64,000 bases of DNA from Desulfovibrionaceae bacterium (GTDB lineage Bacteria; Desulfobacterota; Desulfovibrionia; Desulfovibrionales; Desulfovibrionaceae), in the NCBI GenBank assembly GCA_016932995.1, contig JAFGBU010000017.1, forward strand, positions 1 to 64,000, given 5' to 3'. Of the stretch, positions 1 to 64,000 are shown piece by piece (positions within the stretch are counted from its first letter, which is position 1; each line of letters opens with the position of its first letter). The position numbers and the translations under genes were made by a program. The notes beneath the pieces were generated by a model. It was not told the origin of the DNA. It made no database searches and worked only from the letters and a program-made list of their open reading frames with translations.

Positions 1-1168
1 AGCTGACCGCGGAATTCGTCGGCGGCTCGCGCCACAGGTCGTGGTCCAGGACCCGGCCTTGGCAGCTCGGCAGTATCTCCAGCAGACAGGCCAGGGCCGC
101 GAAACCGCAGACATTATACCGGTCCTTGACCCGGGCCGACTCCGCCCAGAATCCCGCAACGTCCATCTCCACCAGGCGCTCCAGGAGCCTGGCGTCGTGG
201 GCCAGGGCCTCGGACTCCAGGTCCCGGGCCCCTTGCTCGTGCCCGAACTTGGGCCCGATGTGGCTCAAATCCACGCCCGCGACCACCAGGGTCTTGGGGT
301 CCCGGGCGAGCCCGGCCAGGGCCTTAAGAAACGGCCCGGCCGCGTCCACAAATGCCCGGCGCGAGTACTCGGCCAGGCCGCGCAGGGAGCCGCAGAGCAC
401 CGGGACCATGGAGAACCCGTCGCCCAGGGAGCGCTTAAGGAACAGGGCCTGGAACTCCACGGAGTGCTCGGAGCGGTGCCCGAAGTCGTCCGGGGCCAGG
501 GCCGGGCCCCCGGCCTTGATCAGCGCCCTTGCGGCCGGCCGGTCGTTTTCAACCACGCCGAGCGGGGTCTCGAAGTCCTTGGCCGTGACGCTGAACAGGC
601 CGTCGGCCATTTGGTGCCCCACGCCAAGGACCAGGACCCGGTCCCGGCCCGGGGCACTGAGCCCGGAGTAGGCCCGGGCGTAGGTCCGGGCCCCGGAGGC
701 GATGTCGATGTGCGGGGCCACAACCGCCTTGGGGGCCTGGGCCGGGCTTGCCTGGGGCGCAAGGCTCAAGACCTTGTCGAGCATGGATTTAAGCTCCCCG
801 GCCCGGGCCGGGTAGGCGCTCCCGGCGTGCGAGCAGGGCCTGGATTCCAGGGCCGCGAACTTGGCCCGGACCTCGGCCTCGGCCCTTCTGAATCGCTCGG
901 TGTCGAGCAGAAAGCAGGACTCCAGGTCGTTGATCAGCCTGTCCACCTGGTCCGGTCCGGCCGACAGGCCGAGTTCGGCCATCCGGGCCTGGATATCGGC
1001 CCCTGAACGGGTCCCGTCGAGCAGGGGCAGGACGGCCAGCACGGCCTCGGGCAGGGCCGCGCCCAAGGGCGCAAGCCCGAGATGGTCCCTGACCAGGCCC
1101 AGACGGCGGCCCTGGTGGCTGACGGGGATGATCTCCAGGTCCAGGCGCAGCCTGGGGTTTTGGTCCAT
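1..1168 (-). CDS. amrB: AmmeMemoRadiSam system protein B (Memo family), 3' end cut by window edge
   Basis: The frame is open from an ATG at 1168 (preceded on its own strand by a purine-rich stretch) to the left edge, 389 codons without a stop. The first ~95 residues look like a small winged-helix-type extension. From about residue 115 the Memo fold begins, with GSAYPARAGEL. It is followed by APHIDIASGARTYA, VLVLGVGH and the diagnostic HRSEHSVEFQALFLK, which carry the His/Glu positions conserved in Memo proteins; later VVAGVDLSHIG is also typical. Memo proteins are related to extradiol dioxygenases and in bacteria travel with a radical SAM partner; that partner (AmrS) is encoded in this window at 23394-24416, not next door. 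Molecular function is not established. The assignment rests on motif recognition; the C-terminus is outside the window. Confidence 0.85.
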   Translation of the reverse strand, partial: MDQNPRLRLDLEIIPVSHQGRRLGLVRDHLGLAPLGAALPEAVLAVLPLLDGTRSGADIQARMAELGLSAGPDQVDRLINDLESCFLLDTERFRRAEAEVRAKFAALESRPCSHAGSAYPARAGELKSMLDKVLSLAPQASPAQAPKAVVAPHIDIASGARTYARAYSGLSAPGRDRVLVLGVGHQMADGLFSVTAKDFETPLGVVENDRPAARALIKAGGPALAPDDFGHRSEHSVEFQALFLKRSLGDGFSMVPVLCGSLRGLAEYSRRAFVDAAGPFLKALAGLARDPKTLVVAGVDLSHIGPKFGHEQGARDLESEALAHDARLLERLVEMDVAGFWAESARVKDRYNVCGFAALACLLEILPSCQGRVLDHDLWREPPTNSAVS

Positions 1169-1382
1169 GTTTTTTTCCCCTTGCCCCTGCTTGCGGGGTG
1201 TTCGAGCATCCGTCAACAGGGGTTCGGAGTCAAGGCGCGCACGGGCCCGGCCGGGCCCGCCTTGACATTCGCGCCCGGACCGGCAATTGTTATCTAGTTG
1301 TAATAAGGCCTGATTCGGCCCGGGACCCGGGTCTCGTCCGGGTCCGGGCGCCTTGATCTCCGCTGCCCGGGGAGGGCGGGGC
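1169..1382. other. Divergent intergenic region
   Basis: 214 bases between the Memo gene (minus) and the RsbW-like gene (plus). TTGACA at 1262 and AT-rich ttatctagttgtaataa at 1290-1306 suggest promoters, but no correctly spaced pair is seen. Confidence 0.5.
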
Positions 1383-1823
1383 ATGGCTCAATCGGTTGAG
1401 TGGCGGCTGGAGCCCGAGGTCCGGCTGGCCCGGGTGCTCACGGCCGGGGTCCAGGCGGTCATGGAGTTGAACGGGGCCGAGCGGGCGGACTGCGACCGTC
1501 TGCAGCTGGCCGTGGAGGGGGTGTTCATCTACATCTGCCAGGTCCTGCGCGAGGCCCGGGTCAGCGACGCCGTGTGCGCCGGCATGGAGATGTTCGGCAA
1601 CCAGGCCAGGGTCTGGCTGGAGCACATGGGCCCCAAGGGCGACCTGGACCACTTTTTTGAGCCCGACTCAATGGACAGGATCAAGCGCACCAGCTTCGAG
1701 GCCCTGGGCCTGTTTCTGTCCCGGGAGATGTCCGATTCCCTGGTCTGCGAGCGCCGCTACGACTACCACAAGGGCAAGAAGGTCAGCCGGTTCACGATCT
1801 CAAAGCGGTTCGCCCGTGCCTAG
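1383..1823 (+). CDS. RsbW-like ATP-binding (anti-sigma/HATPase-like) protein
   Basis: This is a 146-residue protein starting at an ATG 5-10 bases after a ggggagggcgggg ribosome site; an earlier in-frame ATG at 1353 lacks one. The layout resembles single-domain serine-kinase/anti-sigma ATPases. It has an N-terminal helix with RLQLAVEGVFIYICQ where such proteins carry the E-x-x-x-N box, a central strand with WLEHMGPKGDLDHFF, and GLFLSREMSDSL near the C-terminus where the family has its G-L-G-L-x-L-x-R loop, ending in a charged strand (FTISKRF). The N-box Asn and the G1 motif are not clear, so ATP binding may be lost. It stands alone between the Memo gene and the ATPase operon; a partner anti-anti-sigma factor is not seen. 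A tentative fold-level call. Confidence 0.55.
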   Translation: MAQSVEWRLEPEVRLARVLTAGVQAVMELNGAERADCDRLQLAVEGVFIYICQVLREARVSDAVCAGMEMFGNQARVWLEHMGPKGDLDHFFEPDSMDRIKRTSFEALGLFLSREMSDSLVCERRYDYHKGKKVSRFTISKRFARA

Positions 1824-1839
1824 GCCCTGCGGACTTTTT

Positions 1840-2022
1840 TCAGACTCCGCGCCTGCGGTCTTTGCCGTCCCTGCGGTCCGGGGCCTTCCTACGGCCGGCG
1901 CAGGCCCTTTCGGATTTCCTGCGATCAAGGCCGGAGCGCCTGTCCTGGCCGCTTCTGCGCTCGAGCCCGGAGCGCCTGTCCTGGGCAAGGTTCGATTTTT
2001 TTTCCACGGCGGCATCCTCCAT
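1840..2022 (-). CDS. Small Arg-rich repeat protein (DRRSG/ERRSG repeats)
   Basis: This 60-residue ORF is mostly repeats of the pattern [D/E/Q]RRSG-x-[D/E]RR: QDRRSGLERRSG, QDRRSGLDRR, then APDRRDGKDRR near the end. The underlying DNA repeats are visible on the plus strand as two copies of ggagcgcctgtcctgg between 1930 and 1990. I chose the ATG at 2022 because the repeat-bearing part begins soon after it; an upstream in-frame ATG at 2070 would add 16 residues, and neither has a strong ribosome site. It is convergent with the preceding gene, 16 bases from its stop. Short RRxG-x-DRR repeat proteins are known from deltaproteobacteria without an assigned role. A highly basic, repeat-built peptide suggests nucleic acid or membrane binding, but that is inference. 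Confidence 0.5.
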   Translation of the reverse strand: MEDAAVEKKSNLAQDRRSGLERRSGQDRRSGLDRRKSERACAGRRKAPDRRDGKDRRRGV

Positions 2023-2044
2023 TTTGTTAGTTAGCTTTTTTTGA

Positions 2045-3933
<1,889 letters not shown>

Positions 3934-3941
<8 letters not shown>

Positions 3942-4266
3942 GCAGAAAAAGGGGCAAGACGAGGGCCGCTCCGGGTTCCCCAACCGGGTCGGGTCCAGCG
4001 AGCGGCGCAGGATCAGGGCCAGGGACTCGGCCGGGCACGGGGCCTGGTTCGGCCTGGGGACCTTCGGCATCGTCGGCTGGTCCGTGACCGTGCCCACGAT
4101 CCTGGGCGTGTTCGCGGGCGTGTGGATAGACTCGCGCTGGCCGGGCAGGCACTCCTGGACCCTGATGCTCTTGGCCGTGGGCCTGGTCGCGGGCTGCCTC
4201 AACGCCTGGCTGTGGCTCAAGCGCAACCGCGAGGCCATCTCGAGGGAGCAGGACCATGAGGGCTAG
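3934..4266 (+). CDS. atpI: N-ATPase AtpI/AtpQ-type small membrane subunit
   Basis: 110 residues: a charged N-terminus (1-38) followed by two predicted membrane helices (about 42-65 and 73-95) with GVFAGVWIDSRWPGRHSWTL between them, the usual form of the ATPase gene-1/AtpI-like protein of N-ATPase operons (called AtpQ in that group). AtpI proteins are assembly or Mg/Na-associated accessory factors; the exact role in N-ATPases is unknown. It overlaps atpC by 8 bases and the next gene by 11. Confidence 0.8.
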
Positions 4267-4543
4267 CCTGTTGATCCTCTCGCCCGTCTGGGGCGCGGTT
4301 TTGGGCCTGGTCTACTTCGGCGGGCTGTGGCTCACGGTGACCAGGCTGGCCGGAGCGAAAAATCCCAGGCGGCTGTGGGCCTTGAGCTTCGCGGCCAGGC
4401 TGGTCCTTTCCCTGGCCGGATTCTGGGCCGCGCTGCGCGTCGGGCCCGCGGCCCTTTTCCTCTGCCTGGCCGGTTTCTTGGTCCTGCGCGCGGTCCTGGT
4501 CTCAAGGGCCGGGACGGGCCGGGAGGCGTTGCCGTGGACATAA
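4256..4543 (+). CDS. atpR: N-ATPase AtpR subunit
   Basis: 95 residues with three predicted membrane helices (about 8-28, 38-58, 64-82). It sits exactly where AtpR lies in N-ATPase operons. An Arg is embedded in hydrophobic sequence in LSFAARLVLSLAGFWAALR, and intramembrane arginines are characteristic of AtpR; they have been proposed to interact with the carboxylates of the c subunit. Starts are interlocked with the neighbours: 11-base overlap before and 10-base overlap after. Confidence 0.8.
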   Translation: MRASLLILSPVWGAVLGLVYFGGLWLTVTRLAGAKNPRRLWALSFAARLVLSLAGFWAALRVGPAALFLCLAGFLVLRAVLVSRAGTGREALPWT

Positions 4544-5217
4544 GCCCGGACTGGACCGTGTACGCCCAGTGGGGGGCCTTCAGGCTGAACGCGACCATAG
4601 TCAACACCTGGCTGGTCATGGCCCTGTTGGTCTTCTTGTCCTGGCTGGCCACGCGCAGGCTGAGCTCGGAGGTCCCGGCCTCCGGGTGGCAGAACGCCCT
4701 GGAGGCGGTCGTGTCCCTGGTCTCCGGGGAGATCCGCCAGGTCACCGGCCGCGAGCCCTGGCCGTTTGTGCCCTTTTTGTGCACCATCTTCCTGTTCGTG
4801 GCCGCGTCCAACCTGCTCTCGGTGGTGCCCTGGTTCAGGCCGCCCACCGGGTCCCTGTCCACGACCGCGGCCCTGGCCCTGTGCGTTTTCGGGGCCGTGC
4901 CCGTCTGGGGGGTCTCGCGCATCGGGTTTCGGCCCTACGTGATGAACTACTTCCGGCCCTCGCCCTTGATGCTGCCGTTCAACGTCATGGGCGAGTTCAG
5001 CCGGACCCTGGCCCTGGCCGTGCGGCTGTTCGGAAACGTCATGAGCGGGAACATGATCGCGGCCATACTGCTCTTGATAGCGCCCCTGGTCTTCCCGGTG
5101 CTTTTGCAGCTTCTGGGGCTTCTGACCGGGCTGGTGCAGGCCTATATCTTCTTCATCCTGGCCGCGGTCTACGCGGCCTCGGGCATGGAGGTCCAGGAGA
5201 ACTCCCTCAACCGCTAA
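4534..5217 (+). CDS. atpB: N-type ATPase Fo subunit a
   Basis: 227 residues from a GTG at 4534, which has gggagg 8 bases upstream and reads VDISPDWTVYAQWG; an open frame further upstream is only read-through of atpR in another frame. About five to six hydrophobic helices. The helix with SRTLALAVRLFGNVMSGNM carries the essential stator Arg (AVRLFGN) that faces the c ring, and the last helix contains VQAYIFFILAAVYA. The protein forms half-channels for the coupling ion. The seven residues before the stop (QENSLNR) end the gene 16 bases before atpE. Confidence 0.93.
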   Translation: MDISPDWTVYAQWGAFRLNATIVNTWLVMALLVFLSWLATRRLSSEVPASGWQNALEAVVSLVSGEIRQVTGREPWPFVPFLCTIFLFVAASNLLSVVPWFRPPTGSLSTTAALALCVFGAVPVWGVSRIGFRPYVMNYFRPSPLMLPFNVMGEFSRTLALAVRLFGNVMSGNMIAAILLLIAPLVFPVLLQLLGLLTGLVQAYIFFILAAVYAASGMEVQENSLNR

Positions 5218-5233
5218 CCAAAGGAGACGACCC

Positions 5234-5512
5234 GTGGACAACCTCGGACTCATCGCGGCGGTGTCCATCATCACCGCCGGCCTGTGCATCGCCATCGGCT
5301 CCATCGCCCCGGCCCTGGGCGAGGGGCGCTCGGTGGCCCAGGCCCTAAGCTCCATGGCCCAGCAGCCGGACATGACCAACTCGATCACCAGGACCCTGTT
5401 CGTGGGCCTGGCCATGGTCGAGTCCACGGCCATCTACTGCTTCGTGGTGACCATGATCCTGATCTTCGCCAACCCGTTCTGGAACTACTTCCTGTCCAGG
5501 GCCGGAGGCTAG
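5234..5512 (+). CDS. atpE: N-type ATPase Fo subunit c (Na+-type site)
   Basis: 92-residue hairpin protein of the c ring. Helix 1 (about 7-30) ends in PALGEG, giving Glu30; helix 2 has the ion-binding block VESTAIY with Glu63, Ser64, Thr65 and Tyr68. In Ilyobacter-type Na+ rings the ligands are Q32, E65, S66 and Y70; here the Gln position is a second Glu, the double-carboxylate pattern typical of N-ATPases. The sequence therefore favours Na+ coupling. The loop SSMAQQPDM contains the conserved Gln-Pro for F1 contact. Preceded by aaggagacgacc. Confidence 0.93.
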   Translation: MDNLGLIAAVSIITAGLCIAIGSIAPALGEGRSVAQALSSMAQQPDMTNSITRTLFVGLAMVESTAIYCFVVTMILIFANPFWNYFLSRAGG

Positions 5513-5513
5513 G

Positions 5514-6254
5514 ATGCTCCTGGACTGGTTCACGGTTCTGGCCCAGGTCTTCAACTTCCTGATCCTGGTCCTGCTGCTCAAGCGCTTCTTGTACCGGCCC
5601 ATTGTCGAGGCCATGCGCCGGCGCGAGGAGCGCATCGCAAGTGACCTGGCCGAGGCCGAGCGGGCCAGGGACGAGGCCGCGCGCCGCGAGGAGGACCTGC
5701 GCCTGGAGCGCGAGGCCCTGGACCAGGGCAGGGAGCGGGTCCTGGCCGAGGCCAGGCGCGAGGCCAAGGTCTGGCGCGAGAGGGCCCTGGACAAGGCCAG
5801 GGCGGAGATAGAGGCCGCCCGCGAGGCCTGGATCAGGGGCCTGGAGGAGGAGAAGGAGAGCTTTTCCCGGGGCCTCAAGGTCCGGCTGGTGCGCCAGGTG
5901 CTCATGGTCTGCGAAAAGGCCCTGAAGGACCTGGCCGGGGGCGATCTGGAGTCCAGGCTGGTGGAGTCCTTCATCCAGCGCCTGGCCGCGGGCGAGGCCC
6001 CGGGCCGGGCCCCGGTCCTGCGCGTGCGCACGGGTTTCGAGCCGGACCTGGGCCTGCGGGCCAGGATCGAGGACGAACTGGCCCGGATCATGGGCGCGGA
6101 GCGGGTCGAGTTCGAGACCAAACCGGAGCTCGGCTTCGGCATCGAGATGCTCGCCGGGGACGTGAAGACCGACTGGAACCTGGACAGCTATCTGGCGGGC
6201 CTGGAGCGCGAGGTCGTCTCGGCCTTTGCCGAGGCCCGGGGGGAGGCGGCGTGA
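5514..6254 (+). CDS. atpF: N-type ATPase Fo subunit b with delta-like C-terminus
   Basis: 246 residues, longer than an ordinary b subunit (~160). One membrane helix (about 8-25, [16 protein letters not shown]), then a long charged coiled coil (about 35-150). From ~165 to the end there is a compact region with [30 protein letters not shown] and a final amphipathic helix that resembles the C-terminal part of delta subunits. The operon has no separate atpH, so this protein probably supplies both stator stalk and delta function, as inferred for N-ATPases. The gene ends inside the atpA start (gTGA overlap). Confidence 0.88.
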
Positions 6255-7780
6255 GCCGGGAATTTCTGGAGGACATAGCCGGGCAGGTGGGCGCGGCCCT
6301 GGAGTCGGGCGCCGGGTCCTATGCGCCCGGACCGGAGAGCGGCGAGGTCGGCCGGGTGGTCTCGGTGGGCCGGGGCGTGGTCTGGGTCGAGGGCCTGGGC
6401 CGGGTCAAGGCCGAGGAGTTGGTGGTTCTGTCCGGCGGCCGGGCGGGCATGGCCCTGGACATCCTGCCCGACCGGGTGGGCGTGGTGACCCTGTCCGAGA
6501 CCTCGGGCTTCAGCGCCGGGGACGAGGTCGCGCGCACCGGCCGGGTCCTGGACGTGCCCGTGGGCGAGGCCCTTGTGGGCCGGGTGCTCGACCCCCTGGG
6601 CCGGCCCCTGGACGGCCTGGGGCCGCCGGCCGCGGCCGAGCGCTGGCCCGTGCAGCGCGAGGCCCCGCCCATACTCCACCGGGCCCCGGTGCAGGTCCCC
6701 CTGGAGACCGGGTTCAAGGTCGTGGACGCGCTGATCCCCATAGGCCGGGGCCAGCGCGAGCTGATCCTGGGCGACCGCCAGACCGGCAAGACCGCCCTGG
6801 CCGTGGACGCCATCCTGAACCAGAAGGGCAAGGACGTGCTCTGCGTGTACTGCGCCATAGGCCAGCGCAGCTCGTCCGCGGCCAAGGTCGTGGAGACCCT
6901 GCGCTCCAGGGGGGCCATGGACTACAGCCTGGTGGTCGTGGTCGAGGGCGACGACGCGCCGGGTTTGCAGTACGCGGCCCCGTACGCGGCCGCGTCCATG
7001 GCCGAGTGGTTCATGCACCGGGGCCGGGACGTGCTCGTGGTCTTCGACGACCTGACCCGCCACGCCCGGGCCTACCGGGAGCTGTCCCTGCTCATGCGCC
7101 GGCCGCCGGGCCGGGAGGCCTTTCCCGGGGACATCTTCTTCATCCACTCCAGGCTGCTCGAGCGCTCCACCAGGCTCAGGCCCGAGCACGGCGGGGGGTC
7201 GATCACCGCCCTGCCCATTGTCGAGACCGAGGCCCAGAACATCTCGGCCTACATCCCGACCAATCTGATCTCCATAACCGACGGCCAGATATATCTGTCG
7301 CCGGACCTGTTCGGCAAGGGAGTGCTCCCGGCCGTGGACGTGTCCAGGTCCGTGTCCAGGGTCGGGGGCAAGGCCCAGTCCCCGGCCTACAGGCTGGTGG
7401 CCGGGGACCTGAAGCTGTCCTACTCCCAGTTCCAGGAGCTGGAGGTCTTCGCCCGCTTCGGGACCCGGCTGGACGAGGTCACCCGCAGGTCCCTGGAGCA
7501 CGGCCGCCGGGTGCGCGAGGTCCTCAAGCAGGACCAGTTCTCGCCGCTGTCCGCGGCCGAGCAGGTGGCCGCGCTCTGGGCCGTGGCCCGGGGCCTTTTT
7601 GACGACCTGGCCCTGGACCGGGTGCCCGAGGCCGAGGGGGCCCTGGCCGCCCTGGTCCGGGAGGACCCGGTCTTTTGCGCGGACCTGGTCCGGGCGGGCA
7701 GGGGCGACGAGATATGGGAGCGGCTGGCCGTGGAGGTGAAAAGGGTCCTGGGCCGGGAGGCGGGCGATGCAGGGGCTTGA
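6251..7780 (+). CDS. atpA: N-type ATPase F1 alpha subunit
   Basis: 509 residues from a GTG at 6251 overlapping the atpF stop by 4 bases. Non-catalytic nucleotide-binding subunit: P-loop GDRQTGKT at residues 174-181, [17 protein letters not shown], the [26 protein letters not shown] block, and the [10 protein letters not shown] / [13 protein letters not shown] signature with the arginine that completes the catalytic site of beta. Length and motifs are complete. Next gene atpG overlaps its end by 14 bases. Confidence 0.95.
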
Positions 7781-8648
7781 GTCCCTCAAGAAGAAGATCG
7801 GCACGGTCCGGGACCTGCTGGCCGTGGTCAAGACCATGAAGAGCCTGGCCGCGGTGAACATCCGGATATTCGAGAACGCCGTGGCCGCGCTCAGGCACAG
7901 CGGCCGGGTCGTGGACCTGGCCCGCCAGGCCCTGTTCCGCCAGGCCGGAGCGCCCGCGCCCGGCGCGGGCAAGGGCCCGGCCGTGATCCTGGCCGTGGGC
8001 TCGGACCAGGGCATGTGCGGCCAGTTCAACGAGACCGTGCTCGAGGCCGCCGCGGCCGAGGCCCGGAGGCTCGGGGATTTGGGGATCGAGACCCTGTTCT
8101 GGTCCTCGGGCGAGCGCCTGCGCTTCGGCCTGGAGGACCTGGGACTGGCCCCGGCGACGCGCTTCGACCTGCCCGCCGGCCTGCCCGGGGTCAGCGACCG
8201 GGTCCAGGAGCTGGTCGGGGCCCTGGACGGGCTGTGGAGCGCGGGCCGGGCGCGGTCCTTTTCCGTGCTCCACAACCGGCCCTCGAGCCGCAGCGGCTAC
8301 GAGACCGACCGGGTCCGGGTCCTGCCCCTGGACCGGGCCTGGTCAGAGGAGTTCCGGGGCCGGCCCTGGGAGGGCCCCAGCCTGCCCATGCTCGGCCAGA
8401 CGCCCTTGGAGGTCTTCGGCGCCGTGCTCTGGCAGTACATGTTCCTGACCCTTTTCAGGTCCTTTGCCTGGTCCATGGCCGCGGAGAACGCGGCCAGGCT
8501 CGCGGCCATGCAGGCCGCGGAAAAGAACGTCCTGGAGCTGGAGGAGGAGCTGGAGTCCAGGTTCAGGGAGACCCGGCAGGGCATGATCACCTCGGAGCTT
8601 CTGGACATAGTCTCGGGCTTCGAGGCCCTGGGCGGGGCCGCGGACTGA
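7767..8648 (+). CDS. atpG: N-type ATPase F1 gamma subunit
   Basis: 293 residues. The N-terminal coiled-coil helix ([29 protein letters not shown]) and the C-terminal helix ([27 protein letters not shown], then [15 protein letters not shown]) are those of the rotor gamma subunit. The middle domain ([11 protein letters not shown]) is also recognisable. The [10 protein letters not shown] match to the family KAMKMVAAAKLR region is imperfect, as usual in N-ATPases. Last gene of the ATPase run. Confidence 0.9.
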
Positions 8649-8742
8649 CCGGCCCCGGTTCCCGCAACGGTTGCCTTTCCCCATGTTGGCCTGTAGCATG
8701 TGGGCATTGCGGGGAATTCGCCCGGAGACCTTTGGAGCAGCC

Positions 8743-9705
8743 ATGTCCGAGGAAGTGAGGAACCTGGTCCACAAGCACATGCCCGATTTCCCGGCCTCGC
8801 GCTGCGGAAGGCTGTTCACGGACACCACGCCGTTCATGGACATCAGCTACGGCGACGTCATCGTTTTGGGCGGGCTGCACTACCTGGTCCTGCGCGACGA
8901 GCAGGAGCGGCGCTTCGGCATGGAGGACCCCAAGTTCTGGGTCAAGCGCTGCCACCAGCTGGAGACCGGGGAGCGCAAGATACTCAAGCTGGTGTTCTAC
9001 GAGAACTTCCCCATGAACATCGGCGGGTTCAAAATCCAGTGCTACCGCAGCCCGCACAAGGAGGCGCGCATCCTGAACCTGGTCAAGGGCGACGAGCGGT
9101 TCATGCAGGGCATTTCGGCCAAGGACGCAGCCGGCAACGTGGTCCGGGTCCTGGACGTGGTCCTGGGCAAGCGCCTGGACAGCGTGGTCGAGGAGCTTGA
9201 ACTGGACCACAGGACCTATTTCCACGAGGTCTTCCCCGGGATCCTGGCCAAGTACCTGGAGGCCGTGGAGGCCATCGGCTTTCTGCACGCCAACTGGGAG
9301 AAGCACGGGGACATCAGGCGCGACCACCTGTGGGTCGAGTACGGCACGGGCCGCTACCGCTGGATAGACTTCGACTACACCTTCGAGTTCCAGGAGAACC
9401 CCTTTGGCCTGGACCTGTTCGGACTGGGGAACATCCTCTTGTTTCTGGTCGGCAAGGGCAGCGTCACGCTCCAGAACGCCGCGGACGAGGCCGGGATCGA
9501 GGCCGCGGCCCGGATCACCCCGGCCGACCTGTCCCTGATCATCGGCAACCGGGTGGTCAACCTGGGCAAGCTGTTTTCGTACCTGCCCGAGGAGCTCAAC
9601 CGCGTGCTGCTGCATTTTTCGGCCGGCGCCGAGGTCTTCTACGACTCGGTGGACGAACTCATGGCCGACCTTGGGCCCTGCCTGGATCTGGTCGGCAAGC
9701 CGTAG
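8743..9705 (+). CDS. Protein-kinase-like protein of unknown substrate
   Basis: 320 residues from the ATG at 8743 (tttggag upstream). The C-terminal half has kinase-fold marks: GFLHANWEKHGDIRRDHLWVE looks like the catalytic loop (H-G-D in place of H-R-D), and RYRWIDFDYTFEF like the Mg-binding D-F-G strand. The N-terminal half has LKLVFYENFPMNIGGFKIQCYRS and an ARILNLVKGDERFMQG segment that could be the Lys/Glu lobe. This resembles RIO/aminoglycoside-kinase-like atypical kinases. Its location directly after the ATPase operon and before two Usp genes suggests a stress or energy-signalling role; the substrate cannot be read from the sequence. An ordinary Ser/Thr kinase is unlikely. Confidence 0.6.
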   Translation: MSEEVRNLVHKHMPDFPASRCGRLFTDTTPFMDISYGDVIVLGGLHYLVLRDEQERRFGMEDPKFWVKRCHQLETGERKILKLVFYENFPMNIGGFKIQCYRSPHKEARILNLVKGDERFMQGISAKDAAGNVVRVLDVVLGKRLDSVVEELELDHRTYFHEVFPGILAKYLEAVEAIGFLHANWEKHGDIRRDHLWVEYGTGRYRWIDFDYTFEFQENPFGLDLFGLGNILLFLVGKGSVTLQNAADEAGIEAAARITPADLSLIIGNRVVNLGKLFSYLPEELNRVLLHFSAGAEVFYDSVDELMADLGPCLDLVGKP

Positions 9706-9717
9706 GAGGTGAGGGAC

Positions 9718-10206
9718 ATGGATTGGAACAAGGTCCTGGTGGCCTTTGACGCGTCCGAGAACTCGTTCCGGGCCGTGGAGTACGCGGGCGAGATGACCGG
9801 CCGCTCAAAGGGCTTCTACCTGGAGCTGGTCTACGTGGAGCGCCTGCCGGACAGGGACATGTACCCCGACGACGCGGCTTGGAAGGCCAGGTGCCGGGAG
9901 CACGAGGCCGAGGTCCGCGCGGCCCTGGCCCGGGCCAGGGGTGTCCTGACCGCCAGGGGCCTGGACGCCGGGAGCGTTGGCGAGCGCTACGAGGTCAGCT
10001 GCCGCTCCCCGCTCAGGCAGGAGCAGTCCTGCAGCCTGGGCACGAGCATCGCCCACGAGATACTGAGGATCCAGCAGGAGGGCGGCTTCGGCACCGTGGT
10101 CATCGGCCGCCGGGGGGTGTCCAAGGCCGAGGAGTTTCTGTTCGGCAGCGTGTCCAACAAGATAATCCACGCGGCCAAGGGTTGCACCGTGTGGGTGGTC
10201 AGCTAG
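9718..10206 (+). CDS. Universal stress protein, single UspA domain
   Basis: 162 residues; the ATG at 9718 sits 7 bases after taggaggtg, which decides it over the GTG at 9709. One UspA fold: first strand KVLVAFDASENSFRAVEYA and the ATP-binding signature GRRG-x9-GS (GRRGVSKAEEFLFGS) are intact, so ATP binding is expected. The insert MYPDDAAWKARCREHEAEV lengthens the middle of the domain. Followed 10 bases later by a two-domain Usp, probably co-transcribed. Confidence 0.88.
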   Translation: MDWNKVLVAFDASENSFRAVEYAGEMTGRSKGFYLELVYVERLPDRDMYPDDAAWKARCREHEAEVRAALARARGVLTARGLDAGSVGERYEVSCRSPLRQEQSCSLGTSIAHEILRIQQEGGFGTVVIGRRGVSKAEEFLFGSVSNKIIHAAKGCTVWVVS

Positions 10207-10216
10207 GGCGGTCGGA

Positions 10217-11107
10217 GTGGAGCCGATAAACAGACACCTGTTGGTGACCGTGAGCGAGGACCAGAAGGCCCTGTGCGCGGCCCGGTTCGTGAGCGCCTTT
10301 TTCGACAACAAGCAGGACGTGGAGTGCACCCTGCTCTACGTGGCCACGGACCCGGCCAGGACGGCCTCCAAGCTCGAGGTGCACCGGGACATGGGCCGTT
10401 TCGCGGCCGGCAAGGCCAAGGCCCGGGGCAGGGGCGAGGCGGCCATGGCCAGGGCCAGGGACTTTCTGGAGAGCAAGGGCTTTCCCGCGGCCAACATCCA
10501 CGACAAGCTGAAGTTCAAGGAGTTCGGCACGGCCAAGGACATCATCTTCGAGGGGGTCAGGGGCATATACGACGCGGTGGTCCTGGGCCGAAGGGGCCTG
10601 GGCTGGTTGCAGGAGCTGGTCGAGGACAGCGTGACCAGCACCCTGGCCGCGACCCACATGGAGGTCCCGGTCTGGGTGACGCGCATGCCGGACGCCGGGC
10701 GCAGGAACCTGCTGTTGTGCGTGGACGGCTCGGAGGAGGGCCTGAGGGCCGCGGACCACGCGGGCTTCATCCTGTCCACCGAGCCCGGGCACTCGGTGCG
10801 CGTGTTCCACATCTGGGACCCGGTCAAGGAGGACGAGTTCGAGGCCCGCTACGTGGTCGATCAGGCCCTTTTGAGGCTCGCCGAGAACGGGGTGGACGGG
10901 CCCCGCGTGTCCTGGGAGATAGTCCGCGGCGCGGGCTACGCCAGGATGATCATGGCCGAGGCCGAGAGGGGGGCCTACGCGGCCGTGGTCGTGGGCGCCA
11001 CCGGGGCCGACAGGCCGCCGCTGGGCAGGCTGATCATGGGCTCGGTGAGCCTGAAGCTCTTGCGCTCACTGGAGATGGACAGGGCCGCCCTGTGGATCGT
11101 GCACTAG
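10217..11107 (+). CDS. Tandem universal stress protein (two Usp domains)
   Basis: 296 residues from a GTG start. Domain 1 is about residues 3-155 and domain 2 about 157-296 (NLLLCVDGSEEGLRAADHAGFIL). In domain 1 the ATP motif is altered (GRRGLGWLQELVEDS, Asp in place of Gly), while domain 2 has GATG and MGSVS with a longer spacer. So domain 2 is the more likely nucleotide binder. It is a clear paralogue of the gene at 21323-22171: both begin with (N)xxLLTVS, share VVLGRRGL and end LKLLRxLE...LWI.H. Biochemical role unknown beyond stress survival in the family. Confidence 0.85.
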   Translation: MEPINRHLLVTVSEDQKALCAARFVSAFFDNKQDVECTLLYVATDPARTASKLEVHRDMGRFAAGKAKARGRGEAAMARARDFLESKGFPAANIHDKLKFKEFGTAKDIIFEGVRGIYDAVVLGRRGLGWLQELVEDSVTSTLAATHMEVPVWVTRMPDAGRRNLLLCVDGSEEGLRAADHAGFILSTEPGHSVRVFHIWDPVKEDEFEARYVVDQALLRLAENGVDGPRVSWEIVRGAGYARMIMAEAERGAYAAVVVGATGADRPPLGRLIMGSVSLKLLRSLEMDRAALWIVH

Positions 11108-11114
11108 GCCCGGG

Positions 11115-11255
11115 CTAGAAGCGGTTGAACAATAGTTGCTCGTAGGCCGAGCAGATGCGTATGGCCGTGGGCCTTCGCAGGCCGAAGTCGCAGAGCCTGC
11201 AGTAGACGTGGAGGGGATTGAAAACGTGCCTGAAATACTTGCCGATGTATTTCAT
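11115..11255 (-). CDS. Small basic conserved-looking protein, 46 aa
   Basis: ATG at 11255 to TAG at 11115, 46 residues, rich in aromatic and basic residues: MKYIGKYFRHVFNPLHVYCR at the start, then LCDFGLRRPTAIRICSAYEQ. The composition is protein-like rather than random GC read-through, and I have a weak memory of similar NPLHVYCRL small proteins in Desulfovibrio. An aaagagg lies 14 bases upstream, rather far. It fills an otherwise empty 320-base gap between the tandem Usp gene and the divergent hybrid kinase. Function unknown; two cysteines (19 and 22 region) and an amphipathic pattern are visible. Confidence 0.55.
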   Translation of the reverse strand: MKYIGKYFRHVFNPLHVYCRLCDFGLRRPTAIRICSAYEQLLFNRF

Positions 11256-11427
11256 CGAAGCGCCGCCGTCCTCTTTGAGTTTCGGGCTTCTTACACCAGG
11301 GCCCGGGGAAAGTCACGACAAAAAATCCTGTTCCGGGTTTTGACCGGCCGGCCGGCCGGGGGATTGGAGGCCCGGAGCGCGCGACGCGGCCCTTGACCTG
11401 AAGGGCGGTTCAAACCCGACGCCGGAC

Positions 11428-14307
11428 ATGACCGACAAGAGAACCAAAAAGGAGCTTCTGGCCGAGATCGAGGTCCTGCGCCGCAGGCTGGCCGGGCGCT
11501 CGGACCTCGAGCAACGCGTGGCCGGGCGGACCAGGGAGCTCGAAGGGGCCAACCGCAAGCTCAGGAACGAGATCAGGGAGCGCAGGCGGGTCGAGGAGGC
11601 CTTGAGGCGGAACACGCTGCTGTTCAAGGGCCTTTTGGACAACTCCCAGGCCCTGATCTTCATCAAGGACCTGGAGGGCAAGTACCTGTTGGCCAACAGC
11701 CGGTTCGATCTTTTGTCCCTCAAGGACTCCGGAAGCGCCTTCGGCAAGACGGCCGCCGAGCTGTTCCCGGGCGAGATGGCCGACGCGGTCGAGGTCGAGG
11801 ACCGCATTGTCGCGCGCACCAAGAGCGCCCTGACCCGTGACAAGCTCATCGACGTGCACGGCGAGCAGCGGGTCTACTCGGTGACCAAGTTTCCGCTTCT
11901 GGACGAGTACGGCAAGTGCTGCGCCGTGTGCGGCGTGGCCACGGACATCACCGCGCACAAGCGCACCGAGGACGAGCTCAAGAAGGCCCTCTCGGCGCTC
12001 AGAACGACCTTTGACACCATCCCGGGCATGCTCAGGGTCGTGGACCGGGAGTTCCGCATCCTGGACGCGAGCGATTCCCTGATGCGTCATTTGGGCGCGG
12101 CCTCCAGGGAGGATGTCCTGGGCCGCAGGTGCTACGAGGTCCTGAAGGGGCGCTCCTCGGCCTGCTCGGAGTGCATCACGGAAAAGGTCTTCAGGACCGG
12201 ATGCACCCAGACGCGCATGTCCACGCCCGAGGAGGAGGACCTCTACGGCTTTTTCTTCAAGCTCTACGCGGCGCCGCTCAGGGACGAGTACGGGGAGGTC
12301 GGCGGGGCCATCCAGATGATCATGGACGTGAGCGACATCCGCAGGATGGAGGAGGCCCTGAGGCAGAGCGAGACCAACCTGTCCCGGGCCCAGCGCATAG
12401 CCAAGGTCGGGAGCTGGAGCAGGGACATCGGTACCGGCGAGCTGTGGTGGTCCGAGGAGATGGCCCTGCTCTACGGCTACGAGCCGGTGAACAAGTTCGA
12501 CACCTTCAGCCTGTTCGTGCGCCACCTGCACCCCGAGGACCGCGATCGGGTCATCGGGGTCATCGAGGGGGCGGTGGAGGGCCGCCAGGGCTACGACTCC
12601 GAGTACCGCATCATCCGCAACGACGGGGAGATACGGGTGGTCCGGGCCCAGGGCGAGGTGGAGTTCGACGGCCAGGGGCGGCCCAAGCGCTTTTTCGGCA
12701 CCACCCAGGACATCACCGACCAGGTGCGCCTGGAAAAGGCGCTTCGGGCGGCCAAGGACGAGGCCGAGACCGCGAACCGGGCCAAGAGCGCGTTTCTGGC
12801 CAACATGAGCCACGAGATACGCACCCCGATGAACGCCATCCTGGGCTATCTGGCCCTCATCCTCCAGGAGGACCTGGAGCCCAGGCAGCGCGAGCGCCTG
12901 GAGGTCGTGGAGGGCGCGGCCAGGACCCTTTTGACCATCATCAACGACATCCTGGACTACTCCAAGATCGAGGCCGGCAAGTTCATGATCCGGGACCGGG
13001 ATTTCGACCTGCACAACGTCCTGGAGACCTTGGTCAAGGAACAGCAGGTCCTGGCCTCGGAAAGGGGCCTGGAACTGGACATGGTCATCGACCCCGCCGT
13101 GCCCCGGGAGTTGAACGGCGACCCCTTCAGGCTGCGCCAGATCCTCCTGAACCTGGTCAACAACGCCATAAAGTACACCGAGGTCGGCCGGGTGGAGGTC
13201 AGCGTGGCGCCCGATCCCGAGGCCGAGCCGGTCACGGACCGGGTCGGACTGGTGGTCACGGTCCGGGACACCGGCATCGGCATCCCCGAGGACCAGCAGC
13301 GGATGATCTTCGAGAGCTTCACCCAGGTCGACTCCGGGCTGACCAAGAAGTACGCGGGCACGGGCCTGGGCCTGGCCATCAGCAAGAAGCTGGCGGACCT
13401 GCTGGGCGGGGGCCTGTCCTTTGAGAGCCGGGCGGGCGAGGGCAGCGTGTTCCGCCTCCGGGCGCCGTTCAGGATCGCCCGGGGGGCCTCCGGGCAGGCG
13501 GGCGCGGAGACGGAGTTCGCCATGGCCGGGGCCCCGGAGCTTCCGTCCCTGCGCATCCTCTTGGCCGAGGACAACAAGGTCAACCAGCTGTTCGCCGTGG
13601 ACCTGCTCCAGGAGCGCGGCCACCGGGTGACCGTGGCCGAGAACGGGGCCCAGGCCGTGGAGGCGGCCAGGGATTCGGTCTTTGACCTCGTGCTCATGGA
13701 CATCCAGATGCCGGTCATGGACGGCATGGCCGCCACCCGGGAGATACGCGCCGCGTCCGCCGGGGCCACGCCCGGGGACGTGCCCATCCTGGGGCTCAGC
13801 GCCTACGCGATGACCGAGGAGGTCGAGGGGTTTCTGTCCGCGGGCCTGGACGGCTACGTGACCAAGCCCATAGACCCCGAGCACCTGTTCATGACCATCG
13901 CCCTTCTGCTCGACAAGCGGGGCAGGCTGGGGCCTGCGCGCGGGGCCCGGAACTGCCCGGCCACGGTCGGCTACGTGGACGAGGCCGCCTTGGGCGGGCA
14001 GTACAAGGGCAAGGCCAAGCTGTTCGGCAAGGTCGTGGACACGTTCTCGGCCGAGGCCCCGGGATATCTGGCCGATCTCTCGGCCGCGGCGCGCAGCGGC
14101 GACTGGGAGCGGCTGCTCCACGTCAGCCACGTGCTCAGGGGCAACTCCCTGCTCTTCGGGGCCTGGCGGCTCAAGGAGCTCCTGGACAGGGTCGATACGG
14201 CCGGCAGGAAGCGCGACGCCGGCCGGCTCATGGACCTGGTGCCCGATCTGATCCTGGAGGTGGACGGCGTGGCCGGCGCATTGAAGAGGCTCACGGACAA
14301 CCTTTAG
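11428..14307 (+). CDS. Hybrid sensor histidine kinase: coiled coil, three PAS, HisKA-HATPase, receiver, HPt
   Basis: 959 residues, no membrane helix or signal peptide, so a cytoplasmic sensor. Order: coiled coil 1-60; PAS1 ~62-180; PAS2 ~190-310, which carries a cysteine group ([16 protein letters not shown]) of the type seen in redox or metal-sensing PAS domains; PAS3 ~315-435; HisKA with phospho-acceptor His462 in [11 protein letters not shown]; HATPase_c with [17 protein letters not shown] and GTGLGLAI; receiver with phospho-acceptor Asp758 in [11 protein letters not shown]; HPt with His901 in [13 protein letters not shown]. All phosphorelay residues are present, giving His-Asp-His and then a separate regulator. 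The next gene, 21 bases on, is a sigma54-type response regulator, the likely final receiver. Confidence 0.95.
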
Positions 14308-14328
14308 CCCTGCACGGAGACAGACGGC

Positions 14329-15753
14329 TTGAGACGCATCCTGATAGTGGACGACGACAGGGTCTTCTCCCTGGTGCTTTCGGACATAGTCTCCGAGGCG
14401 GGCCACGAGGCCGTGTGCGCGGGCACCCTGGCCGAGGGCCTGGACCTGGCCAGGTCCCAGGACTTCGACCTGGTGTTCCTGGACGTCCGGCTGCCCGACG
14501 GCAACGGCCTGGACCTCCTGCCCCGGCTCAAGACCCTGAGCTCCTGCCCCGAGGTGATCATCATGACCGGGGCCGGGGACCCGGACGGGGCCGAGCTGGC
14601 CATAAGCAACGGGGCCTGGGACTACGTGGAGAAGGCGGCCACCTCCCAGGGCCTCAAGTTCTCCTTTTTAAGGGCCCTGCAGTACCGGGAGAAGAAGCTC
14701 GCGGCCATGCCGGCCAAGCGGCCGGGCATCGTCGGCTCCAGCCGCGCCATACGGCAGTGCGTGGAGCACATGGCCCGGGCGGCCAAGAGCGCGGCCAACG
14801 TGCTCATCCTCGGGGAGACCGGCACGGGCAAGGAGATATTCGCCAAGGCGGTGCACGAGAACAGCTCCCGGGCCGGCCGACGCTTCGTGGTCGTGGACTG
14901 CGCCGCGCTCCAGGAGACGCTTCTGGGCAGCGAGCTGTTCGGCCACGCCAAGGGCGCGTTCACCGGCGCGGTCTCGGACCGGGACGGCCTGATCCAGAGG
15001 GCGGACCACGGGACCCTTTTCCTGGACGAGGTCAGCGAGATGTCCCTGGACATGCAGAAGTCCTTTCTGCGCCTGCTGGAGAACCGCAAATACCGGCCCC
15101 TGGGCGAGGTCAAGGAGGTCGAGAGCGACTTCAGGCTGGTCTGCGCCAGCAACCGGGACCTCAAGGCCATGGTCAGGCAGGGGGACTTCAGGGAGGACCT
15201 GTTCTACCGCATCCGGACCTTCACCCTCGAGCTGCCGGCCCTGCGCGAGCATATGGAGGACCTGCCGGAGCTGGTCGAGCACCACCTGGCGGCCATAACC
15301 TCCAAAAGCGGCCTGCCGGCCAAGGTCTTGTCCCCGGAGCTGGAAAAGCTCTTGTACGCCTACGACTGGCCGGGCAACGTGCGCGAGCTGGTCAACGTCC
15401 TGGAGGTCCTGGTGGCCTCGGCGCCCACGGACGACGTGCTTCTGCCCATCTACCTGCCCCGGGAGCTCCGGGTCCATTTCTTCCGTTCGCGCGTGTCCGG
15501 CGGGGGCAAGGCCGCGGACCAGCCGGCCCCGGCGGGGGCCGGAGCGGCCTGCCTGAACTGGGCCGAGTTCCGCAAAAAAGGGGTCAAGGCCCTGGAGCGC
15601 CGCTTCCTGGAGGACCTGATCCGGGCCAGCAACGGCGAGCTGAAAAAGGCCATGGACCTGTCCGGGCTGAGCCAGGCCCGGATCTACGGCATGCTCAAGA
15701 GCCACGGTCTGAACCTCAGGGAGCGGGCCAAGCGGGCCCGGGATATGAATTGA
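14329..15753 (+). CDS. Sigma54-dependent response regulator (NtrC family)
   Basis: 474 residues from a TTG start with cggaga upstream. Receiver 1-120 with phospho-acceptor Asp52 (VFLDVRLPDGNG); AAA+ domain ~135-375 with Walker A GETGTGKE, the GAFTGA sigma54-contact loop (FGHAKGAFTGAV), Walker B GTLFLDEVSEM and the arginine-finger region FREDLFYRI; C-terminal helix-turn-helix ~430-470 (KKAMDLSGLSQARIYGMLKSHGL), a Fis-type DNA-binding domain. Immediately downstream of the hybrid kinase, it is the probable output. It should activate -24/-12 promoters; two imperfect candidates follow at 15809 and 16656. Confidence 0.95.
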   Translation: MRRILIVDDDRVFSLVLSDIVSEAGHEAVCAGTLAEGLDLARSQDFDLVFLDVRLPDGNGLDLLPRLKTLSSCPEVIIMTGAGDPDGAELAISNGAWDYVEKAATSQGLKFSFLRALQYREKKLAAMPAKRPGIVGSSRAIRQCVEHMARAAKSAANVLILGETGTGKEIFAKAVHENSSRAGRRFVVVDCAALQETLLGSELFGHAKGAFTGAVSDRDGLIQRADHGTLFLDEVSEMSLDMQKSFLRLLENRKYRPLGEVKEVESDFRLVCASNRDLKAMVRQGDFREDLFYRIRTFTLELPALREHMEDLPELVEHHLAAITSKSGLPAKVLSPELEKLLYAYDWPGNVRELVNVLEVLVASAPTDDVLLPIYLPRELRVHFFRSRVSGGGKAADQPAPAGAGAACLNWAEFRKKGVKALERRFLEDLIRASNGELKKAMDLSGLSQARIYGMLKSHGLNLRERAKRARDMN

Positions 15754-15808
15754 CATCGGCTCCGGGTTTGTAGGAGCCTTGGACAGGCGGCCTGTGGTCC
15801 GAGGGCCG

Positions 15809-15825
15809 TTGGCAAGGTTTTTGTA
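15809..15825 (+). promoter_or_regulatory. Imperfect -24/-12 (sigma54-like) element before pal-like gene
   Basis: TTGGCAAGGTTTTTGTA. The -24 GG and the -12 position are 10 bases apart as in sigma54 promoters, and TGGCA and TTG match, but the conserved -12 GC is GT. It lies 77 bases before the lipoprotein ATG and just after the sigma54-activator gene. Nearly the same 17-mer recurs at 16656. Just upstream, 15783-15795 is a dyad (acaggc-g-gcctgt). Confidence 0.3.
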
Positions 15826-15901
15826 GGTGATTTCGAAAAAACGCTGCCCAGGGACGCGGGGGATGGCTTCAGGCCCCGGCCCCGGCGCGAAGGAGAGACA
15901 T

Positions 15902-16471
15902 ATGGGACGCCGATTCTTGTTCTGGGTTTTGCTGCTGACGGCCTGGGCCGCGGCCGCGGCGCTCGCGGGCTGCGCCAAGAAGGAGACCGGCGGCGCGCCG
16001 CAGGCAGTGGTCATCGAGGAGCAGGAGGTCAAGGTCCAGGCCCCGCCGCCCGCGCCGGAGCCGGCCGGGCCCGGCGAGGACGAGCTCAGGCAGCGCAGGC
16101 TGGCCGAGGAGCGCCGGGCCCTGGAACAGGCCGCCGAGGCGCTCAAGGAGAAGATACATTTCGATTTCGACCGCTATGAGCTCAAGCCCGAGGCCAGGGC
16201 CGTGCTCGAGGCCAAGGCGGACATCCTCAAGCGCTTTCCCCAGATAACGGTGCTCATCGAGGGCCATTGCGACGAATGGGGCACCCGGGAGTACAACATG
16301 GCCCTGGGCGAGCGCAGGGCCTGGGCGGCCAAGGAGTTTTTGACCATTTCGGGCGTTGAGGCCGGGCGCATGAGCACGGTCAGCTACGGCGAGGAGGAGC
16401 CCCTGGACAAGGCGCACAACCGAGCGGCCTGGGCCCTGAACAGGCGCGACGAGTTCAGGCCGTCCTTCTGA
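15902..16471 (+). CDS. pal: Peptidoglycan-associated lipoprotein (Pal/OmpA family)
   Basis: 189 residues from the ATG at 15902, placed by gaaggagaga directly upstream. Signal peptide 1-23 with lipobox LAGC and lipidation Cys24; a Pro/Glu-rich coiled linker to ~85; OmpA-like peptidoglycan-binding domain 88-185 with IHFDFDRYELKPEA, the EGHCDEWGTREYN motif (Asp and Arg for diaminopimelate) and LGERRA. It would anchor the outer membrane to the wall. TolB or other Tol genes are not adjacent, so it may be a stress-related Pal paralogue under the neighbouring two-component system. A strong terminator follows. Confidence 0.88.
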   Translation: MGRRFLFWVLLLTAWAAAAALAGCAKKETGGAPQAVVIEEQEVKVQAPPPAPEPAGPGEDELRQRRLAEERRALEQAAEALKEKIHFDFDRYELKPEARAVLEAKADILKRFPQITVLIEGHCDEWGTREYNMALGERRAWAAKEFLTISGVEAGRMSTVSYGEEEPLDKAHNRAAWALNRRDEFRPSF

Positions 16472-16496
16472 GGCCTCTTTCCGGGTCCTTGAACGA

Positions 16497-16526
16497 GCCG
16501 CCCGGCTTTGGCCGGGCGGCTTTTTT
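16497..16526 (+). terminator. Rho-independent terminator after pal
   Basis: Perfect 10-bp stem gccgcccggc / gccgggcggc with a tttg loop, then six T residues. It ends 55 bases after the lipoprotein stop. Confidence 0.93.
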
Positions 16527-16639
16527 GCGGGCCCTGGACTCCAAATTTTTTGGAGGCTCCAATTTTTTAAGAATAATATTTGTGTAAACAGGGCTGTCGT
16601 TCAGCTGGGCGGGTGATTAAGGCCAATTATTGCAGCCGG

Positions 16640-16672
16640 TTGATTTTTGGATCAATTGGCAGGGTTTTTGAA
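16640..16672 (+). promoter_or_regulatory. Dyad plus imperfect -24/-12 element upstream of usp
   Basis: An inverted repeat TTGAT-N6-ATCAA (16640-16655) directly abuts TTGGCAGGGTTTTTGAA (16656-16672), which matches the 15809 element at 15 of 17 positions and has sigma54-like spacing but GA in place of GC at -12. The leader from here to the usp start is ~130 bases. The rest of 16527-16804 is AT-rich with two copies of ggctccaaatttttt-like sequence (about 16535-16570) and no gene. Confidence 0.3.
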
Positions 16673-16804
16673 GTGTCCGGACTTGAAACAAAGCTGGAGA
16701 TGAACCCGGAACAAGGATGCTCAAGGTCGGGTTGTTTTTCGAACGGTTCCGCAGGCAATGGTTGGGGGCTTTTTCCGGGAACGCCTGAACTGGGAGGTGA
16801 AGCC

Positions 16805-17224
16805 TTGCTTAACAAGATACTGCTTCCTGTGGACGGTTCCGCGCAGGCCATGAACGCGGCCAAGATGGCCGCGGAGTTGGCCGGGATGGCCGGGGCCAAG
16901 GTGGTGCTCATTCACTGCTACAGCGGCGTGCCCATGGTCATGGAAGGCCAGGTGTTTCCCCACGCCGTGGACGAGATCGTGGCCATTTCCAACGAGATGC
17001 TGAGCACATACAGGGACATGCTCAAGAAGAGCGGGGTCCGGTACACGGACAAGGTCCTGGAGGGCCTGCCGGCCGAGGTCATCGTGGACGTGGCCAAGGA
17101 CGAGGGCTGCGACATGATCGTCATGGGCTGTCGCGGGCGAAGCGACATAGAGGGGCTGTTGGTGGGGGGCGTGACCAGCAGGGTCTTGCAGACGGCCCCG
17201 TGTCCCGTGCTCGTAACCCGTTGA
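16805..17224 (+). CDS. Universal stress protein, single UspA domain
   Basis: 139 residues beginning at TTG 16805, 6 bases after tgggaggtga; the open frame upstream has no start with a ribosome site and codes low-complexity sequence. Compact UspA: NKILLPVDGSAQAMNAAKMA, the ATP motif GCRGRSDIEGLLVGG-VTSRVL and the end CPVLVTR. Nearest in type to standalone bacterial UspA proteins that dimerise and bind ATP. It follows a terminator, so it has its own promoter, and leads into a run of Usp and Hsp20 genes. Confidence 0.9.
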   Translation: MLNKILLPVDGSAQAMNAAKMAAELAGMAGAKVVLIHCYSGVPMVMEGQVFPHAVDEIVAISNEMLSTYRDMLKKSGVRYTDKVLEGLPAEVIVDVAKDEGCDMIVMGCRGRSDIEGLLVGGVTSRVLQTAPCPVLVTR

Positions 17225-17256
17225 GTCGGGCCGGGCCAAGCGCAGAGGAGGTTGCA

Positions 17257-17658
17257 ATGGACGAGGTCAGGGTCAGGCGAAACGGAAAGGTCGACCTGTG
17301 CTTCAAGGGCCGGGAGCTGGCCCGTGTTGACGAGCGCGAGTGGATGTTCATCTCCATGTCCTGGTTCGTCGTAACCCTGTACAAGACCGAGGTCGGGAAA
17401 TACATCCTGGCCTCAGACCTGTTTTTCCGGAGCCTGGACAGGCGGGATCTGCACGGCTGCATCACCTTTTCCTCGGCCTTGGAGTTCAAGGCCTTTATCA
17501 AGGAGGAGGGCCTCGGATGGACCCGGATCGGCAGGGCCCTTCTGGAGCGCGCCGCGGCCAGGGACTCCGCCCTGGCGGTCAGGCGCAGGACCAGGCGCTC
17601 CGGCGCGGGCTGGTCCGCCTCCGAGCCGGCCCCGGCCATGGCCTGCTCCGGGGAGTAG
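17257..17658 (+). CDS. Hypothetical protein, 133 aa
   Basis: Starts at ATG 17257 with agaggaggt 6 bases upstream, a strong ribosome site. The first ~100 residues look like a small alpha/beta domain with VDLCFKGRELARVDEREWMFISMSWFVVTLYKTEVGKY; the tail is basic (RRRTRRSGAG) and low complexity. No membrane span. I do not recognise a family. It sits 32 bases after the usp gene and before the Hsp20 genes, so it may belong to the same stress transcript. Confidence 0.65.
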   Translation: MDEVRVRRNGKVDLCFKGRELARVDEREWMFISMSWFVVTLYKTEVGKYILASDLFFRSLDRRDLHGCITFSSALEFKAFIKEEGLGWTRIGRALLERAAARDSALAVRRRTRRSGAGWSASEPAPAMACSGE

Positions 17659-17742
17659 GGCTTGGTTCGAGGACCGCTCAAACCCCGGCAGTAGGCGTCG
17701 GAGGTTTCCGGTGTCCATGATTCTTTCAGGGAGGTGTCAGGC

Positions 17743-18150
17743 ATGGTTATCGACTTCAGCCCGTTTTACGATCTGGCCCTTGACTGGGACAAGGTCTTTG
17801 AGAAGCTGCACGCCCCGCTGCCCGGCGGCCTGGGCGGCTATCCGCCCATGAACCTGAGCCAGGACCAGGACAATGTCTACGCGGCCTTCTCGGTCCCGGG
17901 CGTGAAGCAGCAGGACCTGGACATAACCTTGACCGACAAGAGCCTGACCGTGCAGGGCGAGCGCAAGGCCCCGGCCGGCCAGTACTACCGCCAGGAGAGG
18001 CCCATGGGCCGTTTCCAGCGGGTGGTCAATCTGAACCTGCCCGTTGATCCGGAAAAGGTCTCGGCCAGGATGGTGAACGGCATCCTGGAGGTGGTCATGC
18101 CCAGGTCCGGCGCGGCCAAGCCCAGGAAGATCAGCATAGAAACGGCTTAA
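17743..18150 (+). CDS. Small heat shock protein Hsp20 (first of three)
   Basis: 135 residues from the ATG at 17743 (tcagggaggtg upstream). Alpha-crystallin domain from ~40: DNVYAAFSVPGVKQQDLDITLTD, SLTVQGERK, and VNGILEVVMPRSG; the C-terminal I-x-I anchor is ISI (RKISIETA). N-terminal arm is short and aromatic. Acts as an ATP-independent holdase in the cytoplasm. First of a row of three divergent paralogues, 10 bases before the next, so co-transcribed. Confidence 0.93.
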   Translation: MVIDFSPFYDLALDWDKVFEKLHAPLPGGLGGYPPMNLSQDQDNVYAAFSVPGVKQQDLDITLTDKSLTVQGERKAPAGQYYRQERPMGRFQRVVNLNLPVDPEKVSARMVNGILEVVMPRSGAAKPRKISIETA

Positions 18151-18160
18151 GGGGGCAGAC

Positions 18161-18523
18161 ATGAGCAACGCCAAGAGCACCCAGAAGAGCGCGCCCTGTC
18201 ACTACCCGGCCACGGACATCCTGGAGCGCGAGGACGGGTTTCACATCCTCATGGACCTGCCGGGCGTGGGCAGGGAGGATTTGAGCGTGGAGCTCGACGA
18301 TACCAGCGTGACCGTGCACGGCAAGAGCTCCTACCATCCGGACGGGGGCAGGTCCTTCGCCTCCAAGGAGTTCGGCTGCCACAGCTACGAGAGGCGCTTC
18401 ACCATCTCCGAGGTCGTGGACCGGGAGGGCATCAGGGCCGAGTTGAGCGACGGCGTCCTGGACCTGTTCCTGCCCAAGGCCGAGAAGATCAAGCCGCGCA
18501 GGATAGAGATCAAGACCGCCTAG
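18161..18523 (+). CDS. Small heat shock protein Hsp20 (second of three)
   Basis: 120 residues. Crystallin core with ILEREDGFHILMDLPGVGRE, VTVHGKSSY, YERRFTISEVVD and LSDGVLDLFLPKAE; I-x-I anchor IEI (RRIEIKTA). The N-terminal arm is only ~18 residues. Ribosome site aaggggg before the ATG. Sequence differs enough from its two neighbours to suggest different oligomer or client range rather than recent duplication. Confidence 0.92.
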   Translation: MSNAKSTQKSAPCHYPATDILEREDGFHILMDLPGVGREDLSVELDDTSVTVHGKSSYHPDGGRSFASKEFGCHSYERRFTISEVVDREGIRAELSDGVLDLFLPKAEKIKPRRIEIKTA

Positions 18524-18601
18524 CCTCGGCGGCCGGCAAGGCCGTCGAGGTCTGGGGCAAGACATCCGGCCCTCTGGGGCCGAGGCACAAGGAGGCCAGC
18601 C

Positions 18602-19054
18602 ATGTTGGAGAAGTTTTATCCGGCGCTCAAGAGGCGCCCGGGCGGCCTGGCCCGGGGCGGCGGCCTGTTCGAGCTCATGGACGAGATGATGCGTTCCGGC
18701 CTGGGGGAGTCCCCCTTTTTTCCCGAGGGAATATTTCCGGCCGTGGACGTGAACGAGACCGACAAGGAGGTCGTGGTCGCCTTCGAGCTGCCCGGGATCG
18801 ACCCCAAGGACGTGGAGCTGTCCCTGGAGAACAACATGCTCGTCATCCAGGGCGAGAAGAAGCGCGAGAGCGAGGAGAAGAAGGACAACTATCATCGCCT
18901 GGAGCGTTCCTACGGCTCGTTCTGCCGCAGCATCCCCCTGCCGGCCAAGTGCCTGGAGGACAAGGTCAAGGCCGAGTACAAGAAGGGGGTGCTCACCGTG
19001 CGCCTGGCCAAGGACCAAAAGGCCGCGGGCAAGCGCATCGAGATCAAGTCCTAG
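18602..19054 (+). CDS. Small heat shock protein Hsp20 (third of three)
   Basis: 150 residues, the fullest of the three: N-terminal arm to ~45, then FPAVDVNETDKEVVVAFELP, LVIQGEKKRESEEKK, the SYGSFCRSIPLP strand and YKKGVLTVRLAK; I-x-I anchor IEI (KRIEIKS). Start has cacaaggagg upstream. This is the class A-like, HspA/IbpA-like type common in deltaproteobacteria. The 78-base gap to the second Hsp20 contains no gene. The 148 bases after it hold no feature I can name. Confidence 0.93.
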   Translation: MLEKFYPALKRRPGGLARGGGLFELMDEMMRSGLGESPFFPEGIFPAVDVNETDKEVVVAFELPGIDPKDVELSLENNMLVIQGEKKRESEEKKDNYHRLERSYGSFCRSIPLPAKCLEDKVKAEYKKGVLTVRLAKDQKAAGKRIEIKS

Positions 19055-19202
19055 GTCCCGGCGTCTCCGGCGGCCGCGCGGCTTGCCGGACCTCGTTCCT
19101 TGGGCTAAAACAGATGTGCGCATACCGTGGGTGGCGGCCCTGGCCGGGCCGGGACCGCCGCCTTGTCTGGATCGGGCCCCGCTGCAATCCTAAGGAGGGA
19201 GA

Positions 19203-19475
19203 ATGAGGAGTCTTCACTGCGTGATCACCGGAAAGGTTCAGGGCGTTTTCTTCAGGGCCTGGATTCAGGACCAGGCCGCGAACATGGGCGTCAACGGTTG
19301 GGTCCGCAATCTCGATCAGGACAAGGTCGAGATACTGGCCCAGGGCGACGAGGCCGCGCTGGACAGTTTCAGGGAGCGCGTAAGGCAGGGTTCGCCCCTG
19401 TCCCGGGTCGACGATTTCAAGTCCGATTGGATGGACTACGACAAGATATACGACCAGTTCGAGATGAGAGGTTGA
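19203..19475 (+). CDS. acyP: Acylphosphatase
   Basis: 90 residues, the normal length. Catalytic Arg18 in GKVQGVFFRAW and Asn36 in VRNLDQDKVEI are in place. Hydrolyses acyl phosphates such as acetyl phosphate. Preceded by taaggaggg. Located between the Hsp20 run and a DUF72 gene, both in the same direction. Confidence 0.95.
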   Translation: MRSLHCVITGKVQGVFFRAWIQDQAANMGVNGWVRNLDQDKVEILAQGDEAALDSFRERVRQGSPLSRVDDFKSDWMDYDKIYDQFEMRG

Positions 19476-19550
19476 CCGCGAGGCGGCCGGACCGCTCTTC
19501 AGCGTGACCCGCGTCCCGGCGGTTCGGCCGACCCGCAAAGTCCGGAGGGC

Positions 19551-20315
19551 TTGGTGGGGCGGAGGGGTTCGCTGCGCATAGGGACGTCCGGGTGGGCCTA
19601 CCGCCATTGGAGGGGCCCGTTCTACCCCCCGGACCTGCCCCAGGACCGGACCCTGGCCTTCTACTGCTCCCGTTTCAAGACCGTGGAGGTCAACTCGACC
19701 TTCTATCGTTTGCCTTCGCCGGGCGCCGTGGCCCGCTGGCGGGAGACCGCGCCGCCGGGCTTCGTGTACGCGCTCAAGGCCAGCCGCTACATCACGCACA
19801 TGAAGAGGCTCAAGGACCCGGACAGGACCCTGCCCGGGTTCATGACCGCGGCCCGGGCCCTGGGCCGGGGCCTCGGCCCGATCCTGTTCCAGCTCCCGCC
19901 CGGCCTGGGCCTGGATGCGGCCAGGCTGTCCGGATTTCTGGCCGCCCTGCCCGAGGGCCCGCGCTACGCGTTCGAGTTCAGGAACAGCTCCTGGTTCGAC
20001 GATCAGGTCTACAGGCTCCTGGCCGGCCGGGGCGCGGCGGTCTGCGTCTTTGATCTCGCGGGCGCGCGTTCGCCCATGCCTGTCGCCGGGGAGTTCGCCT
20101 ATCTCCGGCTGCACGGGCCCGGCCCGGCCTACCAGGGCTGCTACGCGGAAGAGGAGCTCCGCTTCTGGGCCGAGCAGGTCCTTGCCTGGGCCGGCCGGGG
20201 CCTGGACGTCTACGTCTACTTCAACAACGATCAGGGAGGCCACGCCCCGGCGAACGCCTCCCGGCTTAGGGCCATGTGCTCCCGCGGGCTGGCGCTCGGC
20301 GATTTGAGCGTGTAG
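19551..20315 (+). CDS. DUF72 (YecE-like) protein
   Basis: 254 residues from TTG at 19551 (tccggaggg upstream); GTG 19554 is an equally possible start. TIM-barrel DUF72 marks: RIGTSGWAYRHWRGPFYP, YCSRFKTVEVNSTFYRLP, ALKASRYITHMKRLKDP, ILFQLPPGL, FEFRNSSW, and YFNNDQGGHAPANA near the end. The family is widespread and without a settled activity. Complete, no unusual features. Confidence 0.9.
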   Translation: MVGRRGSLRIGTSGWAYRHWRGPFYPPDLPQDRTLAFYCSRFKTVEVNSTFYRLPSPGAVARWRETAPPGFVYALKASRYITHMKRLKDPDRTLPGFMTAARALGRGLGPILFQLPPGLGLDAARLSGFLAALPEGPRYAFEFRNSSWFDDQVYRLLAGRGAAVCVFDLAGARSPMPVAGEFAYLRLHGPGPAYQGCYAEEELRFWAEQVLAWAGRGLDVYVYFNNDQGGHAPANASRLRAMCSRGLALGDLSV

Positions 20316-20346
20316 GGTGATTGCATGGGAGCATATATCCCGGTCG

Positions 20347-20364
20347 CCGGAGCCGCGGCTCCGG
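20347..20364. repeat. Perfect 18-bp palindrome upstream of a usp gene
   Basis: ccggagccgcggctccgg, fully self-complementary, 32 bases before the ATG at 20396. No T run follows, so it is not a typical terminator; it could be an operator or a 5'-UTR hairpin. Confidence 0.5.
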
Positions 20365-20395
20365 GCTTGAAACGGCAATCCCCAAGGAGATGCGG

Positions 20396-21298
20396 ATGTT
20401 CAGAAAGATAATTTTGGCGGCCACCCCGGGAGAGCAGGGTCTGTGCGCCGCGGACATGGCCTTTTCCCTGGCCGCCAGGGCCAATGCCAGGTTGATAGTC
20501 TTCCACGCCTGCTGCCTGCCTTCGTCCTGGTGGGGCAAAAAGAGGCCGGCGGCCATGTGCGGCGAGATGGAGCAGGTCCTGGCGGACATGAAGCAGTCCT
20601 TTCAGGACAAGGCCTCCGGAACGGCCGATGTCTCCTTTCAGGTCGTCCCGGGCCAGCCCCCGGAAGAGATACTGAAGCTGGCCGGCCAGGAGCGGGCGGA
20701 CCTCATCGTCATGGGCCCGCACGCCAGGGACGCGGACAGGGAGGGCTCGGCCCTGGTCTACCGCCTGATCGGCAGCACCGCGGAAAAGGTCAGCCGCCAG
20801 GCGTCCTGCCCGGTGATGATCGTCTCCCGAAGGCCCCCGGAGACCGGGCCCAAGATGTCCAGGATCCTGCTGGCCACGGACTTCTCCTCGCCCTCGGAGA
20901 ACGCCCTGAGGTACGCCTGCATGCTGGCCGGGGCCTACGACGCCGAGCTGCACGTCTTTCACGTGATCAACGTGGCCGGGTATTCGCCGGTCCAGGAGCA
21001 GCCCTGCCCGGACATCGAGGTCCTGATCGCCGAGGCCAAGGACAGGATGCGCAGGCGCTACGGGCACCTGCTGGGTCGGGTCAGGACCGTGTTCGAGTCC
21101 TGGGAGGGCACGCCGCCCGTGGAGATACTCAAGTACGCCAGGTGGAACGACGTGGGCTGCATAGTCATGGCCCACCACTCCTCGGACAAGGGCCCGGAGA
21201 GGACCCTGATAGGCTCGACCGCCGCGTACGTGGCCCTGACGCCCAGTTGCCCGACCGTGCTCATCAACTACAAGGTCCCGCTGTGTCCGGCCGCCTAG
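20396..21298 (+). CDS. Tandem universal stress protein (two Usp domains)
   Basis: 300 residues. ATG at 20396 is 6 bases after aaggaga, preferred over ATG 20390 which lies inside that site. Domain 1 (~1-150): KIILAATPGEQGLCAADMAF, ILKLAGQERADLIVMG, RLIGSTAEKVSRQASCPVMIV. Domain 2 (~160-300): RILLATDFSSPSENALRYAC, VVEILKYARWNDVGCIVMAHH, TLIGSTAAYVALTPSCPTVLI. The first Gly pair of the ATP motif is missing in both domains (GPHARD, AHHSSD), while the IGST part remains, so nucleotide binding may be changed. It is of a different subtype from the 10217 and 21323 proteins. Confidence 0.85.
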   Translation: MFRKIILAATPGEQGLCAADMAFSLAARANARLIVFHACCLPSSWWGKKRPAAMCGEMEQVLADMKQSFQDKASGTADVSFQVVPGQPPEEILKLAGQERADLIVMGPHARDADREGSALVYRLIGSTAEKVSRQASCPVMIVSRRPPETGPKMSRILLATDFSSPSENALRYACMLAGAYDAELHVFHVINVAGYSPVQEQPCPDIEVLIAEAKDRMRRRYGHLLGRVRTVFESWEGTPPVEILKYARWNDVGCIVMAHHSSDKGPERTLIGSTAAYVALTPSCPTVLINYKVPLCPAA

Positions 21299-21322
21299 GT
21301 CCAGGGGCAGGGGAGTAGGGCC

Positions 21323-22171
21323 ATGAACAAGAACCTGCTTCTGACCGTGAGCTTCGACCGCGAGGCCCTCTACGGGGTGCGCTTCGTGGAGGCCTTTTTC
21401 CAGAACAAGCCCAGCGTGGGCCTGACCCTGCTCAATATCGGCGAGGCGCCCGGGCCGGACGAGCCCGGGTCCGAGGCCGACAGGCAGGCGGTGCGCGGCA
21501 GGGGCCAGGCCCTGCTTGAGGACATCAGGCGCGGCCTGGTGGACAAGGGCTTTCTGGCCGAGAATATCAACATAAAGTTCACCCAGATGCAGGACACTGC
21601 GGCCGAGGACATCCTGAGGGAGGGGGTCGTGGGCGGCTACGACTCCGTGGTCCTGGGCCGACGCGGCCTGTCCAGGCTGGACGAGCTCCTGGTCGAGGAG
21701 AGCGTCAGCAAGACCCTGGTGACCAGGGAGATGGACGTGCCCATCTGGGTCTGCCGTTCCCCGGACCCGGGCCGCAAGAACGTGCTCCTGGCCGTGGACG
21801 GCTCCGAGGAGAGCCTGCGCGCCGCGGGCCAGGCCGGGCTGATGCTCGCGGACGAGCCGGGCCACGTCCTGGACATCCTGCACGTCTGGAACCCGCTCCG
21901 GGAGTCGGACCTGGAGGCCGAGCGCGTCCTGGACCTGGCCAAGAGCACGGCGCTGTTGAACGGCACGCCCAAGGAGAGGATATCCACGATCCTGGTCAGG
22001 GGCGCGGCCCCGGCCAAGGCGGTGATCAGGGAGGCCGAGCAGGGCGCCTACGCCGTGGTCGCGGTCGGCCGCACCGGGTCGGACAGGAAGCCCAAGCGGC
22101 TGTTCATGGGCTCGGTCAGCCTCAAGCTGTTGAGGACCCTGGAGCGCGAGACCCTCTGGATCAGCCACTAG
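21323..22171 (+). CDS. Tandem universal stress protein, paralogue of 10217-11107
   Basis: 282 residues from an ATG with gggagtaggg upstream. Domain 1 ~1-150 (NLLLTVSFDREALYGVRFVE; VVLGRRGLSRLDELLVEES with Gly replaced by Glu), domain 2 ~155-282 (NVLLAVDGSEESLRAAGQAG; VGRTG then MGSVSLKLLRTLE). The same domain-specific loss of the Gly as in the 10217 protein shows that the pair shares a conserved asymmetric design, with domain 2 the likely ATP site. Thirty-six bases before the antiporter gene, probably one transcript. Confidence 0.87.
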   Translation: MNKNLLLTVSFDREALYGVRFVEAFFQNKPSVGLTLLNIGEAPGPDEPGSEADRQAVRGRGQALLEDIRRGLVDKGFLAENINIKFTQMQDTAAEDILREGVVGGYDSVVLGRRGLSRLDELLVEESVSKTLVTREMDVPIWVCRSPDPGRKNVLLAVDGSEESLRAAGQAGLMLADEPGHVLDILHVWNPLRESDLEAERVLDLAKSTALLNGTPKERISTILVRGAAPAKAVIREAEQGAYAVVAVGRTGSDRKPKRLFMGSVSLKLLRTLERETLWISH

Positions 22172-22207
22172 CCCGGCCGGGTCCGGGGCCCGGCCAAAGG
22201 ACGGCCC

Positions 22208-23383
22208 ATGAGCCCCCTGTCCAGGACATTTCTGATCCTAGGCGGCCTGCTGATAGTCGGCCTGGCCACGGACGCATTGGGCCGGCGCACCCGCCTGCCC
22301 AGGGTGACCCTGCTGCTCATCTTCGGTTTCCTGGCCGGGCCCGGCGGGTTCGCACTCCTGGTCCCGGGCGACAACAACTGGGCCGGGTTCGTGTCCAGCG
22401 CGGCCCTGGTGATGATCGGTTTTCTGCTCGGCGGCAGGCTGACCCTGGACGAGCTCAGGAGGCACGGCAGGCAGGTGTTGTGCATCTCCGTGGCCGAGGT
22501 CGTGGTCACGGCCGTCCTGGTCCTGGCCGGACTGGTCGTGTTCGGCGCGCCCCTGGCCGCGGCCCTGACCCTGGCGGGCATATCCACGGCCACGGCCCCG
22601 GCGGCCACCAGCGACGTGGTCCGCGAACAGCGGGCCAAGGGCCCCTTCAGCCGCGTGCTTCTCGGCGTGGTGGCCGTGGACGACGCCTGGGGCCTGATGG
22701 CCTTCAGCCTCTTGTTCACCCTGGCCCAGGTCTTTGGTCTCGGCTCGTGCGGGGCCGAGCCCCTGCTCGCGGGCCTCTGGGAGGTGGGCGGCGCGATCCT
22801 GGTCGGCGCGGCCCTGGGCCTGCCCATGGCCTTTTTGACCGGCCGGATAAGGCCGGGCGAGCCGACCTTTGTCGAGGCCCTGGGCTGCGTGTTTTTGTGC
22901 GCGGGCGTGGCCCTGTGGCTCAAGGTCTCGTTTCTGCTCGCGGCCATGACCATGGGCTTTGTGGTCGCCAATCTGGCCCGCCATCACGTCAGGCCCTTTC
23001 ACGCCATCGAGAGCATCGAGTGGCCGTTTCTGGTCCTGTTCTTCATCCTGGCCGGGGCCATGCTCGATCCCTCGTCCCTGGCCGCAGTGGGGTCCCTGGG
23101 CCTGTGTTACATGCTGCTCAGGGTAGTGGGCCGCATCAGCGGGGCCTGGCTGGGCGCGGTCGCCTCGGCCGCGGACCGAGCCATGCGGCGGTTCATGGGC
23201 CTGGCCCTCATGCCCCAGGCCGGGGTGGCCATGGGCATGGCCATAGCCGTGCAGCAGCGCTGCCCGGAACTGGGCCGGGTGGTCCTGCCCGTGGTCGTGG
23301 CCAGCACGGTGATATTCGAGTTGATCGGACCGGCGCTCACGCGCCTGGCCCTGGTCCGCGCCGGCGAGGCGCGAAAGGTCTGA
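22208..23383 (+). CDS. Cation/proton antiporter (Kef/CPA2 family)
   Basis: 391 residues, about 12 membrane helices, no cytoplasmic TrkA/RCK tail. Helix 5 region has VAVDDAWGLMAF, the paired Asp of CPA2 carriers; SAALVMIGFLLGGRLTLDELRRH and TAPAATSDVVREQ are also family marks. Exchanges Na+ or K+ for protons across the inner membrane. Next to Usp genes and 1 kb from the Trk uptake genes, so it likely takes part in ion homeostasis under stress and perhaps in a Na+ cycle with the N-ATPase (inference). Confidence 0.88.
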   Translation: MSPLSRTFLILGGLLIVGLATDALGRRTRLPRVTLLLIFGFLAGPGGFALLVPGDNNWAGFVSSAALVMIGFLLGGRLTLDELRRHGRQVLCISVAEVVVTAVLVLAGLVVFGAPLAAALTLAGISTATAPAATSDVVREQRAKGPFSRVLLGVVAVDDAWGLMAFSLLFTLAQVFGLGSCGAEPLLAGLWEVGGAILVGAALGLPMAFLTGRIRPGEPTFVEALGCVFLCAGVALWLKVSFLLAAMTMGFVVANLARHHVRPFHAIESIEWPFLVLFFILAGAMLDPSSLAAVGSLGLCYMLLRVVGRISGAWLGAVASAADRAMRRFMGLALMPQAGVAMGMAIAVQQRCPELGRVVLPVVVASTVIFELIGPALTRLALVRAGEARKV

Positions 23384-23393
23384 GGAGGGGGTC

Positions 23394-24416
23394 ATGAGAG
23401 AGGCGAGGTTCTGGAAGCCCTTGGAGGGCGGCGAGGTCCGCTGCTTTCTGTGCGCGCACCGCTGCCGCCTGGGCTTGGGCGAGCGGGGAAAATGCGGGGT
23501 GCGCGAGAACCGGGACGGAAGGCTCTACAGCCTGGTCTACGCCAGGCTCGTGGCCAGGCACGTGGACCCGGTGGAGAAGAAGCCTTTGTATCACTTCCAT
23601 CCCGGCTCGCGCAGCTACTCCATCGCCACGGCCGGGTGCAACTTCAAGTGCGCCTTTTGCCAGAACGCGGACATCTCCCAGGGCCCCAGGGAGACCGGCG
23701 CGCTGCCCGGGACCTTTTTTCCGGCCGAAGAGGTCGCGACCGAGGCCAAGAAGACCCGCTGCCTGTCCATCGCCTACACCTACGTGGAGCCGACCGTGTT
23801 CATGGAGTACGCCCTGGACGTGGCGGTCCAGGCCCGCGCATTGGGGCTTAAGAACGTCTTCGTGACCAACGGCTTCATGACCAAGGAGGCCCTGGCCGAG
23901 CTGTCCAAGGTCCTGGACGCGGCCAACGTGGACCTAAAGGCCTTTGAGGACTCCTTTTACAAGACCTATTGCGGGGGCCGGATCAAGCCGGTGATGCGCA
24001 GCATCGAGCGCATGCTCGAGGCCGGGGTCTGGGTCGAGGTCACCACCCTGGTCATCCCGGGGCTCAACGACGACCCCAGGAAGTTGAGGGAGCTGGCCGC
24101 GTACCTGGCCGGGCTGAGCCCGGACATCCCCTGGCACGTGAGCGCGTTCTATCCCTGCTACCGGATGCTGGACGTCCCGCCCACGCCGGCCTCGACCCTG
24201 CGCCGGGCCAGGGAGGCGGGCCTGGAGGCGGGCCTGCGCCACGTGTATCTGGGCAACGTGCCCCACGAGAGCGGGGAGAACACCTTTTGCCCGGGCTGCG
24301 GGGCCGAGCTGATCGAGCGTTCGGGGTTCGCGGTCACCAACCGGGGCCTTCGTGGCGGGCGTTGCGTCAAGTGCGGCCGGCCCTTGGCCGGGGTGGGCAT
24401 GGCCGATTTGGGCTAG
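23394..24416 (+). CDS. amrS: AmmeMemoRadiSam system radical SAM enzyme
   Basis: 340 residues. The radical SAM cluster motif is CNFKCAFC (C-x3-C-x2-C). An N-terminal Cys group CFLCAHRCRLGLGERGKCGVREN is characteristic of AmrS, as are DPVEKKPLYHFHPGS and NAD(I)SQ after the cluster. A C-terminal CPGCG...CVKCG pair may bind zinc. The partner Memo-family protein is the truncated gene at 1-1168. The chemistry of the system is unknown. Starts 10 bases after the antiporter. The stop shares CTAG with the stop of the convergent trkH. Confidence 0.95.
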   Translation: MREARFWKPLEGGEVRCFLCAHRCRLGLGERGKCGVRENRDGRLYSLVYARLVARHVDPVEKKPLYHFHPGSRSYSIATAGCNFKCAFCQNADISQGPRETGALPGTFFPAEEVATEAKKTRCLSIAYTYVEPTVFMEYALDVAVQARALGLKNVFVTNGFMTKEALAELSKVLDAANVDLKAFEDSFYKTYCGGRIKPVMRSIERMLEAGVWVEVTTLVIPGLNDDPRKLRELAAYLAGLSPDIPWHVSAFYPCYRMLDVPPTPASTLRRAREAGLEAGLRHVYLGNVPHESGENTFCPGCGAELIERSGFAVTNRGLRGGRCVKCGRPLAGVGMADLG

Positions 24417-25882
24417 GGCCCGTTTTTTCTGGCGGCCAGCCTCAGGTCCCTGGCGACCTTGATGATCGCGCTTATGATGGCGAAGAACTCGAGCCTGCCC
24501 AGGAACATGCCGCAGGCCTCGGTCCAGAGCACGCCCGGGGCCGCGTCCGGCCCGGTCAGGCCCACGCTCAGGCCCACCGTGCCCTGGGCCGAGGCGAACT
24601 CGAACAGGGCGTCGCCCAAGGGCGCGCCGTGCAGGGCCAGGACCCCGGTCCCGCAGACCAGAACCAGCAGGTAGAGCAGCAGGAACGCGCCGCAGCGTCT
24701 GAACATGGCCTCATCCAGGAATATCCTTTCCCCGCCGTGACAGATGAAGGCCTCCTTGACCACGGCCTTGGGCAGGAAGGTCCGCCTGAGCTCCAGGCCG
24801 AGCTCCCTGAGCAGGATGGCCAGCCGGTACTGCTTGAGCCCGCCCGCGGTCGAGCCGGTCTGGCCGCCGGCGATCATGAGCAGGAGCATGACCAGGAGCC
24901 CGAGGGGTCCGAACCCGGGGCAGGGCGAGGTGGTGAAGCCCGTGGTGCTGGCCGCGGAGACCGCGGCGAACAGGGCCCGGCGCAGGCCCGGGCAGGCCCC
25001 CTGGCCCGAGAGGGCCAGCAGGGCCGCGCCCAGGGCCAGGAGCAGGGCGGCCAGCCTGACCTCGCTGCCCTTGAACAGGGCCGAGGCCCGGCCGTGCACG
25101 ACCAGGTGCGCGGTCAGGAAGTTGAGGCTGCCGAGGAGCATGAAGACCATGACTGCGGCCTCCAGGCCCATGGAGTTCCAATACCCGATGCTCGCCGCCC
25201 TGGTCGAGAAGCCGCCCGTGGACACCGTGGCCATGGCGTGGTTCACGGCGTCGAACAGGTCCATGCCCAGGACCCGGTAGCTGGCCGTCGCGGCCAGGGC
25301 GTAGGCCAGGTAGATGCCCAAAACCGTCCTGGCCGAGGACCTGACGTTGGGGACCAGCTGCTCGGAGCGTCCCGCGGCCTCGGTCAGTCCGGACCCGGCG
25401 GGCCCGGCTATGGACGCGAGCATGATCACGGCCAGGCCCGCGCCGCCGGCGAACTGGGTCACCGAGCGCCACAAGAGGATGGTCCTGGGCGCGGCCTCCA
25501 CGTCCAGGATCGAGAGCCCGGTCGTGCTCCAGCCGCTCACGGACTCGAACACGGCCAGGTGGAGGGGCAAATTCATCACCGCCATGAACGGCCAGGCCGA
25601 GACCAGGCACACGCCCAGCCAGCCGAACAGGACCACGACCCGGCCCTCGCGCACGGTCAGGGCCGCGTCGCCCGGCCCCAGGCCCCGCCACAGGCCCAGG
25701 CCCAGGCCGGCCAAAACCAGGGCCGGGGCCAGAAAGCCCCAGACATCGGCCGCTTCCCGGGGCTCTTCGATGAGCCCGGCCAGGGGCAGGAGCATGAGCA
25801 GCCCGCAGATGAGCAGGACCAGCCCGGTATAGGCGGACACGGCCCGGTACTTTCCGGCGAGCTCCTGTCTGGCCGCGGACAA
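24413..25882 (-). CDS. trkH: Trk potassium uptake membrane subunit
   Basis: 489 residues, ~10-12 membrane helices with four pore loops: FESVSGWSTTGLSIL, MATVSTGGFSTR, AASTTGFTTSPC and ASAQGTVGLSVGLTG, each carrying the T-x-G-(F/L) selectivity pattern. GGQTGSTAGGLKQYR is the conserved TrkH segment before the third region. The start appears to be TTG (25882) after gggaggcct; translation initiation might instead be slightly internal. Imports K+ with TrkA-type proteins controlling gating; those are the next two genes upstream on the same strand. Confidence 0.93.
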   Translation of the reverse strand: MSAARQELAGKYRAVSAYTGLVLLICGLLMLLPLAGLIEEPREAADVWGFLAPALVLAGLGLGLWRGLGPGDAALTVREGRVVVLFGWLGVCLVSAWPFMAVMNLPLHLAVFESVSGWSTTGLSILDVEAAPRTILLWRSVTQFAGGAGLAVIMLASIAGPAGSGLTEAAGRSEQLVPNVRSSARTVLGIYLAYALAATASYRVLGMDLFDAVNHAMATVSTGGFSTRAASIGYWNSMGLEAAVMVFMLLGSLNFLTAHLVVHGRASALFKGSEVRLAALLLALGAALLALSGQGACPGLRRALFAAVSAASTTGFTTSPCPGFGPLGLLVMLLLMIAGGQTGSTAGGLKQYRLAILLRELGLELRRTFLPKAVVKEAFICHGGERIFLDEAMFRRCGAFLLLYLLVLVCGTGVLALHGAPLGDALFEFASAQGTVGLSVGLTGPDAAPGVLWTEACGMFLGRLEFFAIISAIIKVARDLRLAARKNGP

Positions 25883-25892
25883 GAGGCCTCCC

Positions 25893-26555
25893 TCAGGTCC
25901 TGGTCAGGGCCTTGAGGGCCTGTTCGTGGGTCTCGGGCCGGGTGATGACCAGGACCTGGTCCCCGGCCCGGAGCATGGTGCCGCCCCTGGGCACGATCAC
26001 CCGGCCCTGGCGGACCACGCAGGCCAGGAGGCAGTCGTCCGGGATGTCCAGGTCCTTGAGCGCGGTGTCCAGGGCCGGGGAGTCCTGGGCAAGGACCAGC
26101 TCGGTGACCAGTATCTCGCCCTGGGCCGCGGGGAGCATGTTCATTATCCCGGTCAGCCCGGCCCGGCCCTCGATGATCTGGATCAGGGCCGGGGTCGGGG
26201 AGAACGCGCCCTCCACGTCCAGGGCCCGGAAGATGTCCTCGTTGTCCGGGTCGATCACCGGGCTGAGGACCCTGGGGGCCTTGAAGCGCAGGGTCGCGGC
26301 CTGGCACACGGCCAGATTGACCTCGTCGCTGCCGGTCATGGCCAGGACCACGTCCATGGCCCCGCAGCCCGCGTCCTCCAGTATCCTGGGGTCGCTGCCG
26401 TCGCCCCGGACGATCACGGCCCGCTCCAGACGCCTGGACAGCCAGCGGCACTCCCGGTCGTCGGAGTCGATCACGGTCAGCTTGTGGTCCTTGCCCAGCA
26501 GGTCCCGGCACAGGAAATAGACCTGCCTGCCCCCGCCCACGATGAGGATGTTCAT
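25893..26555 (-). CDS. trkA: Trk/Ktr potassium uptake regulatory protein (RCK-N plus RCK-C)
   Basis: 220 residues. RCK-N: NILIVGGGRQVYFLCRDL and VIDSDDRECRWLSRR (NAD(H) or nucleotide site ending in Asp), VLAMTGSDEVNL. RCK-C from ~140 with QGRVIVPRGGTMLRAGDQVLVI. Half the size of E. coli TrkA, that is, one N-C unit as in KtrA. Ten bases upstream of trkH and overlapping the previous gene by 4 bases (ATGA). Confidence 0.92.
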   Translation of the reverse strand: MNILIVGGGRQVYFLCRDLLGKDHKLTVIDSDDRECRWLSRRLERAVIVRGDGSDPRILEDAGCGAMDVVLAMTGSDEVNLAVCQAATLRFKAPRVLSPVIDPDNEDIFRALDVEGAFSPTPALIQIIEGRAGLTGIMNMLPAAQGEILVTELVLAQDSPALDTALKDLDIPDDCLLACVVRQGRVIVPRGGTMLRAGDQVLVITRPETHEQALKALTRT

Positions 26556-26995
26556 GGATTTTCCCCGGCCTTGGGGCCCGGCAGCCCGAGGGCCGCGAGT
26601 ATGGACGCCTCGGCGACCAGGGCCGGGCAGACCGCTATGATGCCCGTGTCCCGGTAGGTGGCCAGGCGCTCCGGGTCCTGGACCACGGCCACGGCCGTGG
26701 CCAGGCCGAAGACCTTTTTGGCCACCTGGGCGGCCATGAGATTTACGTTCGGGTCCCCGGTCACCGCGATCAGGGCGTCGGCCTTTTCCGCGCCGCAGTG
26801 CCTAAGGGCCGAGGTCTCGGTGGCGTCGCCCTCCACGGTCTTGCCCCCGAAGCGGTCGGACAGCCTGTTCAGGGCCTCGGCGTCCTTGTCCATGACCACG
26901 ACCTCGTGGCCCGCGGCGCTCAGGTCCTCGGCCAGGACCGAGCCGAGCCGGCCGCAGCCGGTGACGATGAAAAACAGCCGTTGCTTCTTGGTCAC
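26552..26995 (-). CDS. TrkA-N-only (RCK-N) protein
   Basis: 147 residues from GTG 26995 with agggggcgg upstream; the longer open frame to 27112 is low-complexity. One Rossmann RCK-N domain: FFIVTGCGRLGSVLAEDLSAAGHEVVVMDKD, GDATETSALRHCGAEKADALIAVTGDPNVN. It lacks RCK-C. First gene of a three-gene potassium uptake operon; two different RCK proteins may form a mixed ring below TrkH (inference). Confidence 0.88.
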   Translation of the reverse strand: MTKKQRLFFIVTGCGRLGSVLAEDLSAAGHEVVVMDKDAEALNRLSDRFGGKTVEGDATETSALRHCGAEKADALIAVTGDPNVNLMAAQVAKKVFGLATAVAVVQDPERLATYRDTGIIAVCPALVAEASILAALGLPGPKAGENP

Positions 26996-27168
26996 GCCGC
27001 CCCCTTGGACTCTCGGCTCCCAGCCTATCAGACTCGGACCGCTTTTATCCAGCCCCCACCCGGCGCGGCCCTGAGTTGCCTTGGCCGGCCGAAGCGTTGT
27101 ACTGTCGAACACAGCCGACGACGCGTTCCCGGCGCGGCGTCAACGGCCGTCAACCAGGGAGCCGGCTG

Positions 27169-27408
27169 ATGGGCGACGGATACCTTTTGTACAAGTGCGG
27201 TTCGGGCGGCAGGCGCAAGCTGATCACCTTCATCGACGCCCGCGACCTGGACGAGGCCAACGCCGCGGTCCGGCTGCTCAAGAACCGGCCCGAACGCAGG
27301 GCCGATCTGGAGCTCAAACCCGGCGAGTTCTTCGAGGTCCTGGAGAAGAGCCAGGTCCCGCAACAGGAGTGGGATCAGGTCATGTCCGGCCTGGCCAAGG
27401 GCCGCTGA
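27169..27408 (+). CDS. Hypothetical small protein, 79 aa
   Basis: ATG 27169 after agggagccgg. Sequence is charged and soluble: GYLLYKCGSGGRRKLITFID, then ARDLDEANAAVRLLKNRPERR and a Glu-rich helix. The pattern suggests a small alpha-beta protein. No family recognised. Convergent with the sialidase-like gene 20 bases away. Confidence 0.55.
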   Translation: MGDGYLLYKCGSGGRRKLITFIDARDLDEANAAVRLLKNRPERRADLELKPGEFFEVLEKSQVPQQEWDQVMSGLAKGR

Positions 27409-27428
27409 GCCCCGCGTTTTTTCGGCCC

Positions 27429-28967
27429 CTAGGCCTTGAAGTCCGATTCGAAGAAGCGCGTGGCCATGACCCGTGAGCTCAGGCCCGGCTGGTAGTCCGG
27501 GTCCCGGCCGCCGCCGAAATGGTAGGCGCACAAGAACGACCCGTCCGGCAGCTCGATCCAGCCCGAGTAGCCGAAGTCGGCCGGGCTGGCCAGGCGGTCG
27601 TTCATCAGCTCCAGGACCTCGCGTTCGGCCCTGCGGTCGGGCGTCCCTTCGGAGCTGTCCCAGGCCCAGTGGTAGCTGCGGCCGTACCGCGGCTCCCTGA
27701 TCCTCAGGCTGACCCGCTTCCAGACGCTCTCCGCGGCGTTGTCGCCCTCGGCCGAGACCGTGCCCATGAGCACCGGCCTGGCCTCGGCCTGGCCCGGGTC
27801 GATCCTGATCCTCATCCGCCGCCGGCCGTTGACCGACAGGGTGCACGCGCCAGGCGAATACGTCAGCCGGATGCGGTTGAACCGGCCGGGCTCGAGCGCG
27901 GCCGACCCGGCGTCCTCCACGTCGGGCTCGATCCTGTCCGGGAACAGCCTCCACCACCGGCCGAGCCTGAGGCCCACCCCGTCGCGCCGGGCCCTGAGCA
28001 CCCGGACCTCGGCCTCCAACTCGGCCCTGGCCTGCTCCGGGTCGGTCATCGGCCGCAGGGCGTAGCGCACCACGTCGCCCTTGCCGCGCCTGGTCCTGAT
28101 GCGCAGGCCGTCCCTGGCCGGGGCGGCCGCTTCTTCGGGTGAGGCCAGGCCGTGGACCGCGAACTCGTCGAGGTCCTGCTCCAGGCCCATCCAGGCGGCC
28201 AGGCCGCTGTTCGGGCCCAGGTTGCGGTAGGTCACCAGGAGCCTGCCGCCCGAGGTCAGGCCCAGGCTGGGCCGGTGGCCGATGAGCGGCGTGGGCTCGG
28301 GATCGGACCAGGTCCGGCCGTTGTCCTTGCTCAGGCACTTGTACATGGGCTCGAACACGAAGCTGTTCTCCCTGAGCAGGGCCAGGAGCCTTGCGTCCGG
28401 CAGCCGGACCATTGAGGCCTCGCACAAAACCAGGTTCCTGTCGTAGGCCATGACCGAGAGGGCCTCCCAGTCGTGGCCCCGGTTCTTGGAGCGGTAGACC
28501 ATCTGCTCGGTCGGGGCCTGCCTGGTCTTGGGGTTGGCAAAGGTCCCGCGGTGGGTGTGGCCGGTGATGAGCAGGGTCTCGGGGTTAAGCTCCACGATCC
28601 GGTCCAGGAGCGAGTGCTGGATCTCCGGGGCCGGCCGCTCGGCCCAGTTCTCGCCCGAGTCCCGGCTCCACCACAGGGTCGGGCCGAAGTCGTCGGACAG
28701 GACCAGCTGGCCGTCGCCGAGCCTGGTCAGCCTGGGGCAGTGGCTGCGCCTGGCGCACAGGAGCCTGGGCGCGGACCAGGTCCGGCCCAGGTCCAGGCTG
28801 GTCTTGAGCAGGAGGCTGCGCCTGGCGCCCACGTGGCGGTCATACTCGTTGTAGGCCGCGATTATCCGGCCGTCCGGGGCCAGGCAGAGGTCCGGGAAGC
28901 ACAGGTATTGGCCGGGGCGCTGGTCAATGACCGTGTGCCTGGAGGTCTGGGCTGTGAGGCTTGGCAT
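27429..28967 (-). CDS. Sialidase-like (BNR/Asp-box) beta-propeller protein with insert
   Basis: 512 residues without signal peptide. Four Asp boxes are visible: LDLGRTW, RDSGENW, KNRGHDW and KDNGRTW, typical of the six-bladed sialidase/exo-glycosidase-type propeller. Between ~280 and ~430 there is a beta-rich insert (GDVVRYALRPMTDPEQARAEL... FNRIRLTYSPGACTLSVNGRR) that looks like a concanavalin-type jelly roll; the propeller then resumes (AYHFGGG). The catalytic Arg triad of true sialidases cannot be confirmed, so substrate is open. A cytoplasmic location and a place behind the aromatic operon are unusual for a glycosidase. Confidence 0.7.
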   Translation of the reverse strand: MPSLTAQTSRHTVIDQRPGQYLCFPDLCLAPDGRIIAAYNEYDRHVGARRSLLLKTSLDLGRTWSAPRLLCARRSHCPRLTRLGDGQLVLSDDFGPTLWWSRDSGENWAERPAPEIQHSLLDRIVELNPETLLITGHTHRGTFANPKTRQAPTEQMVYRSKNRGHDWEALSVMAYDRNLVLCEASMVRLPDARLLALLRENSFVFEPMYKCLSKDNGRTWSDPEPTPLIGHRPSLGLTSGGRLLVTYRNLGPNSGLAAWMGLEQDLDEFAVHGLASPEEAAAPARDGLRIRTRRGKGDVVRYALRPMTDPEQARAELEAEVRVLRARRDGVGLRLGRWWRLFPDRIEPDVEDAGSAALEPGRFNRIRLTYSPGACTLSVNGRRRMRIRIDPGQAEARPVLMGTVSAEGDNAAESVWKRVSLRIREPRYGRSYHWAWDSSEGTPDRRAEREVLELMNDRLASPADFGYSGWIELPDGSFLCAYHFGGGRDPDYQPGLSSRVMATRFFESDFKA

Positions 28968-28995
28968 GGCGCGCTCCGCGTGTTTGGGCCCGGGC

Positions 28996-30291
28996 CTAGT
29001 CCTGGTTCCTGTCGTCCTGGACCCGCTTGGACTTGGCGAAGCTCCTGGGCAGCCCGCCGGGCTGGACGATGTCCACCTGGCTGCGGACCAGTATCTGGCC
29101 GCGTATCTCCTCGGACACGGCCCGGGCCAGGGCCGACGCGTCCATGGCGGCGTCCTTTTTGCGCTCCACCCTGACGGCCATGAAGTCCAGGCCGCCCCGG
29201 CGGCTGAGCTGGATCTGATACTCGGAGCTCAGCTCCGCGAACTTCTCGATCACCGCGGCCACCTGGCCGGGGTAGATGTTCACGCCCCTGAACACGAACA
29301 TGTCGTCGGAGCGGCCCTGGATGCGGTCGTGTCTCGGCATGCGCAGGCCGCAGGCGCACTCGCCCGGGATCAGCCTGGTCAGGTCGTGGGTCCGGTAGCG
29401 GATGAGCGGGGAGGCCTCCTTGCACAGGCTGGTGACCACCATCTCGCCCAGCTCTCCCGGGGCCACGGGCTCGAGCGTGACCGGATCCACGATCTCCAGG
29501 ATGAACAGGTCGGCCCAGTAGTGGATGCCTTGGCGGGCCTCGCAGTCCAGGCCCGTGCCCGGGCCGTAGAGCTCGGTCATGCCCGCGATGTCGAAGCTGG
29601 CCTCGACGCCCAGGGCCTCCTCGAACTGCCTGCGCATCTTTGGGGTGTGGGCCTCGGCCCCGAAGATGACCCTCTTGAGTCTGATCCGGTCGCGCAGGCC
29701 GTTCTTGAGCACCTCGTCACCCAAGAGCAGGGCCATGGACGCGGTGGAGCACAGGCAGGTGGTCTCAAGGTCGGTGAGCATCTGGAGCTGGATATCCAGG
29801 AGGCCCGGGCCCACGGGCACGGCCATGGCCCCGAAGCGCTCGCAGCCGAGCTGGAACCCGGCCCCTGCCGTCCACAGGCCGTAGCCCACGCAGATCTGGA
29901 CCCGGTCCAGGACGCTCAGCCCGGCCAGCTCGTAGCAGCGGGCGAACATGTCCTTCCAGACCTCGATGTCCTTTTGGGTGTAGGACAATATCTTGCGCTT
30001 GCCCGTGGTGCCGCTGGAGCCGTGGATGCGGACCACGTCCTTCTCGGGCACGGACAGAAGGGGCAGGGGATAGCCGTCGCGCAAATCCTCGGTGTTGGTG
30101 AACGGCAGCCGGGCCAGGTCGTCCAGGGTCCTGACGTCGCCCGGTTCCAGGCCGGCCTGGCCCAGCCGGGCCCTGTAGAACGGGCTGCCGTTGAAGGCGT
30201 GCCCGACCGTCCACTTGAGCCCCTCCAGCTGCCTGTCGGCGATCTGTTCGGCTGAGAGGTCGGGCAAAAAGCGGCGTTTTTTCGCGGCCAT
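28996..30291 (-). CDS. paaK: Phenylacetate-CoA ligase-like adenylate-forming enzyme
   Basis: 431 residues from ATG 30291, immediately after cgaggagtgacc; the upstream ATG lacks a site. ATP-binding motif RIHGSSGTTGKRK, then GYGLWTAGAGFQLGCERFG, the SFDIAGMTELYGPG block, RTHDLTRLI, and RSDDMFVFRGVNIYPGQV in the C-terminal domain, all as in PaaK enzymes that make aryl-acetyl-CoA thioesters via an adenylate. It lies 108 bases behind trpA on the same strand, no clear terminator between, so it may be read with the trp genes. Substrate may be phenylacetate or indoleacetate from amino acid breakdown. Confidence 0.9.
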   Translation of the reverse strand: MAAKKRRFLPDLSAEQIADRQLEGLKWTVGHAFNGSPFYRARLGQAGLEPGDVRTLDDLARLPFTNTEDLRDGYPLPLLSVPEKDVVRIHGSSGTTGKRKILSYTQKDIEVWKDMFARCYELAGLSVLDRVQICVGYGLWTAGAGFQLGCERFGAMAVPVGPGLLDIQLQMLTDLETTCLCSTASMALLLGDEVLKNGLRDRIRLKRVIFGAEAHTPKMRRQFEEALGVEASFDIAGMTELYGPGTGLDCEARQGIHYWADLFILEIVDPVTLEPVAPGELGEMVVTSLCKEASPLIRYRTHDLTRLIPGECACGLRMPRHDRIQGRSDDMFVFRGVNIYPGQVAAVIEKFAELSSEYQIQLSRRGGLDFMAVRVERKKDAAMDASALARAVSEEIRGQILVRSQVDIVQPGGLPRSFAKSKRVQDDRNQD

Positions 30292-30399
30292 GGTCACTCC
30301 TCGTGGCTTCCGGGGCTCCGGGTCCGGCCCGGTCAGGTATTGATGCAGCAAAACCCGGCAATCTTCAAGCCCGCGGCCGGTCGGATTCGGGCCGCCCGG

Positions 30400-31167
30400 T
30401 CAGGACCAGGCGGCCATGAACTCGGCGCTCTTGCCCCCGGCCTCGAGGTGCTTGATGAGCGCGCTCCCGAACACGGCCGCGTCCACCAGGCCCTCCAGGC
30501 CCTTGAGCTGGTCCGGGGTCTTGAGGCCGAAGCCCAGGGCCACGGGGATGTCGAAGACCTGCCTGGCGACGGCGAGCTTTTGCCTGACCTCCTCGGGCAG
30601 GGTCCTGCGCTCGCCCGTGGTCCCGAGCACGGACACGAAGTAGGCGAAGCCCGTGGCCTGCGCGGCGTACATGGCCAGGCGCTCCCTGGAGGTGTTCAGG
30701 CCGACCAGGGGCACCAGGTCCAGGCCCTGGGCCGTGAGGATGCGCTTGATGTCCACGGCCTCCTCAAAGGGCAGGTCGGCCAGGATCACGCCCGAGACCC
30801 CGGCCCGGGAGGCGTCCCGGGCAAAGGCCGCAACCCCGTACTGGAGCACGGGGTTCAGGTAGCCCATGAGCACCAGGGCCGCGGAGAACCCGGCCCTCCG
30901 GGCCGCGAGCTCGCCCAGTATCCAGGCCAGGTCCACGCCCTGGGCCAGGGCCTGCAGCGAGGCCCTCTCGACCACCGGCCCGTCGGCCACGGGGTCGGAA
31001 AAGGGCATGCCGATCTCGATTATGTCCGCGCCGGCCGCGTCCAAAGCGGCCAGCTCCTCCCAGAACCGGTCCTTGTCCGGGAACCCGGCGGGCAGGAAGG
31101 GTATCAGCGCGATCCGGCCCGAGGCGTTGGCGGCGCGGATCTTTTCAGTGAGCAGTGAGCTTTTCAT
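30400..31167 (-). CDS. trpA: Tryptophan synthase alpha subunit
   Basis: 255 residues. Converts indole-3-glycerol phosphate to indole. Catalytic Glu in DIIEIGMPFSDPVADGP and Asp in VILADLPFEE are present; the flexible loop region VSVLGTTGERRTLP and GFGLKTPDQ are typical. Ends the trp cluster; starts 3 bases after trpB stop. Confidence 0.96.
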   Translation of the reverse strand: MKSSLLTEKIRAANASGRIALIPFLPAGFPDKDRFWEELAALDAAGADIIEIGMPFSDPVADGPVVERASLQALAQGVDLAWILGELAARRAGFSAALVLMGYLNPVLQYGVAAFARDASRAGVSGVILADLPFEEAVDIKRILTAQGLDLVPLVGLNTSRERLAMYAAQATGFAYFVSVLGTTGERRTLPEEVRQKLAVARQVFDIPVALGFGLKTPDQLKGLEGLVDAAVFGSALIKHLEAGGKSAEFMAAWS

Positions 31168-31170
31168 GGA

Positions 31171-32361
31171 CTAGTCTCCTTTGCTTTCCTTTTGCGAGGC
31201 CAGGGCCTGCTCGACTATCTCCAGGTCCTTGTCCCCGCGGCCCGAGAGGCAGAGGAGCACGCTGGACCCGGGTTTGATGTCCCGGGCGTTGTCCAGGACC
31301 CAGCCCAGGGCGTGGGAGCTCTCCAGGGCGGGCAGGATGCCCTCGGTCCGGCACAGGGTCTGGAAGGCCGCGAGGGCCGAGTCGTCGGTGACCGACACGT
31401 ACCTGGCCCGGCCCGAGGCCTGCAGGTCGGAGTGCTCGGGCCCGACCCCGGGGTAGTCCAGGCCCGGGGCCACGGAGTGCGAGGGCAGTATCTGGCCCTG
31501 CCCGGTCTGCAGGAGCTTGGTCCTGGTGCCGTGGAGCACGCCCGGGCTGCCCAGGCTCAGGGTGGCCGAGTGATAGCAATCGGGCTGGCCGCTTCCGGCC
31601 GCCTCCACGCCGACCAGCTCGACCCCGGGCTCGGGCACGAACTCGTGGAACATGCCGATGGCGTTGGACCCGCCGCCCACGCAGGCCACGACCATGTCCG
31701 GCAGCCTGCCGACGCGCTCCCTGAACTGGGCCTTGGCCTCTCGGCCGATGACCGCCTGGAAGTCGCGGATCATCTCCGGGAAGGGGTGGGGCCCGACCAC
31801 CGAGCCCAGGCAGTAGTGGGTGTCCCGCTGCTCGGCGATCCAGTGCCTGAGCGCGGCGTTGATGGCGTCCTTCAAGGTCTGGGTCCCGGTCTTGACCGGC
31901 TCGACCCGCGCGCCCAGAAGCTCCATGCGCCGCACGTTGTGGGCCTGGCGGCGTATGTCCACCGCGCCCATGTACACGACGCACTCAAGCCCCAGCTTGG
32001 CCGCGGCCGTGGCCGTGGCCACGCCGTGCTGACCGGCCCCGGTCTCGGCCAGGAGCGTGCCCTTGCCGAGCATCTTGGTCAGCAGGCCCTGGCCCATGGT
32101 GTTGTTGATCTTGTGCGCCCCGGTGTGGGCCAGGTCCTCGCGCTTGAGCCAGAGGTCCAGGCCGAGCCTCTGGGACAGGTTGTCGCAGCGGGTCAGGGCC
32201 GTGGGCCGGCCCACGAAGTCCTTGAGCAGGGCCTTGAACTGCCTGTCGAACTCCTCGGAGCGCACGATGGTCTCCATGGCCCGCTCCAGCTCCAGGAGCG
32301 GGGGCATGAGCAGCTCGGGCACGAACTGGCCCCCGAAGTCGCCGAAATAGCCTTTTTTCAT
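31171..32361 (-). CDS. trpB: Tryptophan synthase beta subunit
   Basis: 396 residues from ATG 32361 (ggaggagag upstream). PLP lysine in HTGAHKINNTMGQ; ETGAGQHGVA, the substrate loop; GGGSNAIGMF phosphate loop. Normal TrpB1 length. The start overlaps the trpF stop (ATGA), so translation is coupled. Joins indole to serine. Confidence 0.97.
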   Translation of the reverse strand: MKKGYFGDFGGQFVPELLMPPLLELERAMETIVRSEEFDRQFKALLKDFVGRPTALTRCDNLSQRLGLDLWLKREDLAHTGAHKINNTMGQGLLTKMLGKGTLLAETGAGQHGVATATAAAKLGLECVVYMGAVDIRRQAHNVRRMELLGARVEPVKTGTQTLKDAINAALRHWIAEQRDTHYCLGSVVGPHPFPEMIRDFQAVIGREAKAQFRERVGRLPDMVVACVGGGSNAIGMFHEFVPEPGVELVGVEAAGSGQPDCYHSATLSLGSPGVLHGTRTKLLQTGQGQILPSHSVAPGLDYPGVGPEHSDLQASGRARYVSVTDDSALAAFQTLCRTEGILPALESSHALGWVLDNARDIKPGSSVLLCLSGRGDKDLEIVEQALASQKESKGD

Positions 32362-33005
32362 CTCTCCTCCGTGGTTGCTGCAAGTGTCCGGCCCAGGGCC
32401 TTGAACACCGCCCTGAGCCTGGCCGGGTCCTTGATCCCGGGCGAGTCCTCGACCCCGGAATTGAAGTCCAGGCCGGGCGGGGAGCAGGCCGCCAGCGCGG
32501 TCCGGACATTGTCCGGGCCGAGACCGCCGGCAAGGAACCAAACTTTATTTATGTCAATATGTTGAATCAAGCCAAAATCAATGGACCTGGCGTGGCCGCC
32601 GCCCGATCTTCCGGCGTCCAGCAGGAAGTGGCGGCAGAACGGCGCAAAGCGTTCCAGGTCTTTTTGCAGGCCGCGGGCGTCCGCGTAGGACTCGGGCCAC
32701 AGGGTCTTGATCACCCGCCGGGGCCCGATCGCGGCGCAGAACGCCTCGCTTTGTTTGCCGTGGAGCTGGGCCAGGTCCAGCCCGGCCCGGTCCATGATCT
32801 CGAGGACCTCCCCTGGGGTCTGGTCCACGAAGACCCCGACCTTGAGCCCGCGGCCGGGCTCGATTTCGGCCGGGAACCCCGGGTCCGTGTTGCGCGGGCT
32901 TCCGGGATGGAAGATGAAGCCCATAAGGTCCGCGCCGAGCCTTTGGCACAGCTCCACGTCCGCCCTGCGGGTCAGGCCGCAGACCTTGATCAGGGGCCGG
33001 TTCAT
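32358..33005 (-). CDS. trpF: Phosphoribosylanthranilate isomerase
   Basis: 215 residues. ATG 33005 overlaps the trpC stop by 4 bases. IKVCGLTR holds the catalytic Cys; GFIFHPGSPRN, VGVFVDQ, QLHGKQS, LLDAGRSGG and LAGGLGPDNV follow the family (the usual catalytic LDA Asp is present). FNSGVEDSPGIKDP closes the barrel. Region from 32530-32560 is unusually AT-rich for this window. Confidence 0.95.
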   Translation of the reverse strand: MNRPLIKVCGLTRRADVELCQRLGADLMGFIFHPGSPRNTDPGFPAEIEPGRGLKVGVFVDQTPGEVLEIMDRAGLDLAQLHGKQSEAFCAAIGPRRVIKTLWPESYADARGLQKDLERFAPFCRHFLLDAGRSGGGHARSIDFGLIQHIDINKVWFLAGGLGPDNVRTALAACSPPGLDFNSGVEDSPGIKDPARLRAVFKALGRTLAATTEER

Positions 33006-33781
33006 GGCTGCTTCCTCCCGGTCAGCTTGGCCAGGGCCAGGCCCGGGTCGCTTGAGGCCATGAGCGCGCTGCCCACGAGCACGGCCGCAAAGCCCAGACC
33101 GCCCAGCTCCAGGACCTGGCCGCGGTCCTGTATGCCGCTGGCCGAGATCCATGTCTCGCCGGGCTCTTTCAGCTCGACCAGCCGGCGGGAGTTGTCCAGG
33201 TCGACCTCAAGGCTGTCCAGGTCCCGGTTGTTGACCTGGATGATCCAGGCCCCGGCCCGGCGCGCCCGGTTCAGGTCCGCGCGGTCAAAGACCTCGACCA
33301 CGGGCTCGAGGTCCAGGCGCTCGGCGCGCTTGATCATCTCGAAGAGCTCGGAGTCGAGCAGGAACATGCGCGCGATGAGCAGCAGGGCCGAGGCCGGGGT
33401 GGCCGCGGTCTGGACCACCTGGAGCGGGTCGAGCAGGAAGTCCTTGCGCAGCAGGGGCAGGCCCGGGCCGCTCATGTCCGCCAGGAAGCCCAAATGGCCC
33501 TGGAAGTAGCGCTCCTCGGTGAGCACGGACATGGCCGCGGCCCCGGCCCGGGCGTAGGCCTCGGCCGCCAGCTCGGGCGTGAGCCCGAGGTTTATCTCGC
33601 CCCTGGAGGGCGAGGCCCGCTTGTACTCGGCGATCACGGCCGCGCCCGGACCGGGCGAAACAAGGGCCCGGGAAAACGACGGCCTCTTGCCGGAAAAGGC
33701 CGGCGGCAGCCTGCCCGCGTCCGCGGCCTGCCTGAGCCGGGCGATCTCCCCGGCCTTGGCCCGGCGGAACTTGTCAAGCAT
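33002..33781 (-). CDS. trpC: Indole-3-glycerol phosphate synthase
   Basis: 259 residues. VIAEYKRASPSRG carries the conserved Lys, SVLTEERYFQGHL and PLLRKDFLLDPLQV the catalytic Glu/Lys, QVNNRDLDSLEVDL and SASGIQD the ribose/phosphate loop. Overlaps trpD by 8 bases. Confidence 0.96.
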   Translation of the reverse strand: MLDKFRRAKAGEIARLRQAADAGRLPPAFSGKRPSFSRALVSPGPGAAVIAEYKRASPSRGEINLGLTPELAAEAYARAGAAAMSVLTEERYFQGHLGFLADMSGPGLPLLRKDFLLDPLQVVQTAATPASALLLIARMFLLDSELFEMIKRAERLDLEPVVEVFDRADLNRARRAGAWIIQVNNRDLDSLEVDLDNSRRLVELKEPGETWISASGIQDRGQVLELGGLGFAAVLVGSALMASSDPGLALAKLTGRKQP

Positions 33782-34778
33782 CGAGCACCCCTTCCTTCAG
33801 GCCGCTGGCCACGGCCTCGCGGGCCTTTTCCGCGGCCCGCTCCAGGCTCAGGTCCTCGAGCAGGAACAGGGCCGCGGCCAGGTTCAGGGCGGCCATGTCC
33901 ATCATGGCCTCCGGTCCCCGGCCCGCGAGCACCGCCCTGAGCGCGGCCACGGCCTGGTCCTTGTCCTCGACGCGCATGTCCTCGGGCGCGCGCCGGGCAA
34001 AGCCCAGGGCCTCGGGGTCGATGTCCAGGCGGGTTACGCGGCCGCCCTCGATCAGCAGGGCCCGGGTCGGGCCGAAGGGCGTGAGCTCGTCAAAGCCCGT
34101 GGCCTGGTCGTGGACCACCAGGGCCCGCTCGATCCCGGTCAGGGCCAGGGCCTCGGCCATGAGCTCCACGGCCGCGGGGTCGCCCACGCCCAGGAGCTGG
34201 TGCGTGGGCCGGGCCGGGTTGAGCAGGGGGCCCATGAGGTTGAACAGGGTCCTGACGCCCAGCTCCTTGCGCACCGGCATGACGTGGGCGAACGCCGGGT
34301 GGTAGGCCGGGGCGAACAGAAAGGCGAAGTTGCGCCTGGCCAGCTCGGCCGTGGCCTGTTCCGGGTCCGAGGTCAGGGGCAGGCCCAGGGCCTCGACCGC
34401 GTCCGCGCTGCCGCAGGACGAGGACACCGCCCGGTTGCCGTGCTTGACCACCTGGTGGCCCAGCCCGGCCAAAAACAGGGCCACGGCCGTGGAGCAGTTG
34501 AAGCTGCTCGAGGCGTCGCCGCCCGTGCCGCAGGTGTCGATGCTTTTCCCCTCGACGTCCTTGACCAGCTTGGCGTGCTTAAGTGCCGCAGACACGGCCG
34601 AGGCCAGCTCCCGGGCCGTTGCGCCCTTGGCCCTCAGGCCCATGAGCAGGGCCCCGGCCTGGGAGGCGGTGAGGCGCCCGGCCATGAGCTCGCCAAAGGC
34701 CGCGTCGGCCTGTTCCTGGTCCAGGTCCCGGCCCTGGGCCAGGGTTTCCAGTATCTCCTTCACGCTGTTCTTGGTCAT
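33774..34778 (-). CDS. trpD: Anthranilate phosphoribosyltransferase
   Basis: 334 residues. Not fused to TrpG. DTCGTGGDASSSFNCSTAVA binds PRPP pyrophosphate, VKHGNRAVSSSCGSADAVEALG, and ARPTHQLLGV are standard. Overlaps trpG stop by 4 bases (ATGA). Confidence 0.97.
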   Translation of the reverse strand: MTKNSVKEILETLAQGRDLDQEQADAAFGELMAGRLTASQAGALLMGLRAKGATARELASAVSAALKHAKLVKDVEGKSIDTCGTGGDASSSFNCSTAVALFLAGLGHQVVKHGNRAVSSSCGSADAVEALGLPLTSDPEQATAELARRNFAFLFAPAYHPAFAHVMPVRKELGVRTLFNLMGPLLNPARPTHQLLGVGDPAAVELMAEALALTGIERALVVHDQATGFDELTPFGPTRALLIEGGRVTRLDIDPEALGFARRAPEDMRVEDKDQAVAALRAVLAGRGPEAMMDMAALNLAAALFLLEDLSLERAAEKAREAVASGLKEGVLDA

Positions 34779-35380
34779 TTTTCCCTCCCCGCAGGCCCGC
34801 TTGAGCGGGCCTGGTCTTGATCCAGAAAGTTCTTCAAAAGCCTTGGGCCCTCGGGCGTGAGTATGGACTCCGGGTGGAACTGGACCCCGCTCCAGGGCCG
34901 GTCGCGGAAGGCCAGGCCCATGACCTCGTTGTCCTCGCTCCTGGCCGTGAACTCCAGGTTGTCCGGCGCGCCCTGTTCGCGCACCGCCAGGGAGTGGTAG
35001 CGGCAGGCCTCGAAGGGGTCGGGCAGGCCCTTGAACAGGCCCTGGCCCGAATGGCTGATCATGGACGTCTTGCCGTGCATGATGCGCCTTGCTCCGACCA
35101 CCTCGGCCCCGGCGAACGCGCCCAGTATCTGGTGCCCCAGGCAGACCCCGAGCAGGGGCGCGGTCCTGGGCAGCAGGGCCAAAAACTCAAGGCACAGCCC
35201 GGCGTTCTCGGGCCGGCTCGGGCCGGGCGAGATGCACACCCGCTCCAGGGTCCCGGAGCGGGCCAGATCGAGCAGTTCGGGCTCGTCGTTGCGCAGCACC
35301 CTGGGGTCCTGGCCCAGGACCTGGAAGGCCTGGACCAGGTTGAAGGTGAACGAGTCGAAGTTATCTATTAGCAAAAACAT
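34775..35380 (-). CDS. trpG: Anthranilate synthase glutamine amidotransferase subunit
   Basis: 201 residues, class I amidotransferase. IDNFDSFTFNLVQ start, oxyanion region SPGPSRPENAG, nucleophile Cys in GVCLGHQILGAF, and the His-Glu pair in VQFHPESILTPEG. Starts inside the trpE end (20-base overlap), so coupled translation is expected. Confidence 0.96.
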   Translation of the reverse strand: MFLLIDNFDSFTFNLVQAFQVLGQDPRVLRNDEPELLDLARSGTLERVCISPGPSRPENAGLCLEFLALLPRTAPLLGVCLGHQILGAFAGAEVVGARRIMHGKTSMISHSGQGLFKGLPDPFEACRYHSLAVREQGAPDNLEFTARSEDNEVMGLAFRDRPWSGVQFHPESILTPEGPRLLKNFLDQDQARSSGPAGREK

Positions 35381-36773
35381 CGCCGTCCTCCGTGGCCTTG
35401 ATCACCTCCAGGAGCACCCTGGCCTTGTTGTTGCATTCCAGCCACTCCTTTTGGGGGTCCGAGTCATAGACAATGCCCGCCCCGGCCTGCCAGAAGCAGC
35501 GGCCGTCCCTGAACCACATGCTGCGGATGGTGATGCCCGTGTCCAGGTCCACCCGGCCCTTGTCCAGGCCGATCCAGCCGATGGTCCCGGCGTAGGGCCC
35601 CCTGGCCCGGCCCTCGAGCTCGGCGATGATCTCCATGGCCCTGATCTTGGGCGCGCCGCTCACGGTCCCGGCCGGGAAGGTGGCCGCGAGCACGTCCAGG
35701 GCGTCGAGCCCGGGCCTGAGCTCGGCGTCCACGTACGAGGTCAGGTGCATGACGTGCGAGAAGCGCTCGACCTGCATGAGCCTCTGGACCTTGACCGTGC
35801 CCGGCTTGGCGATGCGGCCCAGGTCGTTGCGGCCCAGGTCCACGAGCATGACGTGCTCGGCCCGCTCCTTGGGGTCGGCCAGGAGCTCCTCGGCCAGGTC
35901 GCGGTCCTGGGCCTCGTCCGCGCCCCTGGGCCTGGTCCCGGCTATGGGCCGGACCTCCAGGGCCCCGCCCTCGCAGCGGACCATCATCTCCGGGGACGAG
36001 CCGACCAGGGTCACGCCCGGCAGGCGCATGAAGAACATGAACGGCGAGGGGTTGGCCTGCCTGAGCCTGCGGTAGACCTGGAACGGGTCGCCCGAAAAGG
36101 GGGCCTCGAACCTGGTGGACAGGACTACCTGGATGGCCTCGCCCTGGGTGATGAGCTCCTTGGCCGCGGACACGGCCCGGCAGAACTCCTCCTGGCCGGG
36201 CGCGGCCGAGACCTCGCCCGCCTCGGCCCGGCCCGCCTCCGGCGGGACCGGCGAGCCGTTGGGCGAGGCGTCCTCGTCCAGGCTCAGGAAGCAGCAGCGG
36301 TGGCGCAGGTGGTCGAAGAGCACGAGCCTGCCCGGCAGGGCCAGGCAGGTCTCGGCCTCTTGCGGCGGCATCAGGGCCGCGAGCTTGGGCTCGAACATGC
36401 CGGCCACGCCGAAGCCGAAGTAGCCGTAGAGCCCCCTGGTCAGGGCGGGCAGGTCTTCGAGGCCCTGGCCGGGGATCAGCTCGATCTTTCGCATGAGCGC
36501 CTTGAGCCCGGGCAGGAAGTCTTGGCCGTCGAGGTCCCTGAGCGCGGCCAGGGCCGGGTCCGGGGCGTCCACGGCCAGCCTGCCGGCCCGGGCCCGGACC
36601 AGGAGCCTGAAGTCCCAGGCCATGAGGCTGAAGCGGCCCAGCCGGCCGTCCACCTCGGCGCTCTCCAGCAGGATGCCGGGCCGCGTCCCGACCAGGGACA
36701 GGTACAGGCTGATGGGCGTCTGCACGTCGGCCGGCAGCCATTTGCCGTACTGTCTCAGTCTTATCTTGGTCAT
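35361..36773 (-). CDS. trpE: Anthranilate synthase component I
   Basis: 470 residues. N-terminal GILLESAEVDGRLGRFSLMA contains the LLES-type tryptophan feedback site, so the enzyme should be inhibited by Trp. The chorismate-binding half is complete: IQVVLSTRFEA, SSPEMMVRCEG, IAGTRPRG, HVMLVDLGRNDLGRIA, GTVSGAPKIRAMEII and GIVYDSDPQKEW. ATG 36773 has cggaggg upstream. It is the first gene after the intra-operon attenuator at 36815-36908. Confidence 0.97.
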   Translation of the reverse strand: MTKIRLRQYGKWLPADVQTPISLYLSLVGTRPGILLESAEVDGRLGRFSLMAWDFRLLVRARAGRLAVDAPDPALAALRDLDGQDFLPGLKALMRKIELIPGQGLEDLPALTRGLYGYFGFGVAGMFEPKLAALMPPQEAETCLALPGRLVLFDHLRHRCCFLSLDEDASPNGSPVPPEAGRAEAGEVSAAPGQEEFCRAVSAAKELITQGEAIQVVLSTRFEAPFSGDPFQVYRRLRQANPSPFMFFMRLPGVTLVGSSPEMMVRCEGGALEVRPIAGTRPRGADEAQDRDLAEELLADPKERAEHVMLVDLGRNDLGRIAKPGTVKVQRLMQVERFSHVMHLTSYVDAELRPGLDALDVLAATFPAGTVSGAPKIRAMEIIAELEGRARGPYAGTIGWIGLDKGRVDLDTGITIRSMWFRDGRCFWQAGAGIVYDSDPQKEWLECNNKARVLLEVIKATEDGDVFANR

Positions 36774-36814
36774 CTTCCCTCCGTTTTCGTTCCGGCCCCG
36801 GGCTAGTCGCGGAC

Positions 36815-36846
36815 AAAAAAACCGCGCCCCGGGGCGCGGTTTTTTT
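36815..36846 (-). terminator. Intrinsic terminator between tyrA and trpE (part of attenuator)
   Basis: On the transcript: seven A, 5' arm ccgcgcccc (36839-36831), 3' arm ggggcgcgg (36830-36822), then seven U. The whole element is a perfect palindrome, so it would fold with a tiny CCGG-centred loop. It sits within one run of same-strand biosynthetic genes, upstream of trpE, which makes sense only if it is conditional. Confidence 0.9.
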
Positions 36847-36908
36847 CGGCTCCTTAGCCTTGACCCGTATAGGCCGCACCCCTGCTGTTCTCAGTCACGC
36901 CACCACCA
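36815..36908 (-). promoter_or_regulatory. Probable Trp attenuator using the tyrA C-terminus as leader peptide
   Basis: Three consecutive Trp codons (36908-36900) are followed by two codons and the tyrA stop (36893-36891), eight bases, and then ggggugcgg (36882-36874). That segment pairs with the terminator 5' arm ccgcgcccc over nine positions with one G-U. A ribosome finishing tyrA would cover ggggugcgg and let the terminator form. A ribosome stalled on the Trp codons would leave it free to act as antiterminator. Layout is that of classical trp attenuation, except that the leader peptide is the tail of a 251-residue enzyme. Structure prediction was by eye only. Confidence 0.75.
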
Positions 36909-37646
36909 GGAGGCCCGCTGGGCCAGAAGGTCGAGGTCGCCGCCCGCGGCCAGGCCCAGGTAGGACATGTACTGGCGCACGGTCTCCTGGAGAAAGGGGT
37001 TGGCCTCGGCAATGGTCGCGAACAGCTCCTGGTCCTCGGTCATCATCTTGCGGGCCGAGTCCAGGCGGCGCTTCAGCGACGGGGTGACGAACATCTCGAT
37101 GCCCGGGACCTGGCGCATGGAGGCCAGAAAGACCACCGTGGTCGTGAAGTTCAGGCCCTGGACATAGGCCATGGCCCGGTCGTGCTGCTCGGCCGTGGCC
37201 TCGAAGGGGCTGAAGCCCAGCCTGGACATCAGCCCGGACACGCGCCCGAGGGCCGCCTCCCCGCGGCCCGGGACCAGGGCCACCCGGGGGGTGAAGCCCT
37301 CGGGTATCTCGGGCCCGAACAGGGGGTGCGCGCCGACCACGGGCCCGGGATGGGCCGCGAGCATCTGCTCCATGGGCCGGACCTTGACCGAGCAGACGTC
37401 GATCAGGATCGTGTCCGGGTCCAGGAACGGGCAGACCCGCTCAAGGGTCTCGGCCATGGCCGTGACCGGCACGCTCAGCAGGACCAGGTCCGCGCCGGAC
37501 ACGGCCCGGACCACGCTTCCTTTGTCCAGGGGCCGGCCCAGGGTCCGGACCTCGATTGCGGCCTCCCGCGCCCGCTCGCAGATGAGCCGGCCCATGCGGC
37601 CCGAGGCCCCGGCCAGGGCCATGGTCTTTATTTCCCGGCCGTCCAT
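36891..37646 (-). CDS. tyrA: Prephenate dehydrogenase with WWWRD tail
   Basis: 251 residues from ATG 37646, which overlaps the aroA stop (TAATG). Rossmann start MALAGASGRMGRLICERA, then LLSVPVTAMAETL, DVCSVKVRPMEQML, GAHPLFGP and QGLNFTTTVVFLASM are those of the arogenate/prephenate dehydrogenase family; the GAHPLFGP His is the catalytic one. The protein ends ASWWWRD: three Trp codons right before the stop, of no obvious enzymatic use and placed exactly where a Trp leader peptide is needed for the downstream trp genes. Confidence 0.93.
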   Translation of the reverse strand: MDGREIKTMALAGASGRMGRLICERAREAAIEVRTLGRPLDKGSVVRAVSGADLVLLSVPVTAMAETLERVCPFLDPDTILIDVCSVKVRPMEQMLAAHPGPVVGAHPLFGPEIPEGFTPRVALVPGRGEAALGRVSGLMSRLGFSPFEATAEQHDRAMAYVQGLNFTTTVVFLASMRQVPGIEMFVTPSLKRRLDSARKMMTEDQELFATIAEANPFLQETVRQYMSYLGLAAGGDLDLLAQRASWWWRD

Positions 37647-38971
37647 TATTGCCCGCCTCCGGCCCGGACCTTGGCCCACTCATCCCAGAAATCCGGAAAT
37701 GACTTGGCCACGCAGCCCGGATCGTCCAGCCGGGCGTCGATGCCCGCCAGGCCGAACAGGGCCAGGCTCATGGCCATGCGGTGGTCGCCGCGGGTGGCGA
37801 AGTCGATGCGCCTGCCCGCGGGCAGGGGCGCGGGCTCGATAACGATGCCGTCGTCGAGCAGGGCGGTCCGGCACCCGGTCTTGGCTATCTCCGCGGCCAG
37901 GACCTCCAGGCGGTCGGACTCCTTTATGCGCAGGTGGGCCACGTTGCGGATGGTCGTCGGCCCGTCGGCAAAGGCCGCGACCACGGCCACCGTGGGCACC
38001 AGGTCCGGGCAGCGGCCCATGGTCAGCTCCTGGCCCGACAGCTTGCCGGGCATGACCGCGACCCCCTGCTCGTCCCACTTGGCCCCTGCGCCCATGCGGG
38101 TCAAGATGTCCAGGATGGCCCGGTCGCCCTGCAGGGAGCCCACGGCCAGGCCCTTGACCGTGACCGGGGCCGGGCCCACGGCCCCGGCGGCCAGGAAGTA
38201 CGAGCCGTTGCTCCAGTCGCCCTCGACCCGGTAGGCGCAGGCCGAGGGCCTGCCGGGCAGGACCACGAACCTCAGGCGGCCGGGCTCAACGGCCCGGATG
38301 GACCGCCAGGGGACCTGGACCCAGGCCTCGCGCTCCAGGACCTCGGCCCGGAAGGCGATCTTGAAGTCCTCCATGGTCTTCAGGGTCAGGGCCACGTAGG
38401 GCCAGGACACGGCCTTTTGCCCGACCACGGACACGGTCACCGGGCCCTTGGCCAGGCAGGAGGCCATGAGCAGGCCGGAGAGGTATTGGCTGCTCTCCTC
38501 AAGGCTTATGTCCACTTGGCCGGCCTCAAATCCTCGGCTTTCCATGATAAACGGCGGGCAGCCCGGCTCGCCCTCCCAGATGAAGCCCACGCCCAGGCCC
38601 TCCAGGGCCCGGGCTAGCTCGCCCACCGGCCGTTGGTGCAGCCTGCCCCGGCCGAAGACCCGGAAGCGGCCGCCCACGGCCGCGGCCACTGCCGTGAGCA
38701 GGCGGCAGGAGGTCCCGGACTCGCCCATGTCCAGGTCAACGGCCTGGTCCGGGGCCTTGCGCTCCTCGGGGATGCCCCGGACCTGGACGCGGCGGTCCTG
38801 TTTTTTGAAGGCCGCGCCGCACGCGGCCAGGCAGGACACGGTCCTCTCGGTGTCCTGGCTGACGAGCAGGTTCTCCACAACCGACTCGCCCCTGGCCAGG
38901 GCCGCGGCCATGAGCGCCCGGTGGGACAGGGACTTGGAGGCCGGGGCGTTGACGCTCACCGGGGGTCTCAT
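37646..38971 (-). CDS. aroA: 3-phosphoshikimate 1-carboxyvinyltransferase (EPSP synthase)
   Basis: 441 residues from ATG 38971 (TGATG with the pheA stop). APASKSLSHRALMAAAL carries the phosphoshikimate/PEP lysine; MGESGTSCRLLTA, RPVGELARAL, QVDISLEESSQYLSGLLMA, and C-terminal AHLRIKESDRLEVLA and DHRMAMSLALFGL are typical. The SLEESSQYLS stretch departs from the common SSQ(F/Y)-S form, as in other Desulfovibrio-type sequences. Confidence 0.95.
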   Translation of the reverse strand: MRPPVSVNAPASKSLSHRALMAAALARGESVVENLLVSQDTERTVSCLAACGAAFKKQDRRVQVRGIPEERKAPDQAVDLDMGESGTSCRLLTAVAAAVGGRFRVFGRGRLHQRPVGELARALEGLGVGFIWEGEPGCPPFIMESRGFEAGQVDISLEESSQYLSGLLMASCLAKGPVTVSVVGQKAVSWPYVALTLKTMEDFKIAFRAEVLEREAWVQVPWRSIRAVEPGRLRFVVLPGRPSACAYRVEGDWSNGSYFLAAGAVGPAPVTVKGLAVGSLQGDRAILDILTRMGAGAKWDEQGVAVMPGKLSGQELTMGRCPDLVPTVAVVAAFADGPTTIRNVAHLRIKESDRLEVLAAEIAKTGCRTALLDDGIVIEPAPLPAGRRIDFATRGDHRMAMSLALFGLAGIDARLDDPGCVAKSFPDFWDEWAKVRAGGGQ

Positions 38972-40077
38972 CAGCGTATGTCCCCGCTGTCCTGCTGGGC
39001 CCCGGCCGGGTACGAGCCCAGGACGCGCAGGGTGTGGCAGTTGTCTTTCAGCTCGGCGAGCAGGCTTTCGTATTCCGCGCTGCTCAGGTCGCACTCCAGG
39101 TCCGCGAAGAACACGTACTTCCACTTCTCGCCCCGGAAGGGCCGCGACTCCAGCTTGGTCAGGTTGATGTTCCTGCCGGCCAGGGTGTTGAGCACCCCGG
39201 CCAGGGCCCCTGGCCGGTCCGGGGTGGTGAACAGGATCGAGGTCTTGTCGCGGTTGCCGCCCTTGGAGGGCGCCGGGCCGATGACCAGGAACCTGGTCCA
39301 GTTGTCCGGCAGGTCCTCCAAATGCTCGGCCAGGACGTTTAGCCCGAACATGTTGCTCAGCCTGTGGCTGCCGATGGCCGCGGCCCCGGGGCTGCCCGCG
39401 GCCAGCTCAGCGGCCCGGGCCGTGCTCGCGGCCGGGATCAGCGGCCTGCCGGGCAGGTTGTTCTTGAGCCACTCGCCGCACTGCTCCAGGGCCTTGGGGT
39501 GCGAGTGGACCTCGCGGACCTCGGACAAGACCTTGGCCGAGCTCAGCAGGCTGTGGCTGATGCGGCAGAATATCTCGGCCTGGATGAACACCGGGTAGCG
39601 CATGAACAGGTCCGCGGCCTGGCCCACTGTGCCCTGGAGCGAGTTCTCGAGCGGTATGACCCCCATCTCGGCCTCGCCGTCGGCCACGGCCCTGAAGATG
39701 TCCTCGAACCCGTCCCTGGGCGTGAGCTCCGCGGAATGGCCCAGGTACTCTATCCCCGCGAAGTAGGAAAAGGTGCCCTCCGGGCCCAGGTACACGACCC
39801 GCTCGGGCCGCTGCAGGCGGCGGGAGGAGGACAAGACCTCGCGGTAGATGGCCCGCAGGTGCTTCTCGGGCAGGGGCCCGGGGTTCTCCCGGCACAGGCG
39901 CTCCAGGACCTCCTTCTCCCTGAAGGGCTTGAACACCGGCTCGCCGCCGGACTTGACCCGGCCCACGGCCAGGCTGATCCCGGCCCTCTGGTTCAGGAGC
40001 TCGAGTATTTGGCTGTCGATCTCGTCTATCCTGGCCCTCAGGGGGCCGATGGCCTTGTTTTCCTCGCTCTTTGCCAT
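38971..40077 (-). CDS. pheA: Chorismate mutase / prephenate dehydratase (P-protein)
   Basis: 368 residues. AroQ mutase ~10-90 (RARIDEIDSQILELLNQRAGISLAVGRVK), dehydratase ~98-270 (YLGPEGTFSYFAG, PLENSLQGTVGQ, and NWTRFLVIG in place of TRF), ACT domain ~280-360 (KTSILFTTPDRPGALAGVLNTL, LTKLESRPFRGEKWKYVFFADLE) for Phe feedback inhibition. Start ATG 40077, six bases after the preceding stop. Confidence 0.96.
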   Translation of the reverse strand: MAKSEENKAIGPLRARIDEIDSQILELLNQRAGISLAVGRVKSGGEPVFKPFREKEVLERLCRENPGPLPEKHLRAIYREVLSSSRRLQRPERVVYLGPEGTFSYFAGIEYLGHSAELTPRDGFEDIFRAVADGEAEMGVIPLENSLQGTVGQAADLFMRYPVFIQAEIFCRISHSLLSSAKVLSEVREVHSHPKALEQCGEWLKNNLPGRPLIPAASTARAAELAAGSPGAAAIGSHRLSNMFGLNVLAEHLEDLPDNWTRFLVIGPAPSKGGNRDKTSILFTTPDRPGALAGVLNTLAGRNINLTKLESRPFRGEKWKYVFFADLECDLSSAEYESLLAELKDNCHTLRVLGSYPAGAQQDSGDIR

Positions 40078-40082
40078 GTGCT

Positions 40083-41054
40083 CTAGGCCTCTTTTATGTC
40101 TTCCTTGATGCGCATGCCGAAGTGCCTGCCTGCCTGGTCCGTGCGGCACAAAATCTCGTCCCCGGGCTTGAGACTGACCACGCTCACCGGCTCGCCCCCG
40201 GGCCTGACCACGCGGATGGTCTCGGCGTTCTGGAGGAATATCTGGCCCGTGGCCTTGCCGGCCTTGGCCGTGATCAGGAGCATGGGCCGGACCTCGACCT
40301 TGACCCGGCCCACGGTGGCCAGGCCCGCGGAGCCGTCGGCCGAGACCACCAGGACCTCGCTGCCGGCCCGAAGCTCCTCCAGGTAGGAGGTCTTGTCCCC
40401 GGGCATCTGGGCGTAGGCGTGCACCGCCCCGGCGTTGATCCGGAAGGGCCGGGCCGCGACATAGGGGTTGGACTCGGTCTCGGCGTGGACCAGGAAGGTG
40501 AAGGCGCTGGAGTTGCCGACCAGCATGCCCTGGCCGGTTTTGAGCATGGAGATGGTGTCCACGCAGACCCGGTGGCCCAGGCCGGCCGGGTCAATGGCCG
40601 TGACCTTGGCCTTGACCAGGTCCAGCCTGCCCTGGCTGATCTTGATCTCGGCCACGATGGCCTTGAGCTCGGCCGCGGCCTCGGGCAGGACCACCAGGGT
40701 GTCCACGCCGCGCTCCAGTATCCCGGCCGCGAGCCGGGCCCGGTCCAGGGACTCGACCTCCACGGCCAGGCCCTCGGTCTGGGCCAGGAGGTTCTCGACC
40801 GGGATGATCTCCCAGCCCTTGGCCAGGACGACCATCTGGCCGGACTTGAGCCTCTTGGCCGCGTCCTGCTCGTCGGACTTGGCCTTGAGCTCTATGCGGG
40901 TTGCGGCCTCCGGGGTCAGGACCTCGACCCGGCCCAGGGCCTTGACCGCGTCGAGGCGGTCGGCCTCGACCATGATCGCGTCCACCCCGGACTCCAGGGC
41001 CAGGGTGACCAGCTTCTTCTGAAAGGGCACGGCCTTGAAGATGATCTTTTTCAT
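40083..41054 (-). CDS. aroB': 3-dehydroquinate synthase II (archaeal type)
   Basis: 323 residues from ATG 41054; the open frame continuing upstream is read-through of another gene's frame. The type II enzyme acts on 2-amino-3,7-dideoxy-D-threo-hept-6-ulosonic acid and needs NAD. Marks: WEIIPVENLLAQ, GHRVCVDTISMLKTGQGMLVGNSSAFTFLVHAE, RPFRINAGAVHAYAQMP, TSYLEELRAGSEVLVV and EDIKEA. It replaces the usual AroB in this route, which runs from ADTH instead of DAHP, as known for methanogens and Desulfovibrio. Confidence 0.95.
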   Translation of the reverse strand: MKKIIFKAVPFQKKLVTLALESGVDAIMVEADRLDAVKALGRVEVLTPEAATRIELKAKSDEQDAAKRLKSGQMVVLAKGWEIIPVENLLAQTEGLAVEVESLDRARLAAGILERGVDTLVVLPEAAAELKAIVAEIKISQGRLDLVKAKVTAIDPAGLGHRVCVDTISMLKTGQGMLVGNSSAFTFLVHAETESNPYVAARPFRINAGAVHAYAQMPGDKTSYLEELRAGSEVLVVSADGSAGLATVGRVKVEVRPMLLITAKAGKATGQIFLQNAETIRVVRPGGEPVSVVSLKPGDEILCRTDQAGRHFGMRIKEDIKEA

Positions 41055-41065
41055 GTCCCCCCCGC

Positions 41066-41863
41066 TCAGGCCTTGAGCGTTTCCAGGGTCTCCCGGACCC
41101 CGGCGTTCTCGTGCACGATCCTGCTCAGCGCGGCCACCAGCCTCTGCGGGGAGTCGGCCTGGAACACGTTGCGGCCCACGGACAGACCGGCGCCGCCGGC
41201 CATGAGCGAGTCCGCGACCATGCGCAGAAAGGCCTCGGTGCTGCCCATCTTGGGGCCGCCGGCGATGACCACGGGCACGCAGCAGGCGTCGACGACCCTG
41301 GCAAAGGAGTCCGGGTCCCCGGTGTAGGGCACCTTGACCACGTCCGCGCCGAGCTCCACGCCCACCCGGGCGCAGTGGGCGACCATGTCGGGATCGAACT
41401 CGCTCTTCACCTTGGGGCCGCGGGCGTAGACCATGGCCAGCAGGGGCACGCCCCAGGAGGCCGCGTCCGCCGCGATCCTGCCCAGGTCCCTGAGCATGCC
41501 GGCCTCGGTCTCGTCCCCGAGGTTGACGTGCACGCTCACCCCGTCCGCGCCGAGGCGCACGGCCTCTTCCACCCCGCAGACCAGGGTCTTGGCGTTGGGG
41601 AACGGGGACAGGGAGGTGCTCGCGGACAGGTGCACGATGAGCCCGATGTCCTTGCCCTGGGTGCGGTGTCCGCAGCGGACCAGGCCCTTGTGCATGAGCA
41701 CGGCGTTGGCCCCGCCGGCAACGATGTTGCCCACGGCCTCGCGCATGTCCACGAGGCCGTGGATGGGCCCCACGCTCACCCCGTGGTCCATGGGCACGAT
41801 TATGGTCCGTTTGGTGTCCCGGTTGAAGATGCGCTCCAGCCTGATCGCCTTTCCGATATGCAT
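41066..41863 (-). CDS. aroA': ADTH synthase (class I fructose-bisphosphate-aldolase-like; AroA')
   Basis: 265 residues from ATG 41863 (aaggagagcggtc). DeoC/FbaB-type barrel: [64 protein letters not shown]. The Schiff-base Lys is in VVKVPY. Condenses aspartate semialdehyde with 6-deoxy-5-ketofructose phosphate to feed DHQ synthase II. First structural gene of the operon, preceded by the aromatic leader and terminator. Confidence 0.93.
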
Positions 41864-41917
41864 GACCGCTCTCCTTGTTGCTCCCCGGCCCGCTTGCCCA
41901 AGCCGGGGCAACCAAAC

Positions 41918-41953
41918 AAAAGGGCCGCCGGCTTGTCTGCGCCTGCGGCCCTT
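41918..41953 (-). terminator. Leader terminator upstream of the aromatic operon
   Basis: Transcript arms aagggccgc (41953-41945) and gcggccctt (41928-41920) enclose a 16-base loop that can pair further (aggc/gccg), followed by a short U-rich stretch (uuuuguuugg). It lies between the aromatic leader ORF and the first structural gene, 55 bases before its ATG. Position argues for a conditional terminator. Confidence 0.75.
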
Positions 41954-41979
41954 GAGAGGTTTTTCGGTTTCCCAGCCCC

Positions 41980-42072
41980 TTAAGGCTGCACCCCTCCCCC
42001 GACCGCGGCGCGGCTGTACCAGTACCAAAAATAATAGGCGGCAAAGCTGCTCTGGTTGGGGGGCTGGGTCAT
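41980..42072 (-). CDS. Aromatic leader peptide (30 aa, YYFWYWY run)
   Basis: ATG 42072 to TAA 41980. Residues 13-19 are YYFWYWY, seven aromatic residues in a row covering all three aromatic amino acids; another Phe is at 10. No stable function is likely for such a peptide; it has the form of an attenuation leader. A GTG four codons upstream is a second possible start; the ribosome site is weak (gggg ~14 bases before the ATG). The terminator at 41918-41953 and aroA' follow. Confidence 0.8.
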
Positions 42073-42081
42073 GGCAACAGG

Positions 42082-42110
42082 CACTACCCCAGGGCCTCGG
42101 GCCGTGTCAA
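42082..42110 (-). promoter_or_regulatory. Possible promoter of the aromatic operon
   Basis: TTGACA (42110-42105) is a perfect -35 hexamer; the best -10 at 17-18 bases is GTAGTG/TAGTGC, weak, and would start the RNA almost at the leader ATG. An upstream promoter in the AT-rich 42120-42260 stretch is as likely. Confidence 0.3.
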
Positions 42111-42153
42111 CCCGTTTTTTCAATATTCCACCCCACTAATCTCAGGTCCCTGC

Positions 42154-42167
42154 TTCCAATTTTGGAA
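42154..42167. repeat. Operator-like dyad ttccaa-tt-ttggaa
   Basis: Perfect 6-bp inverted repeat with a 2-base centre in the AT-rich divergent region between the aromatic operon and amtB. No matching regulator family recognised. Confidence 0.4.
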
Positions 42168-42200
42168 ACCAAGCGCATATATGACTTATCAGATTTTTAT

Positions 42201-42222
42201 TTTTTGACAAATTTATCAAAAA
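42201..42222. repeat. Operator-like dyad tttttga-N8-tcaaaaa
   Basis: Seven-base arms 8 bases apart in the divergent aro/amtB region. Resembles Crp/Fnr half-sites (TTGA/TCAA), but the spacing is two bases longer than an Fnr box. Confidence 0.4.
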
Positions 42223-42273
42223 TAGACTGCAATTTTAACGCTAATGTCTAGATTTGTGGCCCGGCTTTGGACC

Positions 42274-42291
42274 GATTTTTTTACAAAAATC
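42274..42291. repeat. Inverted repeat gattttt-ttac-aaaaatc
   Basis: Perfect 7-bp arms with a 4-base loop, 23 bases upstream of the amtB sigma54 promoter. May be an activator site or end of a leader; no clear NtrC consensus. Confidence 0.35.
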
Positions 42292-42314
42292 AATAATTAA
42301 AAGACGTTGTAACT

Positions 42315-42331
42315 TTGGCCCAGGGGTTGCT
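42315..42331 (+). promoter_or_regulatory. Sigma54 promoter of amtB-glnB
   Basis: TTGGCCCAGGGGTTGCT: GG and GC exactly 10 bases apart with TTGGC and TTGCT matching the -24/-12 consensus. It is 44 bases from the amtB ATG. Together with the gene function this indicates NtrC-type nitrogen control. Confidence 0.8.
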
Positions 42332-42374
42332 CTGTCTTTGCCCAGCCAACCGTCTGTCCACAAGGAGGATCGTG

Positions 42375-43754
42375 ATGTCTCTTTCAATTTCGCGCAGCCC
42401 AAAAAGGCCCTGGCCGCTGTTGCTCGGCCTGGGCCTGTTCGGGACCCTCTCCTGGGCCGGCCCGGCCCTGGCCGCGGACGCGGCCTGCCTGAGCCAGGAC
42501 AACGCCGACCTGCTCTGGACCCTGCTGGCCGCCATCCTGGTCATGTTCATGCAGCCCGGCTTCGCCATGGTCGAGTGCGGCTTCACCCGGGCCAAGAGCG
42601 CGGGCAACATCCTGATGAAGAACTTCGTGGACTTCTCGGCCGGGTCGATCGTCTTTTTCCTGTTCGGCTTCGGGCTCATGTTCGGCAACGACGTCGGCTC
42701 GTTCATCGGCTGGTCCGGCTTCGGGCTCAGCGACCTGGCCGTGGGCGGGGAGAACTGGAACTGGAACATGACCTTCTGGTTCTTCCAGTCCGTGTTCGCG
42801 GCCACGGCCGCGACCATCGTGTCCGGCGGGATCGCCGAACGCACCAGGTTCGGGGCCTACCTCTTGATTTTGATCATCGTCAGCGGCCTGATCTATCCCA
42901 TCTCCGGGCACTGGGCCTGGGGCGGGCTGTGGGGCGGCGAGGGCGGCTGGCTCGAGTCCATGGGCTTCATAGACTTCGCCGGGTCCAGCGTGGTCCATTC
43001 CGTGGGCGGCTGGATCGCCCTGGCCGGGGCCATTGTGGTCGGCCCGCGCGTCGGGAAGTACGCCCCGGACGGCAAGCCCAGGGCCATTCCCGGCCACAAC
43101 ATCCCCCTGGCCGCCCTGGGCGTGTTCATCCTCTGGTTCGGCTGGTTCGGCTTCAACCCCGGCTCCACGACCAGCGCGGACTCGACCATAGGCTACATCG
43201 CCGTGAACACCAGCCTGTCCGCCTGCGCGGGCATGGTCGCCTCCATGGCCTTTTCCTGGCTGCGCTTCGGCAAGCCGGACATCTCCATGAGCATGAACGG
43301 CGTCCTGGCCGGGCTGGTGGCCATCACCGCGCCCTGCTTCACCGTGACCCCGGCCGCGTCCATGCTCATCGGCCTGATTGCCGGGGTCTTGGTGGTCGCG
43401 TCCATCGAGTTCATCGACAAGGTGCTCAAGGTCGACGACCCCGTGGGCGCGGTCTCGGTCCACGGCGTGTGCGGCGCGTTCGGGACCATTGCCGCGGGCC
43501 TGTTCACCCACCCGGCCTTAAACCACGGCCTGGGCGGGCTGCTCTACGGCGGCGGGTTCAAGCTCCTGGGCGTGCAGCTTTTGGGCGCGGGGGCCTTTTT
43601 CCTCTGGGCCTTCGGCGCGGGGCTGCTGGTCTTCGGGGCCCTCAAGGCCCTGGTCGGGGTGCGGGTGACCGAGGACGACGAGCTGAAGGGCCTGGACATA
43701 TCCGAGCACCACATGGAGTCCTACAGCGGGTTTCAGATATTCAGGACCGAGTAG
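42375..43754 (+). CDS. amtB: Ammonium transporter
   Basis: 459 residues from ATG 42375 (caaggaggat upstream). Cleavable signal peptide 1-33 (ends ALA-A), then 11 membrane helices. Family marks: FMQPGFAMVECGFTRAKSAGNI, SGGIAERTRF, the GHWAWGG periplasmic site, DFAGSSVVHSVGGWIALAGA with the first pore His, and DPVGAVSVHGVCGAFGTIAAG with the second. Imports ammonia across the inner membrane and is blocked by PII; glnB follows 27 bases later. Confidence 0.97.
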   Translation: MSLSISRSPKRPWPLLLGLGLFGTLSWAGPALAADAACLSQDNADLLWTLLAAILVMFMQPGFAMVECGFTRAKSAGNILMKNFVDFSAGSIVFFLFGFGLMFGNDVGSFIGWSGFGLSDLAVGGENWNWNMTFWFFQSVFAATAATIVSGGIAERTRFGAYLLILIIVSGLIYPISGHWAWGGLWGGEGGWLESMGFIDFAGSSVVHSVGGWIALAGAIVVGPRVGKYAPDGKPRAIPGHNIPLAALGVFILWFGWFGFNPGSTTSADSTIGYIAVNTSLSACAGMVASMAFSWLRFGKPDISMSMNGVLAGLVAITAPCFTVTPAASMLIGLIAGVLVVASIEFIDKVLKVDDPVGAVSVHGVCGAFGTIAAGLFTHPALNHGLGGLLYGGGFKLLGVQLLGAGAFFLWAFGAGLLVFGALKALVGVRVTEDDELKGLDISEHHMESYSGFQIFRTE

Positions 43755-43781
43755 CCGCGAGGGACCGCGGGGAGAAAGATC

Positions 43782-44114
43782 ATGAAGCTGATAATCGCCT
43801 ACATCAGGCCCGAGAGGCTCAACCAGGTCAAGCAGGAGCTCTACGCCAGGGGCATATACTCCATGTCCGTGACCAACGTCCTGGGTTCGGGCCGCCAGAA
43901 GGGCTACACCGAGACCTACCGCGGCGTGGTCAGCGAGGTGAACCTGCTCAAGAAGGACCGGTTGGAGATCGGCGTCGAGGAGGACCGCCTGGACGCGGCC
44001 CTGGAGGCCGTCGCCAAGGGCGCCCGGACCGGCAGGGAGGGCGACGGGGTCGTGTTCGTGCTCGACGTGGCCGGGTGCCTGCGCATCCGCACCGGCGCGG
44101 ACGGGGTCGGCTGA
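43782..44114 (+). CDS. glnB: PII signal protein without the Tyr51 uridylylation site
   Basis: 110 residues. Body is standard PII (GSGRQKGYTETYRG, then GREGDGVVFVLDVAGCLRIRTG). In the T-loop, position 51 is Ser (VVSEVNLL) where enteric PII has the modified Tyr. So control must be through ATP/ADP and 2-oxoglutarate binding alone, or another residue. Cotranscribed with amtB, its direct target. Closely resembles the known Desulfovibrio PII type. Confidence 0.95.
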   Translation: MKLIIAYIRPERLNQVKQELYARGIYSMSVTNVLGSGRQKGYTETYRGVVSEVNLLKKDRLEIGVEEDRLDAALEAVAKGARTGREGDGVVFVLDVAGCLRIRTGADGVG

Positions 44115-44138
44115 TCCCCTGTCTGGTCTTGGGGCCCG

Positions 44139-44174
44139 AAAAAAGGGGCGCGGGTTGTTCCCGCGCCCCCTTTC
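44139..44174. terminator. Bidirectional terminator between glnB and metK
   Basis: Stem ggggcgcggg / cccgcgcccc (one extra c) with loop ttgtt, flanked by A5-6 on the left and ttt on the right, so it can stop both converging transcripts. Confidence 0.85.
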
Positions 44175-44194
44175 AGTTGTCCGCTCTTGTCCGT

Positions 44195-45367
44195 CTAGAC
44201 CTTGCAGGCCGTCTTGAGGTCGTCCGCGGCGTCGGTCTTTTCCCAGGTGAACTCGGGCCGCTCGCGGCCGAAGTGGCCGTAGCAGGCGGCCTTTTTGTAT
44301 ATCGGCCGCTTGAGGTCCAGGCGCCTGATGATGTGGTAGGGCCGCATGTCAAAGACCTCGAGCACGGCCTTGGTCAGGACGTCGTCCGGGACCTGGCCCG
44401 TGCCGTAGGAGGTGGCCAGGACCGAGACCGGCTCGGCCACGCCGATGGCGTAGGCGACCTGGACCTCGGCCTGCCTGGCCAGGCCGGCGGCCACGATGTT
44501 CTTGGCTATGTACCGGGCCATGTACGCGCCGGAGCGGTCGACCTTGGACGGGTCCTTGCCCGAGAACGCGCCCCCGCCGTGGTTTCCGGCCCCGCCGTAG
44601 GTGTCCTGGATGATCTTCCGGCCGGTCAGGCCGCAGTCGCCCATGGGCCCGCCGATCACGAACCGGCCGGTGGTGTTGATGTATATCTTGGTCTTTTTCC
44701 TGTCCACGTACTCGGGCGGCAGGGTCTCGAAGATGACCTCCTTCTTGATCGCGTCGCACAGGTCCTGGTAGGAGATGTCCTCGTCGTGCTGGGCCGCGAT
44801 GACCACGTGGCCGATCTTCTTGGGCTTGCCGTCCACGTACTCGAAGGTCACCTCGGTCTTGCCGTCGGGCCGCAGGAAGGGCAGGATTCCGTTCTTGCGC
44901 ACGTAGGCCAGCCTGCGGCTGAGCTTGTGGGCCCAGAACACGGGCGCGGGCATGAGGGTGTCGGTCTCGTCGCAGGCGAACCCGAACATCATGCCCTGGT
45001 CCCCGGCGCCCTGGCTCTCCGGGTCCTTGCGGTTCACGCCCTGGGCGATGTCCGAGGACTGCTTGTCGATGGACGAGATCACCGCGCAGGTCTCCCAGTC
45101 AAAGCCCATGTTCGAGCTGTTGTAGCCGATCTCCTTGACCGTCTCGCGCACGATGGCCGGGAAGTCGGCGTAGGCGTCGGTGCTGATCTCGCCGGCGATG
45201 AAGGCCAGGCCGGTGGTGACCAGGGTCTCGCAGGCCACGCGGGCGTTGGGGTCCTGGGCGATGAGCGTGTCCAGCACGGCGTCGGATATCTGGTCCGCGA
45301 CCTTGTCCGGGTGGCCCTCGGTCACTGATTCAGAGGTGAAGAGATATCTGCCTTTGGGTGTGATCAT
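44195..45367 (-). CDS. metK: S-adenosylmethionine synthetase
   Basis: 390 residues. [24 protein letters not shown] start, [19 protein letters not shown] motif, and [23 protein letters not shown] are hallmarks. Makes SAM from Met and ATP. It follows panD by 23 bases with aaggaggaacc before its ATG; no SAM riboswitch is seen. Confidence 0.98.
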
Positions 45368-45390
45368 CTATGGTTCCTCCTTGGCCTTTT

Positions 45391-45777
45391 TCATTCCCCG
45401 CCCGGCGGTTCCGGAATCTGGTAGTCGATGCATCTGGTCACCGCGTTGTCCTTGTCCACGATGAGCACCCTGGGCCTGAACCCGGCCGCCTCGTCCTGGT
45501 CCAGCCAGACGTAGGTGGCGACGATGACCTTGTCCCCGACGCGGCCCTTGTGGGCCGCGGCGCCGTTCAGGCACATCTCGCCCGGCCCGCCCGGGATGGC
45601 GTAGGTGGCCAGGCGTTCGCCGTTGTCCAGGTTGTAGACCTCGACCCGCTCAAAGGGCAGAATTCCCGCCCGGTCCATGAGCCGCCTGTCGATGGTCAGG
45701 CTGCCCTCGTAGTCCAGGACCGCGCCCGTGACCGTGGCCCGGTGTATCTTGGCGCACAAAAAGCATCTGGTGGACAC
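45391..45777 (-). CDS. panD: Aspartate 1-decarboxylase
   Basis: 128 residues from GTG 45777. Processing site Gly-Ser in LDYEGSLTID gives the pyruvoyl group on Ser25; AKIHRATVTGA, ATYAIPG and NGAAAHKGRVGDKVIVATY complete the family pattern. Supplies beta-alanine to PanC, encoded 5 bases upstream. Confidence 0.97.
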   Translation of the reverse strand: MSTRCFLCAKIHRATVTGAVLDYEGSLTIDRRLMDRAGILPFERVEVYNLDNGERLATYAIPGGPGEMCLNGAAAHKGRVGDKVIVATYVWLDQDEAAGFRPRVLIVDKDNAVTRCIDYQIPEPPGGE

Positions 45778-45782
45778 TGGCC

Positions 45783-46631
45783 TTACACTCCTATGGAGAT
45801 GTTGTCTATAAGCCTTGCCGGTCCGAGGCGCAAGGCCGCGGCCGCCAGGGCCGGACCCCGGATCAGGTCCAGGGGCTCCAGGGTCTCGGGGTCCACGATC
45901 TCCAGGTATTCGATGTCCGCCTCGGCCAGGTTCTCGGCGTAGTACCGCCTAAGGCCGCCAAGCAGAACGGCCGGGTCGGTCTCGCCCCCTGCGGCCCGCA
46001 CGGCGAGATCGACCAGGCCCCGGTGTATGGCCGCGGCCCGCAGCCTCTGCCCGGGCGAGAGATAGGCGTTGCGCGAGCTCATGGCCAGGCCGTCGGGCTC
46101 GCGCACCGTGGGCCGGCCCACGACCTCCACGGGCATGTTCAGGTCCTTGGCCATGCGTCTTATGATCGCCAGCTGTTGCCAGTCCTTTTCCCCGAACACG
46201 GCCAGGCCGGGCAGGGCGAGCATGAACAGCTTGGCCACCACCGTGGCCACGCCCCTGAAGTGGCCGGGCCGGGTGCGGCCGCAGAGCCCTCGGGCCAGGT
46301 CCGGGACCTCGATCCAGGTGCAGTGGCCCGGGGCGTACATCGCCTCCGGGCCCGGGGTGAACAGGATGTCCGCCCCGTGTTCCGCGGCCAGGCGGGCGTC
46401 CCTGTCCAGGTCTCGGGGGTAGGCGGCCAGGTCCTCAGCGGGCCCGAACTGGGTCGGGTTGACGAACAGGCTGACCGCGACCCGGTCCGCGTTCTGGCGG
46501 GCGAAATCCATGAGCGAGAGGTGGCCGTGGTGAAAAAAGCCCATGGTCGGCACCAGGGCGGTCGCAAGCCCCTGCAGACGCCAGCCCAGGCACTGCCTCT
46601 GGAACAGGCAAGGGTCCTTGATGATTTCCAT
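45783..46631 (-). CDS. panC: Pantoate-beta-alanine ligase
   Basis: 282 residues from ATG 46631. Adenylation motifs VPTMGFFHHGHLSL (HxGH), VSLFVNPTQFGP, GHFRGVATVVAKLF, FGEKDWQQLAIIRRM and AMSSRNAYLSP. First gene of panC-panD-metK; divergent from the next gene with 122 bases between. Confidence 0.97.
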   Translation of the reverse strand: MEIIKDPCLFQRQCLGWRLQGLATALVPTMGFFHHGHLSLMDFARQNADRVAVSLFVNPTQFGPAEDLAAYPRDLDRDARLAAEHGADILFTPGPEAMYAPGHCTWIEVPDLARGLCGRTRPGHFRGVATVVAKLFMLALPGLAVFGEKDWQQLAIIRRMAKDLNMPVEVVGRPTVREPDGLAMSSRNAYLSPGQRLRAAAIHRGLVDLAVRAAGGETDPAVLLGGLRRYYAENLAEADIEYLEIVDPETLEPLDLIRGPALAAAALRLGPARLIDNISIGV

Positions 46632-46753
46632 TTTTGGCGACTCGCGCATCGGACAAGTGTCTGCTATGTCATTTGCCGGCCCCTGTCCACTGCAAATCCG
46701 CCCGGCCCGGGGCCTCTTGTGCAAAGGCCGGGGCCAATGTAGTATCGCGGGCC

Positions 46754-49177
46754 ATGAGAGAGCACGAAGACGTCCCGGCCGCGGAGGCCTCGGATCTGAC
46801 CAGGCAGGACCTGATAGATTTCGAGCACACCCTGAAGGACGCGCTGCTGGGCCATGTCCGGTTCTCCTCCTACAGCCTTTTCTTTCCCAAGTCATCGGCC
46901 GGGCCGGACCAGGCCCCGCTTGAGGCCCGCTTTGATCCGGACACCGGCGAGCTGACCCTGCCCCTGGTCCTTTCCGGGAGGCATCTGGCGACCTTTCTGG
47001 CCCGGGGCGCCAGGCTCAAGGCCCCCAGGACGCTCCCCAGATACCTCCAGGCCCTGGCCGCGGCCAGCCTGGAGAAGCTCTGCCTGGCCAAGAAGTGCGT
47101 CACCGACCGGCTGACCGGGCTGCGCACCGGCGAGTCCTTCATCCGCCGCCTGGGCCGGGAGATAGGCGGGGTCCAGGACGCCCTGGCCGCGGGGCAGGGC
47201 CGCAGCGTGGACGCGGAGCTGCCGAGCTTCAACGGCCAGTTCGGGCTGATCCTCATGGACCTGGATCGCTTTCAGAGCATCAACGAGAACTACGGCTACC
47301 TGGTGGGCGACGACATTTTGTCCGAGGTCGGCCGGCTCATAGGCCTGGTCTGCCCCAGGCATGTGTGCGCGGCCAGGCTCGGCAACGACAACTTCGCGGT
47401 CCTGGTCCCGGAGGCCAAGCCCCGGGCCTGCTTCCAGCTGGCCGAGGTCATCCGCGAGGGCGTGGCCAAGCTCAGCTTCGAGGACGAGGTGAGCGGGGAC
47501 AGGATCAGGATCACGGCCAGCCTGGGCTACGTCAACTACCCCCAGGGCCTGTCCGGCCCCCAGCACGGCCGCGAGGCCCGGGAGCAGGCCAGGATGCTCC
47601 TGCGCAAGGCCAAGAAGGCCGTGGCCACGGCCAAGGACCTGGGCCGCAACCTGGTCTTCGCCTATGCGGACATCCTGGCCAAGGGCGGCAAGCTCTTGGA
47701 GGTCCTGCCCATGCAGCGGCTGTGCGTGGGCCTGGGCCGGTCCGTGGGCGCGCAGGAGGGCCAGCGCTACCTGGTCTGGTCCCCCAAGTACCAGCGGGCG
47801 GCCGAGGCGCGCATCACCGAGGACGAGCGCCTGGTGGGCCGCTATCCGACCATGTACAAGGGCGAGATCGTGCTCATCGACGTCCAGGAGGAGATGTCCT
47901 TTGCCGAGCTCTTGAACGAGGCCGATCCGGCCTGGCCCGTGGAGTCCGGCGACCGGCTGACCATGGTCCCGGACCGCGAGGCCTTCCTCGCGGCCGAGGC
48001 CGGACAGGCCCCGGCCGCGAGCCGGGACATGATCACCGGGCTTTACGGCTACCGGGACTTCATCTCCATGTGGTCCGCGCAGCGCCAGGGCCCGGAGCGC
48101 TTCAGCCTGATCCTGTTCCGGCTCCTGGAGCACCCCCGGGAGCGGGCCGGCAACTTCGACCGCTACATGGACGCCCAGGCCCGGCAGGTGGCCGGGCTGG
48201 CCGCCGAGGTCCTGGGGCCAGGGGCAGTGGGCGGCCGCTTCGGCCTGAACGGGCTGATCTATTACCTGCCCGAGCGCGACCCCGAGGAGGTCGGCCGCTT
48301 CACCCGGGAGATCGTCGAGCGCTCGGGCCGGGACCTCAGGATCGGCCTGGCCGCGGGCGCGGCCTCCTACCCCTGCCTGACCTTCGGTCGGGCCGACGTC
48401 CTGGACAACTGCCGCAAGGCCCTGGACCACGCCCTGCTCCTGCCGCCGCCCCAGGCCGCGGCCTTTGACAGCGTGTCCCTGAACATCGCCGCGGACAGGC
48501 GCTACATGGAGGGGGACATCTACGGGGCCCTGGAGGAGTTCAAGCTCGCCCTGCTGGCCGACGCGGACAACGTCCTGGCCCGCAACTCCCTGGGCATATG
48601 CCTGGCCCAACTCGGCCGCCTGGAGCAGGCCCGCCGCCATTTCGAGCAGGTCGTGGAGCTCAGCCCGGACAACGTCATGGCCCTGTACAACCTGGGTTGG
48701 ACCTGCCAGCGCATGGGCGATACGGAACAGGCCAGGCGGGCCTACGAAAGTTGTCTTTCCCGCGACCCGGACCACGTCTTCAGCCTGGTCAGGCTGGGCA
48801 ACCTGGCCGAGAGGGCGGGCGATCCGGACCAGGCCGAGCAACGCTACCTGGAGGCCGCCAGCCTGCCGGGCGGCGAGGCCCTGACCATGCGGCACCTGGC
48901 CCGGCTGGCCGTGGAGGCCGGGGACAAGGAAAAGGCCAGGGAGCACCTGCACTTGGCCCTGAAGGCCAACCACAACGACGCCATGGCCATGCACCTCTTG
49001 GCCCGGCTGTACCTGGACAGCGGCGAGGACCCGCAGATCGCCGAGGTCCTGGCCCGCCAGAGCTCGGCCCTGGCCCCGGACAGGCGCGAGTACTGGGACC
49101 TCCTGGCCCGGGCCCTCAGGGCCCAGGGCAAGGAGGATGAGGCGCTCAGGGCAGAGGCCAGGGCCGTTCCGGCCTAG
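46754..49177 (+). CDS. Degenerate GGDEF plus TPR protein
   Basis: 807 residues. After an N-terminal region (1-120), residues ~130-320 form a GGDEF domain (LTGLRTGESFIRRLGREI, LILMDLDRFQSINENYGYLVGDDIL), but the signature is RLGNDNFAVLV instead of GGDEF, so cyclase activity is doubtful. A second, poorer GGDEF-like domain is at ~440-600 (DMITGLYGYRDFISMW... GGRFGLNGLIYYL). The C-terminus from ~620 has about five TPR units (ALYNLGWTCQRMGDTEQARRAYE). Probably a c-di-GMP or GTP sensing scaffold. Its neighbour is an HD-GYP protein. Start ATG 46754 chosen as the first with continuous sequence; weak ribosome site. Confidence 0.8.
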   Translation: MREHEDVPAAEASDLTRQDLIDFEHTLKDALLGHVRFSSYSLFFPKSSAGPDQAPLEARFDPDTGELTLPLVLSGRHLATFLARGARLKAPRTLPRYLQALAAASLEKLCLAKKCVTDRLTGLRTGESFIRRLGREIGGVQDALAAGQGRSVDAELPSFNGQFGLILMDLDRFQSINENYGYLVGDDILSEVGRLIGLVCPRHVCAARLGNDNFAVLVPEAKPRACFQLAEVIREGVAKLSFEDEVSGDRIRITASLGYVNYPQGLSGPQHGREAREQARMLLRKAKKAVATAKDLGRNLVFAYADILAKGGKLLEVLPMQRLCVGLGRSVGAQEGQRYLVWSPKYQRAAEARITEDERLVGRYPTMYKGEIVLIDVQEEMSFAELLNEADPAWPVESGDRLTMVPDREAFLAAEAGQAPAASRDMITGLYGYRDFISMWSAQRQGPERFSLILFRLLEHPRERAGNFDRYMDAQARQVAGLAAEVLGPGAVGGRFGLNGLIYYLPERDPEEVGRFTREIVERSGRDLRIGLAAGAASYPCLTFGRADVLDNCRKALDHALLLPPPQAAAFDSVSLNIAADRRYMEGDIYGALEEFKLALLADADNVLARNSLGICLAQLGRLEQARRHFEQVVELSPDNVMALYNLGWTCQRMGDTEQARRAYESCLSRDPDHVFSLVRLGNLAERAGDPDQAEQRYLEAASLPGGEALTMRHLARLAVEAGDKEKAREHLHLALKANHNDAMAMHLLARLYLDSGEDPQIAEVLARQSSALAPDRREYWDLLARALRAQGKEDEALRAEARAVPA

Positions 49178-49207
49178 GATCCGGCGTTCGGTCGGGGGGT
49201 GTTTTTC

Positions 49208-50176
49208 ATGGCTGACGAGTACACCGAGTATTTTCCCATCTCCACCCTGACCATCATTCCGGGCACGGTCGGCCAGTTCGACCTGTTTTTCAGGCGCGAG
49301 GGCAAATATCTGCTCTATTGCCCCAAGGGCGAGGGCTTCAACCGCGAGCAGCTGGCCAAGGTCCTGGAGGTCACCGAGTTCTACGTGCCCAACGGGCACA
49401 AGCTGGAGTACGAGTCCTACCTGGCCAAGAACCTGGGCGACCTGCTCCAGAACGAGCGCGTGCCCTTAAAGGAGCGCTCCAAGGTCTTTTACGCCATCTC
49501 CTCCACGGTCATGAAAAAGGCCCTGGAGACCAGGCTGCCCAGGCAGATGAACCCCAAGACCCACCAGGAGCTCCTGAGCGTGGTCCGGGCCAGCCTGATC
49601 TTCATGTCCAAGGAGGAGGCCCTGCGCAGCGTCTCCCAGTTCATCGCCCACACCTACCAGACCTACAGCCACTCCATTAACGTCATGGTCCTGCTCTTGG
49701 CCGTGCTCCAGAACATGCCGGACATGGACAGGCAGCTGCTTTTGGACTGCGGCATGGGCGCGCTTTTGCACGACATCGGCAAGACCGAGGTCCCGGTGGA
49801 GATATTGAACAAGCCGCCCGAGGATTTGAGCGACCAGGAGTGGGAGACGGTCAAGACCCATCCGCCCAAGGGCATGCGCATCTGCTCGTCCCTGGATTTG
49901 TCCAGCGCGGCCATCGGCTGCATCCTGTTCCATCACGAGAAGATGGACGGCAGCGGCTATCCCGGCGGGCTCAAGGGCGAGGAGATACCGCTCGAGGTGC
50001 GCGCCCTGTCCGTGTGCAACGTCTACGACGCCCTGACCACGGACAGGCCCTTTGCCAAGGCCCTGGCTCCGTTCGAGGCCCTGAAGGTCATGAAGGAGGA
50101 AATGCCCGGGGCCTTTGACAACAGGTTCTACAAGCGGCTGGTCTTTGTGCTCAACAACGCCAGGCTGGTCAAATAG
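49208..50176 (+). CDS. HD-GYP domain protein (probable c-di-GMP phosphodiesterase)
   Basis: 322 residues. N-terminal ~130 residues of unknown type (as in DUF3391-like leaders), then HD-GYP ~140-320: HSINVMVLLLAV, ALLHDIGKTEVP (HD), KTHPPKGMRI, and FHHEKMDGSGYPGGLKGEEIP with the GYP triad, ARALSVCNVYDALTTDRPF. Metal and GYP residues are intact, so activity is likely. Start 49208; GTG at 49199 is possible. Paired with the degenerate GGDEF gene. Confidence 0.93.
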   Translation: MADEYTEYFPISTLTIIPGTVGQFDLFFRREGKYLLYCPKGEGFNREQLAKVLEVTEFYVPNGHKLEYESYLAKNLGDLLQNERVPLKERSKVFYAISSTVMKKALETRLPRQMNPKTHQELLSVVRASLIFMSKEEALRSVSQFIAHTYQTYSHSINVMVLLLAVLQNMPDMDRQLLLDCGMGALLHDIGKTEVPVEILNKPPEDLSDQEWETVKTHPPKGMRICSSLDLSSAAIGCILFHHEKMDGSGYPGGLKGEEIPLEVRALSVCNVYDALTTDRPFAKALAPFEALKVMKEEMPGAFDNRFYKRLVFVLNNARLVK

Positions 50177-50180
50177 GGCC

Positions 50181-51830
50181 TCAGGCCCCGGCCGCGGCAA
50201 AGGCCGCGGCGAGCATCTCCCTGGCCTGGTCCTGGATGGCCTTGAGGTGCTCCGGGCCCACAAAGCTCTCCGCGTATATCTTGTAGATGTCCTCGGTGCC
50301 CGACGGCCTGGCCGCGAACCAGCCGTTGTCCGCGGCGACCTTGATCCCGCCGATGGGCTGGCCGTTGCCCGGCGCGTTGGCGAGCACGGCCCGGACCGGC
50401 TCCCCGGCCAGGTCCCGGCAGGCCAGGGACTCGGGCGACAGGGCCCTGAAGGCCGCCCTCTGGGTCGGGCCCGCGGGCACGTCCAGGCGCTGGTAGATTG
50501 GGTCCCCGTACCTTTCGGTCAGCTCGGAGTAGAGCAGGGCCGGGTCCCTGCCCCTGACCGCGGTCATCTCCGCGGCCAGAAGGCCCATGATCAGGCCGTC
50601 CTTGTCCGTGGTCCAGACGGTCCCGTCCTTGCGCAGAAAGGACGCGCCCGCGCTCTCCTCGCAGCCCATGCCCAGGGCCCCGGATATGAGCCCGTCCACG
50701 AACCACTTGAAGCCCACCGGGGTCTCGAAGACCTCGCGTCCCAGGCCCTCGGCCACCCGGTCGAGCATGGAGCTGGTCACCAGGGTCTTGCCCAGGGCCG
50801 GTTTCGGGCCCCAGCCGGGCCTGGTGGAGAACAGGTAGTCCGCGGCCGCGGCCAGGAAGTGGTTGGGGTTCATGAGCCCGGACCGGGTCACGATGCCGTG
50901 GCGGTCGAAGTCCGGGTCGTTGCCGAAGGCGATGTCGAAGTTTTGCTTGTGCCTGATGAGCCCGGCCATGGCGAACGGCGAGGAGCAATCCATGCGGATG
51001 GTCCCGTCGTGGTCCACGGGCATGAACGAAAAGGTCGGGTCCAGGGTCTTGTTGACCACCTCGATGTCCAGGCCGTAGCGCTCGGCTATTGGCTCCCAGA
51101 AGCCCAGGCCCGACCCGCCCAGGGGGTCGGCGCCGATCCTGAGCCCGGACCCGGCCACGGCCTCGAGGTCCAGGATGTCGCCCAGATCCGAGACATAGGG
51201 CCCGACGTAGTCGCGCCAGTGGGTGGTCGGGGCCTTGAGGGCCCGGTCCAGGGGCAGGCGCCGGACCTCGCCGAGCCCCCGGCGGAGCAGCTCGTTGGCC
51301 CGGTCCTGGATCGCCTTGGTGGTCTTGGTGTCGGCCGGTCCGCCGTTTGGCGGGTTGTACTTGAACCCGCCGTCCTCGGGCGGGTTGTGCGACGGGGTCA
51401 CGACCACGCCGTCGGCCATGTTCGAGCCGGCCTTGCGGTTGTGGGTCAGGATGGCGTGGGACACGACCGGGGTCGGGGTGGGGGTGAGACCCTTCTGGAG
51501 CACCAGCTCCACGTGGTTGGCGGCCATGACCTCGCAGGCCGCGGCCAGGGCCGGTTCGGACAGGGCGTGGGTGTCCATGCCCATGAACAGCGGCCCGGTC
51601 ACGCCCATGGCCGCCCGGTGCTCGCAGATGGCCTGGCTGATGGCCAGGACATGGGCCTCGTTGAAGCTCAGCCTCAGGGACGAGCCCCTATGGCCCGAGG
51701 TCCCGAAGGAGACCAGCTGGCCGGGATCCGAGGGGTCGGGACGGCCGGTGTAAAAGGCCGAGACCAGTCTGGGGATGTTGGCCAACAGGCTTCTGGGCGC
51801 CGGTTTTCCGGCCAGGTCGCTTAAGGTCAC
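50181..51830 (-). CDS. pgm: Phosphoglucomutase (alpha-D-glucose phosphate-specific)
   Basis: 549 residues from GTG 51830. Phosphoserine in [41 protein letters not shown]; metal loop [20 protein letters not shown]; sugar-phosphate loop [12 protein letters not shown]. Interconverts glucose 1- and 6-phosphate. Convergent with the HD-GYP gene, 4 bases apart. Confidence 0.97.
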
Positions 51831-51840
51831 GGCGCGGCCC

Positions 51841-52356
51841 TCAGTCCAGGTGCTTGAACATGACCCTCTTCAGCGGGCCGTCTTTGGTGTTGTGGGCCTT
51901 GGCTATGCGCTCGTTGACGTCCCTGAGCTTGCCCAGGGCGTACTCGGCCAGGACGCGGTAGACCTTGGCCTGGGCCGAGACCCGTTCGCTTTCCTCCAGG
52001 CGGTCCATGAACGAGGCGTCCACGGCCAGGCACAGGGTCTCGGCCAGGGCCTCGATGCTCGCCGAGCGGGGCGAGCCGTCGATGATCCCCATCTCTCCGA
52101 ACACGTCGCCGTGGTTCTTGAGCCTGCATATCTCCACCCCGCCGTAGCTGACCCTGACCCGGCCCTTGATCAGGAAATATATCCAGTGGTCGTACTCGCC
52201 CTCGCGGATGATGGTCTCGCCGGGCCCGTACTTGCGTATCCTGGTCAGCCTGACGGCCTCGGCGAGCTGGACCGGGTCGAGCACGGCGAAGACCTGCAGG
52301 CCCCTCAGCCGCTCGATGTTCTCGGGTCTTGAGGGGTCGACGAGCTGTTCGATCAT
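51841..52356 (-). CDS. Cyclic nucleotide-binding domain protein
   Basis: 171 residues, one cNMP-binding beta-roll (~25-140): [45 protein letters not shown] contains the phosphate-binding cassette with E and R-S. No helix-turn-helix; the C-terminal ~40 residues are helical. A single-domain effector; may regulate pgm, 10 bases downstream. Upstream 52357-52609 has only a hairpin (52400-52419) and no gene. Confidence 0.88.
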
Positions 52357-52609
52357 TGGGCCTTCCTCGGGCGGCGCGGGCCTGGGCCGCGGTTTGTCGC
52401 CCCGGCCCGGTTGCCGGGGCCGGGGGCGTGTTCAAGTTATGACCCAAAACCCGGTCCGGGGCAAGGTTCCGGGAGCCGGGCGCGGGTTGCGGCCAAGGCC
52501 TGTGTCCGGCGGAAGTTGGACCCTGGCCGGTGAACGGTCCGGCCTTGGGGCCCGCGCCGCGCCCTGGCCTCCGGCCGCGGGCTCTGTTAAGCTGGTTGCG
52601 GGAGGTTCG

Positions 52610-53362
52610 ATGTCCGCAGTCTCGCGGCTGGTCTTTTCGGACGATCTGGCGGCCTTGGTCAGGCGGCGGGCCGCTGCCGGCGGGGTGGACTACCCGGTGC
52701 GGCGCAGGGCCTCGATCAAGGACGTGGTGGAGTCTTTGGGCGTCCCGCACACCGAGGTCTACTCTATCGAGGCCCACGGCCGGGCCAGGGATTTTGCCTG
52801 GCTCCTGGAGCCGGGTTGCCGGGTCCTGATCCGGGGGGCCGAGCCGCCCGTGGACGTGACCAGGCCCAGCCTGCTCAGGCCGCGGCCCCTGGCCGGGATC
52901 AGGTTCGTGGTCGACGAGAACGTGGCCCGCCTGGCCCCGCTCTTGAGGCTGGTCGGCCTGGACGCGGAGTATGACCGGGCCTGGCGCGACGAGCGCATAG
53001 CCGGCCGGGCCCTGGAGGCGGGCCGCGTGGTTTTGAGCCGGGACCGGGCCCTGCTCAAGCGCTCGGCCGTGGTCTACGGCAGGCTGGTGCGTTCGGCCAG
53101 GCCCTGGGACCAGCTGGTCGAGGTCCTGGGGCTTTTCGGCCTGCTTCGACCCCCGGGCCTGCTCGGCCGCTGCCTGCGCTGCAACCTGGAGCTTGCGCGC
53201 GTGGACAAGTCCGAGGTCATGGACCGCCTGGAGCCCAAGACCAAAAAGTACTATGATCAATTTTACATCTGCCCGGGTTGCGGCCGCGTCTACTGGCGCG
53301 GCTCGCACTGCGAGCGGATGCTGGCCAGGCTGAAGCGGGCCGGCGTCCGGGTCGGGCCCTGA
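52610..53362 (+). CDS. Mut7-C RNase domain protein with ubiquitin-like N-terminus
   Basis: 250 residues from ATG 52610 (gcgggaggttcg). N-terminal ~85 residues resemble the Mut7-C ubiquitin-like domain (RRRASIKDVVESLGVPHTEVYSIE). From ~98 a PIN-like Mut7-C domain: RFVVDENVARLAPLLRLVGLDAEYD, VVLSRDRALLKR; the acidic residues are kept. Zinc ribbon CLRCN ... CPGCGRVYWRGSHC. Probable nuclease of unknown target. Confidence 0.9.
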   Translation: MSAVSRLVFSDDLAALVRRRAAAGGVDYPVRRRASIKDVVESLGVPHTEVYSIEAHGRARDFAWLLEPGCRVLIRGAEPPVDVTRPSLLRPRPLAGIRFVVDENVARLAPLLRLVGLDAEYDRAWRDERIAGRALEAGRVVLSRDRALLKRSAVVYGRLVRSARPWDQLVEVLGLFGLLRPPGLLGRCLRCNLELARVDKSEVMDRLEPKTKKYYDQFYICPGCGRVYWRGSHCERMLARLKRAGVRVGP

Positions 53363-53396
53363 TCCGGGAATTGATCCGGGAATTGATCCGGCCCCG
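53361..53396. repeat. Short tandem repeat gatccgggaatt
   Basis: Two exact 12-bp units and a partial third, beginning at the stop of the Mut7-C gene. No further meaning seen. Confidence 0.8.
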
Positions 53397-53455
53397 GGTC
53401 TTGTAAATCCGGGCCTATTGCTATAATAAATCCGGCAAATCCGGACTCGTGGACA

Positions 53456-54388
53456 ATGGAAGCGACAGGCAAGAGCATCAAGGAGCACATCGCCAGGGCC
53501 AAGGCGTCCATTCAGCGCAAGGACTACCTCAAGGCGCTGAAGTCCCTGTGCACGGCCCTGGAGCTGCTGGTCCAGAGCAACGTCTTCGGCCGGGAGAAGT
53601 TCGAGATCGGCATCCTCTTGAGCGAGGTCCTGCGCGATCTGATGGGCGTTCCGGCCATATCGAGGCTGTTTTCCAAGCCCCTTGCCTATGAAAAGGGCAA
53701 GGAGAAGGCCCTGTACCGGACCTTGAGGAGGCTTCACGACAAGATGAAGCAGGCCATCGAGGACGCCCTTCTCCAGCGCAAGCGCAATGAGTACGGCCAG
53801 CTCGACGAGATGATCATCGCCGGCCAGGAGTATCTGGCCAAGAAGGAGCCCCTCGAGGCCAGGAAGTTGTTCCGCAAGGCCGCGGAGCAGTTTCCCGACG
53901 TGCCCGGGCTGCTTTCCGACCTCGGCGGCCGGCTGACCAGGGCCGGGCTGTTCCAGGAGGCCCTGGAGTATCTCAAGCGGGCCCTGGAGGCCGACGTCCT
54001 GGATTCCCGGGCCTATTCCTACATGGTCATGTGCTATGAGGGCCTGGGGGACATGCCCAAGGCCGAGGAGGTCATCCGCAGCGTGCTCAAGCGCTTCGGG
54101 GCCAACGAGGTCCTGAGCCTGCGGCTGGCCAAGATCGCCCTGGACCGCAGGAACTGGAGCGAGGCCTATGAGCAGGCCGAGGCCGTGCTGGCCTCAAGTC
54201 CCATGAACACCGAGGCCAGGCGCATCCTCCGGGCGGCCAAGGCCAAGGTCTTCCGCCCGCCGAGCCGTCCGGCGTCCGCGCCCGCGCCCGCGCCCGCGCC
54301 CGCCGCACCTGCCGCTCCCGCGTCCGGGGAGGAGGGCGGAGAGGCCCCCAAGACCGCCTCGGGCAAGCCCATAAAGCTGGATTTCTAG
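53456..54388 (+). CDS. TPR protein with Ala/Pro-rich tail
   Basis: 310 residues. N-terminal helices 1-110, then three to four TPR units (~115-245: EYLAKKEPLEARKLFRKAAEQFPD, LFQEALEYLKRALEADV). Tail 258-300 is (AP)n, flexible. No signal peptide. Role unknown; scaffold-type. Ends before a bidirectional terminator shared with groEL. Confidence 0.8.
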   Translation: MEATGKSIKEHIARAKASIQRKDYLKALKSLCTALELLVQSNVFGREKFEIGILLSEVLRDLMGVPAISRLFSKPLAYEKGKEKALYRTLRRLHDKMKQAIEDALLQRKRNEYGQLDEMIIAGQEYLAKKEPLEARKLFRKAAEQFPDVPGLLSDLGGRLTRAGLFQEALEYLKRALEADVLDSRAYSYMVMCYEGLGDMPKAEEVIRSVLKRFGANEVLSLRLAKIALDRRNWSEAYEQAEAVLASSPMNTEARRILRAAKAKVFRPPSRPASAPAPAPAPAAPAAPASGEEGGEAPKTASGKPIKLDF

Positions 54389-54408
54389 GCCCGCGGCTCG
54401 CGGGCGTG

Positions 54409-54442
54409 AAAAAAGGCCGGGGCGTTTCGCCCCGGCCTTTTC
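54409..54442. terminator. Bidirectional terminator between TPR gene and groEL
   Basis: Stem aaaaggccggggcg / cgccccggcctttt with ttt loop, A-run before and T-run after; serves both directions. Confidence 0.9.
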
Positions 54443-54465
54443 TTGGCTTTTGTGGACGGGCCGGC

Positions 54466-56151
<1,686 letters not shown>

Positions 56152-56442
56152 CTATTTCTCGATGATCGCCAGGATGTCTTCCTCGCGCATGATCAGGTGC
56201 TCCGTGCCGTCGATCTTGAACTCGGTCCCGGCGTACTTGGCGAAGAGCACGGTGTCTCCGGCCTTGACGTTCAGGGGGGTGCGCTTGCCCGAGTCGTCCA
56301 GCTTGCCGGGGCCCGCGGCCACGACCTTGCCCTTCATGGGCTTTTCCTTGGCCGAATCCGGGATGATGATCCCGCCGGCGGTCTTTTCTTCCATCTCCAG
56401 GCGCTTGACCAGAACGCGGTCGTTCAGCGGTTTCAGCTTCAT
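56152..56442 (-). CDS. groES: Co-chaperonin GroES
   Basis: 96 residues from ATG 56442 (cggaggttgaaagg). [32 protein letters not shown] has the mobile loop; [13 protein letters not shown]. First gene of groESL. Confidence 0.98.
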
Positions 56443-56566
56443 TCCTTTCAACCTCCGAATGTTTTTTTGTTTTCTCGTGGCCAGGCAGCGGGAACCGCTA
56501 CCACCCGTGCGACGGAAATGCAAGAAAGCCCGGTGCGCAAAGGGCTTCCCTGAAAATGCTGGACCG

Positions 56567-56594
56567 AAAATAAGTACGCCTTTTATCCTGTCAA
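56567..56594 (-). promoter_or_regulatory. Possible groES promoter
   Basis: On the minus strand TTGACA (56594-56589), 16-base spacer, TATTTT (56572-56567), 125 bases before groES. No CIRCE (TTAGCACTC-N9-GAGTGCTAA) and no clear sigma32 box in the 270-base gap. Confidence 0.45.
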
Positions 56595-56712
56595 GAACAG
56601 GCAAACAAAAAAAGCGCCTCCGGGCGAAGACCAGCCGCGCCCGCGTCCAGACGCCGGGCGCGCAACTTGCATGGCCCCTGGCAGGGAAAAAAGCTCCGCA
56701 CAGGGGACGACC

Positions 56713-57015
56713 ATGGGCAATGATTCAAGCGACCCGGTCCTGCACGAGATCGACTTCCAGGACATCTCCATATCCGGTCACGGGCTCGGGCTCATCAGGC
56801 GGGCGGCCGAGGCGGTCATGCGCCGCTACGTGTCCTGGGTCCAGGCCGAGCGGCTGAGCCTGTTCGAGGCCGTGGCCATGTTCGTGGACAAGGTCTTCTG
56901 GGAGGAGCGCACCGGCGGCCTTCTGCTCTGCGCGGACATGTCCTTCAAGAGCTTCTGCCTGCCCATCCCCAAGGACCACTGGAGCCTCAACCCCAGGACC
57001 GGTCCGCTCCAGTAG
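56713..57015 (+). CDS. Hypothetical protein, 100 aa
   Basis: ATG 56713 after aggggacgacc. Soluble; helical middle with [20 protein letters not shown], then [22 protein letters not shown]. Not recognised. Lies between divergent groES and convergent LOG-family gene. Confidence 0.6.
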
Positions 57016-57031
57016 CCCCGGGCCCGGCCCC

Positions 57032-57616
57032 TCAGGCGAGCCTTTTGCGCTCGATCCAGTCGCCCATCCTGGGCGGCCGGAAGTCCCTCAAGCGGTCCAG
57101 GAGCCCGGCCGGGGTCTTGTCCGAGAGGATCATGTCCCGGTGCCCGGGCAGGATGAAGCCCTCATCCGCGGCCAGGTCGAGCATGGCCTTGAGCGGGCCA
57201 AAGAAGCCGTTCACGTCCAGGAGCCCGCAGGGCTTGGCCTGGAGCCCGAGCTGGGTCCAGGTGAGCATCTCGAAGAACTCGTCCAGGGTGCCCAGGCCCC
57301 CGGGCAGGGCGGCGAAGGCGTCCGAGACCTCGGCCATGACCGCCTTGCGTTCCTGGATGGACTCGACAAGCAGGGTCCGGCTCAGGCCCGGGTGGCCGAT
57401 CTCCTTGTCCCAGAGCAGCCTGGGCATGACCCCGACGACCCGGCCGCCGGACTCCAGGGCCGCGTCGGCCAGCTGCCTCATGCAGCCCACCCCGGACCCG
57501 CCGTAGACCAGGGTCAGGCCGCGTCCGGCGATCTCCCGGCCCAGGGCCCGGGCCATGTCCAGGTAGTCCTGGCCCTTGCCCGGGTTGGAGCCCAGAAACA
57601 CGCACACGCTGTTCAT
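57032..57616 (-). CDS. LOG-family protein (TIGR00730; possible cytokinin riboside monophosphate phosphoribohydrolase)
   Basis: 194 residues. VCVFLGSNPGKGQDYLDMA, LVYGGSGVGCMRQLADAA, MPRLLWDKEIGH and PGGLGTLDEFFEMLTWTQLG (PGGxGTxxE) with ERKAVMAEVSDAFAALPGG. Most bacterial members release base from nucleoside 5'-monophosphates. Complete. Confidence 0.94.
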   Translation of the reverse strand: MNSVCVFLGSNPGKGQDYLDMARALGREIAGRGLTLVYGGSGVGCMRQLADAALESGGRVVGVMPRLLWDKEIGHPGLSRTLLVESIQERKAVMAEVSDAFAALPGGLGTLDEFFEMLTWTQLGLQAKPCGLLDVNGFFGPLKAMLDLAADEGFILPGHRDMILSDKTPAGLLDRLRDFRPPRMGDWIERKRLA

Positions 57617-57632
57617 CGGATTGCCCAGGGCT

Positions 57633-57887
57633 TCAGTAGGAGAGGAGGTTCAGGGGGTTGGGCCGCGCCTTGCGGCGGCGGGTGAACCTGGCCCGGTCAA
57701 AGCCCTCCCCGGGCTCCAAGGCCATGCTCCAGTCCGGGTCGTTGGCAAAGGCGCTGACCAGCTCGTGCTCCACGCCCGGCCGGATCAGGAACTCCACGAC
57801 CCCGGCGGGGGTGTCCTTCAGGCGTCCGGCCATGGCCGGCACCAGGCCGCAGACCGTGTCGCGCATGTCCAGGGTCTCCTTTTCCAT
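57633..57887 (-). CDS. Hypothetical small protein, 84 aa
   Basis: ATG 57887, seven bases after mnmE, and 16 before the LOG gene. Charged helical N-half (MRDTVCGLVPAMAGRLKDT), C-terminal basic RRRKARP. Same-strand spacing suggests a real gene of the mnmE transcript; family not recognised. Confidence 0.6.
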   Translation of the reverse strand: MEKETLDMRDTVCGLVPAMAGRLKDTPAGVVEFLIRPGVEHELVSAFANDPDWSMALEPGEGFDRARFTRRRKARPNPLNLLSY

Positions 57888-57894
57888 GGCCGCC

Positions 57895-59283
57895 TCATTT
57901 CCCGATGCAGAACCGGGAGAAAATGTCGTCGAGCACGTCTTTGGAGGTCAGCTCCCCGGTGACCTCGGACAGGATCGCGCAGGCCGCCTCCAGGCGCACG
58001 CCCATGACGTCATAGGTGGCCTCCTGCCGGTTGTCCAGCTCCAGGGCCGCGAGCTCGGCGTCGGCCCGGCCCAGGGCCCGGGCCTGGCGGTCGTTGGGCA
58101 CGGGCTCGTCCTCGCAGGGCCCGTCCCGGCCGTCGAGTATCCGCCGCCTCAGCCCGGCGCACAGCTCCTCGATCCCGGCCCCGGTCCTGGCCGAGATCGG
58201 CAGGGCCTCCAGGCCCAGGGCCGCGAGCCCGGCCAGGGGGTCGGGCGAGGCCGGGGCGAGGTCGGACTTGTTGGCCGCGGCCAATATCCTTTGCGGGCCG
58301 AACTCGCGGGCGGCCTCGACATCCTCCCCGGACAGGGGCCTGGACCGGTCGCAGACCAGAAGCACCAGATCGGCCCGGCCGGCCAGCTCCCGGCCCAGCT
58401 CAAGACCGGCCCGCTCGACCTCGTCGCCCGGATCGCCCAGCCCGGCCGTGTCCGCGACGCGCACCAGGGCCCCGCCCAGGTCCAGGGTCTCCTCCAGGTA
58501 GTCCCGGGTGGTGCCCGGGGCCTCGGCGACTATGGCCCGCTCGCGGCCCAGAAGGGCGTTGAGCAGGCTGGACTTGCCCGCGTTCACCCGGCCGAGGAGC
58601 ACGGCGAGCGCGCCCTGGCGCCAGGCCCGGCCGCGCCGGACCCCGGCCAGGAGCCTGCCCAGGGCCTCGCGGACCAGGCCGCAGTCCCGGGCCAGCTCGG
58701 CCCTGGACAGGCACTCGGCCTCGTCGTCCGGAAAGTCCACGGCCAGGCACAATTTGGCCCTGAGGTCCTGCAAGAGGGCCTTGAGCTCCCTGATCCTCTG
58801 GCCCAGGGCCCCGGAGAGCTTGATCTGGGCCAGGCGCAGGGCGGCCTGGCCGGGCGCGGAGATGGCCTCGGCCACGGCCTCGGCCTGGGTCAGGTCCAGG
58901 CGGCCGTTCAGAAAGGCCCTGAGGGTGAATTCTCCCGGCCGGGCCTGGCGCGCGCCCCTGTCCAGGGCCGCGGCCAGGACCACTGCCACGACGGCCCGGC
59001 CCCCGTGGCAGTGGAACTCGAAGCAGTCCTCGCCGGTGTAGGAGTTCGGCCCGGGCATGAACGCGGCCAGGACCTCGTCCAGGACCCGGCCCTGGGCGTC
59101 CAGGACCTGGCCGTGGTGCAGGCGGTAGGGCCTGAACCCGGAAAAGGAGGGTCTGAGGGAGCGGAACATGGCCCGGGCCAGGGCCGAGGCCCTGGCCCCG
59201 GACAGGCGCACTATGCCCAGCGCGCCGCTGCCCGGCGGGGTGGCCACGGCCGCGATGGTGTCCTTTGAACTCGGGCTGGGCAT
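57895..59283 (-). CDS. mnmE: tRNA modification GTPase MnmE
   Basis: 462 residues. N-terminal THF-binding domain (TIAAVATPPGSGALGIVRLSG, RPGEFTLRAFLNGRLDLTQAEAV), G domain with GRVNAGKSSLLNALLGRERAIV, APGTTRDYLEE, DTAGL, NKSDL, and the C-terminal CIGK with catalytic Cys. Acts with MnmG on wobble U34. Confidence 0.98.
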   Translation of the reverse strand: MPSPSSKDTIAAVATPPGSGALGIVRLSGARASALARAMFRSLRPSFSGFRPYRLHHGQVLDAQGRVLDEVLAAFMPGPNSYTGEDCFEFHCHGGRAVVAVVLAAALDRGARQARPGEFTLRAFLNGRLDLTQAEAVAEAISAPGQAALRLAQIKLSGALGQRIRELKALLQDLRAKLCLAVDFPDDEAECLSRAELARDCGLVREALGRLLAGVRRGRAWRQGALAVLLGRVNAGKSSLLNALLGRERAIVAEAPGTTRDYLEETLDLGGALVRVADTAGLGDPGDEVERAGLELGRELAGRADLVLLVCDRSRPLSGEDVEAAREFGPQRILAAANKSDLAPASPDPLAGLAALGLEALPISARTGAGIEELCAGLRRRILDGRDGPCEDEPVPNDRQARALGRADAELAALELDNRQEATYDVMGVRLEAACAILSEVTGELTSKDVLDDIFSRFCIGK

Positions 59284-59329
59284 GTCCTGGCGTCCCCCGC
59301 CGGGGCCCTTGGCCGGACCGGGCCCCGGG

Positions 59330-60427
59330 CTAGTCCTGGTCGGGCTTGTTCCAGTTCTTGCGCTTGGGCACGATGAGCACCCGCTTCATGGGCCCCTCGC
59401 CCTTGCTGCGGGTGAACACGCTCTCGGAGTTCTGCAGGGCCAGGTGCACGACCCTGCGGTGATACGAGCTCATCGGCCTGGTGCTCTGGGTGCGGTCCTG
59501 GGCCACGCACTTCTCGGCCAGGTCCCTGGCCATCTGCCTGAGCCTCTCGTCCTGGCGCTCCCGGTAGTCCCCGCTGTCGAGCTGGACCCGGATCGAGGCC
59601 TGCATCTTCCTGGTCACCAGGCGGTTGACCAGGTATTGCAGGGCGGCCAGGGTCTGGCCCTCGCGGCCGATGATCAGTCCGGAGTGCTCCTCGTCGTCTA
59701 TGACCACCTTGACCCGGTCCGTGTCCAGGGCGATCTCGACCTTGGGCTCGGCGATGATGGGCCGCAGCAGGTTCTCGGTCACCTCGCGCACGGTCCTGAC
59801 CAGGGCCTCCTTGTCCAGGCCGGCCAGGGTGTCGGCCTGGCCCTCGGACCCGTTCTCTTCGTTCTCCTCGGACAGGTCCAAGGGGGCCTCGACCGGCCTT
59901 TGCGCGGGTCTCGGGGCCCTTTCAGGGGCCTTTTGAGCGGGTCTTTCAGGGGCCTTGTCCCTGGCCTGGCGCTGCTCGGGCTGGCGCTGCTCCCTGGCCT
60001 GGCGCTGCTCGGGCTCGGGCTGGCGCTGCTCGGGCTCGGGCTGGCGCTGCTCGGGCTTCGGGGCCCTTTCAGGGGTCTTTTGAGCGGGCCTTTCAGGGGC
60101 CTTGTCCCGGGCCTGGATCTGTTCGGGCCTGCGCTGCTCCCTGGCCTGGCGCTGTTCGGGCCTGCGCTGCTCCCTGGGCCCCTCAGCGGCCTCCGGGGCG
60201 CTCGGCCCCTTGTCCTGGGCCTGGTCCTCGACCTCGGCCAGGGCCTTGAAGTTGCTCGGCCTGGCCTTGATGGCCGCCTTTTTGACGCCCATCAGGCCGA
60301 AGATGCCCGTGGAGCCGCCGCCCAAGATCTCGATCTCCAGTTTGTCGCGTTTGAGATTGAAGTAGTCGCATGCGGCCTCGATGGCCTCGTCCAGGTTCTT
60401 GCCCTGGAATTCCTTGTATCCGTTCAT
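59330..60427 (-). CDS. jag: Jag/KhpB RNA-binding protein with Gln/Arg repeat linker
   Basis: 365 residues. Jag-N 1-52 (EFQGKNLDEAIEAACDYFNL ... STGIFGLMGVKKA), linker ~60-190 of repeats such as REQRRPEQ and PEPEQRQ with two near-identical long units, KH ~215-285 (LIIGREGQTLAALQYLVNRL), R3H ~290-365 (MSSYHRRVVHLALQ). Binds RNA; genomic partner of yidC, 48 bases upstream. Confidence 0.95.
   Translation of the reverse strand: MNGYKEFQGKNLDEAIEAACDYFNLKRDKLEIEILGGGSTGIFGLMGVKKAAIKARPSNFKALAEVEDQAQDKGPSAPEAAEGPREQRRPEQRQAREQRRPEQIQARDKAPERPAQKTPERAPKPEQRQPEPEQRQPEPEQRQAREQRQPEQRQARDKAPERPAQKAPERAPRPAQRPVEAPLDLSEENEENGSEGQADTLAGLDKEALVRTVREVTENLLRPIIAEPKVEIALDTDRVKVVIDDEEHSGLIIGREGQTLAALQYLVNRLVTRKMQASIRVQLDSGDYRERQDERLRQMARDLAEKCVAQDRTQSTRPMSSYHRRVVHLALQNSESVFTRSKGEGPMKRVLIVPKRKNWNKPDQD
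59885..60180. repeat. Low-complexity repeats inside jag
   Basis: DNA repeats (cctggcgctgctc / ctgctcgggct units and two copies of the ggcctttcaggggccttgtcc region) encode the Glu-Gln-Arg-Pro linker. Confidence 0.85.
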
Positions 60428-60475
60428 GGTCTTTCCTCACTTTGCGCGTTCCGCGTCGGCGGATTCGTTCCTGTT

Positions 60476-62092
60476 TCAGGCCCGCTTTTTACCGCGCTGG
60501 ATCATCCACCACTGCTGGGCGATGGACAGGATGTTGTTGACCATCCAGTAAATGACCAGCCCTGCCGGGAAGCTCAAAAACAGGAAGGTGAAGATTACGG
60601 GCAACAGGTACATGATCTTGTTCTGCATCGAGTCGCCCGTGGTCGGGGTCATCCTCTGCTGGAGAAACATGGTCACGCCCATCAGGATGGGGGTGACGTA
60701 GAAGGGGTCCTTGGCCGAGAGGTCGGCGAGCCAGATCTTGTCCGTGAACGGCAGGTGGCTGATGAACGGCGCGTGCCTGAGCTCGATGGCCCCGAGGAGC
60801 GCCTTGTACAGCCCGAAGAACACCGGTATCTGGACGAACATGGGCACGCAGCCCCCGGCCGGGTTTATCTTGTAGGTCTTGTACAGGGCCATGGTCTCCT
60901 GGTTGAGGCGCTGCTTGTCGTCCTTGTACTTCTCCTTGAGCTTCTGGATGTGCGGCTGGAGCCTCTTCATCTGCTCCATGGACTTGTAGCTCTTCTCGGA
61001 CAGGGGCCAGAAGATGATCTTGATGATGATCGTCAGGATGATGATCGCCACGCCGTAGTTGCCGGCCACGTGCTTGTAGCACCAGTCCACGACCCAGAGC
61101 AGGGGCTTGGCCAGGAAGTCGAACCAGCCGAAGTCCACGGCCGCCTTGAGGTCGCCCGGGGCCTGGGCCAGGAGGTCCCGCTCGCAGGGCCCGATGAAGT
61201 ACGAGCACTTGAAGGCCGTGGGCCCGGCCGGGGTCACCGCCGCGGTCTGCTCCACGGCCATGCGGAAGACGTTGTCCTGCATCCCGGCCTTGAACACCAC
61301 CTGCTCGGCCGCGGGCGCGATGGCCTGGATGAAGTAGTTGCTGTCTATGGCCCCCCACCTGACCCGGCCGCTGAAGGTCACGCCCTTGTCCCTCAGGTCG
61401 TCGCGGTCGCTCTCCTCCTCCAGGCCGCCCGGGCCCAGGTAGGCCACCCTGGTCGGGTTGTAGCGGTTGTCCTCGGCGGACAGGCTCTCGGTGGCCCCGG
61501 TGAAGGCCAGCCGGACCTCGCCCGCGGCCTGGCCCAGGCTGCTGACCGCGGCGGTCTCCTCTAGCAGGTAGGAGTCGCCCCGGAGCGACAGGCTGCGCTG
61601 GACGCGGTAGCCCGCGGCCTCGCCGGTGAACACCAGGGTTTTGGTCTCCTCCGGGCCGAGGCGGATCTCGTCCTGGCCGTCAAAGGCCCAGGCCCCGGAG
61701 CGCCAGGTGGGCACGCCGTTCAGCAGGATGCCGAGCGGCGCCTTGGCCCGGGCGGTCTGGCCGACCATGTCGATGTTCGCCGAGTCGGGCTGGATGGTCT
61801 GCTTGTACCTCTTGAGCACGAAGCCCTCCAGGACCCCGCCCTGGGTGTTGATCAGCGCGCTGTACAGGGGGGTCTCGACCCTGATCCTGCGCCCCGGGGT
61901 CGGCTTGACGGCCTCGGCCTCCACGGCCGGGGCCGAGGCCTGGGCCGGGGCCTGGTCCGGGGCGGGCCGGGCCTGGTCCGTGGCCTCGACGGCCTGGGTC
62001 TGGACCGGCTTTGCCGGCGGGAACACGTACTGCCAGCCGAAGAGGATGAGCAGGGATACGCCCAGGGCCACTATGAGACGGGTATTGTCCAT
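60476..62092 (-). CDS. yidC: Membrane protein insertase YidC
   Basis: 538 residues. N-terminal anchor 5-22 (LIVALGVSLLILFGWQYVF), long Ala/Pro linker, periplasmic beta domain ~75-330, then five C-terminal helices beginning GVAIIILTIIIKIIFWPL with the hydrophilic-groove Arg region (KSYKSMEQMKRLQPHIQKLKEKYKDD), GGCVPMFVQIPVFFGLY and PAGLVIYWMVNNILSIAQQW. Start directly abuts the yidD stop. Confidence 0.98.
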   Translation of the reverse strand: MDNTRLIVALGVSLLILFGWQYVFPPAKPVQTQAVEATDQARPAPDQAPAQASAPAVEAEAVKPTPGRRIRVETPLYSALINTQGGVLEGFVLKRYKQTIQPDSANIDMVGQTARAKAPLGILLNGVPTWRSGAWAFDGQDEIRLGPEETKTLVFTGEAAGYRVQRSLSLRGDSYLLEETAAVSSLGQAAGEVRLAFTGATESLSAEDNRYNPTRVAYLGPGGLEEESDRDDLRDKGVTFSGRVRWGAIDSNYFIQAIAPAAEQVVFKAGMQDNVFRMAVEQTAAVTPAGPTAFKCSYFIGPCERDLLAQAPGDLKAAVDFGWFDFLAKPLLWVVDWCYKHVAGNYGVAIIILTIIIKIIFWPLSEKSYKSMEQMKRLQPHIQKLKEKYKDDKQRLNQETMALYKTYKINPAGGCVPMFVQIPVFFGLYKALLGAIELRHAPFISHLPFTDKIWLADLSAKDPFYVTPILMGVTMFLQQRMTPTTGDSMQNKIMYLLPVIFTFLFLSFPAGLVIYWMVNNILSIAQQWWMIQRGKKRA

Positions 62093-62344
62093 TCAAACAC
62101 GCTTCCTTGTTGGCAATGACCAGGTCCAGGTTTCGGGCACCGGATCGAATCCTCCCCGGCACAGGGGCTGGCAGCGCAAGAGACGCCAGGCGGCCAGCAG
62201 GCCGCCCTTGACCGAGCCGTGCGCGAGGACCGCCTGCCTGGCGTATTCCGAGCAGGAGGGCTCGAAGCGGCAGCAGCCCGCGAACAGGGGGGAGAAGAGT
62301 TTCTGGTAAATCCAAATGAGCGCCAGGATGATCGAGCGCATCAT
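62093..62344 (-). CDS. yidD: YidD membrane insertion factor
   Basis: 83 residues. Amphipathic N-terminus then [24 protein letters not shown] with the Cys pair, [16 protein letters not shown]. Stop abuts yidC start (TGAATG). Six bases behind rnpA. Confidence 0.95.
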
Positions 62345-62350
62345 TTCCTC

Positions 62351-62731
62351 TCAATTCGCCTTTCCGGCCTTGGCGCAGTTTTTTATGCGCCCGATCAGCG
62401 GGGCGAGTTCCTCGGTCGTCCGGGCCAGGTCGATCCGCTCGGGGTCCAGGCCGCGCTTGGCCACCACGACCACGTCCACCGGATATCGCAGGCGCTGCTG
62501 GTTCAATCTGAAGAACTCGCGGACGACCCGTTTCACACGGTTGCGCGCCACCGCTGAACCAGTCTTCCTGCTCACGGCCAGCCCGAGCCGCAGGCCTTCC
62601 GGGCCTTGGTCCCTGCGGGCCGCAAAGACGATGAAGCTGGTGGTGAAGAACTTGACGCCCCGGTCGAAGCAGACCTGAAACTGGGGGCGCTTGAGCAGGC
62701 GGCGCTCCTGCGGCCAGTCTAGACGCTTAAT
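62351..62731 (-). CDS. rnpA: RNase P protein component, apparent ATT start inside rpmH
   Basis: 126 residues if begun at ATT 62731. The conserved N-terminus ([20 protein letters not shown]), the RNR core ([23 protein letters not shown]) and the end are all in one frame. The frame has no ATG, GTG or TTG from the stop codon upstream of rpmH down to a GTG at 62575, which would delete the conserved front part. ATT 62731 has aaagga 9 bases before it and overlaps the last 13 bases of rpmH. A CTG further in (within RRLLKR) is an alternative. Protein identity is sure; the start is not. Confidence 0.9.
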
Positions 62732-62853
62732 CTCTTGCGTCCTTTGGCCCGGCGGCGTCTGAGCACCGCCCGGCCGCTCTTGGTCCGGGAACGCACAAGA
62801 AAACCGTGGGTCCTTTTCCTGCGGGTATTGCTCGGCTGATAAGTCCTTTTCAT
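62719..62853 (-). CDS. rpmH: Ribosomal protein L34
   Basis: 44 residues: [20 protein letters not shown], then [24 protein letters not shown]. Normal length and sequence; gcaggag upstream. Too short for most ORF cut-offs. Heads the rpmH-rnpA-yidD-yidC-jag-mnmE run. Confidence 0.98.
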
Positions 62854-63010
62854 ATGAAAAATCTCCTGCGAGTGATTTTGTCTCTCAAGGTTGAACGGAA
62901 GTTCTTAGCCGTTCGACCTCGCCCCGTCAAGCGCCTCGGCCCGTCGGGCCCCTGCTTCCTGTCCCGGCCGTTATCTGCTAAACGCCGATTGTCGGCGCTG
63001 TTCTCGAATA

Positions 63011-63038
63011 TAGATATTTTTTTTAAAGCCGATGTCAA
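63011..63038 (-). promoter_or_regulatory. Promoter of the rpmH-yidC operon
   Basis: TTGACA (63038-63033), 16-base A-rich spacer, TATCTA (63016-63011) on the minus strand. The ~155-base leader to rpmH contains inverted repeats gaacgg/ccgttc (around 62895-62918) and gccga-ttg-tcggc (around 62983). Confidence 0.6.
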
Positions 63039-63071
63039 GCCAGGACCTTGGACTTGTTTTTGGGGGAGGCG

Positions 63072-63725
63072 ATGAAGAATCCGGTTGACGCTTATTGGAG
63101 CCGGCGTCTGGCCGAGGCGGCCGAGGCCCTTGAGGCCAACGGGTTCGAGGCCCGGGTCGCGGCCACGGCTGAGGCCGCCAGGGACTACGCGCTGAGCGAC
63201 CTGATCCCGGCCCTGGGGCCTGCGACCATGGGCCTGGGCGGGTCCAAGACCGTGGTCGACATCGGCCTCTACGAGGCCCTCAAGGCCCTGGACGGCCCGA
63301 GGCTCTTGGACAGCTACGACAAGTCCCTGTCCAAGGAGGCCAAGATCGAGCTCAGGCGCGAGAGCCTGTTGAGCGACCTGTTCTTCATGGGCAGCAACGC
63401 GGTCACCGAGGACGGCCTGCTCGTGAACCTGGACATGATCGGCAACCGGGTCGGGGCCCTGGCCTTCGGCCCCAGGCACGTCCTGGTTGTGGCCGGCCGC
63501 AACAAGATCGTGCCCGACCTGGAGCAGGCCGTGGCCCGGGTCAAGAACTACGCCGCGCCGGTCAACGCCATGCGCCTGGGCATGAAGACCCCGTGCGCCA
63601 AGACCGGCCGCTGCGCGGACTGCGAAGGCCCGGAGCGCATCTGCAACGTCTGGACGATCACCGAGCGCTGCCATCCCAGGGGGCGGATCAAGGTGGTCCT
63701 GATCAACGAGGACCTGGGGCTTTAG
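63072..63725 (+). CDS. LUD-domain (lactate utilisation-type, LutC-like) protein
   Basis: 217 residues from ATG 63072 (tgggggaggcg). DUF162/LUD features: TMGLGGSKTVVDIGLYEAL, RRESLLSDLFFMGSNAVTEDG, LVNLDMIGNRVGALAFGPRHVLVVAGRNKIV. A C-terminal Cys group CAKTGRCADCEGPERICNVW could bind a metal or cluster and is common in this short LUD subtype. Actual substrate unknown. Next gene follows 9 bases later. Confidence 0.88.
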   Translation: MKNPVDAYWSRRLAEAAEALEANGFEARVAATAEAARDYALSDLIPALGPATMGLGGSKTVVDIGLYEALKALDGPRLLDSYDKSLSKEAKIELRRESLLSDLFFMGSNAVTEDGLLVNLDMIGNRVGALAFGPRHVLVVAGRNKIVPDLEQAVARVKNYAAPVNAMRLGMKTPCAKTGRCADCEGPERICNVWTITERCHPRGRIKVVLINEDLGL

Positions 63726-63734
63726 GGGGCGGCC

Positions 63735-64000
63735 TTGAGCAGGGGACACGCCTCCCCGGCCAGGACCTACCGCGAGTCGGTCAGGCCCGGCCGAGGCGAG
63801 GTCGCCTTCCAGGTGGTCGTGGAGCAGACCGACCTGTTCGTGGTCGCCGAGCGGGACCTGAGCGCGGAGCTGGCCGATTTCCTGCGCGGCCTGCGCGCCG
63901 GGCTCAAGACCCACATCCTGCTCCAGCCCGAGTTCGCGCGCAGCCTGGTCCCGGTAGAGGTCCCGGAGAGCGCCCCGGCCCTGGCCAGGGAAATGGCCCG
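63735..64000 (+). CDS. UPF0280 family protein, cut by right window edge
   Basis: TTG at 63735 with aggggg 5 bases upstream; 88 codons remain open to the edge. RTYRESVRPGRGEVAFQVVVEQTDLFV is the family N-terminus (ApbE-like fold), AGLKTHILLQPEFARSLVPVEVP follows. Usually next to LUD genes in deltaproteobacteria. Function not established. Confidence 0.82.
   Translation, partial: MSRGHASPARTYRESVRPGRGEVAFQVVVEQTDLFVVAERDLSAELADFLRGLRAGLKTHILLQPEFARSLVPVEVPESAPALAREMA

Follow-up and report, generated by a model that had tools for sequence, protein, structure and literature searches.

The DRR-repeat ORF and its neighbors

The window analyzed here is a 64-kb stretch, positions 1 to 64,000 of contig JAFGBU010000017.1 from a Desulfovibrionaceae bacterium. 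Its minus strand, read from 2022 to 1840, translates to MEDAAVEKKSNLAQDRRSGLERRSGQDRRSGLDRRKSERACAGRRKAPDRRDGKDRRRGV* (60 amino acids, stop codon TGA). The features of this region are as follows.

1353 to 1823, plus strand: convergent neighbor with a match to HATPase_c_2 that stays below the cut-off (E 0.039), a weak sign of a histidine-kinase-type ATPase; an in-frame ATG is at 1383
1840 to 2022, minus strand: DRR-repeat ORF as first noted, by frame translation (ATG at 2022, TGA at 1842 to 1840, 60 amino acids)
1840 to 2007, minus strand: likelier coding sequence, with its putative start at GTG 2007 to 2005 (55 amino acids, MEKKSNLAQDRR...)
2016 to 2020, minus strand: GGAGG in the sequence, putative Shine-Dalgarno of the GTG start
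1918 to 1980, minus strand: block 1 in the sequence, four units, DRRSGL ERRSGQ DRRSGL DRR
1879 to 1917, minus strand: KSERACA, then GRRKAP with a further RR pair, as placed by alignment A1
1852 to 1878, minus strand: block 2 in the sequence, DRRDGK DRR, with a P just before it
2165 to 3568, plus strand: divergent neighbor, beta subunit of an alternate (N-type) F1F0 ATPase (TIGR03305, 793 bits, cut-off 752)

The 60-amino-acid protein has six [DE]RR units and one GRR, contains 16 Arg, and carries a net charge of +10. This bears out an earlier note on this DNA, made from the sequence alone, which had described a protein of about 60 residues built on RRSG-x-DRR. The same note called the protein nearly all repeats, a slight overstatement: 14 residues (9 if GTG is the start) precede the first unit, and the two runs are separated by 13 residues, KSERACAGRRKAP, which contain one extra RR pair. 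No Shine-Dalgarno is evident before ATG 2022, whereas GTG 2007, five codons downstream, has GGAGG 8 nt before it. Because of this, GTG 2007 is the likelier start (MEKKSNL), and the product probably begins there and has 55 residues.

The end of the ORF and the convergent HATPase-like ORF are 16 bp apart, and neither gene flanking the window copy is a c-di-GMP gene. The genome itself has c-di-GMP machinery: its domain matches above the cut-offs include 12 to GGDEF and 4 to PilZ. A separate gene of the window (46634 to 49177, plus strand) encodes a GGDEF-family domain whose signature has degenerated to GNDNF; behind the domain come what read by eye as TPR-like repeats.

We compared the window protein with known families and found no match in Pfam (including PilZ, PF07238) or PHROGs up to E 1, or in NCBIfam up to E 10. 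Eleven relatives gave weak, below-cut-off matches to Pfam and NCBIfam, except for HisKA in the carrier of a kinase-type domain. AlphaFold models were mostly unstructured and of low confidence (mean pLDDT 60.3 and 69.3), and the protein is probably a highly basic, disordered chain of about 55 residues. Such models fit a peptide that a ligand orders and fit any disordered peptide equally, so binding cannot be shown by them. Literature searches with the exact motif and by topic, in a collection with few subscription journals, returned no paper on DRR mini-proteins.

Relatives and distribution

Across the six frames of the window, a run of at least three adjoining [DE]RRxx(x) units occurs in one place, the window ORF, and no such run appeared in 60 simulated windows (fifth-order Markov). 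A search of the genome itself with DRRSGLERRSGQDRRSGLDRR at E<=10 returned no place besides this ORF. In a set of 59 near genomes, which includes the window's own and no other from its genus, we found one true relative, L002, a 48-amino-acid protein whose gene directly follows a ferredoxin-like one. The 297 genomes of the class added L005 (55 amino acids) and L010 (60 amino acids). Homologous frames in relatives, whose lack the earlier note had named as grounds for refutation, thus exist. L002 and L005 come from two genomes of one other genus and are mutually syntenic (loci L065 and L063); in both species, the relative directly precedes an alpha/beta-hydrolase-like gene, and a RelA/SpoT-like gene lies nearby (names by eye).

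The relatives fall beside two further groups of short proteins. Family A consists of stand-alone proteins of about 47 to 56 amino acids with the pattern ERRSGKDRRSGKDRRxFNDPxYxGPERRSGxDRRSGKDRR, and family B has a different core, DNGGRRSGIDRRxFSYxxxIPERRSGxDRRSGxDRR. For comparison, we built profile A1 (seven sequences, window protein included), profile A2 (family A alone, without the window protein), and profile A4 (three window-type proteins). The A1 alignment has 12 invariant Arg columns and six RR pairs aligned throughout, and the window protein shows the DRR mini-protein layout of six RR pairs in two blocks with a linker between them. In hhalign, A4 matched A2 at E 1.1e-9 and family B matched family A at E 4.5e-10; these between-family links partly reflect the repeats common to the families.

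Because repeats inflate profile-profile scores, we used shuffle controls. The window protein scored 56.9 bits against A2, a value reached by 0 of 2,000 shuffles of each of three kinds; the best scores were 26.0 for residue shuffles, 38.6 for RR-keeping shuffles, and 42.0 for shuffles that kept [DE]RR tokens. The kinship of L005 and L010 is slightly less secure, since one of 2,000 token-preserving shuffles reached their score.

The DRR mini-proteins are distributed patchily across the phylum. Of 395 genomes of the phylum, 13 (one of them the window's own) matched the degenerate pattern DRRxGxDRRxGxDRR and 2 matched its backward control; the frames behind the matches belong to family A, to family B, or to arrays on larger proteins, and one, in G647 (L074), looks like a chance frame. 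Profile A1 matched 18 of the 395 at E<=1e-4, five of which (G000, G376, G433, G447, and G660) had supplied A1 rows. In family-level searches, two of eight genomes near G447 matched, namely G447 and G357 (with a protein of the family B type), as did two of eight near G311, both already rows of A2. A one-unit short pattern was a poor detector, found in 84 of 297 class genomes versus 51 (hand count) for its backward control, and many of 30 loci from it were chance frames. One match, L003, was dropped as the other frame of a gene that reads by eye as a guanylate kinase. P0001 at E<=0.05 hit 48 of the 297 class genomes, mostly with weak matches, several of them frames with stops; the loci from three such genomes (L137 to L139) held no DRR ORF.

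Plasmids yielded no relative, nor did viral contigs searched with profile A2. The genome contigs gave at least one among the matches listed, in a Planctomycetota metagenome-assembled genome (L032). There a protein (4830 to 5111) has the C-terminal tail ERRSGQDRRSGADRR, so the motif occurs outside the window's phylum too.

The stand-alone genes had no constant neighbor in 14 neighborhoods with a DRR ORF. Among neighbors chosen for scanning, signaling genes included an HD_5 gene (L129), a GAF protein (L124), and response regulators or sigma-54 activators (L132 and L133). DEAD-box RNA helicase-like genes, named by eye, adjoin short DRR genes in two genomes from different families (L130, 4081 to 5313, and L134, 493 to 1752).

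Repeats and codon choice

The earlier note had read the DNA repeats as growth by duplication with the frame kept. We determined how far the DNA repeats itself once the protein is held constant, by fixing the amino acids and redrawing synonymous codons 5,000 times. At a 36-nt period, 23 of 27 positions were identical against a null mean of 20.05, and 561 of 5,000 draws reached 23. With the protein held constant, a likeness of this size is thus ordinary and does not support duplication. Adjacent 18-nt units were identical at 7 of 15 positions, below the null mean of 10.5 (164 of 5,000 draws were as low), and the RR codons of successive units run AGG CGC, CGC AGA, AGG CGC, CGC AGG. Run with the default threshold, Tandem Repeats Finder did not list the region; it did list tandem repeats within the gene of a Jag/KhpB-like protein (by eye; 59330 to 60427, minus strand), which has a linker of PEQRQ/PEPEQRQ repeats.

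Between genomes, codons differed as well. The window ORF uses different codons at 17 of 26 and 22 of 26 residues identical with two relatives of another genus, and those two differ from each other in coding at 20 of 27. Recent DNA duplication is therefore unsupported, because neighboring units and relatives mostly differ in synonymous codons; these differences argue for a repeat maintained by purifying selection on the protein. The other half of the claim stands: the frame is kept while the number of units varies, from 4+3 RR pairs in the window type to 3+3 in most family A rows and to higher or lower numbers in family B.

These data also bear on whether the ORF is an unexpressed chance frame with a low-complexity repeat in GC-rich intergenic DNA. 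Such a frame would explain why there is no promoter-like site near the ORF and why terminator-like sites are not above shuffle level, and it would fit relatives that are syntenic within one other genus only and an A1 search in which 3 of 247 class genomes matched at E<=1e-3, all three of them rows of A1. It does not account for independent genomes that share the architecture with different codons, for the good ribosome-binding site at GTG 2007, for the hydrolase-like gene that the relatives precede in both L063 and L065, from two species, or for the empty simulated windows. We consider a chance frame very improbable and have high confidence that the window gene and its family are real.

Match of family A to CleD

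Next to sequence relatives, we searched 177,635 distinct sequences of solved structures. The best match of A2 was 6SFT, the CleD peptide, in a structure that shows it with c-di-GMP, at a modest E of 0.002 over only 20 residues, and the next was at 0.53. Profile A1 had a single match at E<=10, the same 36-residue peptide (E 0.012). In the A2 alignment, which reads DRR-x-F-N-xxx-YKGP, DRRRFNSADYKGP of CleD lies over RRkfndpnYkGp of family A. Against the same structures, a reversed A2 profile reached E 1.2 at best, and one column-permuted A2 profile gave no match. Scored against A2, CleD reached 23.2 bits, matched by 0 of 2,000 shuffles in each of three kinds. The CleD fragment itself returned two insignificant matches among plasmids (E 4 and 7).

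The match is a property of family A. Searched against the solved structures, the window protein alone, profile A4, and the family B profile each failed to retrieve 6SFT. Past the DRR, the corresponding stretch of both CleD and the family A proteins contains Y, mostly with GP and partly with F. The motif [YF]xGP[DE][RK]R occurs in 6 of 8 family A proteins, as a single copy rather than in tandem, and in 0 of 3 window-type and 0 of 12 family B proteins. RR-x6-Y, which is present in CleD, is found in 8 of 8, 0 of 3, and 7 of 12, respectively, and RRxF in 4 of 8 of family A; RRxF and YxGP each occur in 0 of 3 of the window type. The window protein keeps the arginines and has no aromatic residue and no YxGP. 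The aromatics are said to belong to the CleD binding mode. For want of RRxF, RR-x6-Y, YxGP, aromatics, and a 6SFT match of its own, we do not class the window protein with the arginine-rich regions (ARRs) of the CleD type; it may work like one.

The CleD peptide is a characterized c-di-GMP binder. As described in excerpts of Nesper 2017 (PMC5677366), the ARR of CleD grafted onto E. coli CheY suffices for c-di-GMP binding (Kd 150 nM by ITC, 2:1), and R156A strongly reduces or abolishes binding by CleD. The same excerpts give the ARR consensus as a tandem [YF]xGP[DE][RK]R and count 302 such proteins, 294 from Alphaproteobacteria, with 5% of ARR matches lacking a known domain. Only one register of 6SFT puts both published positions on Arg; by it, R156 would be the later Arg in the DRR that precedes the linker, R169 would lie in the second block, and the window protein would then have an aligned Arg at both places.

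Like the CleD ARR of Caulobacter, the DRR mini-proteins are short linear peptides with an RR pair, a linker, and a second Arg block, and family A shares its motifs to the extent counted above. The CleD ARR, in contrast, extends a CheY-like receiver C-terminally, whereas the window protein is free-standing. In the DRR mini-proteins, SGx-type residues mostly stand where CleD has its first YxGP, and extra RRSGx units flank the core; the window copy lacks GP as well as aromatics. Their ranges also differ: ARRs are mostly alphaproteobacterial in those excerpts, and DRR relatives lie in the window's own phylum and in one DRR-tailed Planctomycetota protein.

Family A probably binds c-di-GMP. Our preferred reading, possible though at somewhat less than even odds for this copy, is that the window protein is a divergent stand-alone relative of the CleD-type c-di-GMP-binding peptides; for family A this reading is likely. 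More weakly, we infer that this aromatic-free copy might bind c-di-GMP by arginines alone. The earlier note had left the function of such repeat proteins unknown; the family A match sharpens this for the family, although the window copy itself has no CleD match.

DRR arrays on larger proteins

Among eight domain-bearing proteins with DRR arrays, picked by eye, six are signaling proteins (two GGDEF, three HisKA, and one nucleotidyl cyclase), and the other two are an ABC transporter and a TPR protein. The position of the array varies among N-terminal tail, C-terminal tail, and inter-domain linker, and in L053 it is the end of the ABC transporter. The two GGDEF proteins with an N-terminal array (L066, 3437 to 4378, and L067, 3038 to 3952) lie directly downstream of KaiC-like genes, identified by Pfam in L066 and by eye in L067. 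Like the mini-proteins, they carry several [DE]RR units, here in a protein of the c-di-GMP-synthesis family, but the array is fused to a catalytic domain and its units are more loosely spaced. The KaiC-like ATPase gene followed by the DRR-GGDEF gene recurs on the minus strand in two species of one genus (L066, 3437 to 5868; L067, 3038 to 5436), and near this pair lies a DRR protein of about 100 amino acids that ends in MTDxE[IL]RFLL.

A protein with HAMP and guanylate-cyclase domains (L087) carries FEGPDRRSGKDRR and is possibly a c-di-GMP-responsive cyclase. Its gene (1303 to 3033, plus strand) encodes the N-terminal tail DRRAGRDRRSGRDRRVKQVPFEGPDRRSGKDRR before a likely transmembrane stretch (by eye).

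Arrays on such different hosts could also be docking tags, in which a ladder of Arg and Asp pairs with a partner protein or the inner membrane and no nucleotide is the ligand. Tails and linkers of different proteins, among them the tail before the transmembrane stretch of L087 and the transporter end of L053, would suit a tag. Against a tag, the stand-alone forms have no constant partner gene alongside, and the family A match is a characterized nucleotide-binding peptide. We regard docking as quite unlikely.

Discussion

A small, disordered, basic protein with 16 Arg and a net charge of +10 to +12 may be a chaperone for RNA, or for a different polyanion (DNA or polyphosphate, for example), akin in spirit to RGG- or RS-type tails. 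The mostly unstructured, low-confidence model agrees with this, as do the 2 of 14 neighborhoods (L130 and L134) in which the nearest long ORF on one side is, by eye, a DEAD-box helicase, the chief hint of a role with RNA. We nevertheless find this unlikely: nearly every unit has an Asp or Glu before its RR, a feature that binding polyanions in general does not require. The blocks also keep a fixed layout, which points to a specific ligand, and family A matches CleD.

Our main proposal is c-di-GMP binding. The window has a stand-alone gene for a protein of about 55 amino acids, a member of a patchily distributed family of DRR mini-proteins with six shared RR pairs. Family A, the best-preserved branch, would carry a version of the CleD ARR freed from the receiver domain. 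The peptides would fold around a c-di-GMP dimer, with the DRR arginines and the Asp or Glu gripping guanines and phosphates. In this way they would serve as effectors of c-di-GMP or, as a sink, reduce its free level.

Engineered peptides derived from CleD (CSP) are among the nearest known counterparts. They are short c-di-GMP binders, some fusions of which lower the free level, and according to excerpts of PMC11757272 and PMC9062693, both citing Hee 2020, they can lower c-di-GMP signaling in cells. They are engineered, whereas the DRR mini-proteins are natural genes with putative binding. In the excerpts of PMC9062693, CSP4, whether expressed by itself or as a Venus fusion, left P. aeruginosa biofilm unaffected, and an MBP-CSP2 fusion did have an effect; the null result speaks against a simple free-peptide sink.

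Put together, bacteria of this phylum may possess natural, free-standing c-di-GMP sponge peptides of about 50 residues, either descended from the CleD ARR or convergent with it, and the window branch may have evolved an arginine-only form, free of aromatics and with extra repeat units, whose ligand would be c-di-GMP or a related guanine nucleotide, with perhaps more than one bound at once. We advance this full picture tentatively and judge it somewhat unlikely as a whole. If true, an orphan repeat ORF would join c-di-GMP signaling, and cells would own a natural version of the c-di-GMP-sequestering peptides engineered from CleD. Where kinases, cyclases, and diguanylate cyclases carry DRR arrays, the arrays would then mark unrecognized c-di-GMP-responsive proteins across the phylum.

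Follow-up and report, generated by a model that had tools for sequence, protein, structure and literature searches.

The junction between tyrA and trpE in this Desulfovibrionaceae genome very probably carries a ribosome-mediated transcription attenuator that lies inside the aro-trp operon and takes the C-terminal end of TyrA as its Trp sensor; on the strength of the sequence, a probability of about 0.9 may be given to this reading. It is supported by the sensor codons, the terminator, the alternative pairing, the fixed spacing, the co-variation and the interchange with stand-alone leaders. From these we infer that the ribosome stalls on the WWW codons at Trp shortage, that antitermination and readthrough follow, that the gate depends on Trp, and that it closes when the ribosome is at the stop codon.

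The tyrA-trpE junction in the window

The window, i.e., the whole stretch of 64,000 nucleotides analysed, contains a 12-gene aro-trp operon on its minus strand, in the order aroA'-aroB'-pheA-aroA-tyrA-trpE-G-D-C-F-B-A. The part 5' of tyrA (37646..41863) consists of aroA' (ADH synthase, 41863-41066), aroB' (from 41054), pheA (from 40077) and aroA (from 38971). Then follow tyrA (36891..37646), encoding a prephenate dehydrogenase of 251 aa with its ATG at 37646, a start that has homologous counterparts in relatives; trpE (35361..36773, ATG 36773), the first gene past the proposed Trp gate; and trpG-trpD-trpC-trpF-trpB-trpA (30400..35380), the rest of the gated part. All lie on the minus strand and were called from ORFs and NCBIfam models, tyrA by the prephenate dehydrogenase families and trpE by its best match, anthranilate synthase component I; several matches, those of TyrA and TrpE included, scored below the curated cut-off, and the best matches were the expected functions. 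The names trpB and trpF were taken from the ORF sequences, aroB' was named by its position in the Desulfovibrio vulgaris operon, and some other gene names rest on sequence resemblance together with that operon (PMC1173090). No promoter-like site was found at the tyrA-trpE junction in a scan of the window. On the 3' side of the trp genes, a 512-aa ORF on the minus strand (27429-28967) gives the impression, from its sequence, of containing sialidase-like repeats (for instance SRDSGENW, SKDNGRTW), and it adjoins a phenylacetate-CoA ligase-like gene.

The 3' end of tyrA on the minus strand reads Trp-Trp-Trp-Arg-Asp-stop, as the preliminary description of this DNA had stated, and is located at 36908-36891: the three tandem codons TGG TGG TGG (36900..36908), the proposed stalling site, are followed by CGT GAC (36899-36894) and the stop TGA (36891..36893). 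The sequence GGGGUGCGG, 17 nt 3' of the last Trp codon, is able to pair with the 5' arm of the intrinsic terminator that precedes trpE; as segment 2, the candidate antiterminator strand (GGGGTGCGG, 36874..36882, minus strand), it begins 8 nt past the tyrA stop. All nine positions pair with the arm, one of them as G-U, exactly as described before, and the ungapped helix has a shuffle p = 0.006. The palindromic terminator with its U7 tract, also part of the preliminary description, was recovered by RNA folding at 36839-36815 on the minus strand. Its hairpin core, CCGCGCCCCGGGGCGCGG (segments 3 and 4, 36822..36839), has 7 bp and a CCGG loop, with a folding energy of -13.6 kcal/mol; A7 lies directly 5' of it, and the T7 of the DNA (36815..36821) directly 3'. 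A consensus scan listed a terminator neither at this junction nor at the operon head, though folding shows both; we read this as a limit of the scan's rules (at the junction, probably those for stem and loop) and not as a sign that the terminators are missing.

RNA folding, which the preliminary description had suggested as a check, gave both of the expected states. When the RNA is cut before the 3' arm is made, the antiterminator forms at about -25 kcal/mol; in the complete RNA, with the A7:U7 extension, the terminator forms with P of about 0.999 at equilibrium, even when segment 2 is free. Because equilibrium favours the terminator in the complete RNA, kinetics and the order of synthesis must decide between the two states, as in classical attenuators.

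On this basis, a mechanism of gating may be proposed. With ample charged tRNA-Trp, the ribosome would clear the WWW codons, arrive at the tyrA stop and hinder the G-rich segment just 3' of it; once segment 2 is hindered, the terminator would form and trpE-A would be left untranscribed. Under a shortage of charged tRNA-Trp, the ribosome would stall on WWW, and segment 2, about 16 nt downstream, would be left exposed to pair with the emerging 5' arm of the terminator, so that the polymerase would continue into trpE. Of the two positions of the ribosome, the stalled one fits the preliminary description fully: the helix starts 13-21 nt past the last Trp codon (range by genus), and segment 2 is clear of a ribosome on WWW. 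That a ribosome at the tyrA stop would cover the segment is clear in most relatives and marginal in the window. In the window, a standard footprint, taken to reach about 15 nt beyond the start of the P site, is estimated to lie over just the first 1-2 nt of segment 2. In most relatives, segment 2 falls within the final codons of tyrA or across the stop, frequently in a tail of the Lys-Gly-Gly-Pro-stop kind, and occlusion there would therefore be direct. Occlusion at the stop is thus marginal in the window genome and more convincing in most relatives; the switch at the window junction may be a looser one, or some other hindrance may come into play there.

Terminators ahead of trp genes are regulated in other phyla by TRAP-like and T-box-like devices, and the hairpin could in principle be read in the same way, by a trans-acting factor or directly by a tRNA instead of by the ribosome. 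We regard this as exceedingly unlikely here, since no Rfam family reached threshold in the window or at four related loci (L307, L010, L032 and L257), RF00513 Trp_leader included, and the codon-anchored spacing described below points to the ribosome.

Junctions and pairing across Desulfovibrionales

Searches with TyrA across Desulfovibrionales provided about 195 loci for analysis. A strict terminator finder overlooked hairpins with weak U runs, and a relaxed finder was used for the junction counts. In total, 104 tyrA-trpE junctions with a terminator were found, in 25 genera and in all six Desulfovibrionales families sampled. According to the preliminary description, the sensor would be refuted by relatives in which the terminator is kept and the Trp codons or the complementary segment are missing. 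This comparison was run and does not refute it: three or more tandem Trp codons are present at 103 of the 104 junctions (three in 98, four in five), and the pairing segment is retained at a fixed spacing, with compensating sequence change. At the Nitratidesulfovibrio oxamicus locus (L257), for example, tyrA ends in WWWRSHTERGGVRPS and a stop codon, and a terminator follows. The sole terminator-bearing junction with two Trp codons, L015, has the tail ACWWFYEENQRGGV, with Phe at the third position (WWF). When tyrA and trpE are adjacent without a terminator (n=32), there are two Trp codons in 21 cases and three in 11. Counted by genus, at least three Trp codons occur in 24/25 with a terminator versus 11/26 without (Fisher p = 4e-5). 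A tree-paired, phylogenetically independent test of Trp count against terminator went in the expected direction in about 3 of 4 pairs with a median p of 0.25, and is underpowered; the TyrA-core tree is too weakly resolved to establish that the third Trp and the terminator were lost together.

Some junctions depart from this pattern in other respects. In the tyrA-trpE gap of L003, L009, L102 and L105, WWW is accompanied by strong hairpins from which the U tract is absent; these could be a translational form masking the ribosome site of trpE, or a decayed attenuator. In Solidesulfovibrio-like genomes (L028, L035, L118, L119, L122, L124, L127, L128, L166 and L169), the stop of tyrA and the start of trpE overlap (gap -4), the terminator is absent, and there are only two Trp codons. 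In the Desulfonatronum-like L016 and L018, arrays of short repeats of the GTGAACAGTGAACAG / GTTCAACGGTTCAACG type lie between the terminator and trpE.

The position of the helix, scored as the best ungapped pairing of the tail region with the 5' arm of the terminator, is fixed relative to the Trp codons. The helix starts 16.2 +/- 1.8 nt past the last Trp codon (genus means), whereas its position relative to the stop codon scatters by +/- 6.9 nt, the stop lying before, inside or behind the helix. In shuffled controls, the scatter of the helix position is +/- 17 nt, and a start 10-24 nt past Trp, observed in 100% of cases, is reached in 29%. This codon-anchored spacing is what a stalled ribosome predicts, because a ribosome on WWW frees everything from roughly 10 nt on. 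Taking one junction per genus (25 genera), the shuffle p-values combine to p = 1e-20, a figure that overstates the evidence because the genera are incompletely independent. Less open to that objection are the comparisons of own and foreign arms: the segments pair better with their own arm than with those of other genera (Wilcoxon p = 3e-8), and permutation of the arms among genera gives z = 7.3-8.0 with p = 0.0002, the lowest value that 5000 permutations allow.

The same spacing bears on a second alternative. In E. coli rph-pyrE, as described in PMC2784333 (citing Bonekamp 1984), translation of the end of the upstream gene controls an intercistronic terminator. The layout at tyrA-trpE is the same, with the end of an upstream gene just before an intercistronic attenuator, and one may suppose a similar translation-coupled polarity, in which a ribosome near the polymerase at the tyrA end suppresses the terminator, and Trp starvation lowers trp expression. 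Such polarity has no need of an antiterminator segment anchored to Trp codons, and it would regulate a biosynthetic operon in the wrong direction; we consider it very unlikely.

A further alternative is a plain operon-internal terminator that fixes the aro:trp ratio, with WWW serving a structural role and the complementarity arising as a by-product of high G+C content. Many TyrA proteins keep WW or WWW with neither trpE nor a terminator downstream: among detached TyrA genes, 32/58 retain Trp runs, mostly in one genus, and these may be relics of a former junction or a preference of the protein. The G-rich stretch of these detached Trp-run genes is the weaker one, its longest G run being 2.3 versus 4.0. 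The AlphaFold model has WWW where the last TyrA helix ends, with fair confidence. Since Trp runs persist in some attenuator-less TyrA, which the preliminary description had not foreseen, the motif may in part serve the protein itself. Nevertheless, a plain terminator is improbable in view of a complementary segment that is fixed relative to the Trp codons instead of the stop and that co-varies with the terminator arm. In addition, the TyrA proteins of 25 loci sampled outside the order contain no Trp pair at the tail and no more than a single Trp within the last 45 residues. The leaders ahead of detached trpE, presented next, argue against it as well.

Stand-alone leaders and the head of the operon

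When trpE is located away from tyrA, the attenuator elements are found again in a different setting. At 15 of the 16 such loci examined, a short ORF 5' of trpE carries tandem Trp codons (WWW or WW) and is accompanied by a terminator and a complementary segment; examples are MTRLSHTILFSLQGWWWRKQLRGGDVRA (L307) and MLNAFSLTFSAYRWWWRVVDVKGGVRPA (L313), and stand-alone WWW leaders 5' of trpE include those of L307, L309-L313 and L319-L321. The segment is spaced 15.0 +/- 1.7 nt past Trp, a mean that leaves out L318, the sixteenth locus, in which apparently one Trp codon is correctly placed. In single short leaders, the pairing is not always significant (p 0.003-0.24). Since these stand-alone leaders share the geometry of the tyrA tail, an attenuator is far likelier than a coincidental terminator. 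The role of the TyrA tail as a sensor, proposed in the preliminary description, thereby gains support from four sides: the near-constant Trp run of the terminator-bearing junctions, the fixed spacing, the co-variation and the stand-alone leaders of the same geometry. In five genomes (G003, G008, G012, G068 and G277), tyrA is present and no trpE match was found; tryptophan auxotrophy or assembly gaps are possible reasons.

A second putative gate, not part of the preliminary description, stands at the head of the operon. A leader ORF on the minus strand (41980..42072), with the tract YYFWYWY, is proposed as a Phe/Tyr/Trp sensor and has equivalents at 53 related loci; it is followed on the same strand by a terminator, GGGCCGC...GCGGCCC with TTTTGTTT (41914..41951), whose antiterminator strand lies towards the 3' end of the leader ORF. 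A dense Phe/Tyr/Trp tract and then a terminator are seen at all 54 loci with a recognised leader, the window included. The antiterminator pairing has p < 0.05 in 96% of the 54 loci; in the window itself, the ungapped pairing is not significant (p = 0.44), and a helix of 11 bp with one bulge could form at -23.2 kcal/mol. The head-leader tract contains Trp at 46/46 loci with an adjacent trpE versus 2/6 without one, and the codon content of the leader thus tracks the genes of the operon. With an aromatic leader at its head, the operon is probably gated twice, by an outer gate that would answer a shortage of any aromatic amino acid and, nested within it, by an inner gate that would answer a shortage of Trp alone.

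The outer gate appears to have been glimpsed before. A putative attenuator ahead of aroA' in D. vulgaris is included in Table 7 of Song et al. 2005 (PMC1173090), and it corresponds, in the same operon, to the head gate of the window. In the accessible part of that survey, the predicted attenuator is placed before aroA' and not between tyrA and trp, its leader peptide is undescribed, and no mention of a tyrA-trpE gate was found.

Relation to known systems and implications

The tyrA-trpE junction shares with the E. coli trp attenuator (trpL; RF00513) tandem Trp codons, an intrinsic terminator before trpE, and a mutually exclusive antiterminator just past the Trp-stalled ribosome. Three of the features that define a classical attenuator are therefore present, namely, tandem codons for the end product, an intrinsic terminator and a mutually exclusive antiterminator that co-varies. 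What sets the junction apart is the lack of a dedicated leader peptide. A 251-residue enzyme gene of the same operon provides the proposed sensor with its last codons, and a short leader ORF for this purpose is found only in relatives with a detached trpE. Further differences from trpL are that no clear 1:2 pause hairpin is evident in the window fold, that no Rfam match is obtained, and that the device would control a longer operon in its second half only. In the aro-trp supraoperon of Bacillus subtilis, a regulated terminator likewise stands between the aro genes and trpE of a single long operon; there, the TRAP protein binds the RNA and no codon sensor is involved, whereas the tyrA-trpE junction has Trp codons.

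Two other systems come close from different directions. The layout of rph-pyrE is matched in that the end of a full-length gene adjoins an intercistronic terminator, the regulation at tyrA-trpE being the inferred part; rph-pyrE senses UTP via ribosome-polymerase coupling, whereas tyrA-trpE has tandem Trp codons and a co-varying antiterminator. In Chlamydia trachomatis YtgCR, a triple Trp motif in a real coding gene is the Trp sensor for trp genes, and stalling there brings about premature termination inside the gene and thereby reduces a repressor that acts in trans (PMC7755916); at the tyrA tail, stalling would relieve the terminator directly in cis. Neither rph-pyrE nor YtgCR joins a Trp-codon sensor in an upstream enzyme to an antiterminator in cis. 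In agreement with the preliminary description, which knew of no account of such an arrangement, we found no earlier description of a tyrA-tail attenuator in the open-access literature searched; older comparative work in subscription journals could mention it.

Taken jointly, it is reasonably likely that the C-terminus of an enzyme has been shaped across the order by regulation at the mRNA level, that leader and tail are interchangeable, and that the two gates form a nested cascade. If so, the WWW tail and the Gly-rich residues following it would exist because their codons form the Trp sensor and the antiterminator, and trpE, on leaving tyrA, would have gained a short ORF of its own that encloses the sensor, a leader gene from the end of an enzyme. 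The presence of the tail form in all six families suggests that it is ancestral, on a tree without an inferred root.

If this is true, ribosome-mediated attenuation could do without a dedicated leader peptide, with the end of a functional upstream enzyme as its sensor. Searches for short leader ORFs would miss every sensor of this kind, and similar gates may therefore hide inside many operons. A side effect is also predicted: Trp starvation would open the trp genes and at the same time delay the synthesis of full-length TyrA, and would shift chorismate towards Trp. Within Desulfovibrionales, the tail-type, detached-leader and lost forms would provide a natural series on the rise and loss of regulatory leader genes.
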